From: Candidatus Methylomirabilota bacterium
GTDB lineage: Bacteria; Methylomirabilota; Methylomirabilia; Rokubacteriales; CSP1-6
DNA length: 55,538 bases
Assembly: GCA_036002485.1 (NCBI GenBank)
Contig: DASYTI010000029.1
Coordinates: 1 to 55,538, forward strand
Reading direction: 5' to 3'
Within the stretch, counting starts at the first letter, position 1, and the number at the start of each line of letters is the position of its first letter. Made by a program: the position numbers and the translations under genes. The notes under the pieces are model-generated. The model did no database searches. It was not told the DNA's origin and was given only the letters and a program-made list of their open reading frames with translations. Positions 1 to 55,538 of the stretch are shown here, piece by piece.

Positions 1-1
1 G

Positions 2-1855
2 GTGAACCGGGGCGCCGACAAGCTCAAGGAGTTCTACGAGACCGAGGGCTACTTCGAGGTCGGCGTCACCCCCGAGGTCGAGAAGCTCCCCGACGGGGAC
101 GTGACCGTGACCTACCGCATCGCGGAGGGGCGACGGATCACGATCGACCAGATCGTGATCGAGGGCGCCCAGGGGCTCACCCCCAAGCAGGTCAAGGGGG
201 CGATGGACACCCAGGAGCGCGAGTACATCATCCTGCGGGGCACCGTCCAGCGCCAGAAGCTCGACGAGGACGTGGACCGGATCATCCAGCTCTACAACGA
301 CTCCGGCTACGTGCAGGCCCGCGTGGAGTCGTCCGAGATCCAGGTCGACCGGGAGAAGGCCCGCGCCACGATCCGGATCGTGGTGGTGGAGGGGCCGCAG
401 TTCAAGGTGGGCGGAGTGGACGTGACCGGCAACGCGGTGCTGCCGATCGAGGAGATCCGGAAGCGGATCGAGCTGAAGACGGGGGACGTGTTCTCGCGCG
501 CCATGCTCCGCGACACCGTCAAGGGAATCACCGATCTCTACAGCGCGGTCGGCCGCGCGTCCGCCGACGTCACGCCCAACACCCTCCAGGACATCCCGGG
601 GCGGCTGGTCAACATCGTCTTCGAGATCAACGAGGGCCCCGAGACCTACGTCGAGCGGATCAACATCTCGGGCAACACCCGCAGCGAGGAGAAGATCCTC
701 CGGCGGGAGATCCCGATGGCGGAGGGCGATCTCTTCACGAGCCAGAAGCTCGCCCGCGCCAAGCAGAAGCTGACCAACCTCAACTACTTCGACAAGGTCG
801 AGGCCAAGACCGCCCCCGGGTCCGCCAAGGACAGGATCATCGTCAACATCGACGTCACCGAGAAGCCCACCGGCCTCTTCTCGATCGGCGGCGGCTACAG
901 CTCCCAGGACGGCGCCCTCGGCACTCTCGACCTTTCCCAGAACAACTTCCTCGGCCGAGGGTGGCAGGTCTTCCTTCGCGTGCGCGGGGGCGCCTCCACT
1001 CAGCAGGGCACCATCGGCTTCACCGAGCCCTGGCTCTTCGACCGGCCGCTGGCCGCGGGCTTCGATCTGTTCAACAATCGGCGCATCTACAACGACTACA
1101 CCATCAATTCCCTGGGCGGCGATGTCCGAGTGGGTCATCCGCTCGGCGACTATGCGCGGTGGAACTTGATCTACAAGCTGGAGCAAGACGACCTCACCGG
1201 GGTCAACCCCAACGCGAGCCCGGAGCTGCGGGACGCCAAAGGCACCACCATCACCTCGGTCCTCGGCGGCAACATCGGGCGGGACACGCGCGACAATCTC
1301 ATCGAGCCGACCAAGGGAAACCTCTCGACCATCGGGGCCGACTTCGCGGGCATCCTCACGGAGGACAACCGCTACGTCAGACTCTCCGCCTCGACCGTCC
1401 AACACCAGTCGTTGTGGTTCAGCCATGTGTTGAGTGGGCGCGTGGGCGTCGGCTACGAGGTCGGCTGGAGCAACAAGCCGGTGCCCATCTTCGAGCGTTT
1501 CTACCTCGGCGGCCCGAACTCGGTCCGGAGCTTCAAGCTCCGTCAGATCTCGCCGCGCGACGATTCGGGCACGCGGATCGGCGGCAATTTCCAGGTCCTC
1601 GGCAACGTGGAGTACACCATCCCGACTTACTATGGCGTCAGACTGGCTCTCTTCTTTGACGCGGGTAACGTGTATGGCCCGGACAATCACCTGGGGCAGA
1701 AGATCGACCTCACGAACCTCAAGTACGCGGTGGGCATGGGCCTGCGCTGGAACTCGCCCTTCGGTCCCATCCGCATCGACTACGGCGTCAATCCAGACCC
1801 GAAGCCGGGGGACAAGTTCGGCGAGTTCCACTTTGCCGTGGGCACGGCGTTCTAG
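2..1855 (+). CDS. bamA: Outer-membrane protein assembly factor BamA (5' partial)
   Basis: BamA is the outer-membrane barrel that folds and inserts other barrel proteins. The visible 617 codons hold about three and a half POTRA repeats (residues 1 to about 290, with repeated 'VEG' and 'ISGN' elements), then a beta-barrel from about residue 293 ('GLFSIGGGYSS') to the stop. The protein ends in Phe ('FAVGTAF'), the usual barrel insertion signal. BamA is normally 750-800 residues, so the signal peptide and first POTRA(s) lie upstream of the window, and the GTG at position 2 is only the first in-frame codon seen. It is followed after 18 bp by skp, the standard bamA-skp-lpxD order. Confidence 0.95.
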   Translation: MNRGADKLKEFYETEGYFEVGVTPEVEKLPDGDVTVTYRIAEGRRITIDQIVIEGAQGLTPKQVKGAMDTQEREYIILRGTVQRQKLDEDVDRIIQLYNDSGYVQARVESSEIQVDREKARATIRIVVVEGPQFKVGGVDVTGNAVLPIEEIRKRIELKTGDVFSRAMLRDTVKGITDLYSAVGRASADVTPNTLQDIPGRLVNIVFEINEGPETYVERINISGNTRSEEKILRREIPMAEGDLFTSQKLARAKQKLTNLNYFDKVEAKTAPGSAKDRIIVNIDVTEKPTGLFSIGGGYSSQDGALGTLDLSQNNFLGRGWQVFLRVRGGASTQQGTIGFTEPWLFDRPLAAGFDLFNNRRIYNDYTINSLGGDVRVGHPLGDYARWNLIYKLEQDDLTGVNPNASPELRDAKGTTITSVLGGNIGRDTRDNLIEPTKGNLSTIGADFAGILTEDNRYVRLSASTVQHQSLWFSHVLSGRVGVGYEVGWSNKPVPIFERFYLGGPNSVRSFKLRQISPRDDSGTRIGGNFQVLGNVEYTIPTYYGVRLALFFDAGNVYGPDNHLGQKIDLTNLKYAVGMGLRWNSPFGPIRIDYGVNPDPKPGDKFGEFHFAVGTAF

Positions 1856-1873
1856 CTCAGGGAGGACAGGAGC

Positions 1874-2440
1874 ATGATTGGGCGTGTCAGGGTCGTGGTG
1901 GCCACGGCGGCGGTCTTGATGGCCATCCTTTCCGGGCTGTGGTGGATGTCGCCTCGCGTGGAGGCCCAGGCCCCCGCGCCCGGACGCGTGGGCTTCGTGG
2001 ACCTCCAGCGCATCCTCGCCAAGTCCCAGGCCGGGGTGCAGGCCCGCGAGCAGCTCGAGAAGGACAAAGCGGGCATGCAGAAGCAGGTGGACAATCAGAA
2101 GGCTGACCTCGAGAAGCTCCGCGACGAGCTCGAGAAGAAGGGGCAGCTCCTCTCGGCCGACGCGCGGCGTGACAAGCAGGAGCAGCTCGAGCGCAAAGTC
2201 CGCGACGCCAGGCGGCTGGTCGACGACCTCGAGAAGGAGCTGCAGAAGAAGGAGCAGGGGCTGCTCGCCAAGGTGCTGCGCGACGTCGAGGGTGTGGTGG
2301 CCAAGATCGGCAAGGAGCGAGGCTATCTCATGATCGTGGAGCGCCGCCAGGGCGGCCTCATCTACGGCGCCGCGGAGGCGGACGTCACCGAGGAAATCAT
2401 CAAGGCCTTCGACGACGAGACCCGGAAGGCCAAGAAGTAG
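1874..2440 (+). CDS. skp: Periplasmic chaperone Skp/OmpH
   Basis: Skp holds unfolded outer-membrane proteins in the periplasm and passes them to BamA. The 188-residue product has an N-terminal hydrophobic signal segment (about residues 7-25) ending near 'VEAQA'. 'VGFVDLQRILAKS' then matches the conserved OmpH start, followed by a long Lys/Glu-rich coiled coil (about 55-140) forming the tentacles. The C-terminal 'YLMIVERRQGGLIYG' segment is also typical. The ATG is preceded by a purine-rich 'GGGAGGACAGGAG' stretch. It lies 18 bp after bamA and 6 bp before lpxD, so the three are probably co-transcribed. Confidence 0.93.
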   Translation: MIGRVRVVVATAAVLMAILSGLWWMSPRVEAQAPAPGRVGFVDLQRILAKSQAGVQAREQLEKDKAGMQKQVDNQKADLEKLRDELEKKGQLLSADARRDKQEQLERKVRDARRLVDDLEKELQKKEQGLLAKVLRDVEGVVAKIGKERGYLMIVERRQGGLIYGAAEADVTEEIIKAFDDETRKAKK

Positions 2441-2446
2441 GCTCCC

Positions 2447-3473
<1,027 letters not shown>

Positions 3474-3481
<8 letters not shown>

Positions 3482-4316
3482 GGCGACCACGATCCATCCC
3501 ACGGCTATTGTGGAGCGCGCCGCGGACATCGGCGCGGGAACGACCGTGGGGCCCTATAGCGTGATAGGTCCCGAGGTCCGCGTCGGGCCGGGCGCCGAGA
3601 TCGGCGCCCATGTGGTCCTGGAGGGGCGGGTGACCATCGGCGCGCGCTGCCGGATCGGTCACGGTGCCCTCATCGGCGGCCGCCCTCAGGACTTGAAGTA
3701 CCGCGACGGCCTTCCCGTGGGAGTGGAGATCGGCGACGATACCACCATCCGGGAGTACGTCACCATCCACCGAGCCACGCACGAGGGGCACGCCACGCGC
3801 GTCGGTCAGCACTGCCTCATCATGGTGGGGACCCACATCGCCCACGATTGCCTGGTGGGCGATCACGTCGTCATCATCAACAACGTGGGCCTCACGGGTC
3901 ATGTCACCGTGGAAGACCGCGCCACCATCGGCGGCTTCTCGGGCGTTCATCCCTTCGCGCGGGTCGGCACCTACGCGTATATCGGAGGTTGCTCCAAGGT
4001 GAACCAGGACGTGCCACCGTTTACCATGGTAGACGGCAACCCCGCCACCGCCCGAGGGGTGAACGTGGTCGGGATGCGACGCGGCGGTATCGACGGTGAT
4101 GCCCGTGGCCAGGTGCGGGCGGCTTTTCGGCTACTCTATCGCTCAGGGTTGGGCCCCGGGGCGGCCACGGCACGCATCAAGGCGGAACTCGGAGAGCACC
4201 CGCTCGTCGGGCGTCTCGTCGAGTTCATCGAAGGCTCACGCCGGGGCATCGTCCCGGCCGGCTGGGTCGCCGAGGCCACCGAGGGCGGCGCCTGGCCAGA
4301 GGAGCGCGTGTGGTGA
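3474..4316 (+). CDS. lpxA: Acyl-ACP--UDP-N-acetylglucosamine O-acyltransferase LpxA
   Basis: LpxA carries out the first lipid A step, moving a 3-hydroxyacyl chain from ACP to the 3-position of UDP-GlcNAc, or to the 3-amine in organisms that make GlcNAc3N. The 280 residues contain hexapeptide repeats from 'IHPTAIV' onward and the catalytic 'HIAHDC' motif (His124). The C-terminal helical domain is intact. ATG 3474 overlaps the lpxD stop by 8 nt; an in-frame GTG at 3468 is the alternative start. The neighbouring oxidoreductase raises the question of whether the acceptor is UDP-GlcNAc or a 3-amino sugar, which cannot be read by eye. Confidence 0.95.
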
Positions 4317-5344
4317 TCGGGGACGGACAGGGCAGAACGCGGGCCGGGGTGGTCGGGGCCGGCCATATGGGCCAGTATCATATCCTGGCCCTGGCCGAGC
4401 TCTGGGACGTGGACCTGGTGGCCATCTGCGACACGGATGCCGAGCGGGCGAGCAGCGTGGCGGCCCAGTATTCCCTCCGGGCGGTCCCCACGCACCACGA
4501 GCTCGCGGGTCTGGTGGACATCGCCACCGTGGCCGTCCCCACTGATCGGCACTTCGACGTGGCGCGAGATCTGCTGGAGGCCGGCGTCGACGTGCTCGTC
4601 GAGAAGCCGATGACCACGACGCTGGAGGAAGCCAAGGAGCTTTTCCGGATCGCGCGACAGCTGGGACGAGTCCTCCACGTGGGCCACGTGGAGCGGTTCA
4701 ACGGCGCCGTCCAGGAGCTGCGCAAGATCGTGGAGCGGCCCGTGCTCGTGGAGTCGCGCCGCCTGGGCCCCTTCGTTCCGCGCGTCCAGAACGACTCCGT
4801 GGTGATGGACCTGATGATCCACGACATCGACATCGTGCTCGGCCTCGTGGACAGCGAGCCGCGGCGCATGACCGCGGTGGGACGGTCCATCCATTCCGAC
4901 GTGGCCGACGTCGCGAACGTCCAGATCGTGTTCGACTCCGGCACCATGGCCACCATCACGGCCAGCCGCGCCACCGAAGAGAAGATCCGGACCCTCGCCA
5001 TCACCCAGCCCGAGGCGTACATCCTGCTCGACTACGCGGACCAGGACATCCAGATCCACCGCCGGGCCGCCCAGGAGTACACGCTCAACCGCGAGTCCAT
5101 CCGCTATCGCCAGGCCTCTTTCGTCGAGCGGCTGTTCGTCCACAAGGACAACCCCCTCAAGCTGGAGATCCGCCACCTGATCGGGGCCGCCCGCGCGGCC
5201 CGGGCCACCGGCCAGGTGGAGCTGCCGGAGACCGAAGACCTGCGGTCCCTGGCGGTGGCGCTGGAGATCGAGAGGATGATCCGAGAGGGTCGGGGGGAAA
5301 TCGCCTGGCCGAAGGATCTTCCGTGGAGCGTCGCCTCGCGGTGA
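4310..5344 (+). CDS. Gfo/Idh/MocA-family oxidoreductase in the lpx operon (GnnA-like candidate)
   Basis: This is an NAD(P)-dependent sugar oxidoreductase of 344 residues. It has an N-terminal Rossmann fold with 'VVGAGHMG' (residues 14-21) and the family motif Glu98-Lys99-Pro100. The C-terminal Gfo/Idh sheet domain contains 'HVERFNGAV' and 'MIHDIDIVL'. It lies between lpxA and lpxI with overlaps at both ends, so it is translated with the lipid A genes. GnnA, the UDP-GlcNAc 3-dehydrogenase for 2,3-diamino lipid A, belongs to this family and is the best functional guess. The partner aminotransferase GnnB is not in the window. The start is GTG 4310 or GTG 4313, the latter giving a GTGA overlap. 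Confidence 0.85.
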   Translation: MVIGDGQGRTRAGVVGAGHMGQYHILALAELWDVDLVAICDTDAERASSVAAQYSLRAVPTHHELAGLVDIATVAVPTDRHFDVARDLLEAGVDVLVEKPMTTTLEEAKELFRIARQLGRVLHVGHVERFNGAVQELRKIVERPVLVESRRLGPFVPRVQNDSVVMDLMIHDIDIVLGLVDSEPRRMTAVGRSIHSDVADVANVQIVFDSGTMATITASRATEEKIRTLAITQPEAYILLDYADQDIQIHRRAAQEYTLNRESIRYRQASFVERLFVHKDNPLKLEIRHLIGAARAARATGQVELPETEDLRSLAVALEIERMIREGRGEIAWPKDLPWSVASR

Positions 5345-6129
5345 TGGCGGGGGCCGGGGTCCTCCCCGGCCGGGCCGCCTCGGAAGCCGCGCGCCAGGGC
5401 TGGCGTGTGGTCGCCTTCGCCTTCGACGAGGCGACCGGCCTGTCCGCGCACGCGGAGCGCGTGGTCCCTTCCTCCATCACCGATATCCAGAGCGTCCTGC
5501 GCGAGCTCGGCCAGTCCCGGGTCAGCGCCGCCGTGTTCGTGGGGAAGCTCTGGAAGCGGGACGTGTTCAGCGGCGCCGGCGCGGCGGACGACGCGGGACG
5601 CGAGCTTGCGCGCGCCGGTCTCTCCGACGAGGCGCTGGCCGGCATGGTCCTGGCTACGCTCGACGGAATCGGCATCGAGGTGCTCGATCAGCGCGCCTTT
5701 CTCGACCCGTGGCTGGTTGGCGCGGGCACCATCACGACGCGCGCGCCCTCCCCGGCCGAGTGGAGCGAGATCCACGGCGGCTTCGCGCTGGCCCGGCATC
5801 TGGCCAGCCACGGGATAGGCCAGACGGTCGTCCGATCTCGCGGGGTGACGCTGGCGGTGGAGGCGGCGGAGGGCACCGACGAGACGATTCGGCGGGGAAC
5901 GAGCCTCGGCGGTCCCGGCGCCGTCGTGGTGAAGGCCGTGGCGGCCAACCATGACTTTCGCTTCGACATTCCGACCATAGGCCCGGCCACGCTCGAGGCG
6001 ATGGCGGCCGGGGGCGCCACGGCCCTGGCGGTGGAGCAAGGCAAGGTCCTCATCGTCGACCGCGAGGCGACCGTGCACATCGCGACGCGGGCCGACATCA
6101 CGATCGTGAGCGCAGATGGCCATGCCTGA
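5323..6129 (+). CDS. lpxI: UDP-2,3-diacylglucosamine pyrophosphatase LpxI
   Basis: LpxI hydrolyses UDP-2,3-diacylglucosamine to lipid X and UMP. It replaces LpxH in alphaproteobacteria and several other groups. The 268-residue DUF1009 protein begins with the typical 'LAVMAGAGVLPGRAA' segment. The C-terminal catalytic domain contains 'EGTDETIRRG', 'VVKAVAANHDFRFDIPTIG' and 'EQGKVLIVDRE', with the acidic residues used for metal and phosphate chemistry. GTG 5323 overlaps the preceding gene by 22 nt, and the stop overlaps lpxB. No lpxH is seen in the window. Confidence 0.93.
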   Translation: MERRLAVMAGAGVLPGRAASEAARQGWRVVAFAFDEATGLSAHAERVVPSSITDIQSVLRELGQSRVSAAVFVGKLWKRDVFSGAGAADDAGRELARAGLSDEALAGMVLATLDGIGIEVLDQRAFLDPWLVGAGTITTRAPSPAEWSEIHGGFALARHLASHGIGQTVVRSRGVTLAVEAAEGTDETIRRGTSLGGPGAVVVKAVAANHDFRFDIPTIGPATLEAMAAGGATALAVEQGKVLIVDREATVHIATRADITIVSADGHA

Positions 6130-7276
6130 TCGCCGCACCATCATGCTGTCGGCCGGGGAAGCCTCGGGCGACCTTCACGGCGAGACCTTGTGCCGCGCTC
6201 TCCGCGCGCTCGATCCCGACGTGAGCCTAGTCGGCATGGGCGGGCCTCGAATGGCGGCGGCCGGCATGGAGGTGGTGGCGGACCCCACGGGCCACGCCGT
6301 CGTCGGCATGACGGAGGCCGTGGGCCGGGTGCCCGCCCTCTACGGCGCCTACCGCGCTCTGCTCCGGCGCATCCGGGCCCAGCGCCCCGACGCCCTCGTG
6401 CTCATCGATTTTCCCGAGTTCAACATGCGCCTCGGGCGCGCGGCCAGCCGCGCCGGTGTGCGCGTGGTCTATTTCGTCCCGCCGCAGCTCTGGGCATGGC
6501 GGCCGGGACGCGCGCGTCGCATCGCCCGCTTCGTGACCCGCGTCCTGACCGTCCTCCCCTTCGAGCGTGAGATCTACGAGGCGGTCCATGCGCCGGTCGA
6601 GTACACGGGGCACCCCCTGCTCGACGTCTTACCTCTGGACTTGACACGCGACGCCGCGCGCGAGCGCCTCGGCCTCGATCCCGCCGTGTCGCTGATCGGG
6701 CTCTTGCCCGGCAGTCGGCGAAAGGAAGTGGACCGGCTGCTGCCAGCCATGCTCGAGGCCGCGGGCAAGCTGGCCGCCCTTGACCCCCGGCGCCGCTTCC
6801 TGCTCGGCGCGGCCCCGACGGTCGACACGGTGCAAGTGGGCATGCTCCTGAGAGCGGCCGGCGAGGCGGGGGGGCCGCGGGTCGAGATCGTCGAGGGACT
6901 GACCCACGAGCTCATGGCCGCCGCCGACGTGCTCATGATCGCCTCGGGTACCGCGACCCTCGAAGCCGCGCTGCTCAATACGCCCATGGTGGTCTGTTAC
7001 CGCGTGTCGCGCACCACGGAATGGATAGGCCGACGGCTCGCGCTCCTGCCGTGGATCAGCCTTCCGAATATCATCGTGCGGCGATTCGCCGTGCCGGAGC
7101 TCCTGCAAGGCCAGGTGAGCGAGAGGCTGGCGTATGAGACATTGCGGCTTCTCGAGGACTCGGCCACCATCACCGCCCAGCGGGCCGCCTTCAAGGACAT
7201 CCGTGGCCGCCTGGGCGAACCCGGCGTGGGCCGTCGGGCCGCCAAGGCCGTCCTCGAGGTTGCCCGGGGCCGATGA
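6116..7276 (+). CDS. lpxB: Lipid-A-disaccharide synthase LpxB
   Basis: LpxB joins lipid X to UDP-2,3-diacylglucosamine to give the lipid A disaccharide (family GT19). The 386 residues match family length. Diagnostic segments are 'LSAGEASGDLHGE' near the N-terminus, 'VLIDFPEFNMRLGR', 'FVPPQLWAWRPGRARRIA', 'TGHPLLD', 'LLPGSRRKEV' and 'ASGTATLEAAL'. The start is ATG 6116 (ATG 6122 also possible), overlapping lpxI by 14 nt. The stop shares ATGA with the next gene. Confidence 0.96.
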   Translation: MAMPDRRTIMLSAGEASGDLHGETLCRALRALDPDVSLVGMGGPRMAAAGMEVVADPTGHAVVGMTEAVGRVPALYGAYRALLRRIRAQRPDALVLIDFPEFNMRLGRAASRAGVRVVYFVPPQLWAWRPGRARRIARFVTRVLTVLPFEREIYEAVHAPVEYTGHPLLDVLPLDLTRDAARERLGLDPAVSLIGLLPGSRRKEVDRLLPAMLEAAGKLAALDPRRRFLLGAAPTVDTVQVGMLLRAAGEAGGPRVEIVEGLTHELMAAADVLMIASGTATLEAALLNTPMVVCYRVSRTTEWIGRRLALLPWISLPNIIVRRFAVPELLQGQVSERLAYETLRLLEDSATITAQRAAFKDIRGRLGEPGVGRRAAKAVLEVARGR

Positions 7277-7926
7277 GGGGCCGCCAGCGGGTCTTGACGA
7301 TGGTGGGGCCGTGGGCGGGCGCCCTGAGCCTCTCGCTGCTTGCCCGGACCCTCGAGATCCGCCGGGAGGAGGGGGCGGTGGAATCGCGCTGGCACGCGGG
7401 TCTCCCGACGATCTATGCGATCTGGCACGGGCGGCTCGCGCTGATGCCGTGGCTCTATGGCCGGCGTGACCTGCATGTGCTGATCAGCCGCTCGCGCGAT
7501 GGAGAAATCGTGGCCGCCCTCATCCGGCGCTTCGGCTTCGTGCCGGTGCGTGGCTCGTCCAGCCGGGGCGGCGCCCAGGGATTTCGCGAGCTGATCCGGG
7601 CCCTCGCCGCGGGAGAGAGCGTGGTGATCGTACCCGACGGCCCCCGAGGGCCGCGCGAGGTGGTCAAGCCGGGCATCGTGGGGCTGGCGCGTCTGAGCGG
7701 GGCCGCCGTGGTGCCCGTCGCGCTGGGCGCCTCCTCGGAGTGGCGGCTTCGGTCATGGGACGAGTTCAGGATACCCAAGCCGTTCGCCCGCTGCGTGGTC
7801 CGCTTCGGGGAGCCCATCCAGATCGCCTGCAGCGCCGACCGCGCCCAGCAGGATGCCGCGCGCAAGGACATCGAGTCGGCGCTTAGATCCGTCACGTGGC
7901 AGGTGGATGAGGAGGCCGCGCGCTGA
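7273..7926 (+). CDS. DUF374 lysophospholipid acyltransferase-like protein
   Basis: This 217-residue protein belongs to the DUF374 branch of the LPLAT superfamily, often found beside lpxB, waaA and lpxK. Visible motifs are 'YAIWHGRLALMP', 'ISRSRDGE', 'VRGSSSRGG' and 'IVPDGPRGP', which take the place of the classical HX4D and FPEGT blocks. An N-terminal hydrophobic stretch suggests membrane association. The context between lpxB and waaA suggests acylation of lipid A or its precursor at the inner membrane, a role otherwise filled by LpxL-type enzymes, which are not seen here. The substrate is unproven. Confidence 0.88.
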   Translation: MRGRQRVLTMVGPWAGALSLSLLARTLEIRREEGAVESRWHAGLPTIYAIWHGRLALMPWLYGRRDLHVLISRSRDGEIVAALIRRFGFVPVRGSSSRGGAQGFRELIRALAAGESVVIVPDGPRGPREVVKPGIVGLARLSGAAVVPVALGASSEWRLRSWDEFRIPKPFARCVVRFGEPIQIACSADRAQQDAARKDIESALRSVTWQVDEEAAR

Positions 7927-7934
7927 GCTACGCG

Positions 7935-9206
7935 GTGTACTCTGCGCTGCTCTACCTGCTGCTGCTCGGCTACCTTCCGATCTTTGCCCTGAAACGCCTT
8001 CGACCGGCTGGGTATGGGCCGAGCCTGGGCCAGCGCCTCGGCCGTTTCGGCGAGGGCCTTCCGCGCGAGCCTCGCTGCTGGATCCACGCGGTGTCGGTCG
8101 GGGAAGCAGCCACGGCCGTGCCGCTCGTCGAGGCCATAGCCCGGCGCTGGCCCCAGCTCGGCATCGTGATGACCACGGTCACCCCGACGGGAGCGCGCAT
8201 CGTGGCCGACCGCCTGGCCGGCCGCGTGGTGCATCGATACTTTCCCATCGACGTGCCGGGTCCGGTACGCCGCGCGCTCGACGCCGTCCATCCGAGATTC
8301 TTCATCGCCATGGAGACGGAGCTCTGGCCCAACCTCCTCCGGGCCCTCGCCCGGCGCGGGGTGCCGTCGATGATCGCCAACGGGCGCATCTCGGACCGGT
8401 CCTTCCGGCGGTATCGCCTCGTCCGCTTCTTCACCGCGCGCATGCTCGCCCACGTGCGCGTGCTCGCCATGCAGTCCGAGGAGGACGCGCGCCGGATCAT
8501 CGCCCTGGGTGCCCTGCCAGAGCGCGTGGTCGTGACCGGCAATATCAAGAGCGACCTCATCCCGCCCGAGGGCGACGGTGACGCGCTCTGGCAGCGGCTC
8601 CTCGGGCTCGACCATGGCGAGCCGATCTGGGTGGCGGGCAGCACGCATCGGGGCGAGGAGGCGACCGTGCTGGACGTCTACCTCCGCCTCCGGAGCCGCG
8701 TCCCCGCCCTCGCCCTCGTGCTCGCTCCGCGGCACCCGGAGCGCGTGGACGAGGTCGAGCGTCTCGTCCGGGAGCGCCGCCTTCAGCCCGTGCGTCGCAG
8801 CGAGCTGCCGAAATCCCAGGCTCCCGGCGCCGTGATCATCCTGGATACCATCGGCGAGCTCGCGCAGATCTACCGCGTGGCCAGCGTGGTCTTCGTGGGG
8901 GGGAGCCTGGTGCCCACGGGTGGCCACAATATGCTGGAGCCCGCGCTGCTGCGGAAGCCCGTCCTCTTCGGCCCGCACGCCACGAATTTCCGGGAGAGCG
9001 CCGAGCTTCTCCTCCAGGCCGGGGGCGCCCTCGTCGTCCAGAACGGCGCCGAACTCGACGCCCAAGTCGCCGCCCTCCTCCAAGACGCGGACCGTCGCCG
9101 GCTCATGGGCGAGGCGGCCTTCAAGGCCGTGGCGGGCCGCCGCGGCGCCATCAAGCAGACGGTCGAGCTCATCGAGCGGTATCTGATGGACGCCCATCGT
9201 GGCTGA
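7935..9206 (+). CDS. waaA: Kdo transferase WaaA (KdtA)
   Basis: WaaA transfers one or more Kdo residues from CMP-Kdo to the lipid A precursor (family GT30), at the cytoplasmic face of the inner membrane. The 423 residues start with a membrane anchor ('LLYLLLLGYLPIF') and then 'WIHAVSVGEA', where the Glu is the expected catalytic base. Further landmarks are 'TTVTPTGARI', 'METELWPN', 'TGNIKSD', 'AGSTHRGEE' and 'GGHNMLEPALL'. GTG 7935 lies 8 bp after the DUF374 gene. The stop overlaps lpxK. Confidence 0.96.
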   Translation: MYSALLYLLLLGYLPIFALKRLRPAGYGPSLGQRLGRFGEGLPREPRCWIHAVSVGEAATAVPLVEAIARRWPQLGIVMTTVTPTGARIVADRLAGRVVHRYFPIDVPGPVRRALDAVHPRFFIAMETELWPNLLRALARRGVPSMIANGRISDRSFRRYRLVRFFTARMLAHVRVLAMQSEEDARRIIALGALPERVVVTGNIKSDLIPPEGDGDALWQRLLGLDHGEPIWVAGSTHRGEEATVLDVYLRLRSRVPALALVLAPRHPERVDEVERLVRERRLQPVRRSELPKSQAPGAVIILDTIGELAQIYRVASVVFVGGSLVPTGGHNMLEPALLRKPVLFGPHATNFRESAELLLQAGGALVVQNGAELDAQVAALLQDADRRRLMGEAAFKAVAGRRGAIKQTVELIERYLMDAHRG

Positions 9207-10311
9207 TAGCGTGCGCGAGCCCTGGCTCCGCCGCGCCTGGCGCGGGGACATCGGGTGGACGGGGGCGGCCAGCCTCCAAGCCCTCGCCCAGATCTATGGC
9301 GGCGGCCTGGCCATACGCTCCGGTCTGTATGCGGCGGGCATCTTCCGGACGCGGCGGCTGCCGTGCCCGGTCATCTCGGTCGGCAATCTCACGTTGGGGG
9401 GCAGCGGCAAGACGCCGCTGGCCGAGGTCGTGACCAGGATCGTCGGCGAGCTGGGCTGGAAGCCCGCGCTGCTGAGCCGCGGTTATGGACGGCAGACACG
9501 TGGTGTGCAGATCGTGGCCGAGGCAACCGGGGTCAGGCTCGGGGCGAGGCAAGGCGGCGACGAGCCGGTGCTCCTGGCTGAGCGACTGCCCGGTGTGCCC
9601 GTCGTGGTAGGGGAGAGCCGCTACGAAGCGGGACGGGCGGCGCTGGAGCGCTGTGGAGCCGGGGCCCTCATCCTCGACGATGGCTTCCAGCACCGCACGC
9701 TCGCCAAGGATCTGGAGATCGTGGCCGTGGCGGGTCGCAACCCGTGGGGCAATGGCCGGCTTTTCCCGCGCGGCATGCTTCGCGAGCCCGTCGAAGCGTT
9801 GGGCCGCGCAGGTCTCATCGTGGTCACCAATCCTTCGGGACCGGCCATGAACGAAGTCGCGGCGACTCTCGGCCGGCTCGGCGCGAAGCCGCCCGTCTTG
9901 ACAGCCGCAACGGAGCCCGAAAGCGCGCGTGAGATGCCGCGAGGGCGGATCGAGCCTCCCGCCGCGCTCCGCGGGCGGCGCCTTCTCGCCTTCGCAGGGC
10001 TTGCCGCCCCCGAAGGTTTTGCCGCGACCTTGAGCGCGGTGGGGGCCCGCGTGGCGGGATTCGTGGAGTTCCCCGATCACCATGCGTTCACCCGAGGGGA
10101 TATCGAGGCCCTCACCCGTCGCGCCGAGAGCGTGGGCGCGGAGGGACTTGTCACCACGGAGAAGGATTGGGTGCGCATCCGCGAGACGGGCATGCCTGGC
10201 GTGCCGCTCTGGGTTCTCTCGATACGTCTGTCCGCGGACCGGCGTGACCTGCTCGTGGAGACTCTGGCGCGCGTCCTCCAGACGAGCGGAGCGCGGAAGC
10301 CATTGGCGTGA
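9199..10311 (+). CDS. lpxK: Tetraacyldisaccharide 4'-kinase LpxK
   Basis: LpxK phosphorylates the 4' position of the lipid A disaccharide. The 370-residue P-loop protein has an N-terminal membrane-associated helix and a Walker A motif at residues 67-72 ('GGSGKT'). It also has 'LSRGYGR', 'LILDDGFQHR' and a C-terminal 'FPDHHAFT' with 'TTEKDWVRI', all family signatures. GTG 9199 overlaps waaA by 8 nt, and the stop overlaps the next gene by 4 nt. In many bacteria LpxK acts before WaaA; the reversed gene order has no known functional meaning. Confidence 0.95.
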   Translation: MADSVREPWLRRAWRGDIGWTGAASLQALAQIYGGGLAIRSGLYAAGIFRTRRLPCPVISVGNLTLGGSGKTPLAEVVTRIVGELGWKPALLSRGYGRQTRGVQIVAEATGVRLGARQGGDEPVLLAERLPGVPVVVGESRYEAGRAALERCGAGALILDDGFQHRTLAKDLEIVAVAGRNPWGNGRLFPRGMLREPVEALGRAGLIVVTNPSGPAMNEVAATLGRLGAKPPVLTAATEPESAREMPRGRIEPPAALRGRRLLAFAGLAAPEGFAATLSAVGARVAGFVEFPDHHAFTRGDIEALTRRAESVGAEGLVTTEKDWVRIRETGMPGVPLWVLSIRLSADRRDLLVETLARVLQTSGARKPLA

Positions 10312-11327
10312 TCATCGAGGGTCCCGTCATCCTCGTGCGCCTGCCGAACTGGCTCGGCGACACCGTCATGGCCCTGCCGGCGCTGGCGGGGCTGCGCGCC
10401 TCGCTGCCCGAGGCGCGAATCGCACTGGTCGGGCGCTTTGCTCCAGTGCTCCAGGGCCAGGCCGTGGCGGACGCCGTCCTCTCCTATCCGCACGGCGAGG
10501 GGGCGCGCTCGCGCCTCGGCGCCGTCTTGAGAGATGGGCGGCCGGACACGGCCATCGTCCTGCCCAACTCGTTCGAGTCCGCCCTGGCCGCTCGACGCTG
10601 GGGCGCCCGCGTGCGGCTGGGCTATGATGCCGACCTTCGCGGCTGGCTCTTGACTCATCCCCTGGAGCAGTGTTCTCCGCGCCGGCATCAGATCGACGAG
10701 TACCGACAGCTCCTCGAGGCGGGAGGCGTCGTCTCGGGATCGGGCGCTCCCGCGTTCGCGCTGCCGGACAATCGCCAAGCCGAGGAAGAGGTCGATGTCC
10801 TCTTCAAGGGCATCGGTCTCGCTCCCGAGGGCGGGGTGGTCGGGCTCCATCTGGGCGCTTCCTTCGGCTCCTCGAAGCTCTGGCCGCCGGCCGCCTATGG
10901 CGAGCTCTCCTGCCAGCTCAGTCGAGCCGGCTTGCTCCCGGTCTTGCTCGGGGCCGGAGGCGAGGAACACACGGCCGCCTCCGTCGTCGCCTCGGCCGGG
11001 GAGGTCATCGCCTCTCTGGTCGGGCGGGACCGGCTCGATCTCCTGCCGCGCCTCCTCGCCCGGCTGACCTGCCTCGTCAGCGCCGATACCGGCGTGGCCC
11101 ACCTGGCCGCCGCGGTGGGCACGCCCACGGTGACGCTCTTCGGTCCCACGGACCCGCGCCTCACGAGCCCGCGTGGTCGCGCCACGCGCACGCTCGAGGG
11201 ATGCGCCCCTTGCGCGCCCTGCTTTCTCGAGCGCTGCCCCATCGATCATCCGTGCATGCGCTCGATAGAGCCGGCGGCGGTGGCGGGCGCCGTGCTCACC
11301 GCCGTGCGCGACGGGCATGCGGCATGA
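10308..11327 (+). CDS. waaF: Lipopolysaccharide heptosyltransferase (GT9, WaaF-like)
   Basis: This GT9 enzyme transfers L-glycero-D-manno-heptose from the ADP sugar to the inner core. The 339 residues show 'VRLPNWLGDTVMALPAL' at the N-terminus (residues about 7-23), 'GLHLGASFGSSKLWP' in the middle, and the ADP-heptose site 'DTGVAHLAAAVGTPTV' followed by 'LFGPTDP'. The 'PNWLGD' start is more typical of heptosyltransferase II (WaaF); a second GT9 gene, called waaC, lies at 18045. GTG 10308 overlaps lpxK by 4 nt. Confidence 0.9.
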   Translation: MIIEGPVILVRLPNWLGDTVMALPALAGLRASLPEARIALVGRFAPVLQGQAVADAVLSYPHGEGARSRLGAVLRDGRPDTAIVLPNSFESALAARRWGARVRLGYDADLRGWLLTHPLEQCSPRRHQIDEYRQLLEAGGVVSGSGAPAFALPDNRQAEEEVDVLFKGIGLAPEGGVVGLHLGASFGSSKLWPPAAYGELSCQLSRAGLLPVLLGAGGEEHTAASVVASAGEVIASLVGRDRLDLLPRLLARLTCLVSADTGVAHLAAAVGTPTVTLFGPTDPRLTSPRGRATRTLEGCAPCAPCFLERCPIDHPCMRSIEPAAVAGAVLTAVRDGHAA

Positions 11328-12537
11328 AGGCATGACCGTAGAGCGCCGGCTGCGCGTCCTGAATCTCGTGGCCAACCGGTGGTGGACGGGGAGCGCTGAT
11401 CCGGCTCTTCGACTCACCCTGGCTCTGCGCGCTCGTGGCCACCACGCGCTGCTGGGTCTGGCCCCCGGAGACAAGTTCGAGGCCATGGCGCGCGAGGCTG
11501 GTGTGGAGCCTGTCGAGGGGCTCCATCTCGACGCCCGATCGGGTCCGGCGGCCGTCCTCTCTGATCTCCGAAGGCTCCGCCGTCTGGTCCGTGATGAAGG
11601 ACTGGACGTGATTCACGTCCACCACAGCCACGACCACTGGCTCGGCTGGTGGAGCCGTGGCCGGAGCGCCCTCGTGCGCTCGTATCACAATGAGCGCTCG
11701 GTACGCCGCGGCTGGCCCACCTCCCGCCTCTACCGGGTCTCCCAGGCCCTCGTCGCGGTCAGCCGCGGCGTCGAGGAAAAGCTCATCGCCGCGGGCGCTC
11801 CCGCCCGGTCCGTGCACCGCGTCCCGGGCGTGGTGGACACGGCTCGCTTCGCGCCCGATTCGCGGGGAGCCGCCAAGATCCGCGAGGAGTTCCAGGTCGC
11901 CTCGGCTCCCCTCATTGGCTGCGTGGCCCGTCTTGCCGCCGGTCGCGGTCACGAGGTGCTCCTCGAAGGCTTCCGGCTGCTGCGTCGAGAGCGCCCCGAT
12001 GCCCGCCTTCTCCTCATCGGCAAGGGGGAGCGGCGCCCGGCCTTGGAAGCGGCCATCAAGAGTCTCGGGCTCGAGGCGAGCGCCCTCCTCGCGGGCTATC
12101 GCGATACCGATTTGCCGGCCGTGCTCCACGCCCTCGACATCTTCGTCCTGCTCGGAGCGGGCTCGGATGAGTCCTGTCGGGCAGCCCTCGAGGCCATGGC
12201 GGCCGGCCGACCCGTGGTGGCGGCCCGCGTGGGGGCGCTGTCCGAGGCCGTGGTTCACGGCGAGACCGGAATTCTGCTCGAGCAGGTGTCGTCCGAGCAT
12301 GTCGCGGCGGCATTGCGCCGGCTGATCGAGCACCCGCACGAAGCCCGAGCCATGGGCGAGGCGGGGCACCGCCGCGCGCTCGGCCGGTTCAGCCCCGATA
12401 GCCACGCCCGCCGCTTCGAAGAAATCTACATGGCGGCCCTCGCGAGCTCCCGGCAAATCGGCCAGCGCAACCGCGCAAGCTCGAACCGGTGGGGGGGTCC
12501 GGGGGAGGAGCGGCGGTCGCTCCCCCCCGGAACTTAA
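11317..12537 (+). CDS. Glycosyltransferase family 4 (core assembly)
   Basis: This 406-residue GT-B glycosyltransferase is the first of four in a row and probably extends the LPS core. The N-terminal half has 'LVANRWWTGSADPALRL' and 'VIHVHHSHDHWLGW'. The C-terminal half has 'GCVARLAAGRGHEVLLEGF', 'LLIGKG' and the donor-site block 'DESCRAALEAMAAGRPVVA'. The last 18 or so residues ('WGGPGEERRSLPPGT') are low-complexity and are encoded by a strong hairpin, so the C-terminus may have been extended by a repeat insertion. ATG 11317 overlaps waaF by 11 nt; ATG 11332 is the alternative start. The sugar is unknown. Confidence 0.85.
   Translation: MRHEGMTVERRLRVLNLVANRWWTGSADPALRLTLALRARGHHALLGLAPGDKFEAMAREAGVEPVEGLHLDARSGPAAVLSDLRRLRRLVRDEGLDVIHVHHSHDHWLGWWSRGRSALVRSYHNERSVRRGWPTSRLYRVSQALVAVSRGVEEKLIAAGAPARSVHRVPGVVDTARFAPDSRGAAKIREEFQVASAPLIGCVARLAAGRGHEVLLEGFRLLRRERPDARLLLIGKGERRPALEAAIKSLGLEASALLAGYRDTDLPAVLHALDIFVLLGAGSDESCRAALEAMAAGRPVVAARVGALSEAVVHGETGILLEQVSSEHVAAALRRLIEHPHEARAMGEAGHRRALGRFSPDSHARRFEEIYMAALASSRQIGQRNRASSNRWGGPGEERRSLPPGT
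12498..12531. repeat. Perfect GC-rich hairpin at the glycosyltransferase junction
   Basis: The arms TCCGGGGGAGGAGCG (12498-12512) and CGCTCCCCCCCGGA (12518-12531) form a 14-bp stem with one bulged A and a 5-nt loop. The hairpin lies inside the last codons of one glycosyltransferase gene and ends 6 nt before the ATG of the next. No T-run follows, so it is not a classical intrinsic terminator. It could be a REP-type element, a mRNA processing or stability signal, or an attenuator. Confidence 0.75.
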
Positions 12538-13653
12538 ATGAAAATTTTACAAGTCGTGTCCTGCCGGGGGTGGTCTTCCGATGCGTATTGGGCGGCCCGC
12601 ATGTGTCACGAGCTGGACCGAGCCGGCCATGAGGCCACCCTCATCTGTCGCCGCGGCAGCGAAGAGCGCGTGATCTCGAGAGCCCGAGGGGAGGGAGTGA
12701 CGAGGATAGAGACCCTCTCCCTGGGCTCGGGCTTGCGCCCGTTAGGGGATCCGAGCGATATCCGGCGTCTCCGCGCTCGGCTCGAACGGGCGGATCTCGT
12801 CCATGTTCATCGTGGCAAGGAGCACTGGCTCGCCGCGCTCGCCAATCGGCTCCGCGCGAAATCAATCCCGCTCGTGAGAACGCGCCACATCGTCCAGCCG
12901 CTCCGGCCCCATGCCCTGAATCGCTGGCTCTACGGACACGCGACCGATCTCTTGATCACGGTCAGCGAAGCCATCGCGCGGCAGTGCAGAGCCGGTGGCC
13001 TGACTCCGGTTCACCGCGTCGTGTCCATGCCCGGGGGAGCGGATGGCGACCGCTTCCGGCCGGTTTCCGATTCGACGGCGCTCCGGCGACAGCTCGGCAT
13101 CGACGAAAGAGCGGTGGTGATCGGGATGGTGTCCGGATTCAGGATCATGAAGGGGCATGGCCTCGTGGTCGAGGCAGCCAGACGGCTCGCCTCGGATCGG
13201 CGCCGATTCCATCTTGTCTTCGCGGGGCAAGGGCCTTTCCAAGCCGCCATCCGCCAGGCCGTGGATGCGGCAGGACTCTCCGACCGCGCCTCCTTCCTGG
13301 GATTCGTCGAAGATACGGCCGGGGTCCTGGCCGCGCTCGACGTCGCCCTCTACCCGCCGCTGGAGTCGGACGGAATGTCGCGCGCTCTCTTCGAGTATCT
13401 GGCGGCCGGGCGCGCGGTGGTGGCGAGCCGGGTGGGGGTGGCCGCCGAGGTCCTCACGGATGGCCGCGACGCGCTACTCGTGCCGGGCGGCGACGCTCCC
13501 GAGCTTGCCTCCGCCATGGGGAGGCTGCTGGAGCACCCAGCGCTTCGCGCAGAGCTGGGCCAGGCGGCCGGTCAGCTCGCTCATGCCCGGCTCACCAGCG
13601 CCCGCGTCGCGGAACGGCTCGTCGATCGCTACCGCGACTTGCTCGCCGGCTGA
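12538..13653 (+). CDS. Glycosyltransferase family 4
   Basis: This 371-residue GT-B enzyme of the GT4 type starts 'MKILQVVSCRGWSSDAYW' and carries 'LVHVHRGKEHWLAALAN', 'VSMPGGADGDRFRP' and 'GFRIMKGHGLVVEAARRL'. The donor-binding 'SDGMSRALFEYLAAGRAVV' keeps the EX7E-like spacing. The ATG directly abuts the preceding stop codon. No free ribosome-binding site lies just upstream, because that region is the 3' arm of a hairpin, so translation probably depends on coupling. Likely role: LPS core sugar addition; donor and acceptor unknown. Confidence 0.85.
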   Translation: MKILQVVSCRGWSSDAYWAARMCHELDRAGHEATLICRRGSEERVISRARGEGVTRIETLSLGSGLRPLGDPSDIRRLRARLERADLVHVHRGKEHWLAALANRLRAKSIPLVRTRHIVQPLRPHALNRWLYGHATDLLITVSEAIARQCRAGGLTPVHRVVSMPGGADGDRFRPVSDSTALRRQLGIDERAVVIGMVSGFRIMKGHGLVVEAARRLASDRRRFHLVFAGQGPFQAAIRQAVDAAGLSDRASFLGFVEDTAGVLAALDVALYPPLESDGMSRALFEYLAAGRAVVASRVGVAAEVLTDGRDALLVPGGDAPELASAMGRLLEHPALRAELGQAAGQLAHARLTSARVAERLVDRYRDLLAG

Positions 13654-14799
13654 ATGAAGATCTCCGTCCTCTGCTTCGACCTTTCCGACAACGCGGCAGG
13701 ACGAGCCGATCTCCTCGCCCGTCTGCTCGCTCCGCTCGGAGAGGTCGAGGTCATCGGCCCCCGCTCAGGCGCCGCCCCGTGGGCGCCCGTGGCCGGAGGA
13801 TCGGTGTGCTACTCGGGTGTGCCCGAGCGCCGCCTGCCCGGCTTCTTCATGACCATGGCCGAGCTCGCCCGGCGGGCCGATGGCGATCTCCTCTACGCGT
13901 CCAAGACGCGGCTGGGCAGCGCCGGCATCGGCTATCTCAAGCGGGTCCTGGGAAGACGGGGGCCGCTTTTCCTGGATATCGACGACTGGGAAGTCGGGTT
14001 CTATCTTCGCTCCGGACCCCTCGGGACTCTGGGCAGAGCGCTCAACTTTGGAAACCCCAAGGGGCTGCCGTGGACCTGGCTCACGGAGCGTCTGACCGGG
14101 CTCGCCGACGGCATCACCGTGGCTTCGAGGTTTCTCCAGCAGCGGTTCGGCGGCACCCTCCTGCCGCATGTCCGGGACACCGATGAGTGGAAGCCGGGCG
14201 CGGGCTCGCCCGTCGAGGCTCGCCGCCGGCTCGGCATCGGTGACGAGCGCGTGGTGATGTTCCTCGGCACCCCGCGAGGGTACAAGGGCCTGGATGATCT
14301 CGGCGCGGCCGTGGCCGGCCTCGGACGAAAGGACGTCCGGCTCGCCGTGGTCGGCACGCTTCCCGAGAGCGTCCTCGGTCGGGATCTCGTTCGGCGATTC
14401 CCGGGGATCTGTCTCGCTCCGCCCATTGCCTTCGAGGAGATCCCGAGCTTTCTCTCGGCCGCCGACGTGGTCGCCGTGCCCCAGCGCGACACGCCGGACA
14501 CACGGGGCCAGGTGCCGGCCAAGCTCTTCGACGCCATGGCGCTCGGCCGGCCCATCGTGTCCACGCGCGTGTCCATGATCCCCGAGATCCTCGAAGGCTG
14601 CGGGCTCCTCGTCAAGGCCGGAGACGTGGCGGCCCTCGGCGGGGCCATCGCCCGCCTCCTCGACGACCCTGGAGAGGCGGCCGCCCTGGCGCGGCGCGCT
14701 CGGGAGCGCTGCGTCGAGCGGTACAGCTTCCTCTCGGCTCGGCGCGATCTCTTTCCTCTCATCGCGCAGGTGATGGAGCGGGCCAGAGGCCACCGGTGA
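13654..14799 (+). CDS. Glycosyltransferase (GT-B, divergent)
   Basis: This 381-residue protein resembles GT4 enzymes in its C-terminal half ('VMFLGTPRGYKGLDDL', 'QVPAKLFDAMALGRPIVST', 'EILEGCGLLV'). The N-terminal half is less typical: 'FDLSDNAAGRADLL', 'LLYASKTRLGSAG' and 'PLFLDIDDWEVGFY'. It abuts the preceding gene with no gap and overlaps the next by 4 nt. Context makes it an LPS or other surface-glycan glycosyltransferase. The sugar cannot be assigned. Confidence 0.8.
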   Translation: MKISVLCFDLSDNAAGRADLLARLLAPLGEVEVIGPRSGAAPWAPVAGGSVCYSGVPERRLPGFFMTMAELARRADGDLLYASKTRLGSAGIGYLKRVLGRRGPLFLDIDDWEVGFYLRSGPLGTLGRALNFGNPKGLPWTWLTERLTGLADGITVASRFLQQRFGGTLLPHVRDTDEWKPGAGSPVEARRRLGIGDERVVMFLGTPRGYKGLDDLGAAVAGLGRKDVRLAVVGTLPESVLGRDLVRRFPGICLAPPIAFEEIPSFLSAADVVAVPQRDTPDTRGQVPAKLFDAMALGRPIVSTRVSMIPEILEGCGLLVKAGDVAALGGAIARLLDDPGEAAALARRARERCVERYSFLSARRDLFPLIAQVMERARGHR

Positions 14800-15899
14800 A
14801 GATCGCCCTGATCTGCCGGCCCTTCTCGTTCCATGGCGGGGTGGAGACGGCCACGGCCGGGCTGCTGTCGGCTCTCGTCCGGCGCGGCGAGCACGACATC
14901 GATCTCATCTCCACGCGCGCCCAGCCGCCCGTGCGCGGGATCACCGTCCGGCCGCTTTCCATCCTCGGTCAGCCCTCCGTGTTGCGACAGCTCTCCTTCG
15001 CCCTTCAGGCACGAAGCGCGGCGCGCTCGGGAGGATACGATCTCGTCCAGAGCCACGAGCGGTGCCTTGTCCAGGACGTGTACCGCGCCGGTGAAGGGAG
15101 CCACCGGGCATACCTCGATGCCATGGGGCGAACCGGCCCTCAAGTAAGTCCTCATCATCGGCTCCTCTTATGGCTGGAACGGCGGATCTTCAGGCTACAA
15201 AGCGCCAGGCACGTGGTCGCCATCTCGGGCCGGGGGAAAGAGGAGATTCAACGGCTCTACCAGACTCCCGCCCAGGCGGTCACCACCGTCTACAACGGCG
15301 TCGACCTCGACCGCTTCCATCCCGACAATCGGGCGCGCTGGCGGGCCGCGACGCGCCGGGCCCTCGGCATCAGCGAGGAGACGTGGCTCATCGCCTTCAT
15401 CGGCTCCGGCTTCGAGCGCAAGGGCCTTGGTCCCCTCATCGAAGGGCTGGCCACCCTTCGTGATGGGCGCGCGCGACTGCTGGTGGCGGGCAGGGGGCGG
15501 ACGGAACCGTATCGACTTCTGGCCGAGCGCCTGGGGATGAGCGAGGCGATCAGCTGGAGCGCTCCGACGCGCGACGTCGAGCGGCTCTATGCCGCCTCCG
15601 ACGTCCTGGCTCTTCCCGCCCTGTACGAGCCCTTCGGCAATGTTCATCTCGAGGCCCTGGCCTCGGGGGTACCGGTCCTCACGAGCCGCGCGGCGGGGGG
15701 CGCCGAAGCAGTAGTCCCCGGGGAAAGCGGGGCCGTCGTCGACAAGGCGGAAGCCGCGGCGATTGCCACTGCCCTGGGCTCTCTCCGCGAGGCTGATCCA
15801 ACAAAGCTGGCCGCCGCGGCCCGCGCCGCGGCCCTCCCGTTCACCTTCGACGCTCAGGTCGAGCGATTGGCTGGACTCTGGCTCAGCCTCAGGCGCTGA
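14796..15899 (+). CDS. Glycosyltransferase family 4, WaaG-like
   Basis: This 367-residue protein shows features of the WaaG (core glucosyltransferase I) branch of GT4: 'ICRPFSFHGGVETAT', 'VQSHERCLVQDVYRAGEG', 'VVAISGRGKEEIQ', 'VYNGVDLDRFHP', 'FIGSGFERKGL' and 'ALYEPFGNVHLEALASGVPV'. The 'RAGEGSHRAYL' segment near residue 95 is a WaaG hallmark. WaaG adds the first outer-core hexose to heptose II, which fits the neighbouring heptosyltransferases. GTG 14796 overlaps the preceding stop. A short intergenic gap with a possible promoter follows. Confidence 0.85.
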   Translation: MKIALICRPFSFHGGVETATAGLLSALVRRGEHDIDLISTRAQPPVRGITVRPLSILGQPSVLRQLSFALQARSAARSGGYDLVQSHERCLVQDVYRAGEGSHRAYLDAMGRTGPQVSPHHRLLLWLERRIFRLQSARHVVAISGRGKEEIQRLYQTPAQAVTTVYNGVDLDRFHPDNRARWRAATRRALGISEETWLIAFIGSGFERKGLGPLIEGLATLRDGRARLLVAGRGRTEPYRLLAERLGMSEAISWSAPTRDVERLYAASDVLALPALYEPFGNVHLEALASGVPVLTSRAAGGAEAVVPGESGAVVDKAEAAAIATALGSLREADPTKLAAAARAAALPFTFDAQVERLAGLWLSLRR

Positions 15900-15945
15900 C
15901 GATGTACCGACGCGCCCCCCTCGAGTGACTAACCAGCGATTTACA

Positions 15946-15974
15946 TTGAAGATTCCGGCTCCGAGGATTACACT
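15946..15974 (+). promoter_or_regulatory. Possible sigma-70 promoter before gmhB
   Basis: TTGAAG (15946-15951), a 17-nt spacer and TACACT (15969-15974) give 4/6 matches at each element. The local sequence is clearly less GC-rich than its surroundings. Transcription would begin at about 15981, next to the gmhB ATG at 15982, which would make the message leaderless or nearly so. Confidence 0.4.
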
Positions 15975-15981
15975 GCCTCAC

Positions 15982-16566
15982 ATGCCTGCCCTCACCTCCG
16001 GGCACCCGGCGGTGTTCATGGACAGGGACGGGTGCCTCATCGAAGAGATGGGGTATATCAATCACGCCAGCCGTGTGCGGGTTCTACCGAGAACGCCCGA
16101 GGCCATTCGCGCGCTCAACAAAGCGGGGATCCCCGCCGTCGTGGCCACCAATCAGGCCGGCATCGCACGCGGCTATTTTTCCGAAGAAGTGCTCCGCGCG
16201 GTACACGACGAGCTCGTGCGCCAGCTCGCCACGCACGGCGCACGTCTCGACGCGCTCTACGTGTGCACGCATCACCCGAGCGCGGGCGCGCCACCCTACC
16301 GGCGCGATTGCGACTGCCGCAAGCCGCGGCCCGGCATGCTCCTGCGCGCCGCCGCCGACCTCGATCTCGACCTCGGACGCTCGGTGATGATCGGCGACAA
16401 GCCCTCGGACGTCGCGGCGGGACAGGCCGCGGGGGCGGCCGGTGTGCTGGTGCTCACCGGCTATGGCCGCGGCGAATTCGAGCACCGGCGGGAGGCGTGG
16501 GGCGTGAAACCGGACCACGTCGCGGAAGATCTCCTGGACGCCGTGGAGTGGGCGCTCGCCCGCTGA
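15982..16566 (+). CDS. gmhB: D-glycero-beta-D-manno-heptose-1,7-bisphosphate 7-phosphatase GmhB
   Basis: GmhB removes the 7-phosphate in ADP-heptose synthesis. The 194-residue HAD phosphatase has the nucleophile motif 'VFMDRDGCL' near the N-terminus and 'VVATNQAGIARG'. The zinc-binding Cys/His cluster is 'CTHHPSAGAPPYRRDCDC', followed by 'KPRPGML' and 'MIGDKPSDVAAG'. I chose ATG 15982 because the product then starts about 12 residues before the catalytic motif, as in the family; the longer frame upstream overlaps the previous gene and is not conserved-looking. The stop shares ATGA-type overlap with hldE1. Confidence 0.93.
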   Translation: MPALTSGHPAVFMDRDGCLIEEMGYINHASRVRVLPRTPEAIRALNKAGIPAVVATNQAGIARGYFSEEVLRAVHDELVRQLATHGARLDALYVCTHHPSAGAPPYRRDCDCRKPRPGMLLRAAADLDLDLGRSVMIGDKPSDVAAGQAAGAAGVLVLTGYGRGEFEHRREAWGVKPDHVAEDLLDAVEWALAR

Positions 16567-17582
16567 TGCTTCCCCTCAGACGGCTGCGCGAGTTGATTCC
16601 CGCCCTGGCCGGCAAGCGCGTGGTCGTGGTGGGCGACATCATCGCCGACGAATACCTCTACGGGAAGCCCGCGCGCATCTCGCGCGAGGCCCCCGTCCTC
16701 ATCCTGCGCTTCACGGATCGCGAGGTGCGCATGGGCGGAGCCGCCAATGCCACCGACAATGTCCGTGCGCTGGGCGCGGTGGCCACGCCCGTGGGTGTCC
16801 TCGGTCGTGACGAAGCGGGCAAGGAGCTGACGCGCCTCTTCGCCGGAGCGGGGATACCGACCGACGGCGTCGTTCTGACCGACCGGCGGGAGACGCCGGT
16901 GAAGACGCGGATCATGGCGGGAGGCTACGAGTCCACCCGGCAACAAGTCGTCCGGCTCGACCGCGAGCCCGAGTCGACGCTGCCCGGGGACGTGGAGGGA
17001 GAGATCGTCGAGCGTGTCCGCGCCGCGGGCGCGCGGGCGGATGCCTTTCTCCTCTCTGACTACGGGTATGGGACGGTGACGCCCAGGGTCTTCGAGGCCG
17101 TGAGCGAGATCGCGCGTCGTCGCGGCCTGCTCGTCACGGTAGACAGCCGCTATGACCTGCCCCGCTTCCGAGGCGTCACCGCCGCCACTCCGAACGAGCC
17201 GGAGGTCGAGACGCTGGCGAGCGCGGAGCTGGGCGACGAGCCGTCTCTCGAGAAAGCCGGACGGGTCGTGCTCGAGCGGCTCGAGGCGCGCTATCTTCTC
17301 ATCACTCGGGGCAGCCGCGGGATGGCCCTCCTCGAACGGGAAGGTCCGGTGACGTGGATCCCCATACACGGCAGCGACCAGATCGCCGACGTGACCGGCG
17401 CGGGCGATACGGTCATCAGCGCCTTCACCACGGCCCTGGCCGCGGGAGCCGCCCCCGCGGAGGCGGCATGGCTGGCCAATGTGGCAGGGGGCGTCGTGGT
17501 CATGAAGCGGGGCACGGCGGCGGTGACCCCACGCGAGCTGCTCGAATCACTGGCGGGCGATGACACGGCTTCTCGCCCTTGA
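16566..17582 (+). CDS. rfaE1: D-glycero-beta-D-manno-heptose-7-phosphate kinase (RfaE1/HldA type)
   Basis: This PfkB/ribokinase-family enzyme of 338 residues phosphorylates heptose 7-phosphate at C1. Landmarks are '[14 protein letters not shown]' at the N-terminus, '[19 protein letters not shown]' and the catalytic '[11 protein letters not shown]' near the C-terminus. Escherichia coli has this as the first half of bifunctional HldE; here it is a separate gene followed by the adenylyltransferase. ATG 16566 overlaps the gmhB stop by 1 nt, and the 3' end overlaps rfaE2 by 23 nt, so the two halves are still coupled. Confidence 0.94.
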
Positions 17583-18048
17583 GGAGGCCAAGGGGCTGGC
17601 CTCGCGCTGGCGCGGAGAGGGTAAGCGTCTCGTTCTGGCCAATGGCTGCTTCGATCTCCTCCACGTCGGGCACGTCCGCTATCTCCGAGAGGCGCGCGCC
17701 CTGGGCGATGCGCTCCTCGTGGGCGTCAACTCGGACGCCTCGGTGGCTCGTCTCAAGGGCGCGGGCCGCCCGATCATGAGCGCGGCCGAGCGCGCGGAGA
17801 TCGTGGCGGCCCTCGAGTCGGTCGACGCGGTCGTCATCTTCGACGACGACACGGCCGACCGGCTGGTCGCCACCCTCAGGCCCGACATCCACGCCAAGGG
17901 CACGGACTACACGATGGAGACGGTGCCCGAGCGGGCCGCCGTGCTCGCCGCGGGCGGGCGGGTGGCCATCGCCGGCGATCCGAAGAGCCACGCCACCCGG
18001 GATCTCATCCGCACCATCGTCGAGCGATTCGGACGGTCCGGTCGATGA
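17560..18048 (+). CDS. rfaE2: D-glycero-beta-D-manno-heptose 1-phosphate adenylyltransferase
   Basis: This 162-residue cytidylyltransferase-fold protein makes ADP-heptose from heptose 1-phosphate and ATP. The nucleotide site is '[17 protein letters not shown]' with the HxGH motif. '[13 protein letters not shown]', '[16 protein letters not shown]' and 'IHAKGTDYT' complete the family pattern. It corresponds to the second half of HldE. ATG 17560 lies inside the 3' end of rfaE1, and the stop overlaps waaC. Confidence 0.95.
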
Positions 18049-19097
18049 GCCCGCCTTCATCGGGTGCGCGGGCCTCCCACGGACGCATCGCCATCGTCAA
18101 GCTGTCTTCCCTCGGCGACGTGATCCATGCCCTCCCGGTGGCGCGCGCGCTGCGCCGGGCTTTGCCGGAGGCCGAGCTGACGTGGATCGTGGAGGCGCGC
18201 GAGTACGCCATCCTGCGCGATCACCCGGACCTCGATGCCGTATTGCCCGTGGACACGCGCCTCTGGAGACGGTTGATCAGGCGTCCGGCCGGTATGCGAC
18301 AGGTCTGGGACAAGGTGGGCCGTCTGCGCACGCGCATCCGGGGCGCGCGCTTCGACGTGGCCATCGATCTCCAGGGCCTGCTCAAGTCCGGCCTCCTCAC
18401 CGCGTATACGGGCGCGCCGGTGCGCATCGGCTTCAGCGCGTCACACTGCCGGGAGCGGTGGAACGCGCTCTTCACCAATCGCCGCGTAAGGCCGCCCGAC
18501 TCCGCGACGCATATCGTCGAGCAGTACCTGGCTCTGCTGGAGCCGCTCGGCATCGCGACCGCGACGCCCGAGTTCCACGTGCCCGTGCCCGCCCAGGCCC
18601 AGCGACGTATGGACGACTTTCTGGGCAAGGAGGGCGTCAAGCCCGCCGATCGTCTGGTCGCCATCAACCCGGGCGCGGGTCGCCTGGAGAAGCAATGGCC
18701 CGTCGCTCATTTCCGGACCCTCGCCGAGCGCCTGGTGACCGAAGCGGGCGCCCGCGTGCTCCTCGTCTGGGGACCGGACGAGGCGCACATGGCGCGACAG
18801 ATCGGGCTGGAGCTGCCGGGAGGCTCAGCCCTGATGGCACCCCCCACCGACCTCGGTGAGCTGACGGCCCTGCTCGCCCGCTCTCGGCTCATGATCGCCA
18901 ATGACACCGGCCCGCTTCACCTGGCCGCAGCCCTCGGCACGCCCGCCCTCGGGCTCTTCGGTCCCACGCGCGCCGACCGCAATGGCCCCTTCGGCCCGCG
19001 CTGCCGCGGACTCGAGAGTCCCGATCGCAGCATGGCCGGACTGTCGCCGGCCCGGGTCTTCGAGGCGGCCCGCGAGATGCTCGAGGCTCCGGCGTGA
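18045..19097 (+). CDS. waaC: Lipopolysaccharide heptosyltransferase I (GT9, WaaC-like)
   Basis: This second GT9 heptosyltransferase, 350 residues, begins with '[19 protein letters not shown]', the WaaC-type N-terminus. It continues with '[13 protein letters not shown]', '[14 protein letters not shown]', '[13 protein letters not shown]' and the ADP-heptose site '[15 protein letters not shown]' followed by '[13 protein letters not shown]'. WaaC adds heptose I to Kdo. ATG 18045 overlaps rfaE2 by 4 nt. With gmhB, rfaE1 and rfaE2 it forms a heptose supply-and-use module; gmhA and hldD must lie elsewhere. Confidence 0.92.
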
Positions 19098-19864
19098 AGC
19101 GGCTGAGCGTTACCGTCATTGCATGGAATGAGGAGGCCCGACTCCGCGAGTGTCTGGAGAGCGTGAGCGGGGCCGACGAGATCGTGGTGGTCGACGCCGA
19201 GTCCACGGACAAGACGGCCCAGCTGGCCCGCGAGTTCACGGACAAGGTCTGGGTGCGGCCGTGGCCCGGCTTCTCGGCCCAGAAGAACTTCGCCCTCGAG
19301 CAGGCCACGGGGGAGTGGGTACTCTCCCTCGACGCCGACGAGCGAATCTCTCCCGAGCTGCGAGAGCGCATTCGCCGCATTCTCATGACGGACGGCCCCG
19401 CCGACGGCTACTCCATCCCGCGAAAGAATCTCTTCTGGGGGGCGTGGGTGCGTCACGGCGGGCTCTATCCAGACTATCAGCTGCGCCTCTTCCGCCGGGG
19501 CGGAGGACGCTTCGTGGAGAGCGCGGTCCACGAGTCGGTGACGGTGGACGGCCACGTGGAGGCGCTTGCCGAGCCCCTTCTGCATCACTCGTATCGCGGG
19601 CTCGAGGACTTCGTGGCCCGCTCCAACCGCTATTCCACCCTGGCCGCCGTCGAGCTGATGAGACGGGGACGCCGTCCGCGCTGGGCGGACCTGACCCTGC
19701 GTCCCTTCGGGCGGTTCTTTTCCATGTACGTGGTGAAGATGGGATTCCTCGACGGCTGGCGGGGCTTCGTGCTCGCCGTCCTCTACGCCAACTACGTCTT
19801 CCTGCGCATGGCCAAGGCCTGGGAAGCGCGCCGGGCCGGCCGCGGCGAGCCGGGAACGCCATGA
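19094..19864 (+). CDS. Glycosyltransferase family 2, WaaE/KdtX-like
   Basis: This 256-residue GT-A enzyme of family 2 carries 'VTVIAWNEEARLRECLESV', 'DEIVVVDAESTDKTAQLA', 'LSLDADERISPEL' (the DxD-type site), 'GAWVRHGGLYPDYQLRLFRR' and 'AVHESVTVDG'. The layout matches the WaaE/KdtX group that adds beta-1,4-glucose to heptose I of the core. The C-terminus has a hydrophobic, membrane-associated segment ('GFVLAVLYANYVFLRMA'). GTG 19094 overlaps waaC, and the stop overlaps trpS. Confidence 0.88.
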   Translation: MKRLSVTVIAWNEEARLRECLESVSGADEIVVVDAESTDKTAQLAREFTDKVWVRPWPGFSAQKNFALEQATGEWVLSLDADERISPELRERIRRILMTDGPADGYSIPRKNLFWGAWVRHGGLYPDYQLRLFRRGGGRFVESAVHESVTVDGHVEALAEPLLHHSYRGLEDFVARSNRYSTLAAVELMRRGRRPRWADLTLRPFGRFFSMYVVKMGFLDGWRGFVLAVLYANYVFLRMAKAWEARRAGRGEPGTP

Positions 19865-20856
19865 CGGCGAAGCAGCGGGTGCTCTCCGGCATGCGCCCGA
19901 CGGGCAATCTCCATCTCGGCAACTATCTGGGCGCCCTCGACAACTGGGTGCGTCTCCAGGATTCCTACGAGTGCTTCTTCTTCGTGGCGAGCTGGCATGC
20001 CCTGACCACGGATCCGGAGAACAGCGGACAGGCGCCGGAGAGCACCATCGAGATGGCCGCCGACTGGCTCGGGGCGGGGCTCGATCCCGAGCGCAGCACG
20101 CTGTTCATCCAATCGCTCGTGCCCGAGCACGCCGAGCTGCACCTTCTCTTCTCCATGGTGACGCCGCTGGGCTGGCTCGAGCGGGTGCCCACCTTCAAGG
20201 AGATGGTCGAGCAGCTCGGGCTGGAATCCCCCTCCTACGGCCTCCTGGGATACCCGCTCCTGCAGGCCGCCGACATCCTGATGTACAAGGCGCACTGGGT
20301 GCCCGTGGGCGTCGATCAGGTCCCGCACATCGAGCTGACGCGCGAGGTCGCCCGGCGCTTCAACCACACCTGGAAGCGGGCCATCTTTCCGGAGCCGGGG
20401 GCGAAGCTAACCCAGATCCCCAAAGTGCCGGGCACGGACGGCCGGAAGATGTCGAAGTCTCTCGGCAATGCCATCTTCCTGTCGGACACGGAGGAGGAGA
20501 TCAGGGCCAAGGTCAAGCCCATGGTCACCGATCCCGCGCGCAAGCGTCGGAGCGATCCCGGCAACCCCGACATCTGCCCCGTCTTCGACCTGCACAAGAT
20601 CTTCACCCCGGAGCCCGAGCGCGAGGCCTGCGCGACCGGCTGTCGGACCGCCGGCATAGGCTGTCTCGACTGCAAGGCGGTGCTGCTCGAGCACATGATC
20701 CCGCCGCTCGCCAAGATCCGGGAGGCCCGCGAGCGCTTCGCGGCCAAGCCGCGCGAGATCGTCGAGATTCTCTACGAGGGCTCTCGCCGCGCCCGCGCCT
20801 TTGCCCAGAGGACCATGGAGGAGGTCAGATCAGTGATCAACCTGGAGCCGCGATGA
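19861..20856 (+). CDS. trpS: Tryptophan--tRNA ligase
   Basis: This class I aminoacyl-tRNA synthetase charges tRNA-Trp. The 331-residue product begins 'MTAKQRVLSGMRPTGNLH', containing the HIGH-type signature 'HLGN' (residues 18-21). The KMSKS loop is intact at residues 196-200. The start is ATG 19861, which overlaps the upstream glycosyltransferase stop; the frame is open further upstream but that part is not trpS-like. The stop overlaps the ATG of a 36-codon repeat ORF. Confidence 0.96.
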   Translation: MTAKQRVLSGMRPTGNLHLGNYLGALDNWVRLQDSYECFFFVASWHALTTDPENSGQAPESTIEMAADWLGAGLDPERSTLFIQSLVPEHAELHLLFSMVTPLGWLERVPTFKEMVEQLGLESPSYGLLGYPLLQAADILMYKAHWVPVGVDQVPHIELTREVARRFNHTWKRAIFPEPGAKLTQIPKVPGTDGRKMSKSLGNAIFLSDTEEEIRAKVKPMVTDPARKRRSDPGNPDICPVFDLHKIFTPEPEREACATGCRTAGIGCLDCKAVLLEHMIPPLAKIREARERFAAKPREIVEILYEGSRRARAFAQRTMEEVRSVINLEPR

Positions 20857-20963
20857 ACACACGGGTGGGGGAGTACGGGGGCCATTTCTGGGCCCCCCGC
20901 CGACCGATGAACTCGTGGCTGGGGGAGTACGGGGGCCATTTCTGGGCCCCCGTTACCAAATGA
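20853..20963 (+). CDS. 36-codon mini-ORF made of two GEYGGHFWAP repeats (uncertain)
   Basis: This frame encodes two copies of the decapeptide GEYGGHFWAP, 18 residues apart, each preceded by Met-Asn. Its ATG overlaps the trpS stop (ATGA), and its TGA overlaps the scpA ATG, so it bridges the two genes exactly. It may be translated only as a coupling device. The alternative is that it is not a gene: a palindromic DNA repeat inserted between trpS and scpA and happened to stay open. I see no SD sequence or homologue that decides this. Confidence 0.3.
   Translation: MNTRVGEYGGHFWAPRRPMNSWLGEYGGHFWAPVTK
20866..20951. repeat. Two palindromic direct repeats, 54-nt period
   Basis: A 32-nt block occurs identically at 20866-20897 and 20920-20951. 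Each copy contains GGGGGCC, loop ATTTCTG, GGCCCCC (arms 20877-20883/20891-20897 and 20931-20937/20945-20951). The copies are also preceded by the same ATGAAC 13 nt upstream. The period of 54 nt is a multiple of three. No T-run follows. This resembles REP-type elements rather than a terminator. Confidence 0.85.
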
Positions 20964-21775
20964 CAACAGACATCGACACCGCGGAAGAGTCGCAAGGACT
21001 GACCGTCAGGGTCGAGTCCTTCGTCGGCCCCCTCGACCTCCTGCTTCACCTGTGCCGGACCAATGAGGTCGACCTCGCCAACCTGCCCATCCGCGCCATC
21101 ACCGAGCAGTACCTGGCGCACCTCGAGTCCGTGCAGTTCCAGGATCTGGAGACGGCCGGGGCCTTCATGGTCATGGCCGCGACCCTGATCTACCTCAAGT
21201 CGAAGCTGCTCCTGCCCCCCGACCCCGACGCGCCGCCGGACGAGCTCGATGAAGAAGGCGAGCTCCTGCGCCAGGAGCTGGCCGCGCGGCTGCGCGAGTA
21301 CGCGCGGGTCAAGGCCCTCGGAGCCTGGCTCGGCGAGCGCGAGGCGGAGCAGGCCCTCCTCTACGGCCGCACGGTGGCCGAGCTTCCGCCCCCGGAAGAC
21401 GTCCCTCTTGAAGATCTCTCCGTCCATCTCCTCGAGCGGGCCATCACGCGGCTCATCCAGGAGCAGAAGAGACGGACGCCCCGCGAGATCGAGCCGAACC
21501 CGCTGTCCATCCTCGAGCGCATGGGAGAGATCCTGGAGCTCCTGCGCAATACCTGGTCCATCCTCTTCTCGTCGGTGGCCGGGCAAGAGCGCGTGCGCGC
21601 GGAGTGGGTGGTGACGCTCCTCGCCCTCCTCGAGCTGGTACGCCTGGGGCAGGCGCGCGCGCACCAGGCCGAGCTCTTCGGCGAGATCGTCATCGAGGGC
21701 CCAACCACCGACGCGGCCGCTCGCCACGCCCCTGAGGGCGCGGAGCCGGCCCCTGGAGACATCGCGAATGACTGA
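20960..21775 (+). CDS. scpA: Segregation and condensation protein A
   Basis: ScpA is the kleisin that bridges SMC heads, with ScpB, in chromosome condensation. The 271-residue protein contains 'FVGPLDLLLHLCRTNEVDL', the conserved N-terminal motif, and 'AATLIYLKSKLLLPP'. An acidic middle segment follows, and a C-terminal winged-helix region includes 'VTLLALLELVRLGQ' and 'FGEIVI'. ATG 20960 overlaps the stop of the repeat mini-ORF. The frame is open a little further upstream (to 20915) but only through the repeat. The 3' end overlaps scpB by 8 nt. Confidence 0.94.
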   Translation: MTTDIDTAEESQGLTVRVESFVGPLDLLLHLCRTNEVDLANLPIRAITEQYLAHLESVQFQDLETAGAFMVMAATLIYLKSKLLLPPDPDAPPDELDEEGELLRQELAARLREYARVKALGAWLGEREAEQALLYGRTVAELPPPEDVPLEDLSVHLLERAITRLIQEQKRRTPREIEPNPLSILERMGEILELLRNTWSILFSSVAGQERVRAEWVVTLLALLELVRLGQARAHQAELFGEIVIEGPTTDAAARHAPEGAEPAPGDIAND

Positions 21776-22427
21776 GCCCATCGACATCGTCGAAGCCCTG
21801 CTGTTCGCCTCGGAGACACCGGTCGAACTCGACCGCATACGCGAGGTGCTGGAGCTCGGGTCAGCCGAGGAGGCCCGCGCGCTCGTGACCCGCGTCAAGG
21901 CCCGGCTCGACGCCGAGGAGAGAGCCCTCATGATCATCGAGGTGGGCGGGGGATATCGGCTGGTGACGCGCGCGGAGGTGGCGCCCTGGCTCGTCCGATT
22001 GGCCCGAAGCCGGACGCGCTCCCGCTTGTCACGCTCGGCCCTGGAAACGCTCGCCATCATCGCCTACCGGCAGCCCGCCTCGCGTCCCGACATCGATGCC
22101 ATCCGTGGCGTCAACTCGGAAGCCGTCCTCGAAAATCTCCTCGACCGGCGCATGGTCAGGATCGCCGGCCGCAAGGAGGCGCCGGGTCGGCCCTACCTCT
22201 ACGAAACCACGCGGGACTTCCTGGTGGCCTTCGGGCTTCGCGACGTGAGCGATCTGCCCAGGGTCGAGGGGGAGCTCGTCGTGCCCGAGCCGCTCGCCGA
22301 GGGCGGCGAGAGCGAACACGAGGAAGCGGAGGCGCCGCTTGCCGCGGCCGGGGAGGGCAACGCTGGCACCGACGCGTCTCAGCAAGATACTGGCTCAAGC
22401 GGGACTGGCTTCACGCCGGGCCGCTGA
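21768..22427 (+). CDS. scpB: Segregation and condensation protein B
   Basis: ScpB is the dimeric winged-helix partner of ScpA in the SMC complex. The 219 residues include 'IVEALLFASETPVELDRI' at the N-terminus, 'GGGYRLVTR', 'SALETLAIIAYRQPASRPDIDAIRG' (as split blocks) and 'YLYETTRDFLVAFGL', all conserved in the family. The last 45 or so residues are acidic and of low complexity. ATG 21768 overlaps scpA, and the 3' end overlaps the pseudouridine synthase frame by about 89 nt. Confidence 0.94.
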   Translation: MTEPIDIVEALLFASETPVELDRIREVLELGSAEEARALVTRVKARLDAEERALMIIEVGGGYRLVTRAEVAPWLVRLARSRTRSRLSRSALETLAIIAYRQPASRPDIDAIRGVNSEAVLENLLDRRMVRIAGRKEAPGRPYLYETTRDFLVAFGLRDVSDLPRVEGELVVPEPLAEGGESEHEEAEAPLAAAGEGNAGTDASQQDTGSSGTGFTPGR

Positions 22428-23118
22428 AGCGATCCTGGCCGCCGGCCGCATCGCCGTCAATGGCGAAGTGCGCCGCGAGCCCGGCGCCCAGGCCGATCCC
22501 GCAGTTGATCACATCACGCTCGACGGTCGGCTCCTCGGGGGCGCCGAGGCGCACGCGTATTTCCTTCTCCACAAGCCCCGCGGCTATGTCACGAGCCGGG
22601 CCGATCCGCAGGGCCGCCCCGTCGTGATCGATCTGCTGCCTTCGGGAGGGCCGCGCGTCTTCCCCGTGGGGCGGCTCGACTACGATGCCGAGGGGCTGCT
22701 CCTCCTCACCAATGACGGAGAGCTCGCCAACCGACTGCTCCATCCCCGCTACGAGATCCCGCGCGTCTACGAGGTGGAGGTCGAGCGGCACGTGTCCCCC
22801 GCTGAGCTCGGCCGCTGGCGACGCGGCGTGGTCTTGCCGGACGGCCCCGCCGTGCCCGCGGACGTCCGCATCCTGCGGCGCGGGCCGCGCACGACGTGGA
22901 TCAGGGTGACGTTCGCCGAGGGGCGCTACCGGGAGGTGAAGCGCTACTGCAAGGCGCTGGGGCACCCCGTGGTGCGCCTGCGCAGGGTGCAGTTCGGGCC
23001 GCTGCGGCTGGGCACGCTGCCCGCGGGCAAGGCGCGCCCCCTCACGGCCGCCGAGCGAGAGATCCTCGAGAACTTGCGCGGGGGAGTCGCTTCGCCTATA
23101 CTGGCCAGGATTCGCTGA
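22339..23118 (+). CDS. rluB: RluB/RsuA-family pseudouridine synthase
   Basis: This enzyme converts a uridine in rRNA to pseudouridine; RluB acts on 23S rRNA. An N-terminal S4 RNA-binding domain ('RLSKILAQAGLASRRAAEA') is followed by the catalytic domain with 'VGRLDYDAEGLLLLTNDG', where the Asp is the nucleophile. The C-terminal 'REVKRYCKALGHPVVRLRR' is a family signature. The 259-residue frame begins at TTG 22339, inside scpB; no ATG or GTG lies before the S4 domain, so the exact start is uncertain. A promoter for pheA lies in its 3' end. Confidence 0.9.
   Translation: MPRPGRATLAPTRLSKILAQAGLASRRAAEAILAAGRIAVNGEVRREPGAQADPAVDHITLDGRLLGGAEAHAYFLLHKPRGYVTSRADPQGRPVVIDLLPSGGPRVFPVGRLDYDAEGLLLLTNDGELANRLLHPRYEIPRVYEVEVERHVSPAELGRWRRGVVLPDGPAVPADVRILRRGPRTTWIRVTFAEGRYREVKRYCKALGHPVVRLRRVQFGPLRLGTLPAGKARPLTAAEREILENLRGGVASPILARIR
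23074..23102 (+). promoter_or_regulatory. Sigma-70-like promoter for the aromatic amino acid run
   Basis: TTGCGC (23074-23079), a 17-nt spacer and TATACT (23097-23102, 5/6 to consensus) lie in the last codons of rluB. A start near 23109 would give a 5' leader of about 32 nt before the pheA ATG. I saw no leader peptide rich in Phe or Tyr and no attenuator hairpin. Confidence 0.6.
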
Positions 23119-23140
23119 TAGATCCGCATCAGGAGCTTCT

Positions 23141-24202
23141 ATGGACCTGGACGACTGGCGATCCAGGATCAACGACCTCGACGAACAAATCCTCCACCTC
23201 CTCAATCAGCGCGGGCAGGCCGCCCTCCAGATCGGCGAGCTCAAGAGGCAACAGGACAGGCCGTACTTTGTCCCGGAGCGCGAGGCCCAGCTCATCGAGC
23301 GACTGCTCGCCCTGAATACCGGCCCGCTCACCGCGGATGCCCTCCGCGCCGTCTGGCGCGAGATCCTCTCCGCCTCGCTGGCGCTCGAGAACCCGCTTCC
23401 CGTCGGCTACCTTGGTCCCGCGGGAACCTTCACCCACGTGGCGGCCATGCGCCGCTTCGGCACGTCGGCCCAGCTGATTCCGCTGCGGAGCATCGCGGAT
23501 GTCTTCGAGGAGGTCGAGCGCGGGCGCGCGGAGTGCGGCGTGGTGCCCGTCGAGAACTCGACCGAGGGTCCCGTCAACATCACCCTGGACCGGCTCATCG
23601 AGTCCGAGGCGGTGATCACGGGGGAGCTCACGCTCGACATCAGCCAGCATCTCCTCTCCCGGGCCACGGAGCTCGCGGAGATCAAGATCGTGTGCTCCCA
23701 CCCCCAAGGGCTCGCCCAGACCCGCCAGTGGCTGCTCGCCCACCTGCCCGAGGCGCGCCTTGAAGAGATGTCCTCCACCACCGCCGCCGCCGAGCGCGCC
23801 AAGGACGATCCCACGGTGGCCGCGGTGGCCTCGGAGCTGGCCGCCCGCACCTATGACGTGCCCGTGCTCAGGCGGCGGATCGAGGACAACCCTTCCAACA
23901 GCACGCGCTTCCTGGTCATAGGCCGGAGAGCGGTGGGACCAACGGGACGTGACAAGACGTCCATCCTCTTTTCCATGAAGAACGAGCCGGGCGTGCTCTA
24001 CAGCATTCTCCAGCCATTCGCGGCCCGGCGACTCAACCTGACCAAGATCGAATCGCGACCGACCAAGCGGCGCCCGTGGGAATACGTGAACTTCGTCGAC
24101 TTCGAAGGACACCGCGACACCGATGATGTCAGGGCCGTCCTCGATGAGGTGAAGGCGCGCTGTCAGTTCCTCAAGATCCTCGGGTCCTACCCGGCCGCCT
24201 AA
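23141..24202 (+). CDS. pheA: Bifunctional chorismate mutase/prephenate dehydratase
   Basis: PheA turns chorismate into prephenate and then phenylpyruvate for phenylalanine. The 353 residues hold an AroQ-type chorismate mutase (about 1-85; 'INDLDEQILHLLNQR'), a prephenate dehydratase (about 87-268; 'GYLGPAGTF' from residue 89, 'VPVENSTEG', and the catalytic Thr255-Arg256-Phe257) and a C-terminal ACT domain (about 275-350; 'EPGVLYSIL', 'KIESRPTK'), which normally gives feedback inhibition by phenylalanine. It is the first gene of a run with hisC, tyrA and aroA. Confidence 0.96.
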   Translation: MDLDDWRSRINDLDEQILHLLNQRGQAALQIGELKRQQDRPYFVPEREAQLIERLLALNTGPLTADALRAVWREILSASLALENPLPVGYLGPAGTFTHVAAMRRFGTSAQLIPLRSIADVFEEVERGRAECGVVPVENSTEGPVNITLDRLIESEAVITGELTLDISQHLLSRATELAEIKIVCSHPQGLAQTRQWLLAHLPEARLEEMSSTTAAAERAKDDPTVAAVASELAARTYDVPVLRRRIEDNPSNSTRFLVIGRRAVGPTGRDKTSILFSMKNEPGVLYSILQPFAARRLNLTKIESRPTKRRPWEYVNFVDFEGHRDTDDVRAVLDEVKARCQFLKILGSYPAA

Positions 24203-24212
24203 GGAGCCGCTC

Positions 24213-25328
24213 ATGCCCGTGTCCTGGGAATCCATCGCCAACGACCACATCCTCGGCATCGCCCCCTACGAGCCGGGCAAGCCGATCGAGGAACTCGAGC
24301 GCGAGTTCGGCCTCACGGATGTAATCAAGCTCGCCTCGAACGAGAATCCTCTGCCGCCTTCGGAGCGTGTCCTCAAGGCCATCTCCGACGCCCTCACCCA
24401 TCTCAATCGCTATCCGGACGGCAGCGCCCACTACCTTCGGATCGCCCTGGCCCGCCGCCACGGGCTCGCGGCCGACCAGATCATCATGGGCAACGGCTCG
24501 AACGAGCTCATCGAGCTCGTCGTCCGCGCCTTCCTGCGCCCGGGGGAGGAGGCGGTGATCCCGCACCCGTCCTTCGTCGTCTATCCCATGATCGTCCAGG
24601 CCGCGGGGGGCATTCGCGTGGTGGTGACGCTGAAGGACCACCGGCTGGACCTGGAAGCCATGGCCCGCGCCATCACCCCCATGACCAAGCTCGTGTTCGT
24701 GGCCAACCCGAACAACCCGACGGCCACGGTGGTCACCGCCGAAGAGGTGACGACCTTCATGGCGCGGGTGCCGGACAAGGTCATCGTCATCTTCGACGAG
24801 GCCTATTTCGAGTTCGCGCAGGGCCCGGACTTCCCGGACTCCCTGAGCTTCATGAAGCACGGGCGCAAGGTGGTGGTGTTGCGGACCTTCTCCAAGGCGG
24901 CGAGCCTGGCCGGGCTGCGCGTGGGCTACGCCATGGCCGACCCCGACTGCGTGGCCCTGCTCAATCGGATCCGGCAGCCCTTCAACATCAACTCCCTGGC
25001 CCAGGTGGCCGCCCTCGCCGCCCTCGAGGACGACTCGCACATCCTCGAGTGTCTCCGCATGAACGAGGCGGGCCGGCACTTCCTCTGCGACGAGTTCACC
25101 TCGATGGGCGTGAAGTACGTCCCCTCGCGCGCGAACTTCATCCTCGTCGACGTGGCACGGTCGGGCAGCGACATCTTCCAGCGGCTCCTCAAGGAGGGTG
25201 TCATCGTCCGGCCCATGTCGAGCTTCGGGATGGAGACGGCGCTGCGCATCACCATCGGGACGCCGGAGGAGAACCGCCGGCTCGTCAAGGCGCTCAAGAA
25301 GGTGCTCGCGGAGGGTAAGGCCGGGTGA
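24213..25328 (+). CDS. hisC: Histidinol-phosphate/aromatic aminotransferase (HisC family)
   Basis: This PLP-dependent class I/II aminotransferase of 371 residues has 'KLASNENPLPPS' near the N-terminus, 'NGSNELIELVVRAFL', 'FVANPNNPTATVV', 'IFDEAYFEFA' and the PLP lysine in 'RTFSKAASLAGLRVGY'. Sequence type is HisC, but the position between pheA and tyrA suggests it transaminates phenylpyruvate or 4-hydroxyphenylpyruvate, possibly as well as histidinol phosphate. No other his gene is in the window. The ATG has 'AAGGAG' 7 nt upstream. Confidence 0.9.
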   Translation: MPVSWESIANDHILGIAPYEPGKPIEELEREFGLTDVIKLASNENPLPPSERVLKAISDALTHLNRYPDGSAHYLRIALARRHGLAADQIIMGNGSNELIELVVRAFLRPGEEAVIPHPSFVVYPMIVQAAGGIRVVVTLKDHRLDLEAMARAITPMTKLVFVANPNNPTATVVTAEEVTTFMARVPDKVIVIFDEAYFEFAQGPDFPDSLSFMKHGRKVVVLRTFSKAASLAGLRVGYAMADPDCVALLNRIRQPFNINSLAQVAALAALEDDSHILECLRMNEAGRHFLCDEFTSMGVKYVPSRANFILVDVARSGSDIFQRLLKEGVIVRPMSSFGMETALRITIGTPEENRRLVKALKKVLAEGKAG

Positions 25329-26173
25329 TCCGCCGGCTCACCATCGTCGGACTCGGGCTTCTCGGGGGCTCGGTCGCGAAGGCGGCGCGGGCGGAATCGC
25401 TCGCGCGGGAGATCGTCGCGGTGGGCCGTCGCGTGGCGAGCCTCGAGCCCGCCCTCGCCGACGGAACCGTGGACCGGATCACCACCGATATCGCCGAGGG
25501 CGTGGCCGAGGCGGATCTCGTCGTCCTCGCCACCCCGGTGGCCACCTTGGCCGCCCAGCTTCCCGCCGTCTGGGGCGCCGCCGCCGAGGGCGCCCTCATC
25601 ACGGATGTCGGCAGCGTCAAGACCCGCATCGTCCGTACGGCCGAGGCCCTGGCCGCCGAGCGCCCGCTCGCCTTCATTGGTGGCCATCCCATGGCCGGCT
25701 CCAATCTCGCGGGCTATGGCGTGGCGCGGGCGGATCTGTTCCGCGGGGCCCTCGTCATCCTCACCCCGACCGAGCGCACGGGCGTCGATGCTCTCAAGCG
25801 CGCGAGTGAGTTCTGGGAGGCGGTGGGCGGCCGCGTCATGAGCCTCGACCCCGCCACCCATGACCGCGCGGTGGCCGCGGTGAGCCATCTCCCGCATCTC
25901 GTGGCCGACGCTCTCGTGGCCGCCGTCGACCGCATGGATCCACAGTTCTTCGACGTGGCCGCGCGCGGCTTCAAGGACACCACGCGGATCGCCGCCTCCG
26001 ACCCCGTGATGTGGCGCGATATCTTCGAGCAGAATCGCGAGGCCTTGGCCGAGGCGCTGGCCGTCTTTCGCGGAGTCCTCACGGAGCTGGAAGAGCTCGT
26101 CCGCTCGGGCGACCGCGCGCGCATCGATGCCGAGCTCGAGCGCATCCGGGCCATGCGGGAGCGGCTCGGATGA
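25325..26173 (+). CDS. tyrA: Prephenate dehydrogenase
   Basis: TyrA oxidatively decarboxylates prephenate to 4-hydroxyphenylpyruvate for tyrosine. The 282 residues start with a Rossmann motif 'IVGLGLLGGSVAKAARA'. 'LATPVATLAAQLP', 'ITDVGSVKTRIV', 'FIGGHPMAGSNLAGYG' and 'AAVSHLPHLVADAL' carry the conserved catalytic His and Ser. No ACT or chorismate mutase domain is fused. GTG 25325 overlaps hisC by 4 nt and the stop overlaps aroA. Confidence 0.95.
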   Translation: MIRRLTIVGLGLLGGSVAKAARAESLAREIVAVGRRVASLEPALADGTVDRITTDIAEGVAEADLVVLATPVATLAAQLPAVWGAAAEGALITDVGSVKTRIVRTAEALAAERPLAFIGGHPMAGSNLAGYGVARADLFRGALVILTPTERTGVDALKRASEFWEAVGGRVMSLDPATHDRAVAAVSHLPHLVADALVAAVDRMDPQFFDVAARGFKDTTRIAASDPVMWRDIFEQNREALAEALAVFRGVLTELEELVRSGDRARIDAELERIRAMRERLG

Positions 26174-27483
26174 GGATACGGGTCCAGCCGGTGACGAGGC
26201 TCTCCGGCACCCTCGAAGTGCCCGGCGACAAGTCGATCTCCCACCGGGCCGCCCTCCTCGGCGCCATCGCGAACGGGCGCACGGAGATCACCGGCTATCT
26301 GGATGGCGAAGATTGCCTCAACACGCTCCGGGCCGTCGAGAAGCTGGGCGTGCTCGTCACGCGCAAGGGCCCCGGACACTACCTCGTGGACGGCGTGGGG
26401 CTCCTAGGCCTGCGCGAGCCCGAGGACGTCCTCGACTGCGGCAATTCGGGAACAAGCGCCCGCCTCCTCTTGGGTCTCCTCGCGGGCCAGCCCTTCTGGA
26501 CCTTCCTCACGGGAGACGCCTCCCTGAGGCGGCGGCCCATGAAGCGCGTGGCCGAGCCGCTCGCCGCCATGGGTGCGACCTTCGTGGGACGCCAGGAGGC
26601 GGGACGGCTTCCCCTCGGCGTGCGGGGGGCGCGGCCTCTGCGAGCCTGCGCCTATGCCTCGCCGGTCGCCTCCGCCCAGATCAAAACCGCTCTGCTCCTG
26701 GCCGGGCTCTGGGCCGATGGACCCGTCAGCGTGACCGAGCCGGCCCAGTCCCGTGATCACACGGAGCGGATGCTGGCCGGCTTTGGCGCTCGGCTGTCCG
26801 TGGAGTGGCGCACGGTGACGATCACGCCGGGCGGCGAGCTTCGCGGCCAGGCCGTGGCCGTTCCCGGCGATATCTCGTCGGCCGCCTTCCTTCTCGTCGC
26901 GGGCGCCCTCGTGGCGGACAGTCGAGTGACCGTGGCCAGAGTGGGCGCGAATCCGACGCGGGCGGGTCTCCTCGAGGTGCTCGAATCGATGGGCGCGCGC
27001 GTGGAGCGACATGGCGCGTCGGCCGCGGCCGGCGAGCCCGTGGCCGACCTGACCACGTCCAGCACCGCGCTCCACGGCACGCAGATCGGCGGCGAGCTCA
27101 TTCCGCGCCTGATCGACGAGGTGCCCATCCTGGCCGTGGCGGCCTGCGCCGCGGCCGGCCGTACCCGCATCACCGATGCCGCGGAGCTCCGCGTGAAGGA
27201 GTCGGACCGGATCGGCGCCATTGCCGTCGAGCTCGGGCGCATGGGCGCCCGCATCGCCGAGAGGCCTGATGGCCTCGACATCGAGGGAGGGATCCGGCTT
27301 CAGGGGGCCGCGGTGGGAAGCGGCGGCGACCACCGGATGGCTATGGCGCTCGTGGTGGCGGGTCTCATGGCCGAGGGGGAGACCGTGGTCGAGGACACGG
27401 CGTGCATCAACACGTCCTATCCCGGCTTCGTGGCGGCCATCAATGCCCTGGCGGGACGGGTGTGTGCCGAGGAGATGCCCTGA
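26170..27483 (+). CDS. aroA: 3-phosphoshikimate 1-carboxyvinyltransferase (EPSP synthase)
   Basis: AroA makes EPSP from shikimate 3-phosphate and PEP, the sixth step of the shikimate pathway. The 437 residues include 'VPGDKSISHRAALLGA', 'LDCGNSGTSARLLLGLLAG', 'GDASLRRRPMKRVAEPL', 'KTALLLAGLWADG', 'ELRVKESDRIGAIAVEL' and 'GDHRMAMAL'. The Gly/Ala positions in 'CGNSGTSARL' and 'GDASLRRRPM' were not assigned to a glyphosate class. ATG 26170 gives an ATGA overlap with tyrA; the frame is open upstream but not aroA-like. Confidence 0.96.
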   Translation: MRIRVQPVTRLSGTLEVPGDKSISHRAALLGAIANGRTEITGYLDGEDCLNTLRAVEKLGVLVTRKGPGHYLVDGVGLLGLREPEDVLDCGNSGTSARLLLGLLAGQPFWTFLTGDASLRRRPMKRVAEPLAAMGATFVGRQEAGRLPLGVRGARPLRACAYASPVASAQIKTALLLAGLWADGPVSVTEPAQSRDHTERMLAGFGARLSVEWRTVTITPGGELRGQAVAVPGDISSAAFLLVAGALVADSRVTVARVGANPTRAGLLEVLESMGARVERHGASAAAGEPVADLTTSSTALHGTQIGGELIPRLIDEVPILAVAACAAAGRTRITDAAELRVKESDRIGAIAVELGRMGARIAERPDGLDIEGGIRLQGAAVGSGGDHRMAMALVVAGLMAEGETVVEDTACINTSYPGFVAAINALAGRVCAEEMP

Positions 27484-28154
27484 AGCGACAGCCCGTCGTC
27501 ACCATTGACGGACCAGCCGCGGCCGGCAAATCCACGGCCGCGCGCGAGCTCGCCCGTCGGCTCGGCTTCAAGCTGCTCGACACGGGGGCTCTCTATCGCG
27601 CCCTGGCCTGGGCCGTCAGAGAGGCGGGCGTGTCCGCGGATGACCCATCCGCCATTCGGTCCGTGCTCGAGAAGACCACCGTCGACCTCGACGGCGGCCG
27701 CGTGCTCGTCAATGGCCGGGACGTCAGCGGCGAGCTCCGGGCGCCCGAGCTGGGCATGCTGACCTCCCGCTTGACTCGGCTCCAGATGGTCCGTGACAAG
27801 CTGACCCCGCTCCAGCGTCAGCTGGCCAGCGCGGGCGGGGTGGTGCTCGAGGGTCGGGACACGGGCAGCGTGGTGTGTCCCGAGGCGGAGGTGAAGTTCT
27901 ACCTCGACGCCGATCTCGACGAGCGCGCGAGGCGCCGGCGCGACGAGCTCGCGGCCAGCGGCCTTCCCGCCCCCTTCGAGACGGTCAGGGCCGAAGTGAG
28001 GCAGCGGGATCGGCAGGACATGGAGCGCGAGCTGGCGCCGCTCGTCAGACCCGAGGGCGCCCTGGTGCTCGATTCGACCGCGCTCTCTCCAGAGGCCGTC
28101 GTCGAGCGGATGCTCGACGCGGTGGAACAGGCGCGATGCTGTACACGATCCTGA
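27462..28154 (+). CDS. cmk: Cytidylate kinase
   Basis: Cmk phosphorylates CMP and dCMP. About 230 residues contain the P-loop 'IDGPAAAGKSTAAREL', 'LLDTGALYRALAWAV', 'VVLEGRDTGSVVCPEAEVKFYLDA' (read as split blocks), 'RDRQDMERELAPL' and 'LVLDSTALSPEAVVERML'. The start is uncertain: GTG 27462 inside the aroA end is the nearest standard start before the P-loop, while CTG 27480 would form a CTGA overlap. The aroA-cmk-rpsA order is widespread. Confidence 0.93.
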   Translation: MCRGDALKRQPVVTIDGPAAAGKSTAARELARRLGFKLLDTGALYRALAWAVREAGVSADDPSAIRSVLEKTTVDLDGGRVLVNGRDVSGELRAPELGMLTSRLTRLQMVRDKLTPLQRQLASAGGVVLEGRDTGSVVCPEAEVKFYLDADLDERARRRRDELAASGLPAPFETVRAEVRQRDRQDMERELAPLVRPEGALVLDSTALSPEAVVERMLDAVEQARCCTRS

Positions 28155-28801
28155 AGCCGATCGCCGTCGTGCTGATGCGCTGGTGGCTGGGCCTCCAGGT
28201 TCGCGGGGCCGAGCATGTGCCGGCCGCGGGGCCGGTGCTGGTGGTCTCGAACCATCAGAGCGTGCTCGACCCGCCCCTCATCGGGGCATCGACGTCGCGG
28301 ACCCTGCATTTCATGGCCAAGGTGGAGCTGTTCCGGATTCCCGGCTTCGGCTGGCTGATCCGGAATCTCAACGCGCATCCGGTGAGACGCGAGGGATCGG
28401 ACCCGAAGGCGCTCAGGACGGCCGCCCGGCTGCTCGAGGAGGGCGAGGCGCTTCTCGCTTTTCCGGAGGGCACGCGCAGCCGTGACGGCTCGTTGGGCGA
28501 GGGCAAGCCCGGCATCGGGATGCTGGCCGTCCTGACCGAGGCGCCGGTGGTGCCGACCTATGTGACGGGAACGCTGCACGCGCTGCCCAGGGGGAGCTGG
28601 TGGCCGCGCCGGTCTAAGGCGCGCGTGAGCTTCGGACCCGCGCTACACTTCAAGCCCGACCCTGGACCGGCCCGGAAGGAGCGGTATCGGGAGGCGGCGC
28701 AGGAGATGATGCGCGCCATCGCGCAGTTGCAGGAGCAAGACATCAAGTCGCAGGCAGCGAGCAGCGGGCAGTCGCAGCACGACGTCAGGGGCGGCCGGTA
28801 G
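28136..28801 (+). CDS. plsC: 1-acyl-sn-glycerol-3-phosphate acyltransferase
   Basis: PlsC adds the second acyl chain to lysophosphatidic acid at the inner membrane. The 221-residue protein has an N-terminal hydrophobic segment, the catalytic HX4D motif in 'SNHQSVLDPP', 'KVELFRIPGFGWLI', and 'FPEGTRSRDG' for substrate binding. ATG 28136 overlaps cmk by 19 nt; the frame is open upstream inside cmk. The C-terminal 25 residues are polar and of low complexity. It stands where ispH is often found between cmk and rpsA. Confidence 0.93.
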   Translation: MLYTILKPIAVVLMRWWLGLQVRGAEHVPAAGPVLVVSNHQSVLDPPLIGASTSRTLHFMAKVELFRIPGFGWLIRNLNAHPVRREGSDPKALRTAARLLEEGEALLAFPEGTRSRDGSLGEGKPGIGMLAVLTEAPVVPTYVTGTLHALPRGSWWPRRSKARVSFGPALHFKPDPGPARKERYREAAQEMMRAIAQLQEQDIKSQAASSGQSQHDVRGGR

Positions 28802-28844
28802 CCGCCGCTCCGGCGATATCCATCAAGGGAGGAAGCACCGGATT

Positions 28845-30560
28845 ATGGAGACGGAGAACCGGGAGTCGCGGGGCCTCGCAGGGGGGCAGAGGGAGGTGGA
28901 CAACGGCCCCGAGGAGAGCATGGAGGACTGGTTCAAGCGGGGAGTGGGCGACATCGAGGAAGGCGAGGTCGTCCGCGGCCGGGTGGTCGAGGTACGCGAT
29001 AGCGAGGTCCTCGTGGACATCGGCTACAAGAGCGAGGGGACCATCGCCATCGAGGAGTTCCGCCACGCGGGCACCCTTCCCAAGGTGGGCGAGGAGATCG
29101 AGGTCTACCTCGAGTCCAAGGAGGACAGCGAAGGGCTGATCGTCCTCTCCAAGGACAAGGCCGACAAGATCAAGGTGTGGGACGCCATCTCCAAGTCCCA
29201 TGACAGCGGCACGCCGGTAGAGGGGAAGGTGGTGGAGGTCGTCAAGGGCGGTCTCTCCGTCGACGTGGGAGTGCGCGCCTTCCTGCCCGGATCGCAGGTC
29301 GACCTCCGGCCCGTCAAGAATCTGGGCTCCATGCTCGGCCAGATCATCCGCGCCAAGGTCATCAAGCTCAACCGTCGCCGCGGCAATGTCGTGCTCTCGC
29401 GCCGCGCCGTCCTCGAGGAGGAGCGGGAGGAGAAGCGGAAGCACACGCTCTCCGTCCTCTCGGAGGGCATGGTGCTCACGGGCGCCGTCAAGAACATCAC
29501 CGACTACGGCGCCTTCATCGATCTGGGCGGCATCGACGGTCTGCTCCACGTGACGGACATGTCCTGGGGGCGGGTGGGTCACCCCTCGGAGATCTTCCAG
29601 ATCGGCGACCAGGTCGAGGTCGTGGTCCTGCACTTCGACCGCGAGACCGGACGCGTCTCCCTCGGGTACAAGCAGAAGTCCTCCGACCCGTGGGCCATCG
29701 TCGACGCGCGCTTCCCCGTGGGAGCCAAGGTGCAGGGGCGCGTGGTCAGCCTGACCAACTACGGCGCCTTCATCGAGCTCGAGCCTGGGGTAGAAGGGCT
29801 CGTCCACGTCTCCGAGATGTCGTGGACGCGGCGGGTCCGCCATCCGTCGAAGATCGTCAATGTCGGCGACATGGTCGATGTCCTGGTGCTGGACGTGAAC
29901 AAGGCCACCAAGCGGATCTCCCTCGGCATGAAGCAGGTGGAGGCCGATCCGTGGGCGACCATCGACGAGCGCTACAAGCCGGGCGAGCGCGTGCAGGGCA
30001 AGGTGCGCAACCTCACCGATTTCGGCGCCTTCGTCGAGCTGGAGCCGGGGGTGGACGGCCTCCTGCACATCTCGGACATGTCGTGGACCCGCAACATCGG
30101 GCATCCGTCCGAGATTCTCAAGAAGGGCCAGCCCATCGAGACGCAGATCCTGAACGTGGACAGGGACAACAAGCGGATCTCCCTGGGGATCAAGCAGATC
30201 CAGCCCGATCCCTGGGAGTCCGTGGCCCAGCGCTATCCCATGGGCTCGCGGGTGACCGGCAAGATCGTGCGGCTGACGGACTTCGGCGCCTTCGTCGAGC
30301 TGGAGCCAGGTGTCGATGGCCTGCTCCACGTCTCGCAGATGTCGAACCGCCCCATCGCTGCACCGTCGGACCTCGTCAATGTCGGCGACGAGCTCACCCT
30401 CATGGTCATCCGGGTCGACCCCAATGAGCGGCGCATCGGGCTGAGCCTCAAGGACGTGGCCGCCGCCATCATGGAGGAACCGTCACAGGCCGAGGGCCGC
30501 GGGCGGGGCAAGGGCCGGAAGCGTCGCGGCGGAGACGATTTCGAGGATGAGGAGGAATAG
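28845..30560 (+). CDS. rpsA: 30S ribosomal protein S1
   Basis: S1 brings mRNA to the 30S subunit. The 571-residue protein contains six S1-type OB domains. The first two (about residues 45-200) are divergent, and the last four ('GAFIDLGGIDGLLHV', then three 'GAFVELEPGV' or 'GAFIELEPGV' copies followed by 'HVSEMSW' or 'HISDMSW') are canonical, with repeated 'ISLGxKQ' ends. The tail is strongly charged ('GKGRKRRGGDDFEDEEE'). AGGGAGG at 28826-28832 precedes the ATG. A 43-bp gap separates it from plsC; I could not place a promoter there. Confidence 0.96.
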   Translation: METENRESRGLAGGQREVDNGPEESMEDWFKRGVGDIEEGEVVRGRVVEVRDSEVLVDIGYKSEGTIAIEEFRHAGTLPKVGEEIEVYLESKEDSEGLIVLSKDKADKIKVWDAISKSHDSGTPVEGKVVEVVKGGLSVDVGVRAFLPGSQVDLRPVKNLGSMLGQIIRAKVIKLNRRRGNVVLSRRAVLEEEREEKRKHTLSVLSEGMVLTGAVKNITDYGAFIDLGGIDGLLHVTDMSWGRVGHPSEIFQIGDQVEVVVLHFDRETGRVSLGYKQKSSDPWAIVDARFPVGAKVQGRVVSLTNYGAFIELEPGVEGLVHVSEMSWTRRVRHPSKIVNVGDMVDVLVLDVNKATKRISLGMKQVEADPWATIDERYKPGERVQGKVRNLTDFGAFVELEPGVDGLLHISDMSWTRNIGHPSEILKKGQPIETQILNVDRDNKRISLGIKQIQPDPWESVAQRYPMGSRVTGKIVRLTDFGAFVELEPGVDGLLHVSQMSNRPIAAPSDLVNVGDELTLMVIRVDPNERRIGLSLKDVAAAIMEEPSQAEGRGRGKGRKRRGGDDFEDEEE

Positions 30561-30581
30561 GGGCGCCATGGAGGAGCAGCC

Positions 30582-31478
30582 ATGACCTCACGTGCCCGCA
30601 TCGCCCTGACCGCGATCGGGCTGACCGTGGGAATCCTCGTGCTCTTCGTGGGCACGGTCTGGCTCCTCATGGCCACGGTGAGTGAGGACGGGCTGCCCAC
30701 GGGCGGCGCCAAGGTCGCCGTCGTCGAGATCGAGGGCATCATCCTCGACGGCGGCCAAGCCGTGCGCGATCTGCGCGAGCACAGTGACAATCCCTCCGTC
30801 AAGGCGGTCGTGGTGCGCATCAATAGCCCGGGTGGCGTGGTGGCGCCCACCCAGGAGATCTTCTCGGCCATCCAGCGGCTCCGGAAGGCCGGCAAGCCCG
30901 TGGTCGCCTCGCTGGGGGCGGTGGCGGCCTCCGGCGGCTATTACGTGGCCACGGCCTGTGACCGGGTCTACGCCAATCCCGGCACGTTGACGGGCTCGAT
31001 CGGGGTGGTCATGCAGATGGCCAACCTCCAGGGGCTCTTCAAGAAGGTCGGCGTGGAATACGTCGTCATCAAATCGGGCGCCTTCAAGGATGTGGGCAAC
31101 TTCTCGCGCCAGATGACTCCTGAGGAGCGACAGATCCTCCAGGCGCTTCTCGACGATGTCTACGGGCAATTCGTGGACGCGGTGGCCGAAGGCCGCGGGC
31201 TCGAGCGAAAGGACGTCCTTGCTTTCGCCGACGGCCGTATCTACTCCGGACAGCAGGCGCAGGCGCTCAAGATGGTGGACGAGCTCGGTGGCTACGAGGA
31301 CGCCATCGAGGCGGCGGCCAAGCTCGCCAACATCCCCGGCCGGCCCAAGATCGTCTATCCGCGCCGCAAGTTCTCTTTCCGCGATCTGATGGAGAACCGC
31401 CTGGGCCTTGGCGGCGCCGCCGGCCAGCTCCTGCCCGTTCTGTCGGGCATCCGCACCCCCCTCTACCTCATGCAGTAG
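30582..31478 (+). CDS. sppA: Signal peptide peptidase SppA
   Basis: SppA is a membrane-anchored Ser/Lys protease of family S49 that cuts leftover signal peptides. The 298-residue short form has one N-terminal transmembrane helix (about residues 6-29), 'INSPGGVVAPTQEI', the nucleophile Ser117 in 'GAVAASGGYY' and the likely general base Lys169 in 'SGAFKDVGN'. The Ser-Lys spacing of 52 equals that of the Bacillus subtilis enzyme. It lies 21 bp after rpsA and is followed by a gap with a clear promoter. Confidence 0.94.
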   Translation: MTSRARIALTAIGLTVGILVLFVGTVWLLMATVSEDGLPTGGAKVAVVEIEGIILDGGQAVRDLREHSDNPSVKAVVVRINSPGGVVAPTQEIFSAIQRLRKAGKPVVASLGAVAASGGYYVATACDRVYANPGTLTGSIGVVMQMANLQGLFKKVGVEYVVIKSGAFKDVGNFSRQMTPEERQILQALLDDVYGQFVDAVAEGRGLERKDVLAFADGRIYSGQQAQALKMVDELGGYEDAIEAAAKLANIPGRPKIVYPRRKFSFRDLMENRLGLGGAAGQLLPVLSGIRTPLYLMQ

Positions 31479-31497
31479 CCGTAAACCCCTGCTCTAC

Positions 31498-31527
31498 TTG
31501 ACAATCTTTCGCCGGGCATGCTACGGT
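31498..31527 (+). promoter_or_regulatory. Sigma-70 promoter before the IHF/HU gene
   Basis: A perfect TTGACA (31498-31503) and TACGGT (31522-31527) are separated by 18 nt; a TGC just before the second hexamer gives an extended -10. Transcription from about 31534 would give a leader of about 68 nt before the ATG at 31602. This is one of the clearest promoters in the window and fits a highly expressed DNA-binding protein. Confidence 0.65.
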
Positions 31528-31601
31528 CACGAAGTCGGGTATGGACCCTGACCGAAATGGCTGGATGACCAAGGCAGGGTTCCCGTGGAGGGAGCGGGCT
31601 C

Positions 31602-31877
31602 ATGACCAAAGCGGATCTCATCGAGGAAGTCTCCAAGCTGTCAAGCCTGACCAAGAAGGAGACGGAGCTGATCGTCAACACCGTCTTCGACAACATCACC
31701 GACGCCCTCGCCAAGGGAGACAAGGTGGAGTTGCGCGGCTTCGGCAGCTTCCGCATCCGTCATCGCAACTCCCGCAAGGGCCGCAACCCGAAGACCGGAG
31801 ACAGCGTCAGCGTTCCCGAGAAGCGGGTGCCCTTCTTCAAGGTCGGCAAGAGGCTTCGCGAGCTGGTCAACACCTAA
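31602..31877 (+). CDS. HU/IHF-family DNA-binding protein (IHF-beta-like)
   Basis: This 91-residue protein bends DNA as a dimer. It shows 'MTKADLIEEVSKLSSLTKKE' at the N-terminus, 'GDKVELRGFGSFRIRHR' and the DNA-inserting arm 'GRNPKTGDSVSVPEKRVPFF', with the Pro that intercalates. The alignment is closest to IHF beta/HimD; a second family member at 43674 resembles IHF alpha, so the two may form a heterodimer. GGAGGGAG lies upstream of ATG 31602. It has its own promoter. Confidence 0.92.
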   Translation: MTKADLIEEVSKLSSLTKKETELIVNTVFDNITDALAKGDKVELRGFGSFRIRHRNSRKGRNPKTGDSVSVPEKRVPFFKVGKRLRELVNT

Positions 31878-31898
31878 GAGCCCGCCTGCCCGACCAGC

Positions 31899-32393
31899 GT
31901 GGACCGACTCTGGGCGCCGTGGCGGATGACCTACGTCGAGTCCGCCGGGGCCCCGCCCTCCGCTTCCGCGGGCTGCATCTTCTGTGACGCGCTGGCCGGC
32001 GGCGATGACCGGCGCGCCCTCATCCTTCGTCGTTCTCCTCACGCCTTTCTCATCCTGAACAAGTTTCCGTACGCCTCGGGGCACGTCATGGTGGTGGTCA
32101 CGCGCCATGTCGGCAATCTCGAGGACGCGACCTTGGAAGAGCTGGGGCAAGCCATGGACATGGTGCAGGTCGCGGTGAGGGGCATTCGCGCGGCGTACAA
32201 GCCGGACGGATTCAACGTGGGCGCCAACCAGGGGCGGGTGGCCGGAGCCGGCATCATTGGCCATCTGCATCTGCACATCGTCCCGCGCTGGAACGGGGAC
32301 ACGAACTTCATGCCCGTGATCGGCGACACGCGGGTCCTACCAGAAACCCTCGACACCACCTACGACCGGCTGCACGCGGCACTCGGAGCGTGA
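31899..32393 (+). CDS. HIT-family nucleotide hydrolase/phosphorylase
   Basis: This 164-residue histidine-triad protein carries the active site 'GHLHLHIVPRW' (His122, His124, His126), with 'LNKFPYASGHVMVVVTRHV' before it. The N-terminal 'CIFC' pair and the 'RLWAPWRMTYV' start resemble AP4A phosphorylase-like HIT proteins of the APA1/2-related bacterial group rather than HinT. It probably acts on dinucleoside polyphosphates or nucleotide adducts. GTG 31899 is 21 bp after the IHF gene, and the stop overlaps mutS by 4 nt. Confidence 0.92.
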   Translation: MDRLWAPWRMTYVESAGAPPSASAGCIFCDALAGGDDRRALILRRSPHAFLILNKFPYASGHVMVVVTRHVGNLEDATLEELGQAMDMVQVAVRGIRAAYKPDGFNVGANQGRVAGAGIIGHLHLHIVPRWNGDTNFMPVIGDTRVLPETLDTTYDRLHAALGA

Positions 32394-34996
32394 GGGACCT
32401 CGCGGCCGAGCTGTCTCCCATGATGCGGCAGTACCGGGAGCTCAAGCAGCGCTACCCGGACTACCTCCTGTTGTTCCGGCTCGGCGATTTCTACGAGATG
32501 TTCTTCGAGGACGCCCAGCTGGGCGCCCGCCTGCTCCAGCTCACCCTGACCTCGCGCCAGAAGGGGGAGGGCGCCATCCCCATGGCGGGCATTCCGCATC
32601 ACGCCGCCGAGACGTACATCGCGCGCTTGATCCGGGCCGGCCGCAAGGTGGCGGTGTGCGAGCAGATGGAGGCGGCGGCCAAGGGCAAGAAGCTGGTCCG
32701 CCGCGAAGTCGTGCGCATCGTCACCCCGGGCACCATCACCGATCTCCAGCACCTCGATGGCGCGGCCAACAACTATCTCCTGACCGTCCACCGGGCGGGC
32801 CCGCGCGCGCCTCTGGGCCTGGCCCTCGTGGACGTCTCCACCGGCGATTTCTGGGCCGGCGAGGCCTCGGACGAGGGCGGCGCCCTCCTGGAGGCGGCTC
32901 TGCTGAGGCGCCCCGCCGAGGTCCTCCTCGCCCGGGATGGCGACGGGAGTCTCGCGGCACACCTGGGTAGCCTCGGCCTCCCTGTGACCCACGGAGAGCC
33001 CTCCTGGTTCTCTCTGAAGCCGGCACGGGAGGCGCTGGCCGCCCAGCTCAAGGTGACCACCCTCGAAAGCTACGGCGTGGGGGACATGACCTCGGGACTT
33101 CAGGCCGCGGGCGGCGCGCTCGCCTATCTCCGCGAAACCCAGGGCCATGCCCTCGGGCATCTGACGCGGCTGCAGCGGCTGGTTCCGGGGGATAGCATGG
33201 TCCTGGACCCGACGGCGGTCGCCACGCTCGAGCTCTTCGAGACCGCCCAGGACGGTGGCGTCCGGGGCTCGCTCCTCGCGACCATGGACAGGACGGAGAC
33301 GCCGATGGGCGCCCGCCTGCTCCGGCAGTGGCTCCTCCGGCCGCTCGTCGACGCGGGCGCCATCGCGCGACGCCAGGAGACGGTGGCCGCGCTCGTCGAG
33401 GAGCCGGCGCGGCGGGCCGCCCTTCGCGCGCGACTGCGCGGCATCGGCGACCTCGAGCGCCTGGCGAGTCGGGCTGCCCTGGGGCACGCGCATGCCCGCG
33501 ACCTTGTCGGCCTTCGCGCTTGCCTGACGGCATTGCCGCGGCTCCGCGAGGAGCTCGCGCAGCTTCCGGCCTCCGTTGTCGCCTCGCTCGGCGAGGAGAT
33601 CTCCGCGCTGCCCGCCCTCGCCAAGCTGCTCGCCGAGGCGCTCGAAGACGAGCCGCCGCTCGGACTCAAGGAAGGTGGGATCATCCGGGAAACGTGGTCG
33701 GAGGAGCTCCGGGAGATCAAGAGCGGGGCGCAGGAGGCGCGGCAGTGGATAGCCTCGCTGGAGACGCGCGAGCGCCAGCGCACCCAGATCCCCACGCTGC
33801 GCGTCCGCTTCAATCGGGTGTTCGGCTACGGCATCGAGATCTCGAATACGCACGCGGCCAAGGTGCCGGAGGAGTATGTTCGGCGGCAGACCCTGGTGGG
33901 GGCGGAGCGCTACATCACGGCCGAGCTCAAGGAGCACGAGGGCCGGGTGCTCGGTGCGGAAGAGCGCATGGCGCGCCTCGAGCTCGAGCTCTTCCAGGAG
34001 GTGCGCGCCGCCGTGGCCGCCGAAGCGGAAACCCTCCTGCGCACCGCGCAGGCCGTGGCTGCTCTCGACGCGCTCGCCTCGCTCGCCGAGGTCGCCCACG
34101 AGCGCGGGTATACCCGGCCTCAGGTCGACGACGGTCTCGTCCTCGACATCCGCGACGGGCGCCATCCTGTCCTTGATGCGGCGGCCGAGCGTCCCTTCAC
34201 TCCGAACGACCTCCTTCTCGACCCCGCCCAGGAGCAGGTGCTCATCCTCACCGGCCCGAACATGAGCGGCAAGAGCGTCTTCATGCGCCAGGCCGCCCTC
34301 CTGGTGATCCTGGCCCAGGTGGGCAGCTTCCTCCCCGCGCGTGCGGCGCGGATCGGCGTGGTGGATCGCGTCCTCACGCGCGTGGGCGCGCAGGACAATG
34401 TCGCCCGGGGCCAGAGCACGTTTCTCGTGGAGATGGTCGAGACGGCGAGCATTCTTCACAACGCCACGGAGCGAAGCCTGATATTGCTGGACGAGGTGGG
34501 ACGCGGCACCTCGACCTTCGACGGGCTGGCCATCGCGTGGGCGGTGACGGAGGAGCTCCACGAGCGGGGCCGCGGGGCCAAGGTTCTCTTTGCCACCCAC
34601 TACCACGAGCTGACGGCCCTGGCCGAACGGCTTCCCCGCGTGCGGAATTTCCACGTGGCCGTCAAGGAATGGAATGACGAGATCATCTTCCTCCACAAGG
34701 TCTGCCCCGGCGGCACCGACCGCTCCTACGGCATCCAGGTCGCGCGGCTCGCCGGTCTGCCCGCGGGCGTCATCGCCCGCGCGCGGGAGATCCTCGCCGA
34801 GCTCAGCGAGCAGAGCCGCGCGCCCGTCTCCGGCGAGTCCACGGGTCAGGCCGAGCGCTCCCAGCTCGGGCTCTTCCCGCCCGCGCCCGATCCCGTGCTG
34901 AAGGAGCTGCTGGCCCTCGAGGTCTCGACGCTCACGCCCCTGCAGGCCCTCAATCTCCTGCACGAGTGGCAGCAGCGGCTGCGCTCCCAGCCATGA
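32390..34996 (+). CDS. mutS: DNA mismatch repair protein MutS
   Basis: MutS finds mismatches and recruits MutL. The 868 residues match MutS1. The mismatch-reading Phe34-Tyr35-Glu36 lies in 'LGDFYEMFFEDA'. The connector, lever and clamp domains follow, and the C-terminal ATPase has Walker A 'GPNMSGKS' (residues 622-629), 'LLDEVGRGTSTFDG' and 'ATHYHELTAL'. The extreme C-terminus ends after 'LNLLHEWQQRLRSQP'. GTG 32390 overlaps the HIT gene by 4 nt; the stop gives an ATGA overlap with mutL. Confidence 0.97.
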   Translation: MRDLAAELSPMMRQYRELKQRYPDYLLLFRLGDFYEMFFEDAQLGARLLQLTLTSRQKGEGAIPMAGIPHHAAETYIARLIRAGRKVAVCEQMEAAAKGKKLVRREVVRIVTPGTITDLQHLDGAANNYLLTVHRAGPRAPLGLALVDVSTGDFWAGEASDEGGALLEAALLRRPAEVLLARDGDGSLAAHLGSLGLPVTHGEPSWFSLKPAREALAAQLKVTTLESYGVGDMTSGLQAAGGALAYLRETQGHALGHLTRLQRLVPGDSMVLDPTAVATLELFETAQDGGVRGSLLATMDRTETPMGARLLRQWLLRPLVDAGAIARRQETVAALVEEPARRAALRARLRGIGDLERLASRAALGHAHARDLVGLRACLTALPRLREELAQLPASVVASLGEEISALPALAKLLAEALEDEPPLGLKEGGIIRETWSEELREIKSGAQEARQWIASLETRERQRTQIPTLRVRFNRVFGYGIEISNTHAAKVPEEYVRRQTLVGAERYITAELKEHEGRVLGAEERMARLELELFQEVRAAVAAEAETLLRTAQAVAALDALASLAEVAHERGYTRPQVDDGLVLDIRDGRHPVLDAAAERPFTPNDLLLDPAQEQVLILTGPNMSGKSVFMRQAALLVILAQVGSFLPARAARIGVVDRVLTRVGAQDNVARGQSTFLVEMVETASILHNATERSLILLDEVGRGTSTFDGLAIAWAVTEELHERGRGAKVLFATHYHELTALAERLPRVRNFHVAVKEWNDEIIFLHKVCPGGTDRSYGIQVARLAGLPAGVIARAREILAELSEQSRAPVSGESTGQAERSQLGLFPPAPDPVLKELLALEVSTLTPLQALNLLHEWQQRLRSQP

Positions 34997-36699
34997 GCCG
35001 CATCCGACTCTTGCCCGATCACCTGGTGAACAAGATCGCCGCGGGCGAGGTGGTGGAGCGTCCCGCCTCCGTGGTCAAGGAGCTGGTGGAGAACGCCATC
35101 GACGCCGGCAGCACCGCGATCACCGTCGAGCTCAAGGACGCCGGGCGCCAGCTCATCCGCGTCACCGACGACGGCATGGGCATGGACGCGGGCGACATCG
35201 AGCTGGCCTTGCAGCGTCACGCCACCTCCAAGATCGCCGACGAAGCGGACCTGGGGGCCATCGCCTCCCTCGGCTTCCGCGGCGAGGCCCTGCCCGCCAT
35301 CTGCGCGGTGAGCCGATTCCAGATCACCTCCTGCCTTCGCGGCGTGACTACGGGAACGCGCGTGCGCGGAGCGGGCGGGGACATCGCCGACCGTCTCGCC
35401 ATCGAGGCGCCGCCGGGTACCACCGTCGAGACCCAGGACCTCTTCTTCAATACGCCGGCCCGGCTCAAGTTCCTCCGGAGCGCCCCCGCCGAGCTGGCGG
35501 CCGCGCTGCGGCTGCTGGAAGGCCTGGCCCTGGCAAGGCCGGACCTTCGCCTGCGTGTCATCCACAATGGCCGTGTCACCCTCATGGCGCCGGCGGTGAG
35601 CTCGCTGCGAGACCGCGTAGGGGCGCTCAGAGGCTTCGAGCTGGCCCAGGCCATGCTCGAGGTGGACCGGACGCAGGGCAGCATCAGGGTCGAGGGGCTC
35701 GCGGTGCCGCCCCAGCTCGCGCGCGGGAACCGTGACGAGATGACCCTGATCGTCAATGGCCGCTCGGTCCGGGACACGGCGCTCCTGCAGACCTTGATCG
35801 AGGCCTACCGGCCCATGCTCGCGCGCCACGAATTCCCTTCGGCCGTGCTCCTCATCTCTCTGCCGCCCCAGGAGCTGGACGTCAATGTCCATCCGACCAA
35901 GGCTTGGGTTCGCTTCCGCTCTCCTCGGCTGGTCCAGGAGGCGGTCTTCCTCGCGACGCAGGACGCTCTGCGCTCCCGACGGGTCGTCCAGCCTCAGCAA
36001 GGGCTCGCGACACCCGCGATGGATCTCGATCAAGCCCTCGCGTCCTCCTCCGAGTCCGCGACCTTTCCCCAGGGCGGGCTCTTCCAGGAGACCCCGGCGG
36101 CCTACGAGTCGGTTGGTCCGGGGCGATTCGGCCTGGTCGTCGGCCAGCTCCAGGACACCTTCATCGTCTCGGCCAGCGAAGAGGAAGTCTTCTTCATCGA
36201 TCAGCACGTGGCGCATGAGCGCGTGCTCTTCGAGCAGCTGCGTCGCGATCTCCTCGCGGGCCCGCTGCCCTCGCAGGCGCTGCTCTTCCCGCAATCGCTG
36301 GATCTCGGGCCAGGCCAGGGAGCTCTGCTGCAGCAATGGGCGGCCGACCTCGGGCGCCTGGGCTTCGCCCTCGAGGACTTCGGCGGTCGGAGCGTGCTGC
36401 TCCGGGCCGTGCCCTCGCTCCTCAAGGGCGAGGAGCCACGACGGCTCATCGAAGAGCTCCTGGGCGAGGTGGGCGGAGCCTCGCCCGCCGAGGGCGCGCC
36501 GCTCATCGATCGCGCGCTCAGCTTCGTGGCCTGCCACGCGGCGATCAAGGCCCACGCTCCGCTCCAGCGCGAGGAGATGACCCGTCTCATCGCCGACCTG
36601 TCGGGAACCGATACCCCGTATTTCTGCCCGCACGGGCGGCCCATCGTCTCCCGGCTCTCCCTCAAGGAGATCAAGCGGGAGCTCCGCCGCACATGGTGA
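34993..36699 (+). CDS. mutL: DNA mismatch repair protein MutL (endonuclease type)
   Basis: MutL links mismatch recognition to excision. The 568 residues have an N-terminal GHKL ATPase ('KIAAGEVVERPASVVKELVENAIDAG' in parts, 'GFRGEAL', 'DLFFNTPARLKFL') and a C-terminal dimerisation and nuclease domain. The nicking motif is present at Asp403-Glu414 ('DQHVAHERVLFE', matching DQHA(X)2E(X)4E with Val for Ala), as is 'CPHGRP' near the end. This indicates a MutL that nicks DNA itself, as expected where MutH is absent. ATG 34993 overlaps the mutS stop. Confidence 0.96.
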   Translation: MSRIRLLPDHLVNKIAAGEVVERPASVVKELVENAIDAGSTAITVELKDAGRQLIRVTDDGMGMDAGDIELALQRHATSKIADEADLGAIASLGFRGEALPAICAVSRFQITSCLRGVTTGTRVRGAGGDIADRLAIEAPPGTTVETQDLFFNTPARLKFLRSAPAELAAALRLLEGLALARPDLRLRVIHNGRVTLMAPAVSSLRDRVGALRGFELAQAMLEVDRTQGSIRVEGLAVPPQLARGNRDEMTLIVNGRSVRDTALLQTLIEAYRPMLARHEFPSAVLLISLPPQELDVNVHPTKAWVRFRSPRLVQEAVFLATQDALRSRRVVQPQQGLATPAMDLDQALASSSESATFPQGGLFQETPAAYESVGPGRFGLVVGQLQDTFIVSASEEEVFFIDQHVAHERVLFEQLRRDLLAGPLPSQALLFPQSLDLGPGQGALLQQWAADLGRLGFALEDFGGRSVLLRAVPSLLKGEEPRRLIEELLGEVGGASPAEGAPLIDRALSFVACHAAIKAHAPLQREEMTRLIADLSGTDTPYFCPHGRPIVSRLSLKEIKRELRRTW

Positions 36700-37640
36700 A
36701 GACCCCGCCGCTCCTCGTGATCGTGGGGCCGACGGGCGTCGGCAAGACGGCGGTGGCGGTGCGCCTTGGCCAGCGCCTGCCCATGGAGATCGTGAGCGCG
36801 GATTCCCGTCAGGTTTACCGGGGCATGGACATCGGCACGGGCAAGCCCACGCCCGCCCAGCGGGCGGCGGTGAGCCATCATCTTCTCGATCTGATCCGCC
36901 CCGACGAGCGCTACCATGCCGCGCGCTTCCGACGCGATGCCCTCGAGGCCATCACGAGCATCGAGTCGCGCGGGAAGCTTGCCGTGGTCGTGGGCGGCAC
37001 CGGCCTGTATGTCCGCGCTCTCCTCAAAGGCCTCGACGCGGCGCCTCCCGCCGATCCTGCCCTCAGAAGCTCGCTCGAGTCCCTGGCCGGAAAACAGGGG
37101 AGTGGCGCGCTTCACGCCAGGCTGGCCTCTCTCGATCCGCCCGCGGCCGCGCGCCTCCATCCCAATGACCGGGTCCGTCTCATCCGTGCCCTCGAGAAGC
37201 ATGCGAGCGGGGGCGGGAGCAAGGTGAGCCGGGGAGAAAGCTGGGGGCGCCGCACGTCACCCTGGCGGATCCTGGAGATTGGTCTCACGCGGGAGCGCCA
37301 CACCCTCAACCAAAGTCTCAAGGTTCGGGTTGAAGGGATGGTGGCCGATGGGATGATGGATGAGGTGCGCCGGCTCCTGGCCGCGGGTTATGATGCGGGG
37401 TCACCGGGCATGAACGGCATCGGCTACCGGCAGTTCGTCGCGGTGTTGAGAGAGCAGCTGGACGAGGCCGAGGCGGTGAGGCTGATGGTGCGGGACACCC
37501 AGCGTTATGCCAAGCGCCAGATGACATGGTTCCGGCGAGACGCCGAGACCCACTGGCTGGACGTGGACCGGGCAGGCGGCATCGAGGGTACGGCCGAGGC
37601 CATTGGCAAGCTCTTCACACGGGAGGGATGGATCGAGTGA
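36693..37640 (+). CDS. miaA: tRNA dimethylallyltransferase MiaA
   Basis: MiaA adds a dimethylallyl group to A37 of tRNAs that read UNN codons. The 315-residue protein has the P-loop 'VGPTGVGKT' (residues 11-19), then 'IVSADSRQVYRGMDIGTGKP', 'VVGGTGLYVRALLKGL' and the C-terminal 'GIGYRQFVAVL' and 'RYAKRQMTWFRRD'. ATG 36693 overlaps mutL by 7 nt; GTG 36696 would give a GTGA overlap. In proteobacteria hfq usually lies between miaA and hflX, but here only 4 bp separate the two genes. Confidence 0.95.
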   Translation: MVKTPPLLVIVGPTGVGKTAVAVRLGQRLPMEIVSADSRQVYRGMDIGTGKPTPAQRAAVSHHLLDLIRPDERYHAARFRRDALEAITSIESRGKLAVVVGGTGLYVRALLKGLDAAPPADPALRSSLESLAGKQGSGALHARLASLDPPAAARLHPNDRVRLIRALEKHASGGGSKVSRGESWGRRTSPWRILEIGLTRERHTLNQSLKVRVEGMVADGMMDEVRRLLAAGYDAGSPGMNGIGYRQFVAVLREQLDEAEAVRLMVRDTQRYAKRQMTWFRRDAETHWLDVDRAGGIEGTAEAIGKLFTREGWIE

Positions 37641-37644
37641 GCGT

Positions 37645-38904
37645 ATGGGAGTGAGGCCAAGGGAAAGGGCGCTGCTCGCGGCGCTGAGGCTGCCCAAGCA
37701 GCGGCGATTCGAAGTCGAGGAGTCCCTCGATGAGCTCGGCCGCCTGGCCGAGTCGGCGGGGGCGGAGGTGGTGGGTCGCATCACTCAGGAGCGCTCCGCT
37801 CCCACGCCCAAGCTCTATTTCGGGAAGGGCAAGGTCGACGAGCTCAAGGCCTCCTCCCAGCGCCAGGCGGCCAACCTGATGATCTCCGACGATCCGCTCT
37901 CGCCCATGCAGGAGCGGAACCTCGGCGGCTCCCTCGGTCTCAAGGTCATCGACCGCACCGCGCTCATCCTGGACATCTTCGCCCAGCGGGCGCGCACCAT
38001 GGAGGGCAAGCTCCAGGTCGAGCTGGCCCAGCTCTCGTATCTGCTCCCGCGCCTCGTCGGCCAGTGGAAGCACCTGGAGCGCCTGGGGGGCGGCATCGGC
38101 ACCCGGGGTCCCGGCGAGACGCAGCTCGAATCCGATCGCCGCATGATCCGGCACCGGATCCAGAAGATTCGCGGCGATCTCAACCGGGTGCGCACCCATC
38201 GGCGGCTCTTGCGCGACCGACGCAAGGCCTCGGGGTTGCCCGTGGCCGCGCTCGTCGGCTACACCAATGCGGGCAAGACGACGCTCCTCAACCAGCTCAC
38301 GGGCGCCGGGCACATGGCCGCCGATCAGCTCTTCGTGACCCTCGACCCCACCGCCCGGCTCGTCTCGCGGGCGGGGCATGCGCCGTTCATCCTGACGGAC
38401 ACCGTCGGCTTCATCCGCAAGCTTCCGCATCAGCTGGTGGCCGCCTTCAAGGCCACCCTCGAGGAGCTCGAAGAAGCCGATATCTTGGTGCACGTGGTGG
38501 ACGCGAGCCACCCGGGGCTGGAGGAGCAGATGACGGCCGTCGACCGGCTCCTGACCGAGCTCGAGCTCAGCGGCCGACCCAGCATCGTGGCGCTCAACAA
38601 GGTCGACCGGCTGGATGCCGACGTGGCGATCGAGGCGCTCGTGAACCGCTTCGACGGGGTGGCGATCTCCGCGCGTACCGGGCAGGGCGTCGACCGGCTC
38701 CTGGACCGCGTCGGGCAGGCCCTGGGGCCGCGGGTCCAGCGCGTGACCCTCCGCATTCCGTATCGGGACGGGCCCGCCCTCGCCCACTGCTATGCACGCG
38801 GCCGGGTCGTGGCGCGCAGCGACGACGCCGATGGCATTCGTCTCGAGGTCGAGCTGGCCCCGCGCCTCCTGGGTCCCGTGGAAGCCTACCGCCAACCGGC
38901 CTGA
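37645..38904 (+). CDS. hflX: Ribosome-splitting GTPase HflX
   Basis: HflX rescues stalled or heat-damaged ribosomes by splitting them. The 419 residues have the N-terminal HflX domain ('LYFGKGKVDELKA', 'NLGGSLGLKVIDRTALILDIF' in parts), the 'GGGIGTRGPGETQLESDRR' segment with the following coiled coil, and a G domain with 'GYTNAGKTTLLN', 'DTVGFIRKLP' and 'NKVDRLD'. I chose ATG 37645, 4 bp after miaA; the frame extends upstream inside miaA without HflX-like sequence. A structured repeat lies just downstream. Confidence 0.94.
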   Translation: MGVRPRERALLAALRLPKQRRFEVEESLDELGRLAESAGAEVVGRITQERSAPTPKLYFGKGKVDELKASSQRQAANLMISDDPLSPMQERNLGGSLGLKVIDRTALILDIFAQRARTMEGKLQVELAQLSYLLPRLVGQWKHLERLGGGIGTRGPGETQLESDRRMIRHRIQKIRGDLNRVRTHRRLLRDRRKASGLPVAALVGYTNAGKTTLLNQLTGAGHMAADQLFVTLDPTARLVSRAGHAPFILTDTVGFIRKLPHQLVAAFKATLEELEEADILVHVVDASHPGLEEQMTAVDRLLTELELSGRPSIVALNKVDRLDADVAIEALVNRFDGVAISARTGQGVDRLLDRVGQALGPRVQRVTLRIPYRDGPALAHCYARGRVVARSDDADGIRLEVELAPRLLGPVEAYRQPA

Positions 38905-38906
38905 GG

Positions 38907-39026
38907 GTACTGGGCCAATTTGCTTCGCCAGATCAACTCAGCTCTCGTCTCGGGGCTGTGCCCCTCAACTCGAACGGCCACGTTCTCGGTCGGGCCTCGT
39001 CTGGCTCGCAACTTGACCCAGTACCG
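38907..39026. repeat. Intergenic structured element with 13-bp terminal inverted repeats
   Basis: The ends GGTACTGGGCCAA (38907-38919) and TTGACCCAGTACC (39014-39026) are inverted copies with one mismatch, and partial pairing continues inward for about 12 nt. The interior contains a 52-nt unit (38932-38983) that recurs at 44409-44460, with a GGGGC-TGT-GCCCC hairpin. There is no coding capacity. It looks like a small non-autonomous element or a structured repeat RNA; nothing identifies a mobilising enzyme. Confidence 0.7.
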
Positions 39027-39050
39027 TTTCACGGAACTGACGGCCGAAGT

Positions 39051-39059
39051 GGTAGAATC
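39051..39059 (+). promoter_or_regulatory. Extended -10 promoter element before pgsA
   Basis: TGGTAGAAT combines a TGn extension with TAGAAT (5/6 to TATAAT). The 12-mer TGGTAGAATCGA is found again before tRNA-Arg at 48872, which supports a promoter role. No good -35 hexamer lies at the right distance. The start would be near 39066, about 20 nt before the pgsA ATG. Confidence 0.5.
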
Positions 39060-39085
39060 GAGCCTCGTCCGCAGCGGATGATCGT

Positions 39086-39667
39086 ATGGGACTTGCCAAC
39101 TGGCTGACGACTCTTCGCATCCTGCTCATCCCCGTGTTCGTGACGCTGCTCGTGTACCGGCGGCCGGGATGGGCCTTCCTGGTCTTCTGCGCAGCGAGCC
39201 TGACCGACATGCTGGACGGCTACATCGCCAGGAAACGGGGCACGCAGACGCGGCTGGGGGCCTTCCTCGACCCCGTGGCGGACAAGCTCCTCATGACCTC
39301 GGCCTTCGTGACGCTGACGTATCTCAAGGTCATACCCTTCTGGATCGCCGCCGTGGTGGTGAGCCGCGACCTGATCCTGAGCGTGGGCGTTCTCGTCATT
39401 CATGTGGCCGGTGGTACGGTGCACCCCTCGCCGAGCTGGCTCGGCAAGGCCTCGACCCTCTGTCAGGTCGCCACCGTGGTCTCGGCCATGGCGGCCTATT
39501 ACTTCAAGATCCTGCCCGGCGCGCCACGGGCCGCCGCGTGGGTCATGGCCTTCTTCACCATCGGCTCGGGGTTGCAGTATCTCGTCCAGGGCCTCAAGCA
39601 GCTCAACCCCCCCGCGGATCCGCTCCAGGATCAGGTGCACGCCGAGCATGACCAGCTGCGCTCCTAG
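39086..39667 (+). CDS. pgsA: CDP-diacylglycerol--glycerol-3-phosphate 3-phosphatidyltransferase
   Basis: PgsA makes phosphatidylglycerol phosphate, the first committed step to phosphatidylglycerol and cardiolipin, in the inner membrane. The 193-residue protein has several transmembrane helices and the full CDP-alcohol phosphotransferase motif D-x2-DG-x2-AR-x8-G-x3-D-x3-D, beginning at 'DMLDGYIARK' and ending at 'FLDPVADK'. ATG 39086 follows an extended -10 element. The 3' end overlaps the DUF512 gene by 20 nt. Confidence 0.94.
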   Translation: MGLANWLTTLRILLIPVFVTLLVYRRPGWAFLVFCAASLTDMLDGYIARKRGTQTRLGAFLDPVADKLLMTSAFVTLTYLKVIPFWIAAVVVSRDLILSVGVLVIHVAGGTVHPSPSWLGKASTLCQVATVVSAMAAYYFKILPGAPRAAAWVMAFFTIGSGLQYLVQGLKQLNPPADPLQDQVHAEHDQLRS

Positions 39668-40973
39668 CCAGGCCGAGGGCGTCTTCGTCGCCTCCGTGCG
39701 GCCCCGGAGCGCGGCCGCGCGCGCGGGTCTCCGCCCCGGCGATCGCATCGTCGCCATCAATGGCGCCCCGCTGCGCGACGCCATCGACTTCCACTTTCAC
39801 GCCGGTGAGGCCCGGCTGCGTCTCCAGATCGAACGCGAGGGCCGCACGCGATATCACGGGATCGAGCGGGGCCGCGGCCAGGTGGGGCTCGAGCTCGAGG
39901 CGCCGCGCCCGGGCGAGATCGCGACCTGCGCGAACAAGTGCGTCTTCTGCTTCATCCATCAGCTGCCCAAGGGCATGCGTAAGAGCCTCTACGTCAAGGA
40001 CGACGATTTCCGTCTCTCCTTCCTGCACGGCAACTACATCACCCTCACGGACCTCGAGGAGGCCGAGCTCCGCCGCATCGAGGAGCAGCGGCTCTCGCCC
40101 CTCTACGTCTCCGTCCACGCCACGGATCCCGACCTGCGCCATCGGCTCCTCGGCCAGCCCGCTCTCCGCGGGGAGCTCATGCCGCGCATGGAGCGTCTGG
40201 CCAAGGCCGGCATCGTCATGCACGCGCAGATCGTGCTCGTGCCCGACTGGAACGACGGTGGGCACCTGGAGCGCTCGATCCGCGACCTGGCGCGCCTGCA
40301 TCCGCAGGTGGCGACCACGGCGGTGGTGCCCGTCGGGCTCACCCGCCACCGCGAGCGTCTCCCGCAGCTGCGCACCCTGACGGACGAGGAAGCGCGCCGG
40401 CTCGCCGAGATCGTCGAATCCTGGCAGGAGGAGTTTCTCCGCTCCCTGGGCAGCCGCTTCGTCTGGGCCTCGGACGAGGTCTATCTCCAGGCCGGGCGAG
40501 GGCTGCCGCGCACGGCCGCCTATGAGGGCTTCCCCATCCTGGAGGACGGCGTCGGACTCGTCCGGCGCTTCACCGACACCTTCGCCCAGGCCGCTCGACG
40601 CCTGCCCTCCCGCCTGGATGTCCCGCGTCGCGTGACGATCGTCACCGGCGAAATGTTCGCGCCTCTCCTTCGCCGTTTGCTTGCCGAGCTCTCCATCCGG
40701 GGGCTCGAGGTGACAGTCGCCCCCATCGCGAACGAGTGGTTCGGTCGCGGCATCGGCGTGGCGGGCCTCCTCACGGGCCGCGATATCCGCGAGCAGCTCG
40801 CCGGCCGGGACCTGGGTGAGCGAGTCCTCGTCCCCGCCGTCGCCGTCAGGGATGGCGACGGGGTCTTCCTCGACGACGTCACGCCCCCAGAGCTCTCGAC
40901 GGCCCTCGGCGTCTCCACGCATGTCGTGGAGGCGACCGGCTCCGCTCTCATCGCGGCGCTCGCCGCCCGCTGA
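39648..40973 (+). CDS. DUF512 protein with PDZ and radical-SAM-like FeS domains
   Basis: This 441-residue protein starts with a PDZ-like domain ('AARAGLRPGDRIVAINGAP', about residues 15-75). A radical-SAM-type region follows with the Cys triad Cys94, Cys98 and Cys101 in 'CANKCVFCFIHQLP', then the DUF512 domain with 'SVHATDPDLRHRLLG' and 'EVYLQAGRGLP'. Such proteins are commonly found beside der, as here. The biochemical role is unproven; a link to ribosome assembly or an FeS-dependent modification has only context support. ATG 39648 lies inside pgsA. Confidence 0.9.
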   Translation: MTSCAPSQAEGVFVASVRPRSAAARAGLRPGDRIVAINGAPLRDAIDFHFHAGEARLRLQIEREGRTRYHGIERGRGQVGLELEAPRPGEIATCANKCVFCFIHQLPKGMRKSLYVKDDDFRLSFLHGNYITLTDLEEAELRRIEEQRLSPLYVSVHATDPDLRHRLLGQPALRGELMPRMERLAKAGIVMHAQIVLVPDWNDGGHLERSIRDLARLHPQVATTAVVPVGLTRHRERLPQLRTLTDEEARRLAEIVESWQEEFLRSLGSRFVWASDEVYLQAGRGLPRTAAYEGFPILEDGVGLVRRFTDTFAQAARRLPSRLDVPRRVTIVTGEMFAPLLRRLLAELSIRGLEVTVAPIANEWFGRGIGVAGLLTGRDIREQLAGRDLGERVLVPAVAVRDGDGVFLDDVTPPELSTALGVSTHVVEATGSALIAALAAR

Positions 40974-40985
40974 CCCGGTCCTTCC

Positions 40986-42332
40986 GTGATCCGCCCCATC
41001 CTCGCGATCGTGGGCCGCCCCAATGTCGGCAAGTCCACCCTCTTCAACCGGCTGGTGGGGCGCCGCCGCTCCATCGTGCACGATGTGCCCGGGGTGACCA
41101 GGGACCGCCTCTACGGCACCGTCACTCACGAGCGCTGGCAGGCGACGGTGGTGGACACCGGCGGCTTCGACCCGAGCACGGAGTCCGATCTCGTGGCCGC
41201 CGTCCGCAGCCAGGTCATGCTCGCCATCGAGGAGGCCGATCTGGTGATCTTCGTCGTGGACGGGCGCGACGGGCTGACCGGCCTCGACGAGGAGATCGCG
41301 ATTATCTTGCGAAAGAGCCGGCGCCCCGTCGTGCTGGCCGTGAACAAGATCGACGGGGCAGGGCAGGAGGGCGCGCTCGCCGATTTCTACCGCCTCGGCT
41401 TCCCGACGCTGCAGACCATCTCGGGCGAGCACGGCCGCGGGGTGGCCGAGCTCCTGGAGACCGCGCGCGATCAGGCGCCCCCGCCCGTCGTCGAGACCCA
41501 CGTCGAGGGCGTCCGCGTGGCCATCATCGGCCGGCCCAATGTCGGCAAGTCCTCGCTCGTCAACGCCGTCCTCGGCGAGCCGCGCGTCCTCGTCCACGAG
41601 CTGCCCGGCACCACTCGCGATAGCGTGGACACGCCGGTCTCCTTCCGCGACCGCCCCTACCTGCTCGTCGACACGGCGGGCATCCGTCGCAAGGGGCGTG
41701 TCACGGAGACGCTCGAGAAGCTCTCCGTGGTCATGGCGCTCAAGAGCCTGGAGCGTGCTGACGTGGCCGTGCTCGTGATGGATGCCGCCGACGGCGTCAC
41801 CGCGCAGGACGCTCACATCGCGGGCTACGCGCACGAGGCGGGGCGCGGCATCGTCCTGGCCGTCAACAAGTGGGACCTCGTGCCCCCGGACCTCGTGGGC
41901 AAGGCCGATGTCACCGCGCAGATCCACGAGCGGCTGCCCTTCCTCGACTATGCGCCGATCTGCTTCATCTCGGCGCTCAAGAGCTGGGGTCTTCGCGATC
42001 TCTTCGACACCGTCGACACCGTGGCGGCCGAGACGCGCAAGCGACTGCAGCCGGGCGAGCTGATCTCGATCATTCGTCAGGCCGTCGAGCGCCGACCGAT
42101 CTCCTCTCACGGCGCGCCGCTGCGCATTCACAGCGTGCAGCAGGTCGCGGTCTCGCCGCCCACCTTCGCGGTGAAAGTGAACTGGGCGGGCAAGCTCCAC
42201 TTCTCCTACGAGCGCTATCTCATCAATACGCTGCGCCACGCCGCCAGCTTCACCGGCTCGCCCATTCGCTTGCTCCTGCGTCACGCGCCTCGCAAGAAGG
42301 CAACGGGGGGTGGGCGCCGGCCGCGGCGGTAG
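40986..42332 (+). CDS. der: Ribosome assembly GTPase Der (EngA)
   Basis: Der has two tandem G domains and a KH-like C-terminal domain, and is needed for 50S assembly. The 448 residues show 'GRPNVGKSTLFNRL' (domain 1, residues about 8-21) and 'GRPNVGKSSLVNAVLG' (domain 2), with 'DTGGFDP' and 'DTAGIRRKGRV' as the G3 and following switch regions and two 'NKxD' motifs ('VNKIDG', 'VNKWDL'). The Lys/Arg/Gly-rich C-terminus is typical. GTG 40986 is 12 bp after the DUF512 gene. A tandem repeat follows. Confidence 0.96.
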   Translation: MIRPILAIVGRPNVGKSTLFNRLVGRRRSIVHDVPGVTRDRLYGTVTHERWQATVVDTGGFDPSTESDLVAAVRSQVMLAIEEADLVIFVVDGRDGLTGLDEEIAIILRKSRRPVVLAVNKIDGAGQEGALADFYRLGFPTLQTISGEHGRGVAELLETARDQAPPPVVETHVEGVRVAIIGRPNVGKSSLVNAVLGEPRVLVHELPGTTRDSVDTPVSFRDRPYLLVDTAGIRRKGRVTETLEKLSVVMALKSLERADVAVLVMDAADGVTAQDAHIAGYAHEAGRGIVLAVNKWDLVPPDLVGKADVTAQIHERLPFLDYAPICFISALKSWGLRDLFDTVDTVAAETRKRLQPGELISIIRQAVERRPISSHGAPLRIHSVQQVAVSPPTFAVKVNWAGKLHFSYERYLINTLRHAASFTGSPIRLLLRHAPRKKATGGGRRPRR

Positions 42333-42340
42333 CATCTGAA

Positions 42341-42468
42341 GTTCGAGCTGAGACGCTGCCGACGAGCCGGAGGCGAGGAGAGCGGCGAGGCGAGGGCTGA
42401 GATAGTTCGAGCTGAGACGCTGCCGACGAGCCGCAGGCGAGGAGAGCGGCGAGGCGAGGGCTGAGATA
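42341..42468. repeat. 64-bp tandem duplication downstream of der
   Basis: Two 64-nt copies, 42341-42404 and 42405-42468, differ at one base (G/C at the tenth base of the ACGAGCCGGAGGCG part). The reverse complement shares a 23-nt block beginning ATCTCAGCCCTCGCC with 44389-44411, and the end GTCTCAGCTCGAAC with 44531-44544. This makes it an inverted-orientation member of the same intergenic repeat family. No coding capacity. Confidence 0.85.
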
Positions 42469-42486
42469 CACCCTAAGTAGGCAGAA

Positions 42487-42531
42487 CCCCTAGCAAAAAT
42501 CGTTAGGCCCACTAGGGGACTGTGCTAACAT
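42487..42531 (+). promoter_or_regulatory. Promoter with a CTAG-containing palindrome in its spacer
   Basis: CCCCTAG (42487-42493) and CTAGGGG (42512-42518) are perfect inverted copies. TTAGGC (42503-42508), 17 nt and TAACAT (42526-42531), with TG four bases before TAACAT, form a weak promoter-like pair, and the right palindrome arm lies in the spacer. A repressor or activator bound there would control the SPOR gene at 42569. Both elements are modest matches. Confidence 0.4.
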
Positions 42532-42568
42532 CCCATCGGCGGCTCAGACCAGGACCCAACGAGGAATC

Positions 42569-43585
42569 ATGGCAGCCAATCCCGAGCAGGACGAGTACCT
42601 GGACGAGGACGAGCGGGACGACATCGCCCAACGCAGCATTTTCTCTGCCGGGTGGTTCCGTGCCCTGCTCGTGTTGACCGTCCTGGCCATCGTGGTGGTC
42701 GTATCGCTGCCGTATCTCCTGAACTGGCTCGAGCCCACGCCGGCGGCGCCGCCCAAACCGCAGACCAAGGCGTCCGAGCCCGCTCCCGCTCCGGCTGCTC
42801 CTGCGCCGACGACGCCCGCCCCGACGGCGGGCACCGCGCAGCCCGCCAAGCCTGAGGCGACGGCTCCACCCGCGACGGCGCAGACGGAGGCGCCCAAGCC
42901 CGCGCCGGCCGCCCCGACTCCCGCCGATCGCCCGCTGGGCACGGCGCCGCTCCCCGCTGCTCCCGCTCAGGCGCCATCAGCCTCGACCGCCAAGGCCGCG
43001 CCCGCCAAGCCGGAGGCGGTCAAGCCTCCCGCGGTGGCTGCGGTGCCCAAGCGCGCGCCGACGCCCGCTCCCGCGGCCAGCGGAAGCTACTGGATACAGG
43101 TCGGAGCCTTCGTCCAGGAAAAGAATGCCGAGGCCCTGGCCAAGACGCTGCGCGCCGAGCAATTCCCCGTCGAGATCGCGCGCCTGAGCCGGGGCGGCGG
43201 CGGGGCGAGCGCCCCCGCCAAGGCCGTCGAATCGGCGGGGCAGAACCAGCTCGTCATCACGGGCACGACTCCGGATGCCGTCAATGCCGCGCTCAAGGGC
43301 AAAGGTACCGCGCAGGTCGTCAAGGGCGGCATCGTCGTCAATCCCGCCTATGACCTCGAAACGGCCATGTCACTCTCCTCGCAGCTCAAGAAAGAGGGCT
43401 TCAAGGTCGTCATCCGCCGCGCCAAGAGCGGCGCGACCACGCCGGCCCCCGCCACGGGAGGCGGCATCACGTATCACGTCGTGCGGGTCGGTGGCTTTGC
43501 CGACCCGGCCAAAGCCCAGCAGGCGCGCGCCGATCTGGAGGCCAAGGGCCATGCCGGCTTTGTCACCCGGGGCGCGCCCCGCTGA
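42569..43585 (+). CDS. SPOR-domain membrane protein
   Basis: This 338-residue protein has a short cytoplasmic N-terminus, one transmembrane helix (about 31-53, 'ALLVLTVLAIVVVVSLP'), a long Pro/Ala/Lys-rich periplasmic linker (about 55-168) and SPOR-type repeats at about 172-207 ('GSYWIQVGAFVQEKNA') and 301-334 ('TYHVVRVGGFADPAKA'), with a possible degenerate repeat between. SPOR domains bind denuded glycan strands at the septum, so a cell-division or peptidoglycan role is likely. GAGGA precedes ATG 42569. Confidence 0.88.
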   Translation: MAANPEQDEYLDEDERDDIAQRSIFSAGWFRALLVLTVLAIVVVVSLPYLLNWLEPTPAAPPKPQTKASEPAPAPAAPAPTTPAPTAGTAQPAKPEATAPPATAQTEAPKPAPAAPTPADRPLGTAPLPAAPAQAPSASTAKAAPAKPEAVKPPAVAAVPKRAPTPAPAASGSYWIQVGAFVQEKNAEALAKTLRAEQFPVEIARLSRGGGGASAPAKAVESAGQNQLVITGTTPDAVNAALKGKGTAQVVKGGIVVNPAYDLETAMSLSSQLKKEGFKVVIRRAKSGATTPAPATGGGITYHVVRVGGFADPAKAQQARADLEAKGHAGFVTRGAPR

Positions 43586-43673
43586 TGGCGATCCTGCATT
43601 CGGATTCTGAGAGGGTCAGCAGGGCCGGGGCCAGGGCAGACGCGCGGCGCGAGTCGATCCCGATCGAGGGGAG

Positions 43674-43964
43674 GTGACGGTACTGACGAAGAATGATCTC
43701 ATCAACGCGGTGGCGGCCCATGGACTGTCCAAGCGGCAGTCCGCGTCGGTGGTGGAGTCGCTGTTCGACATCATCTTCCGCTGCTTCGAGAAGGGCGAAG
43801 ACGTGAAGATCGTCGGGTTCGGGCACTTCCGCATCCGGCGCAAGGCCTCGCGGCGCGGCCGCAACCCGCAGACCGGCGACAGCATCGAGATCACCGCCCG
43901 GAAGGTGCTGACCTTCAAGCCGAGCAAAGGGCTGAAGATCCGCATCAACCACCACGCGCAGTGA
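43674..43964 (+). CDS. ihfA: HU/IHF-family DNA-binding protein (IHF-alpha-like)
   Basis: This 96-residue relative of IHF alpha shows 'LTKNDLINAVAAHGLSKRQS', 'VKIVGFGHFRIRRKASRRG' and the arm 'GRNPQTGDSIEITARKVLTF' with the intercalating Pro. A good SD (AGGGGAGG, 43666-43673) directly touches GTG 43674, which is too close for normal initiation. CTG 43683, giving Met-Thr-Lys-Asn, would have a 9-nt spacing. The true start may be this CTG. The MerR gene follows after 16 bp, a common pair. Confidence 0.9.
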   Translation: MTVLTKNDLINAVAAHGLSKRQSASVVESLFDIIFRCFEKGEDVKIVGFGHFRIRRKASRRGRNPQTGDSIEITARKVLTFKPSKGLKIRINHHAQ

Positions 43965-43980
43965 CGGGAGCGCGGCGGCC

Positions 43981-44382
43981 GTGAGCGCCGAAGAGCCGGG
44001 GCGGGACATCGAGGCGCAGGAACGGCCCGCGATCCCGGACAAGCTCTACTATCGGATCGGCGAGGTCGAGGGCCTCACGGCCATTCCGGCGTATGTCCTC
44101 CGCTACTGGGAGTCGGAGTTCAAGCTCCTGCGCCCCAAGAAGAATCCCGCCGGGCAGCGTCTCTATCGCAAGCGCGATCTCGACCTGGTCTTGCGCATCA
44201 AGAGCCTGCTGTACGACGAGCGGCTCACCCTCGAGGGCGCCAAGAAGCGGCTCTACGCCGAGAGCCGCGGGGCCGGGCAGCTCGACCTGGGCGTGCGCGG
44301 TCAGGCACTCGAAGCGGCCCTCCGACGCACCCGAGACCAGTTGCGCGCGCTGCGCGATCGACTCGTACCTCCCAAGAGCTGA
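43981..44382 (+). CDS. MerR-family transcriptional regulator
   Basis: This 133-residue protein has an N-terminal winged helix-turn-helix ('YYRIGEVEGLTAIPAYVLRYWE', 'KNPAGQRLYRKRDLDLVLRI' in parts), then a coiled-coil segment ('RLTLEGAKKRLYAE'). No C-terminal metal-binding Cys cluster is seen. This short MerR type is usual next to ihfA in many proteobacteria-like genomes; its targets are unknown. GTG start, 16 bp after ihfA. Confidence 0.9.
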   Translation: MSAEEPGRDIEAQERPAIPDKLYYRIGEVEGLTAIPAYVLRYWESEFKLLRPKKNPAGQRLYRKRDLDLVLRIKSLLYDERLTLEGAKKRLYAESRGAGQLDLGVRGQALEAALRRTRDQLRALRDRLVPPKS

Positions 44383-44387
44383 ACCAT

Positions 44388-44544
44388 CTCAGCCCTCGCC
44401 TCGCCGCTGATCTACTCAGCCCTCGCCTCAGGGCTTCGCCCTTCAGCTCGAACTGCCACGCCTGCGGGATCAACTCAGCCCTCGGCTCGCGTCGGCGAGG
44501 CGCCGCCGCTCACCTCGAAGAGCGGGCCCCGTCTCAGCTCGAAC
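44388..44544. repeat. Composite intergenic repeat block between merR and tRNA-Pro
   Basis: At least three related units follow each other. A partial unit begins at 44388 (ATCTCAGCCCTCGCC), a full 52-nt unit lies at 44409-44460, and a diverged unit begins at 44468 with GATCAACTCAGCCCTCG, with a CGGCG-AGG-CGCCG hairpin. The block ends with CTCAGCTCGAAC (44533-44544). Compared with 38932-38983, the 52-nt unit is 43/52 identical at the same length. The area has no credible ORF. Confidence 0.8.
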
Positions 44545-44553
44545 GGCGTCGTC

Positions 44554-44582
44554 TTGTCTTTCCCGGTGGGCCCCCGTACAAT
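44554..44582 (+). promoter_or_regulatory. Sigma-70 promoter of tRNA-Pro(GGG)
   Basis: TTGTCT (44554-44559), a 17-nt spacer and TACAAT (44577-44582, 5/6) lie just before the tRNA. The expected start near 44589 leaves a leader of only 4 nt, a usual layout for tRNA genes. Confidence 0.7.
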
Positions 44583-44592
44583 GCGCTTGGGT

Positions 44593-44669
<77 letters not shown>

Positions 44670-44685
44670 ATTTCATGTGAGCGAC

Positions 44686-44716
44686 AATGGCGGATCCTCG
44701 GATCTGCCATTTTTTT
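44686..44716 (+). terminator. Rho-independent terminator after tRNA-Pro(GGG)
   Basis: AATGGCGGATC (44686-44696) and GATCTGCCATT (44701-44711) pair over 11 bp with one G-T, with loop CTCG, followed by a run of seven T (44710-44716). It ends 22 bp before the surE ATG. This is the only classical intrinsic terminator I could find in the window. Confidence 0.85.
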
Positions 44717-44738
44717 GCTCGCGGATCGACGAGCGGCC

Positions 44739-45509
44739 ATGGCGGCGGTGATTCTGGTCACCAATGACGATGGCGTCCATGCCCCGGGCCTGGCCGCGCT
44801 GGCCTCGGCTCTCGAGGAGCTGGGCGATGTGTACGTAGTCGCGCCGGACCGCGAGCAGAGCGCGGTCGGCCACGCGCTGACGCTGCACCGGCCGCTCCGC
44901 GTCACCACTCTCGGCGAGCGGCGCTTCTCGGTCAACGGGACGCCGACTGACTGTGTCAATCTCGCCGTCCTGGGCCTCCTGCCGGAGCGGCCCGTCCTCG
45001 TCGCGGCGGGCATCAACCACGGCTCGAATCTGGGAGACGATGTCACCTACTCGGGCACCGTCTCCGCCGCCATGGAAGGCACGCTGCTGGGGGTGCCGTC
45101 GATGGCCGTGTCCCAGGTGGATCCCGAGACGGCCGGGCTCGAGGGCGCGCAAGCGGTGGCCAAGCTCGTGGCGAGCCGCGTGCTCGTCGAGGGGCTGCCG
45201 AGCAAGACGCTCCTCAACATCAACGTGCCCGCGGGGCCGCTCGCGGGCATCCGCATGACGCGCCTGGGCCATCGCGTCTACCAGGAAAAGGTGGTGAGGG
45301 AGACGGACCCGCGCGGGCTCCCGTACTACTGGATCGGGGCGGGGCCACCCGTGTGGAGCGAGGACGAGGCCTCCGACATCGCGGCGGTGCATCGCGGGCT
45401 GGCCAGCGTCACGCCCTTGCACATGGATCTGACGCATCACGGCGCCCTCCAGCGCATGGCCGAGTGGGATGGCGCGCTCACCGCGCTGCTCAAGAAGCGG
45501 CCGCGATGA
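44739..45509 (+). CDS. surE: 5'-nucleotidase/survival protein SurE
   Basis: SurE is a metal-dependent nucleoside monophosphate phosphatase tied to stationary-phase survival. The 256 residues begin 'MAAVILVTNDDGVHAPG', with metal ligands Asp10 and Asp11. The catalytic region 'GINHGSNLGDDVTYSGTVSAA' (in parts) follows, and 'LLNINVPAG' is typical. I chose ATG 44739; the in-frame TTG 44715 would lie in the terminator T-run. The stop overlaps pcm. Together with pcm, nlpD and rpoS it forms the classic stationary-phase cluster. Confidence 0.96.
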   Translation: MAAVILVTNDDGVHAPGLAALASALEELGDVYVVAPDREQSAVGHALTLHRPLRVTTLGERRFSVNGTPTDCVNLAVLGLLPERPVLVAAGINHGSNLGDDVTYSGTVSAAMEGTLLGVPSMAVSQVDPETAGLEGAQAVAKLVASRVLVEGLPSKTLLNINVPAGPLAGIRMTRLGHRVYQEKVVRETDPRGLPYYWIGAGPPVWSEDEASDIAAVHRGLASVTPLHMDLTHHGALQRMAEWDGALTALLKKRPR

Positions 45510-46180
45510 TGCACTCCGGCAACGGTCAGGCGGGGACGCAGCGTCTCGCGCGGGAGCGCGAGCGGATGGTCGCCGAGCAGCTGGTCCCGCGGGGGATCAA
45601 GGACCCGCGAGTCCTGGAGGCCATGGGAAAAGTTCCGCGGCATCTCTTCGTGGACGAGGCCCTGCGGGACAAGGCCTATGGCGATCACCCGCTCCCCATC
45701 GGCGAGGGCCAGACGATCTCCCAGCCCTTCATGGTCGGGCGGATGACCGAGCTCCTGCGGCTCACGGGGACGGAAAAAGTGCTCGAAGTCGGGACGGGCA
45801 GCGGGTACCAGGCCGCGGTGCTGGCCCAGCTGGCCGCGCGCGTCTGCGCCATCGAGCGGCTGGCCAAGCTGGCCACGCGCGCCCGCGAGACGCTCGAGCG
45901 CCTCGGCATCACCAATGTCTGGGTGCGCACGGCCAACGGCACCTTCGGCTGGCCGGACGAGGCGCCCTTCGATCGCATCCTGGTGGCTGCGGCCGGACCG
46001 TCCGTTCCGCCCCCCCTTCTCGAGCAACTGGCCGAGGGAGGCCGGATGGTGATGCCCGTGGGCCAGGCGGACTACCAAAGGCTGCAGGTCATCGACAAGA
46101 TCGGAGGCCAGGCGCGTGTCACCGAGGACTCCGAGTGCGTCTTCGTGAAGTTGATCGGCAAGTTCGCGTGGGAAGCGTAA
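45506..46180 (+). CDS. pcm: Protein-L-isoaspartate O-methyltransferase
   Basis: Pcm repairs isoaspartyl damage in ageing proteins using S-adenosylmethionine. The 224 residues show 'MVAEQLVPRGIKDPRVLEAM', 'VPRHLFVDEALRDKAYGDHPLPIGEGQTISQP' (in short conserved blocks), the SAM-binding 'VLEVGTGSGYQAAVLA' and 'PFDRILVAAAGPSVPPPLLEQL'. ATG 45506 (or the adjacent ATG 45509) overlaps the surE stop. The stop codon TAA forms part of a TAAAAT that could be a -10 for the next tRNA. Confidence 0.95.
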   Translation: MMHSGNGQAGTQRLARERERMVAEQLVPRGIKDPRVLEAMGKVPRHLFVDEALRDKAYGDHPLPIGEGQTISQPFMVGRMTELLRLTGTEKVLEVGTGSGYQAAVLAQLAARVCAIERLAKLATRARETLERLGITNVWVRTANGTFGWPDEAPFDRILVAAAGPSVPPPLLEQLAEGGRMVMPVGQADYQRLQVIDKIGGQARVTEDSECVFVKLIGKFAWEA

Positions 46181-46195
46181 AATAGCCAGGTCGGG

Positions 46196-46272
46196 CGGGG
46201 CGTAGCGCAGCTTGGTAGCGCGCCTGCTTCGGGAGCAGGAGGTCGCTGGTTCAAATCCAGTCGCCCCGACCA
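46196..46272 (+). tRNA. tRNA-Pro (anticodon CGG)
   Basis: This 77-nt cloverleaf has acceptor CGGGGCG/CGCCCCG, D stem GCGC/GCGC, anticodon stem CCTGC/GCAGG with loop TTCGGGA (anticodon CGG), T stem GCTGG/CCAGT and an encoded CCA. TAAAAT at 46178-46183 is a possible -10; no -35 is found at normal spacing. It lies between pcm and acyP, breaking the usual surE-pcm-nlpD order. Confidence 0.95.
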
Positions 46273-46294
46273 TTTTCCTTTCGCGCCATCGCTC

Positions 46295-46600
46295 GTGAGC
46301 ATGACCTTCATTCGGAGCGCCGCGGAGATCGTCGTCGAGGGACGCGTGCAGGGCGTGGGCTACCGTTACTTCGCCCATCGCAAGGCCGCGCAGCTCGGGC
46401 TCCATGGCTATGTCATGAACCTCAAGGACGGGAGAGTGCGCGTGCGAGTGGAAGGCAGCCGGCAGCTGATCGAGGAGCTGGCCCGCGAGCTCGAGAAGGG
46501 CCCGCCCCTGGCCGGCGTCGCCTCGGTGTCGATCAGCTGGCGGCCGCCCACGGGACGCTTCACGTCCTTCCAGGTGCGCTACGCGGAGTTCGACGCGTGA
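46295..46600 (+). CDS. acyP: Acylphosphatase
   Basis: This small 101-residue enzyme hydrolyses acyl phosphates. The active-site Arg24 lies in 'VQGVGYRYFA' and Asn42 in 'GYVMNLKDG', both at family spacing. The start is GTG 46295; ATG 46301 two codons later is equally possible. It follows tRNA-Pro by 22 bp and overlaps the M23 peptidase gene by 4 nt. The natural substrate is not known. Confidence 0.93.
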   Translation: MSMTFIRSAAEIVVEGRVQGVGYRYFAHRKAAQLGLHGYVMNLKDGRVRVRVEGSRQLIEELARELEKGPPLAGVASVSISWRPPTGRFTSFQVRYAEFDA

Positions 46601-47529
46601 AGCATCCGCACCGCCGGCGGGCCATCGGCATCGGTCTCTTGCTTCCCGGGCTGCTCCTGGCCCAGCCGTGCTTCGGCCACGCCGAGAGCCGCTCATCGAA
46701 GCCACCTACGCACAAGATCGCCCCCACGTCGTCGCAAGGCGATCGCAAGGCGCGGCCCCAACCCAAGGCGCAAGCGCCTCACAAGACGGTGGTCCACGTG
46801 GTCCGCCGCGGCGACACCGTCAGTCGCCTCGCCGTGCACTACGGCGTCAGGCGTCAGGCCATCATCGAGGCCAATCATCTGAACCGGCCCGAGCAGCTCC
46901 GCCTCGGACAGCGCCTGAGCATTCCGAGCGGGCGCGCCCTGACCGGGGAGCGCACAGCGTTCCGGATCGAGGGTGTGGAAAGCGGAGGCGACGTGCTGCT
47001 GGTGAGGACGGGCAAGCGTCGCGTCGCCACCCGGCTGTCCATGGTGGCGCCGGAGCTCGAGCTGCAAGCCGCGGGACTGATCTGGCCCATCGAGGGCAAC
47101 GTCGTCTCGCCCTTCGGCCGGCGGCTGAGAGGCTGGCACGCGGGGACTGATATCCAGGCCGAGCTCGGCACGCCCATCCTGGCCGCGGGCGACGGGCTGG
47201 TAATCGCCAGCGGGCAGGAGGGCGGCTACGGGCGCATCATCCGCATCCAGCATCAGGGTGCGATCGTGACCGTGTACGCGCACAACCTGGAAAACTTCGT
47301 CGGGGTGGGCGAATGGGTCACCGCCGGCATGATCATCGGCACGGTCGGACGCAGTGGTAGCGCGAGCGCGCCCCATCTGCACTTCGAGGTTCGCCACGAG
47401 GGCCTGGCCTACAACCCGCTGCAGTTCTTGCCGCCCCGGGAGGTCATCGAGCTGCGGCCCGACGACGCGCCCGACCAGCCCGCCGAGTCGGCGCGGGCGC
47501 GTGGGGTGGGCGACAAAGATAATGAATGA
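46597..47529 (+). CDS. nlpD: LysM/M23-family peptidoglycan hydrolase or activator (NlpD-like)
   Basis: This 310-residue exported protein has a signal peptide (about residues 8-30, 'IGIGLLLPGLLLAQPCFGHA'), a LysM domain ('VVHVVRRGDTVSRLAVHYG', about 66-110) and a LytM/M23 domain (about 165-290). The M23 motifs 'HAGTD' (HxxxD), 'VYAHN' and 'HLHFE' are all present, so unlike E. coli NlpD it may be an active endopeptidase. The position upstream of an RpoS-like sigma factor matches nlpD. GTG 46597 overlaps acyP; the stop overlaps the sigma gene. Confidence 0.9.
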   Translation: MKHPHRRRAIGIGLLLPGLLLAQPCFGHAESRSSKPPTHKIAPTSSQGDRKARPQPKAQAPHKTVVHVVRRGDTVSRLAVHYGVRRQAIIEANHLNRPEQLRLGQRLSIPSGRALTGERTAFRIEGVESGGDVLLVRTGKRRVATRLSMVAPELELQAAGLIWPIEGNVVSPFGRRLRGWHAGTDIQAELGTPILAAGDGLVIASGQEGGYGRIIRIQHQGAIVTVYAHNLENFVGVGEWVTAGMIIGTVGRSGSASAPHLHFEVRHEGLAYNPLQFLPPREVIELRPDDAPDQPAESARARGVGDKDNE

Positions 47530-48484
47530 GCCAGGCGGTGACGCCTCTCGCGCCGAACTCGTAGACCTCGACGACGCGGGCGAGCCCCTCGAGACGCTGC
47601 TGACCCGTGACCCGGCCGAGCTGGCCGGGCACAAGGAAAGGCCCGAGGTCGCCGCGCGCGGCCGTGAGCTGCTCTCCCTCTACCTGCGCGACATCGCCAA
47701 GGTCCCTCTGCTGACGCCCGAGGAAGAGCAGGAGCTCGCCCGTCGCGTCCAGGCGGGCGATGCGGCCGCGGAGCGCCGACTGACCGAGGCCAATCTCCGT
47801 CTGGTCGTGCGCGTGGCCCGACGCTACCTTCACCGCGGCCTGTCCCTCCTCGATCTCATCGAAGAGGGCAACCTTGGACTGCTGCAGGCTGTGCGGAAGT
47901 TCCAGCCGGGGCGGGGCACGCGCTTCTCGACTTACGCGGTCTGGTGGATACGCCAGGCCGTCACCCGCGCGCTGGCCAACCAGGCGCGAATCATTCGCCT
48001 GCCCGTGCACGTCGAGCAGCTCCTGGGTCAGTACGCGAAGAAGAAGACCGCGCTCACCCAGGAGCTGGGGCGCGCCCCCACCACGGAAGAGATCGCCAAG
48101 GCGATGGGGCAGCCGCTGGACGAGATCGAGCACCTCGAGCGGGTGAGCCAGCGGCCGGTTTCCCTCGACTCCCCGGTCGACGCGGATGGCTCCAGCACGC
48201 TGCAGGACATCGTGAAAGACGCCGACCCGCTGCCCGGCGGCCTGGCCGCCGCACTCCGGGCCCGTGACGATCTGGTGGGGCTGCTCGCGGATCTGCCCGA
48301 CCAGGAGCGCACCGTCGTGAGCCTGCGCTTCGGGCTCTCCGGCGATGGGCCCCTGACGCTCGAGGCCATCGGCAAGCGCCTGGGCGTCACCCGCGAGCGC
48401 GTGCGCCAGGTCGAAGACGCCGCGCTTCAGCGCCTGCGCCGCCTCCTGGCCGCCCGCGGCGTCGACGCGGGCGATCTCCTGTGA
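47522..48484 (+). CDS. rpoS: RpoS-like sigma-70 family factor
   Basis: This 320-residue group 1/2 sigma factor has region 1.2 ('LSLYLRDIAKVPLLTPEEE'), region 2 ('LRLVVRVARRYLHRGLSLLDLI', 'RFSTYAVWWIRQAVTRAL' for -10 recognition), region 3 and region 4 ('IGKRLGVTRERVRQVEDAAL', the -35 helix-turn-helix). The short N-terminus lacks the region 1.1 of housekeeping RpoD. With surE, pcm and nlpD just upstream, the stationary-phase factor RpoS is the best call. ATG 47522 overlaps the nlpD stop. Confidence 0.9.
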   Translation: MNEPGGDASRAELVDLDDAGEPLETLLTRDPAELAGHKERPEVAARGRELLSLYLRDIAKVPLLTPEEEQELARRVQAGDAAAERRLTEANLRLVVRVARRYLHRGLSLLDLIEEGNLGLLQAVRKFQPGRGTRFSTYAVWWIRQAVTRALANQARIIRLPVHVEQLLGQYAKKKTALTQELGRAPTTEEIAKAMGQPLDEIEHLERVSQRPVSLDSPVDADGSSTLQDIVKDADPLPGGLAAALRARDDLVGLLADLPDQERTVVSLRFGLSGDGPLTLEAIGKRLGVTRERVRQVEDAALQRLRRLLAARGVDAGDLL

Positions 48485-48501
48485 GCAGGTGAGCGAGGCC
48501 G

Positions 48502-48867
48502 ATGGACAAGATCAGCCGGATGGGCCCGCCGGAAGCGCTGAGCGTCACCGACGGGCTCTACTCCTTCGTTGTGAAGCTGAACGAGCCGCCCGCGGGCCAC
48601 TGGATCTACGCCTTCAAGCTGGCCAAGGCGTCCGGGGACGTCGATCCCGAGCGCGTGGTCTTCGACCCGGAGCGCGGCCTCCTCTTCGCCAGCGAAGAGC
48701 GCCTAGTGCGCGACTGGATCCAGCACATCGATCTCTGGATCCTCGCCGCCAATGCCCAGGTGGCCGCCGACGAGGCCGCGGAGGACAAGCGCAAGGCCGA
48801 GGCCCAGGCCCGCGGCCAGCGGGAGACCCTGCTCAAGCAGGTCAACGAGAAATTCAAGAACCTGTAG
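48502..48867 (+). CDS. Small protein of unknown function after rpoS
   Basis: This 121-residue soluble protein begins 17 bp after rpoS. The N-terminal 70 residues look folded ('GLYSFVVKLNEPPAGHWIYAF', 'RVVFDPERGLLFASEE'), while the last 45 are a charged, probably helical or coiled-coil stretch ('EAAEDKRKAEAQARGQRE'). No signal peptide or transmembrane segment is visible, and I recognise no family. The position suggests co-transcription with rpoS. Confidence 0.75.
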   Translation: MDKISRMGPPEALSVTDGLYSFVVKLNEPPAGHWIYAFKLAKASGDVDPERVVFDPERGLLFASEERLVRDWIQHIDLWILAANAQVAADEAAEDKRKAEAQARGQRETLLKQVNEKFKNL

Positions 48868-48871
48868 CGGA

Positions 48872-48880
48872 TGGTAGAAT
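48872..48880 (+). promoter_or_regulatory. Extended -10 promoter element of tRNA-Arg
   Basis: TGGTAGAAT, with TGn and TAGAAT (48875-48880), lies 26 nt before tRNA-Arg. TTCAAG (48853-48858) is a poor -35 at 16 nt. The 12-mer TGGTAGAATCGA is shared with the pgsA promoter region. Confidence 0.5.
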
Positions 48881-48906
48881 CGACTCGTCGCACGCGATTC
48901 TTCCGG

Positions 48907-48983
48907 GCCCCCGTAGCTCAGGTGGATAGAGCAGCAGTTTCCTAAACTGCGGGCCGGGTGTTCGAGTCACCCCGGGGGCACCA
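48907..48983 (+). tRNA. tRNA-Arg (anticodon CCT)
   Basis: This 77-nt cloverleaf has acceptor GCCCCCG/CGGGGGC, D stem GCTC/GAGC, anticodon stem GCAGT/ACTGC with loop TTCCTAA (anticodon CCT, reading AGG), T stem GGGTG/CACCC with loop TTCGAGT, and an encoded CCA. tRNA-Arg(CCU) is a frequent integration site, and the gene content becomes accessory-looking directly after it, but I found no integrase or attachment-site repeat. Confidence 0.95.
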
Positions 48984-49270
48984 CATGTCATTGCACTCAG
49001 TCGAAGCGGCTGAGAATTCAGCAGCTTGAACGGCTTTCGCTTCGGTATATCCGCCATTTCGTTCATATCGTCTCTCTCGGTATCCGAGACTCGGACACCA
49101 AGCCAGCCCTTGAAGAAGTTGCCGAGCGTGGGTCCCTGAGCGACCCCTCTAAGGGGCCCTCCTCCCGGGACGAACCCCCCGAGAACGGCCAGACGTCCAA
49201 AGGGTGGTGCAGGTCAGCGGGCGGACAGCGAGAGCGCGCTCCCGCCGCTAAAGTTCATCCTTGAGAGGAG
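48984..49270. other. 287-bp non-coding gap after tRNA-Arg
   Basis: No supported gene. Frames on both strands stay open for 60-80 codons but lack a start, SD or recognisable motif. GTCTCTCGG-TAT-CCGAGAC at about 49070-49090 forms an imperfect hairpin. The sequence is less GC-rich at 49000-49080 than its surroundings. A GAGAGGAG ribosome-binding site at the end serves the next gene. Confidence 0.5.
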
Positions 49271-49675
49271 ATGGCGATGCGGCTACGAGTGCTCGTGATC
49301 GCGGCTCTGGTGGGCATGCTCGCGGCCTCGACCGGCGTGGCCGCTCAATCTCTCACCCCACACTTCCCCGGGTGGGAGCGTTACTTCGCGGTGAGCTGGG
49401 AGCCGCTCGACCGGCGAGGCCAACCGTACCTCAGCGGCTACATTGTGAGCAGTTACGGCGTCACGGCAACCCGCGTCCAGCTCCTCGTGGACAGCCTCGA
49501 CTCATCGGGGCAGATCGTCGCCCAGCGAGTGGAGTGGTTGGTCGGCAGCAACCTGCCGGGATTCTCAACCACCTACTTCGAAGTCCCCATTCGCCAGCCG
49601 GGGTCGCGCTATCGCGTGAGCGTGTTCGCCTTCGACTTCGTGCAGTCGGCGCGGATCGAGTTTCAGGCTCCCTAA
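49271..49675 (+). CDS. Secreted small protein, possible FxLYD-like fold
   Basis: This 134-residue protein has a clear signal peptide (residues about 5-25, cleavage after 'GVAAQ'). The mature part (about 30-134) looks like a single beta-sandwich, with 'GQPYLSGYIVSSYGVTATRVQLLVDSL' (in parts) and 'YRVSVFAFDFV', a pattern reminiscent of FxLYD domains. No catalytic motif is visible. GAGAGGAG precedes ATG 49271 (ATG 49277 is possible). It stands alone between non-coding stretches. Confidence 0.75.
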   Translation: MAMRLRVLVIAALVGMLAASTGVAAQSLTPHFPGWERYFAVSWEPLDRRGQPYLSGYIVSSYGVTATRVQLLVDSLDSSGQIVAQRVEWLVGSNLPGFSTTYFEVPIRQPGSRYRVSVFAFDFVQSARIEFQAP

Positions 49676-49697
49676 CGCGCCCGGGCAGCCCGGCGCG
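49676..49697. other. GC hairpin after the secreted-protein gene
   Basis: CGCGCCCGGG and CCCGGCGCG pair over 9 bp with one bulged C and a CAG loop, starting directly after the stop codon. There is no T-run. It could slow exonucleases or assist factor-dependent termination. Confidence 0.5.
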
Positions 49698-50024
49698 GTC
49701 GTGACCCACTAACGCGGGGCGACGGAGGCGTTTTCGTCCGCGAGGGCTTCGGTGGTACGCTGGTCTTGGCCATTTGTCTCTACCTTGGTCGGTTAGGGGA
49801 ATGAGCCAGCCCTCGGCGTGCTCACGCACGCCGGGGGTGTTGTACGTCTAGCCGCCCCCATCATCGCAGCAGCTCCGTCACCGGCACGTCGAGAAGCCTT
49901 TGCAAGGCGTTCAAGCGCGGCGATCCTGCCGAGTGGCCCTCCGATGATAGGATGATGGGACTCGCCGGCGGGGAGCCCCTCGCGCGGGCTCGCGCCCGGC
50001 GGATCTTCGCGACAAGGAGTGCCG
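49698..50024. other. Non-coding gap with a hairpin and a gene remnant
   Basis: This gap between the secreted-protein and CocE genes has no intact gene. A stem CGGCGTG (49814-49820) / CACGCCG (49827-49833), extendable by a few pairs, has no T-run after it. A frameshifted XRE-like C-terminus lies on the minus strand at 49861-49932. AAGGAG at 50014-50019 is the ribosome-binding site of the CocE gene. I found no convincing promoter. Confidence 0.5.
49861..49932 (-). pseudogene. Remnant of an XRE-type helix-turn-helix regulator (C-terminus)
   Basis: On the minus strand one frame reads RIAALERLAKA and the adjacent frame reads LLDVPVTELLR followed by a stop. Removing one T in GGCTTCTC (minus strand) joins them as RIAALERLAKALDVPVTELLR, very like the end of many XRE/Cro-type regulators and type II antitoxins. 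No start or upstream helix-turn-helix is left. It appears to be a small decayed fragment, but it is only about 24 codons long, so chance similarity cannot be excluded. Confidence 0.4.
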
Positions 50025-52064
50025 ATGCCTGCGGTCGATCCTCACCCCGTGCCCGTCGTCGTCGACAGGAATCACCTGATTCCCATGCCGGACGGCGTGG
50101 AGCTGGCGGGGGACTGCTATCGGCCGGCCGAGCCCGGGCGCTGGCCGGCGATCCTGACGCTCATCCCGTACCACAAGGACGGGCGGGGCGGGCGGCTCGA
50201 CGTGGAGGCGGTGAACCGGTACTTCGCCGGGCGCGGGTACGCGGCCTTGACCGTGGACCTCCGGGGCCTCGGGAGCTCCGGCGGGGTGAACCGCTTCCCC
50301 TTCGACCCGCAGGAGGCGCGCGACGGCCACGAGGTGGTCGAGTGGATCGCGCGCCAGCCCTGGTGCGACGGGAACGTCGGGATGTGGGGTGTCTCCTATG
50401 GCGGGATCACGGCGCTCAGCGTCGCCGCGACCCAGCCGCCCCACCTCAAAGCCATCGTGCCAATCCACGCCTCGGCCGACCTCTACCACGACGTGGTCGC
50501 GCCAGACGGGTGCCGGGGCGGCTTCTGGCTGGGCGCCGACTGGGGCCCGCGGATGGTGGCCTACAACCTGATGCCGCCGCTCTTCCAGGACCCGGAGGGT
50601 CGCTGGGCGCGGGTCTGGGCCGAGCGCCTCGAGGCCACCGGGCCGTGGCTCTTCGCCTGGTGGGACCATCCGGACTTCGACACGTTCTGGCAGTCCCGGG
50701 TGACACGCGTCAACCGCATCGCGTGCCCGACGTTTGCCATCGGCGGCTGGCGTGACCTCTACTGCGAGGCGACCGTCCGGGACTTCGGTCGCATCCTCGC
50801 CCCGAAGCGGCTCCTCATGGGCCCCTGGAAGCACGCCTTCCCCGACGTGGCGCTCGAGGCGCCGGCAGCGGGGCTCCACGAGATCGAGCGGTGGTGGGAG
50901 CGCTGGCTCCGGGGGAAGGACGACGGCATCATGGACGAGCCGCCGGTCCGGCTCTACGTCCAGGGCGACGGTGCCGGGTGGCGACACGAGGCGGGCTGGC
51001 CTCCCGCGCGAGTCCGGCCGACTCCCTGGTACCTCCACGCGGACGGCGGGCTCCGCCCGGAAGCGCCGGGCGCCGGCTCGGCGCCAAGCGCCTACGCCTA
51101 CGATCCGACCGTGGGGCTCGACTCGCTGGGATGGGACCCGTGGACGACGGCGCTGGATCCAACGTTCCCCTGCGACCAGAGCGGCGACGACGCCCGCTCG
51201 CTGGCCTTCACGTCCGCGCCGCTCGACGCGCCGCTCGAGATCCTCGGCAGCCCGGCCGCCGTGCTGGAGGTGGCCGCCTCTGCAGGCCCGCTCTGCGTCA
51301 CGGCAAAGCTGGCCGCCGTGGCCCCGGGCGGACGGTCGACGCTGGTGGCCACGGGGTGGCTCGACCTCGAGCTCCGGGAGTCGCCGACCCGCCGTGTCGC
51401 CGTGGAGCCCGGCGCGCGCTACCGGGTCACCGTCCCGCTCCGGGCGACAGCGTACCGGGTGCCGGCGGGCCACCGGTTGCGGCTCTCCGTCGCGTGCGCC
51501 GACTTCCCGCGGATCTGGCCCACGCCACGACCGGCGACGCTCACGCTCTTCCACGGCGCCTCGCACGTCGTCGTGCCCGTGGCGCCGAACCAGGCGCCTG
51601 CCCTTGCCCCGCCGGCGTGGGGGCCGCTCCAGCCCGAGCACCTGCACGGGCCGGCGGACCTGGGCGGGGGGCAGCGCTGGGAGACGCGCCACGACCTGGG
51701 CGCCGACGTGGTGACGCTGGATGGAACCAAGGAAGAGCACCAGCAGCTCGACCCGCTGACCCGTCTCCACACCCGCCACCACTACCTGGCGAACGTCGCC
51801 GCGCGCCGCCCCGACGCCGCCCGCATGTCCTCGACGACCGAGGTCCGAATCGAGCGCCCGGTCACCGCCACCGAGCTCACCGTGACGACAGTCACCACCA
51901 CCTACCAGGTCTCGGTGACCGCCACCATCACCGTCGACGGCAGCCCCTTCTGGAAGTGGAATGGGGTCCGGCTTTGCAATTTGTCGTCGAGGCCCTCCCT
52001 GACGTCGCCCCCGTCCTCGTCGCCGGAACCGCACCCTGCAAAGCCTGACCCCGAGGGAGGTTAG
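50025..52064 (+). CDS. CocE/NonD-type S15-family hydrolase with altered 3' end
   Basis: This alpha/beta hydrolase of 679 residues resembles X-Pro dipeptidyl-peptidase S15 and cocaine-esterase-type enzymes. The nucleophile Ser124 lies in 'WGVSYGG', a C-terminal His lies in 'GPWKHAFPD', and a beta-rich jelly-roll domain (about residues 335-650) follows. It hydrolyses an ester or amide; the substrate is unknown. ATG 50025 is 5 nt after AAGGAG; GTG 50019 is less likely. The last 28 or so residues ('NGVRLCNLSSRPSL' onward) lie in a 90-bp inverted-repeat element, so the native C-terminus seems to have been replaced. Confidence 0.85.
   Translation: MPAVDPHPVPVVVDRNHLIPMPDGVELAGDCYRPAEPGRWPAILTLIPYHKDGRGGRLDVEAVNRYFAGRGYAALTVDLRGLGSSGGVNRFPFDPQEARDGHEVVEWIARQPWCDGNVGMWGVSYGGITALSVAATQPPHLKAIVPIHASADLYHDVVAPDGCRGGFWLGADWGPRMVAYNLMPPLFQDPEGRWARVWAERLEATGPWLFAWWDHPDFDTFWQSRVTRVNRIACPTFAIGGWRDLYCEATVRDFGRILAPKRLLMGPWKHAFPDVALEAPAAGLHEIERWWERWLRGKDDGIMDEPPVRLYVQGDGAGWRHEAGWPPARVRPTPWYLHADGGLRPEAPGAGSAPSAYAYDPTVGLDSLGWDPWTTALDPTFPCDQSGDDARSLAFTSAPLDAPLEILGSPAAVLEVAASAGPLCVTAKLAAVAPGGRSTLVATGWLDLELRESPTRRVAVEPGARYRVTVPLRATAYRVPAGHRLRLSVACADFPRIWPTPRPATLTLFHGASHVVVPVAPNQAPALAPPAWGPLQPEHLHGPADLGGGQRWETRHDLGADVVTLDGTKEEHQQLDPLTRLHTRHHYLANVAARRPDAARMSSTTEVRIERPVTATELTVTTVTTTYQVSVTATITVDGSPFWKWNGVRLCNLSSRPSLTSPPSSSPEPHPAKPDPEGG
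51963..52052. mobile_element. 90-bp MITE/REP-like element with 16-bp inverted ends
   Basis: GGGGTCCGGCTTTGCA (51963-51978) and TGCAAAGCCTGACCCC (52037-52052) are inverted copies with one mismatch. The element covers the 3' end of the hydrolase gene and stops just before the GAGGGAGG ribosome-binding site of the next gene. Ends of the GGGGTCAGGC...GCCTGACCCC type recall palindromic repeats mobilised by REP-associated (Y1) transposases, but no transposase is present and no target-site duplication is clear. Confidence 0.7.
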
Positions 52065-52066
52065 CC

Positions 52067-53632
52067 ATGAGCCGCGGATTGCGATCTGGTTTGTCATTGC
52101 TGCTGGTCGCCGGGTTGGTGATCGTGGCCGGGCTCGAGGCCCGGGCGCAGACTCCCAAGAAGGGGGGGGTGCTCAAGGTCGCCGTCCTCGGGGACCCGCC
52201 CACGCTCGACTCCCACTGGACCACGGCGAACTTCGTCGAGGTCATCACCCAGCACATCTACGAGAGCCTCTACACGCTGGACCAGAACTACCAGCCGATC
52301 CCCGTCCTGGCCGAGGCGCTCCCCGCGGTGAGCGCGGACGGGCTCACCTACACGATCAAGCTGCGCCAGGGCATCCGGTTCCACAACGGGAAGGAGATGA
52401 CCAGTGAGGACGTGGTCGCCTCGCTGAGGCGCTGGGGCGGGTACGCCGCGCAGGCCAAGGCCATGTGGGCCTCGGTGGACGGCGTGCGGGCCGTCGACAG
52501 GTCCACGGTGGAGATCAAGCTCAAGGAGAAGTCGGGCATCGTCCTGATCTCCCTGGCCAACGCGAACAACTTCTCCGCCGTCTACCCGAAGGAGATCGCC
52601 GAGAAGTATCCGACGCCGGCCAAGGTCACCGAGTACATCGGCACCGGCCCCTTCAAGTTCGTCGAGTGGAAGCCGGACGTCCACATCCGGATGGTCCGCT
52701 ACGACGACTACAAGCCGCGGGCCGAGGCGGCCAACGGCTACGGCGGGCGAAAAGTCGCCTACGTCGACGAGATCCGGTGGATCCCGATGCCGGACGTGGC
52801 CACGCGGGTGGCCAGCCTCGAGTCGGGCGAGGTGGACTTCGCCGACGACCTCCAGGCCGTCGCCTACGATCGGATCAAGGAAAACCCGAAGCTCCGGCCC
52901 CTCATCGTGCGGCCGTACGCCTGGGCCATGGCGGTCTTCAACAAGAAGGAAGGCCTCATGACCAACGTGAAGCTCCGCCAGGCAGTGCAGGCGGCCGTCG
53001 ACATCGAGCCGAACATGCGGGCCGCGGTGGGGAACCCGCTCTTCTACCGGCTCGACTCCGGGCTGGCCTTCACGGAGCAGAAGGCCTGGCACTCGAAAGC
53101 CGGCGGCGACGCCTACAACCAGAGGAACAAGGACAAGGCCAAGAAGCTCCTGCAAGAGGCCGGCTACAAGGGGGAGCCCGTCCGCTTCATCACCACCAAG
53201 GAGTACGAGTGGATGTACAACGTCGCTCTCGTGACCAAGCAGCAGCTCGAAGAGGTCGGCATGACCATCGATCTCCAGGTGGTGGACTGGGCGACCCTCG
53301 TCCAGAGGCGGAACAACGAGAAGATGTACGACATCTTCACCACGGGCATGACGCTGGTGCCGGACCCGACCCAGCACCCCTACCTCCGCTGCGACTGGCC
53401 GGGCTGGACCTGCGACGAGGCCATCACCAGCCGCATGGACGCGATCCGGAAGGAGCCAGACCCGAAGAAGCGCATGGCGCTGTGGGAGGAGGTCCACCGG
53501 GTCTTCTACGAGCGGGTCCCCGTGATCCGCTACGGCGACCTGTTCGGCCTCCGCGCGATGCAGGCCTCCGTCAAGGGCTACAACGAGAAGATGGCCTTCC
53601 CGCGCTTCTACAACGTGTGGCTAGACAAGTAG
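52067..53632 (+). CDS. ABC transporter peptide/solute-binding protein (SBP family 5)
   Basis: This 521-residue periplasmic binding protein of the OppA/DppA type has a signal peptide (about residues 8-28, ending 'LEARAQ'). 'TLDSHWTTANFVEVITQHIYESL' (in parts), 'LRQGIRFHNGKEMTSEDVVASL', 'IGTGPFKFVEWKPDVHIRMVR' (in parts) and 'WNVWLDK'-like C-terminal features are typical. It should deliver peptides or similar organic solutes to an ABC permease, but the permease and ATPase genes are not in the window. GGGAGG lies 10 nt before ATG 52067, right beside the inverted-repeat element. Confidence 0.92.
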   Translation: MSRGLRSGLSLLLVAGLVIVAGLEARAQTPKKGGVLKVAVLGDPPTLDSHWTTANFVEVITQHIYESLYTLDQNYQPIPVLAEALPAVSADGLTYTIKLRQGIRFHNGKEMTSEDVVASLRRWGGYAAQAKAMWASVDGVRAVDRSTVEIKLKEKSGIVLISLANANNFSAVYPKEIAEKYPTPAKVTEYIGTGPFKFVEWKPDVHIRMVRYDDYKPRAEAANGYGGRKVAYVDEIRWIPMPDVATRVASLESGEVDFADDLQAVAYDRIKENPKLRPLIVRPYAWAMAVFNKKEGLMTNVKLRQAVQAAVDIEPNMRAAVGNPLFYRLDSGLAFTEQKAWHSKAGGDAYNQRNKDKAKKLLQEAGYKGEPVRFITTKEYEWMYNVALVTKQQLEEVGMTIDLQVVDWATLVQRRNNEKMYDIFTTGMTLVPDPTQHPYLRCDWPGWTCDEAITSRMDAIRKEPDPKKRMALWEEVHRVFYERVPVIRYGDLFGLRAMQASVKGYNEKMAFPRFYNVWLDK

Positions 53633-53693
53633 CCCTCGGCGGAAGGTCGCTCAAACCCTTATCCATCATCAGAGTCGGAGGTCCTGCGCCGTC

Positions 53694-55538
53694 ATAAGGG
53701 CGACGCTGCCGTACGCGGCGACGATCTTCCTTTCGTCGTTCCTGCTGTTCCTGGTGCAGCCGATCATCGCGAAGCAGATCCTGCCGTGGTTCGGCGGCTC
53801 GGCGGCCGTATGGACCACCTGCCTCGTGTTCTTCCAGAGCGTGCTTCTCGCGGGCTATGCCTACGCGGACTGGACCACCCGCCTCGGGCCGAAACGCCAG
53901 GCGCTCGCCCATGTCGCCCTGCTCGCCCTGTCGCTCGCCTTCCTGCCGATCCTTGCCTCGAGCGGCTGGAAACCACGGGGCGACGAGCAGCCGATCGCGC
54001 GCATCCTGCTTCTGCTCGCGGCGACGATCGGGCTGCCGTATTTCCTGCTCTCGACCACGACGCCGCTGCTCCAGGCCTGGTACTGGCGCCGGTTCCAGAG
54101 CGCCGTGCCCTACCGTCTGTTCGCGCTTTCCAACTTCGCGTCGCTCCTCGCGCTGCTCGGCTTTCCGCTGCTCCTCGAGCCGGCTTTCGACCTCGGGCAG
54201 CTCGGGTGGTGCTGGTCGTGCCTTTATGCCGGGTTCGTGGCGCTTTGTGCAGCCCTCGGCTTGCGCTCTGCCCGCGAGGCGGCTCCGCCGCGGCAGGCCG
54301 AGGCGACGAGCGCACCGTTGCCCTCGGCCACCATCCAGCTGCTCTGGCTTGCCCTTGCCGCGATGGGCTCGGCGATGCTGCTCGCGGTCACGAACCACAT
54401 CACGCAGAACATCTCGAGCGTTCCCTTCCTCTGGGTGCTGCCCCTCGGGCTTTACCTCGTGAGCTTCGTCTTCGCCTTCGATCATCCGCGCTGGTACGTG
54501 CGGCCGCTGTTCATCGCGTCGCTCGTTGTCCTGTTGCCGGCGATGGCGTATTACGTGCCTTCGCTCAAGCTGGCCGTCGCGGTGCCCGTGTACCTCGCCG
54601 GCCTGTTCGCCGCCTGCATGCTCTGCCATGGCGAGCTGGCGCGCGTGAAGCCGGACCCCGCGCATCTCACGCGCTTTTACCTCATGATCTCGCTTGGCGG
54701 CGCGCTGGGCGCGGTGCTGGTCGCCATCGTTGCGCCACTTACGCTGTCGGGGTATTTCGAGCTCGGCATCACGCTGGTCCTCCTGTCTCTCCTCCTGGTG
54801 CTACGGCTCCGGGGCATGGCGCGCTGGGCCGGTGTGGCCGTGGCCACGGTCACCGTGGTATTCGTGGTGCGCGGAGCGCAGGACTATACGCGGGGCGTGC
54901 GTGTGATGGAGCGCGACTTCTATGGCGTGGTGCGCACCGCTGATCATCTCGAGCCGGTGCCCTACCGCTCGATGCAACACGGCGGCATCAAGCACGGCGG
55001 GCAGCTGCTCGGCGACTCGTTCCGGAACACGCCCGCCGACTATTTCGGGCCGACCTCGGGCTACGGGCGCGTGTTCACGTCGCTGCGCGAGATGGCGCCG
55101 GACAAGCCGCTCTCGATCGGCGTGATCGGCCTGGGCGCCGGCGTCATCGGGGCGTGGATGAAGTCCGGCGACCGGCTGGTGTTCTATGAGATCAGCCCGC
55201 GCGTGGTCGACATCGCGCGGCGCGAGTTCACCTTTCTCGCGGACAGCCCTGCGCGCATCGAAATCGTTCTGGGCGACGGCCGCCTCTCGCTCGAGCGCGA
55301 GCCGCCGCGGGGCTACGACGTGCTCGGCATCGACGCCTTCTCCGGCGACTCGGTGCCCATGCATCTCTTGACGCGCGAGGCGATGGCGCTGTACGTGAAG
55401 CACATCAAGCTCGACGGCGTCATCGTGTTCCAGGCCACCAATCGCTACATCGACCTGCTTCCGGTCGTGAAGCGGCTCGCCGCCGAGTTCGGCTTCGAGG
55501 CGGTCAACGTCTCCGACTGGCCCGATGCGACCGAAGGT
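53694..55538 (+). CDS. Membrane-bound spermidine-synthase-like protein (3' partial, start unclear)
   Basis: The open frame covers 615 codons to the window end. The N-terminal part (about 1-380) has many transmembrane helices, beginning 'ATLPYAATIFLSSFLLFLVQP' (in parts) with 'IIAKQILPWFGGSAAVWT'. A methyltransferase-fold domain like spermidine synthase follows ('IGVIGLGAGVIGAWM', 'VFYEISPRVVDIAR', 'VLGDGRLSLE'). The domain order matches fused transporter/spermidine-synthase proteins. No ATG, GTG, TTG or CTG lies in frame before the first helix except CTG 53706; ATA 53694 or GTC 53691 sits after GGAGGT (53677-53682). Enzymatic activity is unproven. Confidence 0.85.
   Translation, partial: MRATLPYAATIFLSSFLLFLVQPIIAKQILPWFGGSAAVWTTCLVFFQSVLLAGYAYADWTTRLGPKRQALAHVALLALSLAFLPILASSGWKPRGDEQPIARILLLLAATIGLPYFLLSTTTPLLQAWYWRRFQSAVPYRLFALSNFASLLALLGFPLLLEPAFDLGQLGWCWSCLYAGFVALCAALGLRSAREAAPPRQAEATSAPLPSATIQLLWLALAAMGSAMLLAVTNHITQNISSVPFLWVLPLGLYLVSFVFAFDHPRWYVRPLFIASLVVLLPAMAYYVPSLKLAVAVPVYLAGLFAACMLCHGELARVKPDPAHLTRFYLMISLGGALGAVLVAIVAPLTLSGYFELGITLVLLSLLLVLRLRGMARWAGVAVATVTVVFVVRGAQDYTRGVRVMERDFYGVVRTADHLEPVPYRSMQHGGIKHGGQLLGDSFRNTPADYFGPTSGYGRVFTSLREMAPDKPLSIGVIGLGAGVIGAWMKSGDRLVFYEISPRVVDIARREFTFLADSPARIEIVLGDGRLSLEREPPRGYDVLGIDAFSGDSVPMHLLTREAMALYVKHIKLDGVIVFQATNRYIDLLPVVKRLAAEFGFEAVNVSDWPDATEG

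Follow-up and report, generated by a model that had tools for sequence, protein, structure and literature searches.

Here, we describe a short palindromic module, dispersed through the genome of a Candidatus Methylomirabilota bacterium, that is predicted to fold on one strand into a hairpin with two tandem G.A loops and that, with a probability we put at roughly 0.55, propagates either as a mobile element of REP-like, non-autonomous type or as one module within miniature elements. As judged from the alignments, its fold, GA loops included, is conserved while the base-paired letters change. We propose more tentatively that mobile palindromes of this kind run through the Rokubacteria family, that what defines them is not sequence or an end tag but a shape, namely two tandem G.A loops formed on one strand, and that a putative non-RAYT protein recognizes them as a folded single strand. 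The copies within the window, that is, the whole 55,538-nt stretch of DNA that was analysed, are collected in Table 1.

Table 1. Repeat units and carrier elements in the window; bit scores and E values are those of covariance model R1.
Feature	Position	Strand	Evidence
Unit 1 (first noted copy), 40-nt hairpin with two GA/GA loops and 13-nt tip	38937..38976	-	model R1 62.4 bits, E 4.5e-12; fold
F1 miniature element, unit 1 in one arm	38906..39025	.	inverted ends GGTACTGGGCCAAtTTGC / GCAACTTGACCCAGTACC; element alignment
Unit with 35-nt tip	42340..42401	+	model R1 45.4 bits, E 4.9e-8; tandem repeat D12
Second tandem copy of 35-nt-tip unit	42404..42465	+	model R1 45.6 bits, E 4.2e-8; 98% identical to neighbour
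F2 composite, outer boxes 44388-44402 and 44534-44543 around units 2 and 3	44388..44543	.	exact box matches
Unit 2 (second noted copy), 13-nt tip	44415..44454	-	model R1 67.3 bits, E 3.2e-13
Unit 3, 21-nt tip	44474..44521	-	model R1 42.7 bits, E 2.1e-7

The first-pass annotation had reported an ungapped 52-nt match between two copies with 43 of 52 positions identical. This score holds, but one of its coordinates is off by one base: the register given, 38932-38983 against 44409-44460, yields only 12/52 identities, pairing 38932-38983 with 44410-44461 yields 42/52, and moving both copies one base back, to 38931-38982 and 44409-44460, yields 43/52 without gaps. The runner-up ungapped match of the first unit in the window scores 31/52 (mean 14.2, sd 3.3) and is reached at two places, one of which, 44383, is a further copy of this box while the other is unrelated; the dispersed repeat is real and stands far above chance in the window. 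Both copies are intergenic and lie between genes of the same strand, as had been described, every predicted gene in the window being on the plus strand; the neighbours, named from their translations, are hflX-like and pgsA-like genes for unit 1 and a MerR-like gene and a tRNA for unit 2. Three further copies are present in the window, the first of the tandem pair starting 8 nt past the stop codon of a der-like gene whose strand is also its folding strand.

The central hairpins that first drew attention, GGGGC-TGT-GCCCC and AGGGC-TTC-GCCCT, are likewise present, yet this 5-bp tip is part of a larger hairpin that spans the whole unit and contains two GA/GA loops, and the fold belongs to the opposite strand, where U.G wobbles replace what would be C.A mismatches on the strand originally read. 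On that opposite strand the 40-nt unit is a single hairpin, GUUC[GA]GCU[GA]stem-loop-stem[GA]GGC[GA]GGGC, in which two boxes pair with each other into one stem with two 2x2 internal loops of GA against GA (tandem G.A). Between the boxes lie stretches of mostly 11, 13, 21 or 35 nt, highly variable in their letters, the shorter of which are themselves hairpins. Among 118 distinct 40-nt units, each of the eight GA letters is kept in 115-118, wobbles of the U.G type at three pairs set the folding strand, and 74 tips carry a GNA triloop on that strand. Predicted RNA energies are consistent with this assignment (-16.8 kcal/mol for the folding strand vs -9.7 for the other, lower in 116/118 units); with DNA energy parameters, the lower helices are not predicted. 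The G-C to A-T change on which the earlier structural claim was built is seen but is restricted: at that position, adjoining the inner GA loop, 112/118 units have G-C or A-T and none has C-G or T-A. Such a restriction is expected next to a Y-GA-R tandem G.A motif, a context that favours tandem sheared G.A pairs, and the G.A pairs of the unit probably share this geometry. Swapping every GA to AG reduces predicted RNA stability only slightly, from -16.8 to -15.7 kcal/mol, and the invariance of the GA letters is therefore not explained by predicted energy alone. At the gathering score Rfam identifies only tRNAs in the window, and at E up to 1 it returns three weak, chance-level matches in eight unit-bearing loci.

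Conservation at the level of structure, as the first-pass annotation had read it, is borne out by the genome-wide set, which retains pairing through many compensatory changes. In 40 diverse units, gathered by box similarity and aligned on a structure derived from one of them, 95.4% of paired cells are paired and six pairs are doubly changed (43 such cells), with a covariation score of 0.323 vs 0.164 +/- 0.011 for shuffled alignments (0/500 shuffles reaching it); the shuffles ignore relatedness, so that these counts are not independent events. All slid registers collapse, to scores of 0.08 or less. In diverged units from other genera, every one of the four GA dinucleotides is retained in 38-39 of 39 cases, and new double changes appear, turning U.G into G-C in the lower helix and C-G into G-C in the middle helix, in an alignment that leans towards structure, having been fitted to the model that found the matches. 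Paired changes of this sort could in principle arise by mutational palindrome correction, in which template switching during replication perfects inverted repeats and pairing persists without selection on structure. Template switching does yield double changes in hairpin arms, and the ends of both the F1 and F3 elements described below vary while remaining complementary; however, such a process would erase mismatches, whereas no part of the unit is better conserved than its G.A positions and several of its U.G wobbles, and it leaves dispersal unexplained, making it a very improbable account.

A repeat confined to the two copies first noted would have weakened the structural claim, but many more exist. 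The exact box pair CTCAGCCCTCGCCTC ... TCAGCTCGAA occurs in at least 111 strict copies in the source genome and in 13-46 copies per genome in four genus mates, with 0 copies in 55 genomes of other genera and 0 matches, in all genomes searched, for a control pattern read backwards. A fuzzy search of the source genome with one box gave 176 matches vs 31 for its reversed-pattern control, and the genomes with the pattern in a named genome collection are Candidatus Rokuibacteriota. Within 410 kb of the source genome the covariance model locates 62 units, grouped into 33 elements, which suggests several hundred units per genome in this genus of uncultured soil and groundwater bacteria, an estimate biased by a sample picked in part for holding copies. 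The same model, built from units of the genus, also recovers diverged relatives at E <=0.01 in many other genera of the family (at least 44 in genome G072, at least 36 in G021, at least 22 in G008, and others too), frequently in tandem, and none at that threshold among the candidates scored in 42 genomes outside the family. Several genomes of the same family and of like size carry no units, which argues against an artefact of composition; G070 is also rich in units, and G005, G006, and G010-G012 are among the family members free of them. We took as chance an Aquiluna contig, the sole match outside Rokubacteria in the genome-collection scan, which is solitary and has the boxes around an unpaired tip, and also two viral matches (L241:12411-12444 and L242:1553-1586) that represent one and the same stretch, shared by a pair of related phage contigs. 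That phage stretch contains both boxes and a palindromic tip, apparently within a reading frame.

Units are gained or lost between closely related species. Nine loci that are filled in the source genome are empty in G004, a sister species at ~90% identity and the nearest among the genomes compared; in one 20-kb stretch, 5/5 elements that could be compared are absent there, and the few loci common to both genomes differ or agree in size. Genus mates G001, G002, and G003 lack an element both at the F1 site, between hflX and pgsA, and at the F2 site; in G004 the F2 site holds only CTATCTCAGCTCC, and a fused box pair is found at another G004 site. This remnant and the fused boxes may be either deletion scars or pre-insertion seeds, and the presence/absence pattern could in part reflect deletion of old copies that left fused-box scars. 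Turnover at this rate also bears on whether the boxes are simply binding sites in double-stranded DNA whose sequence is what a nucleoid, topology, or regulatory protein reads, with the hairpin incidental. REP/BIME sequences in E. coli bind proteins of these types, and the boxes are nearly constant within the genus, but they diverge between genera via compensatory changes that keep the fold, the tips covary, and copies come and go rapidly, so that we regard this explanation as improbable.

Units are found alone, in tandem, nested in a further box pair (F2), or within two families of inverted-repeat miniature elements (F1 and F3). These carriers, about 70-360 bp long, are non-coding, strongly folded, and bounded by inverted ends; their units, from none to several per element, occupy two fixed sites, one in an arm and the other at the apical loop. 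The F1 element of the window, whose inverted ends were located at 38907 and 39024, folds on the minus strand with a z of -8.3, and has no ORF of its own and no visible target duplication. Copies of F1 and F3 that are free of units also fold with GA/GA loops, and carriers and unit may answer to the same recognition. Paired F1 ends in the draft contigs of the source genome all enclose short elements, and unpaired ends are also present; exact element ends were not found. Examples of F3 lie at L043:13067-13187, L204:1477-1577, and L016:1442-1661, with ends GCAGGCCGCTGAAAAAGGCCC, and the family, found in the source genus and also in G072 of a different genus, includes copies both bearing and lacking units at those two sites. 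At L094:1504-1860, an F1 arm carries four tandem units, three of them with near-identical 21-nt tips, which suggests local amplification. CCCTCTCCC...GGGAGAGG inverted repeats, themselves another dispersed palindrome of the source genome, come no more than a few bases after the lone units at L042:667-740, L043:11631-11710, and L035:18248-18330.

In the source genome, 29/33 elements are intergenic though ~83% of the sequence is called coding. The main rival to mobility takes this hairpin to be an RNA element that acts in transcripts, at 3' ends or between co-transcribed genes, in stability, processing, or protein binding, with copies kept for their use. The wobble pairs and RNA energies favour a one-strand RNA fold, and units from other genera show a bias towards the sense strand (16:5 on the 5' side and 19:5 on the 3' side), often starting at, or supplying, the stop codon of the preceding gene; at L205, L207, L221, L232, and L237, an in-frame stop codon of that gene lies at or within the unit, and the repeat seems to supply the last few residues of several proteins. 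However, the gene calls, for the source genome as well as for other genera, come from a simple custom codon-usage finder, trained for the other genera on the source genome, and sense insertion is perhaps better tolerated because the folding strand carries stop codons. In the source genome no orientation bias to flanking genes was found (15:13), units 1 and 2 fold antisense to their neighbours, and orthologous genes of the sister species do without the unit. We thus consider a role in transcripts unlikely as the reason for the repeat.

The closest working precedent for the unit would be E. coli TnpAREP, a protein that recognizes the REP hairpin in single-stranded DNA, for just one of the two strands and in part via conserved stem mismatches, the REP stem having a conserved AA-GC mismatch (PMC8266576). 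Like the REP/BIME/REPIN sequences associated with RAYT, the unit is a short intergenic palindrome present in hundreds of copies, in single, paired, or composite form, with a strand-specific hairpin and conserved non-Watson-Crick stem positions. Unlike them, it has two GA/GA loops rather than one bulge, occurs as modules nested in other miniature elements, and has no conserved GTAG, which lies within 15 nt of just 14/246 copies on the 5' flank and 2/246 on the 3' flank. As a partner, the RAYT/Y1 transposase (PF01797) is absent in three of the five genus genomes, namely the draft assemblies of the source genome, G001 (99% complete), and G003; G002 and G004 have one such gene each, with no units in the 3-kb loci around them. 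The Y2 transposase is absent in unit-bearing G004, and reverse transcriptase is absent in unit-bearing G003 and G004. In the source genome one unit (L248:825-870) sits ~700 bases or less from a reverse transcriptase gene, and units beside candidate enzyme genes (2 matches in 11 loci) are not a regular occurrence.

Palindromes without a dedicated transposase have been reported in the CGTC-tagged REPs (PMC3733652), though here the stem architecture differs and a CGTC tag is found at the unit ends in just 4/246 and 7/246 copies. With neither tag evident in the sequence and RAYT missing in three of five genus genomes, we would not place the unit among GTAG-type or CGTC-tagged REPs. Carriers F1 and F3, being small and non-coding with terminal inverted repeats and a strong fold, resemble MITEs such as Correia/NEMIS, RUP, ERIC, and RPE (PMC2229807), but have no visible target duplication and have ends that vary with compensation, and the unit itself has no MITE-type inverted repeat at its ends. 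By description, the modular, interspersed BOX elements of Streptococcus pneumoniae, with their variable number of inner modules, are also similar (PMC3049150 and general knowledge), though the present modules carry GA loops and can also stand alone or be nested. In the literature searched, we found no account of such repeats specific to Rokubacteria.

Returning to mobility, we propose that an enzyme encoded elsewhere would recognize the folded single strand, whether DNA or RNA, through its G.A loops and would cut or copy it. Recognition of the fold would leave paired letters free to drift provided that pairing stays, and insertions would persist mainly between genes and in the hairpin arms and loops of other miniature elements. 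The dispersal, turnover, and structure-first conservation of an element that has no gene are all consistent with a folded strand being mobilized in trans. Against it, the target duplications expected from a cut-and-paste transposase are not seen: none is visible in the carrier flanks listed, and the filled/empty pairs are too diverged at their junctions to show them.

Since unit numbers range from none to tens among family genomes of similar size, a presence/absence search for the partner gene is directly possible. The unit family bears on the general question of how palindromic repeats spread without a known transposase, and offers a clear natural example of a bacterial repeat family whose conserved identity is its fold, non-Watson-Crick pairs included, while the paired letters drift.
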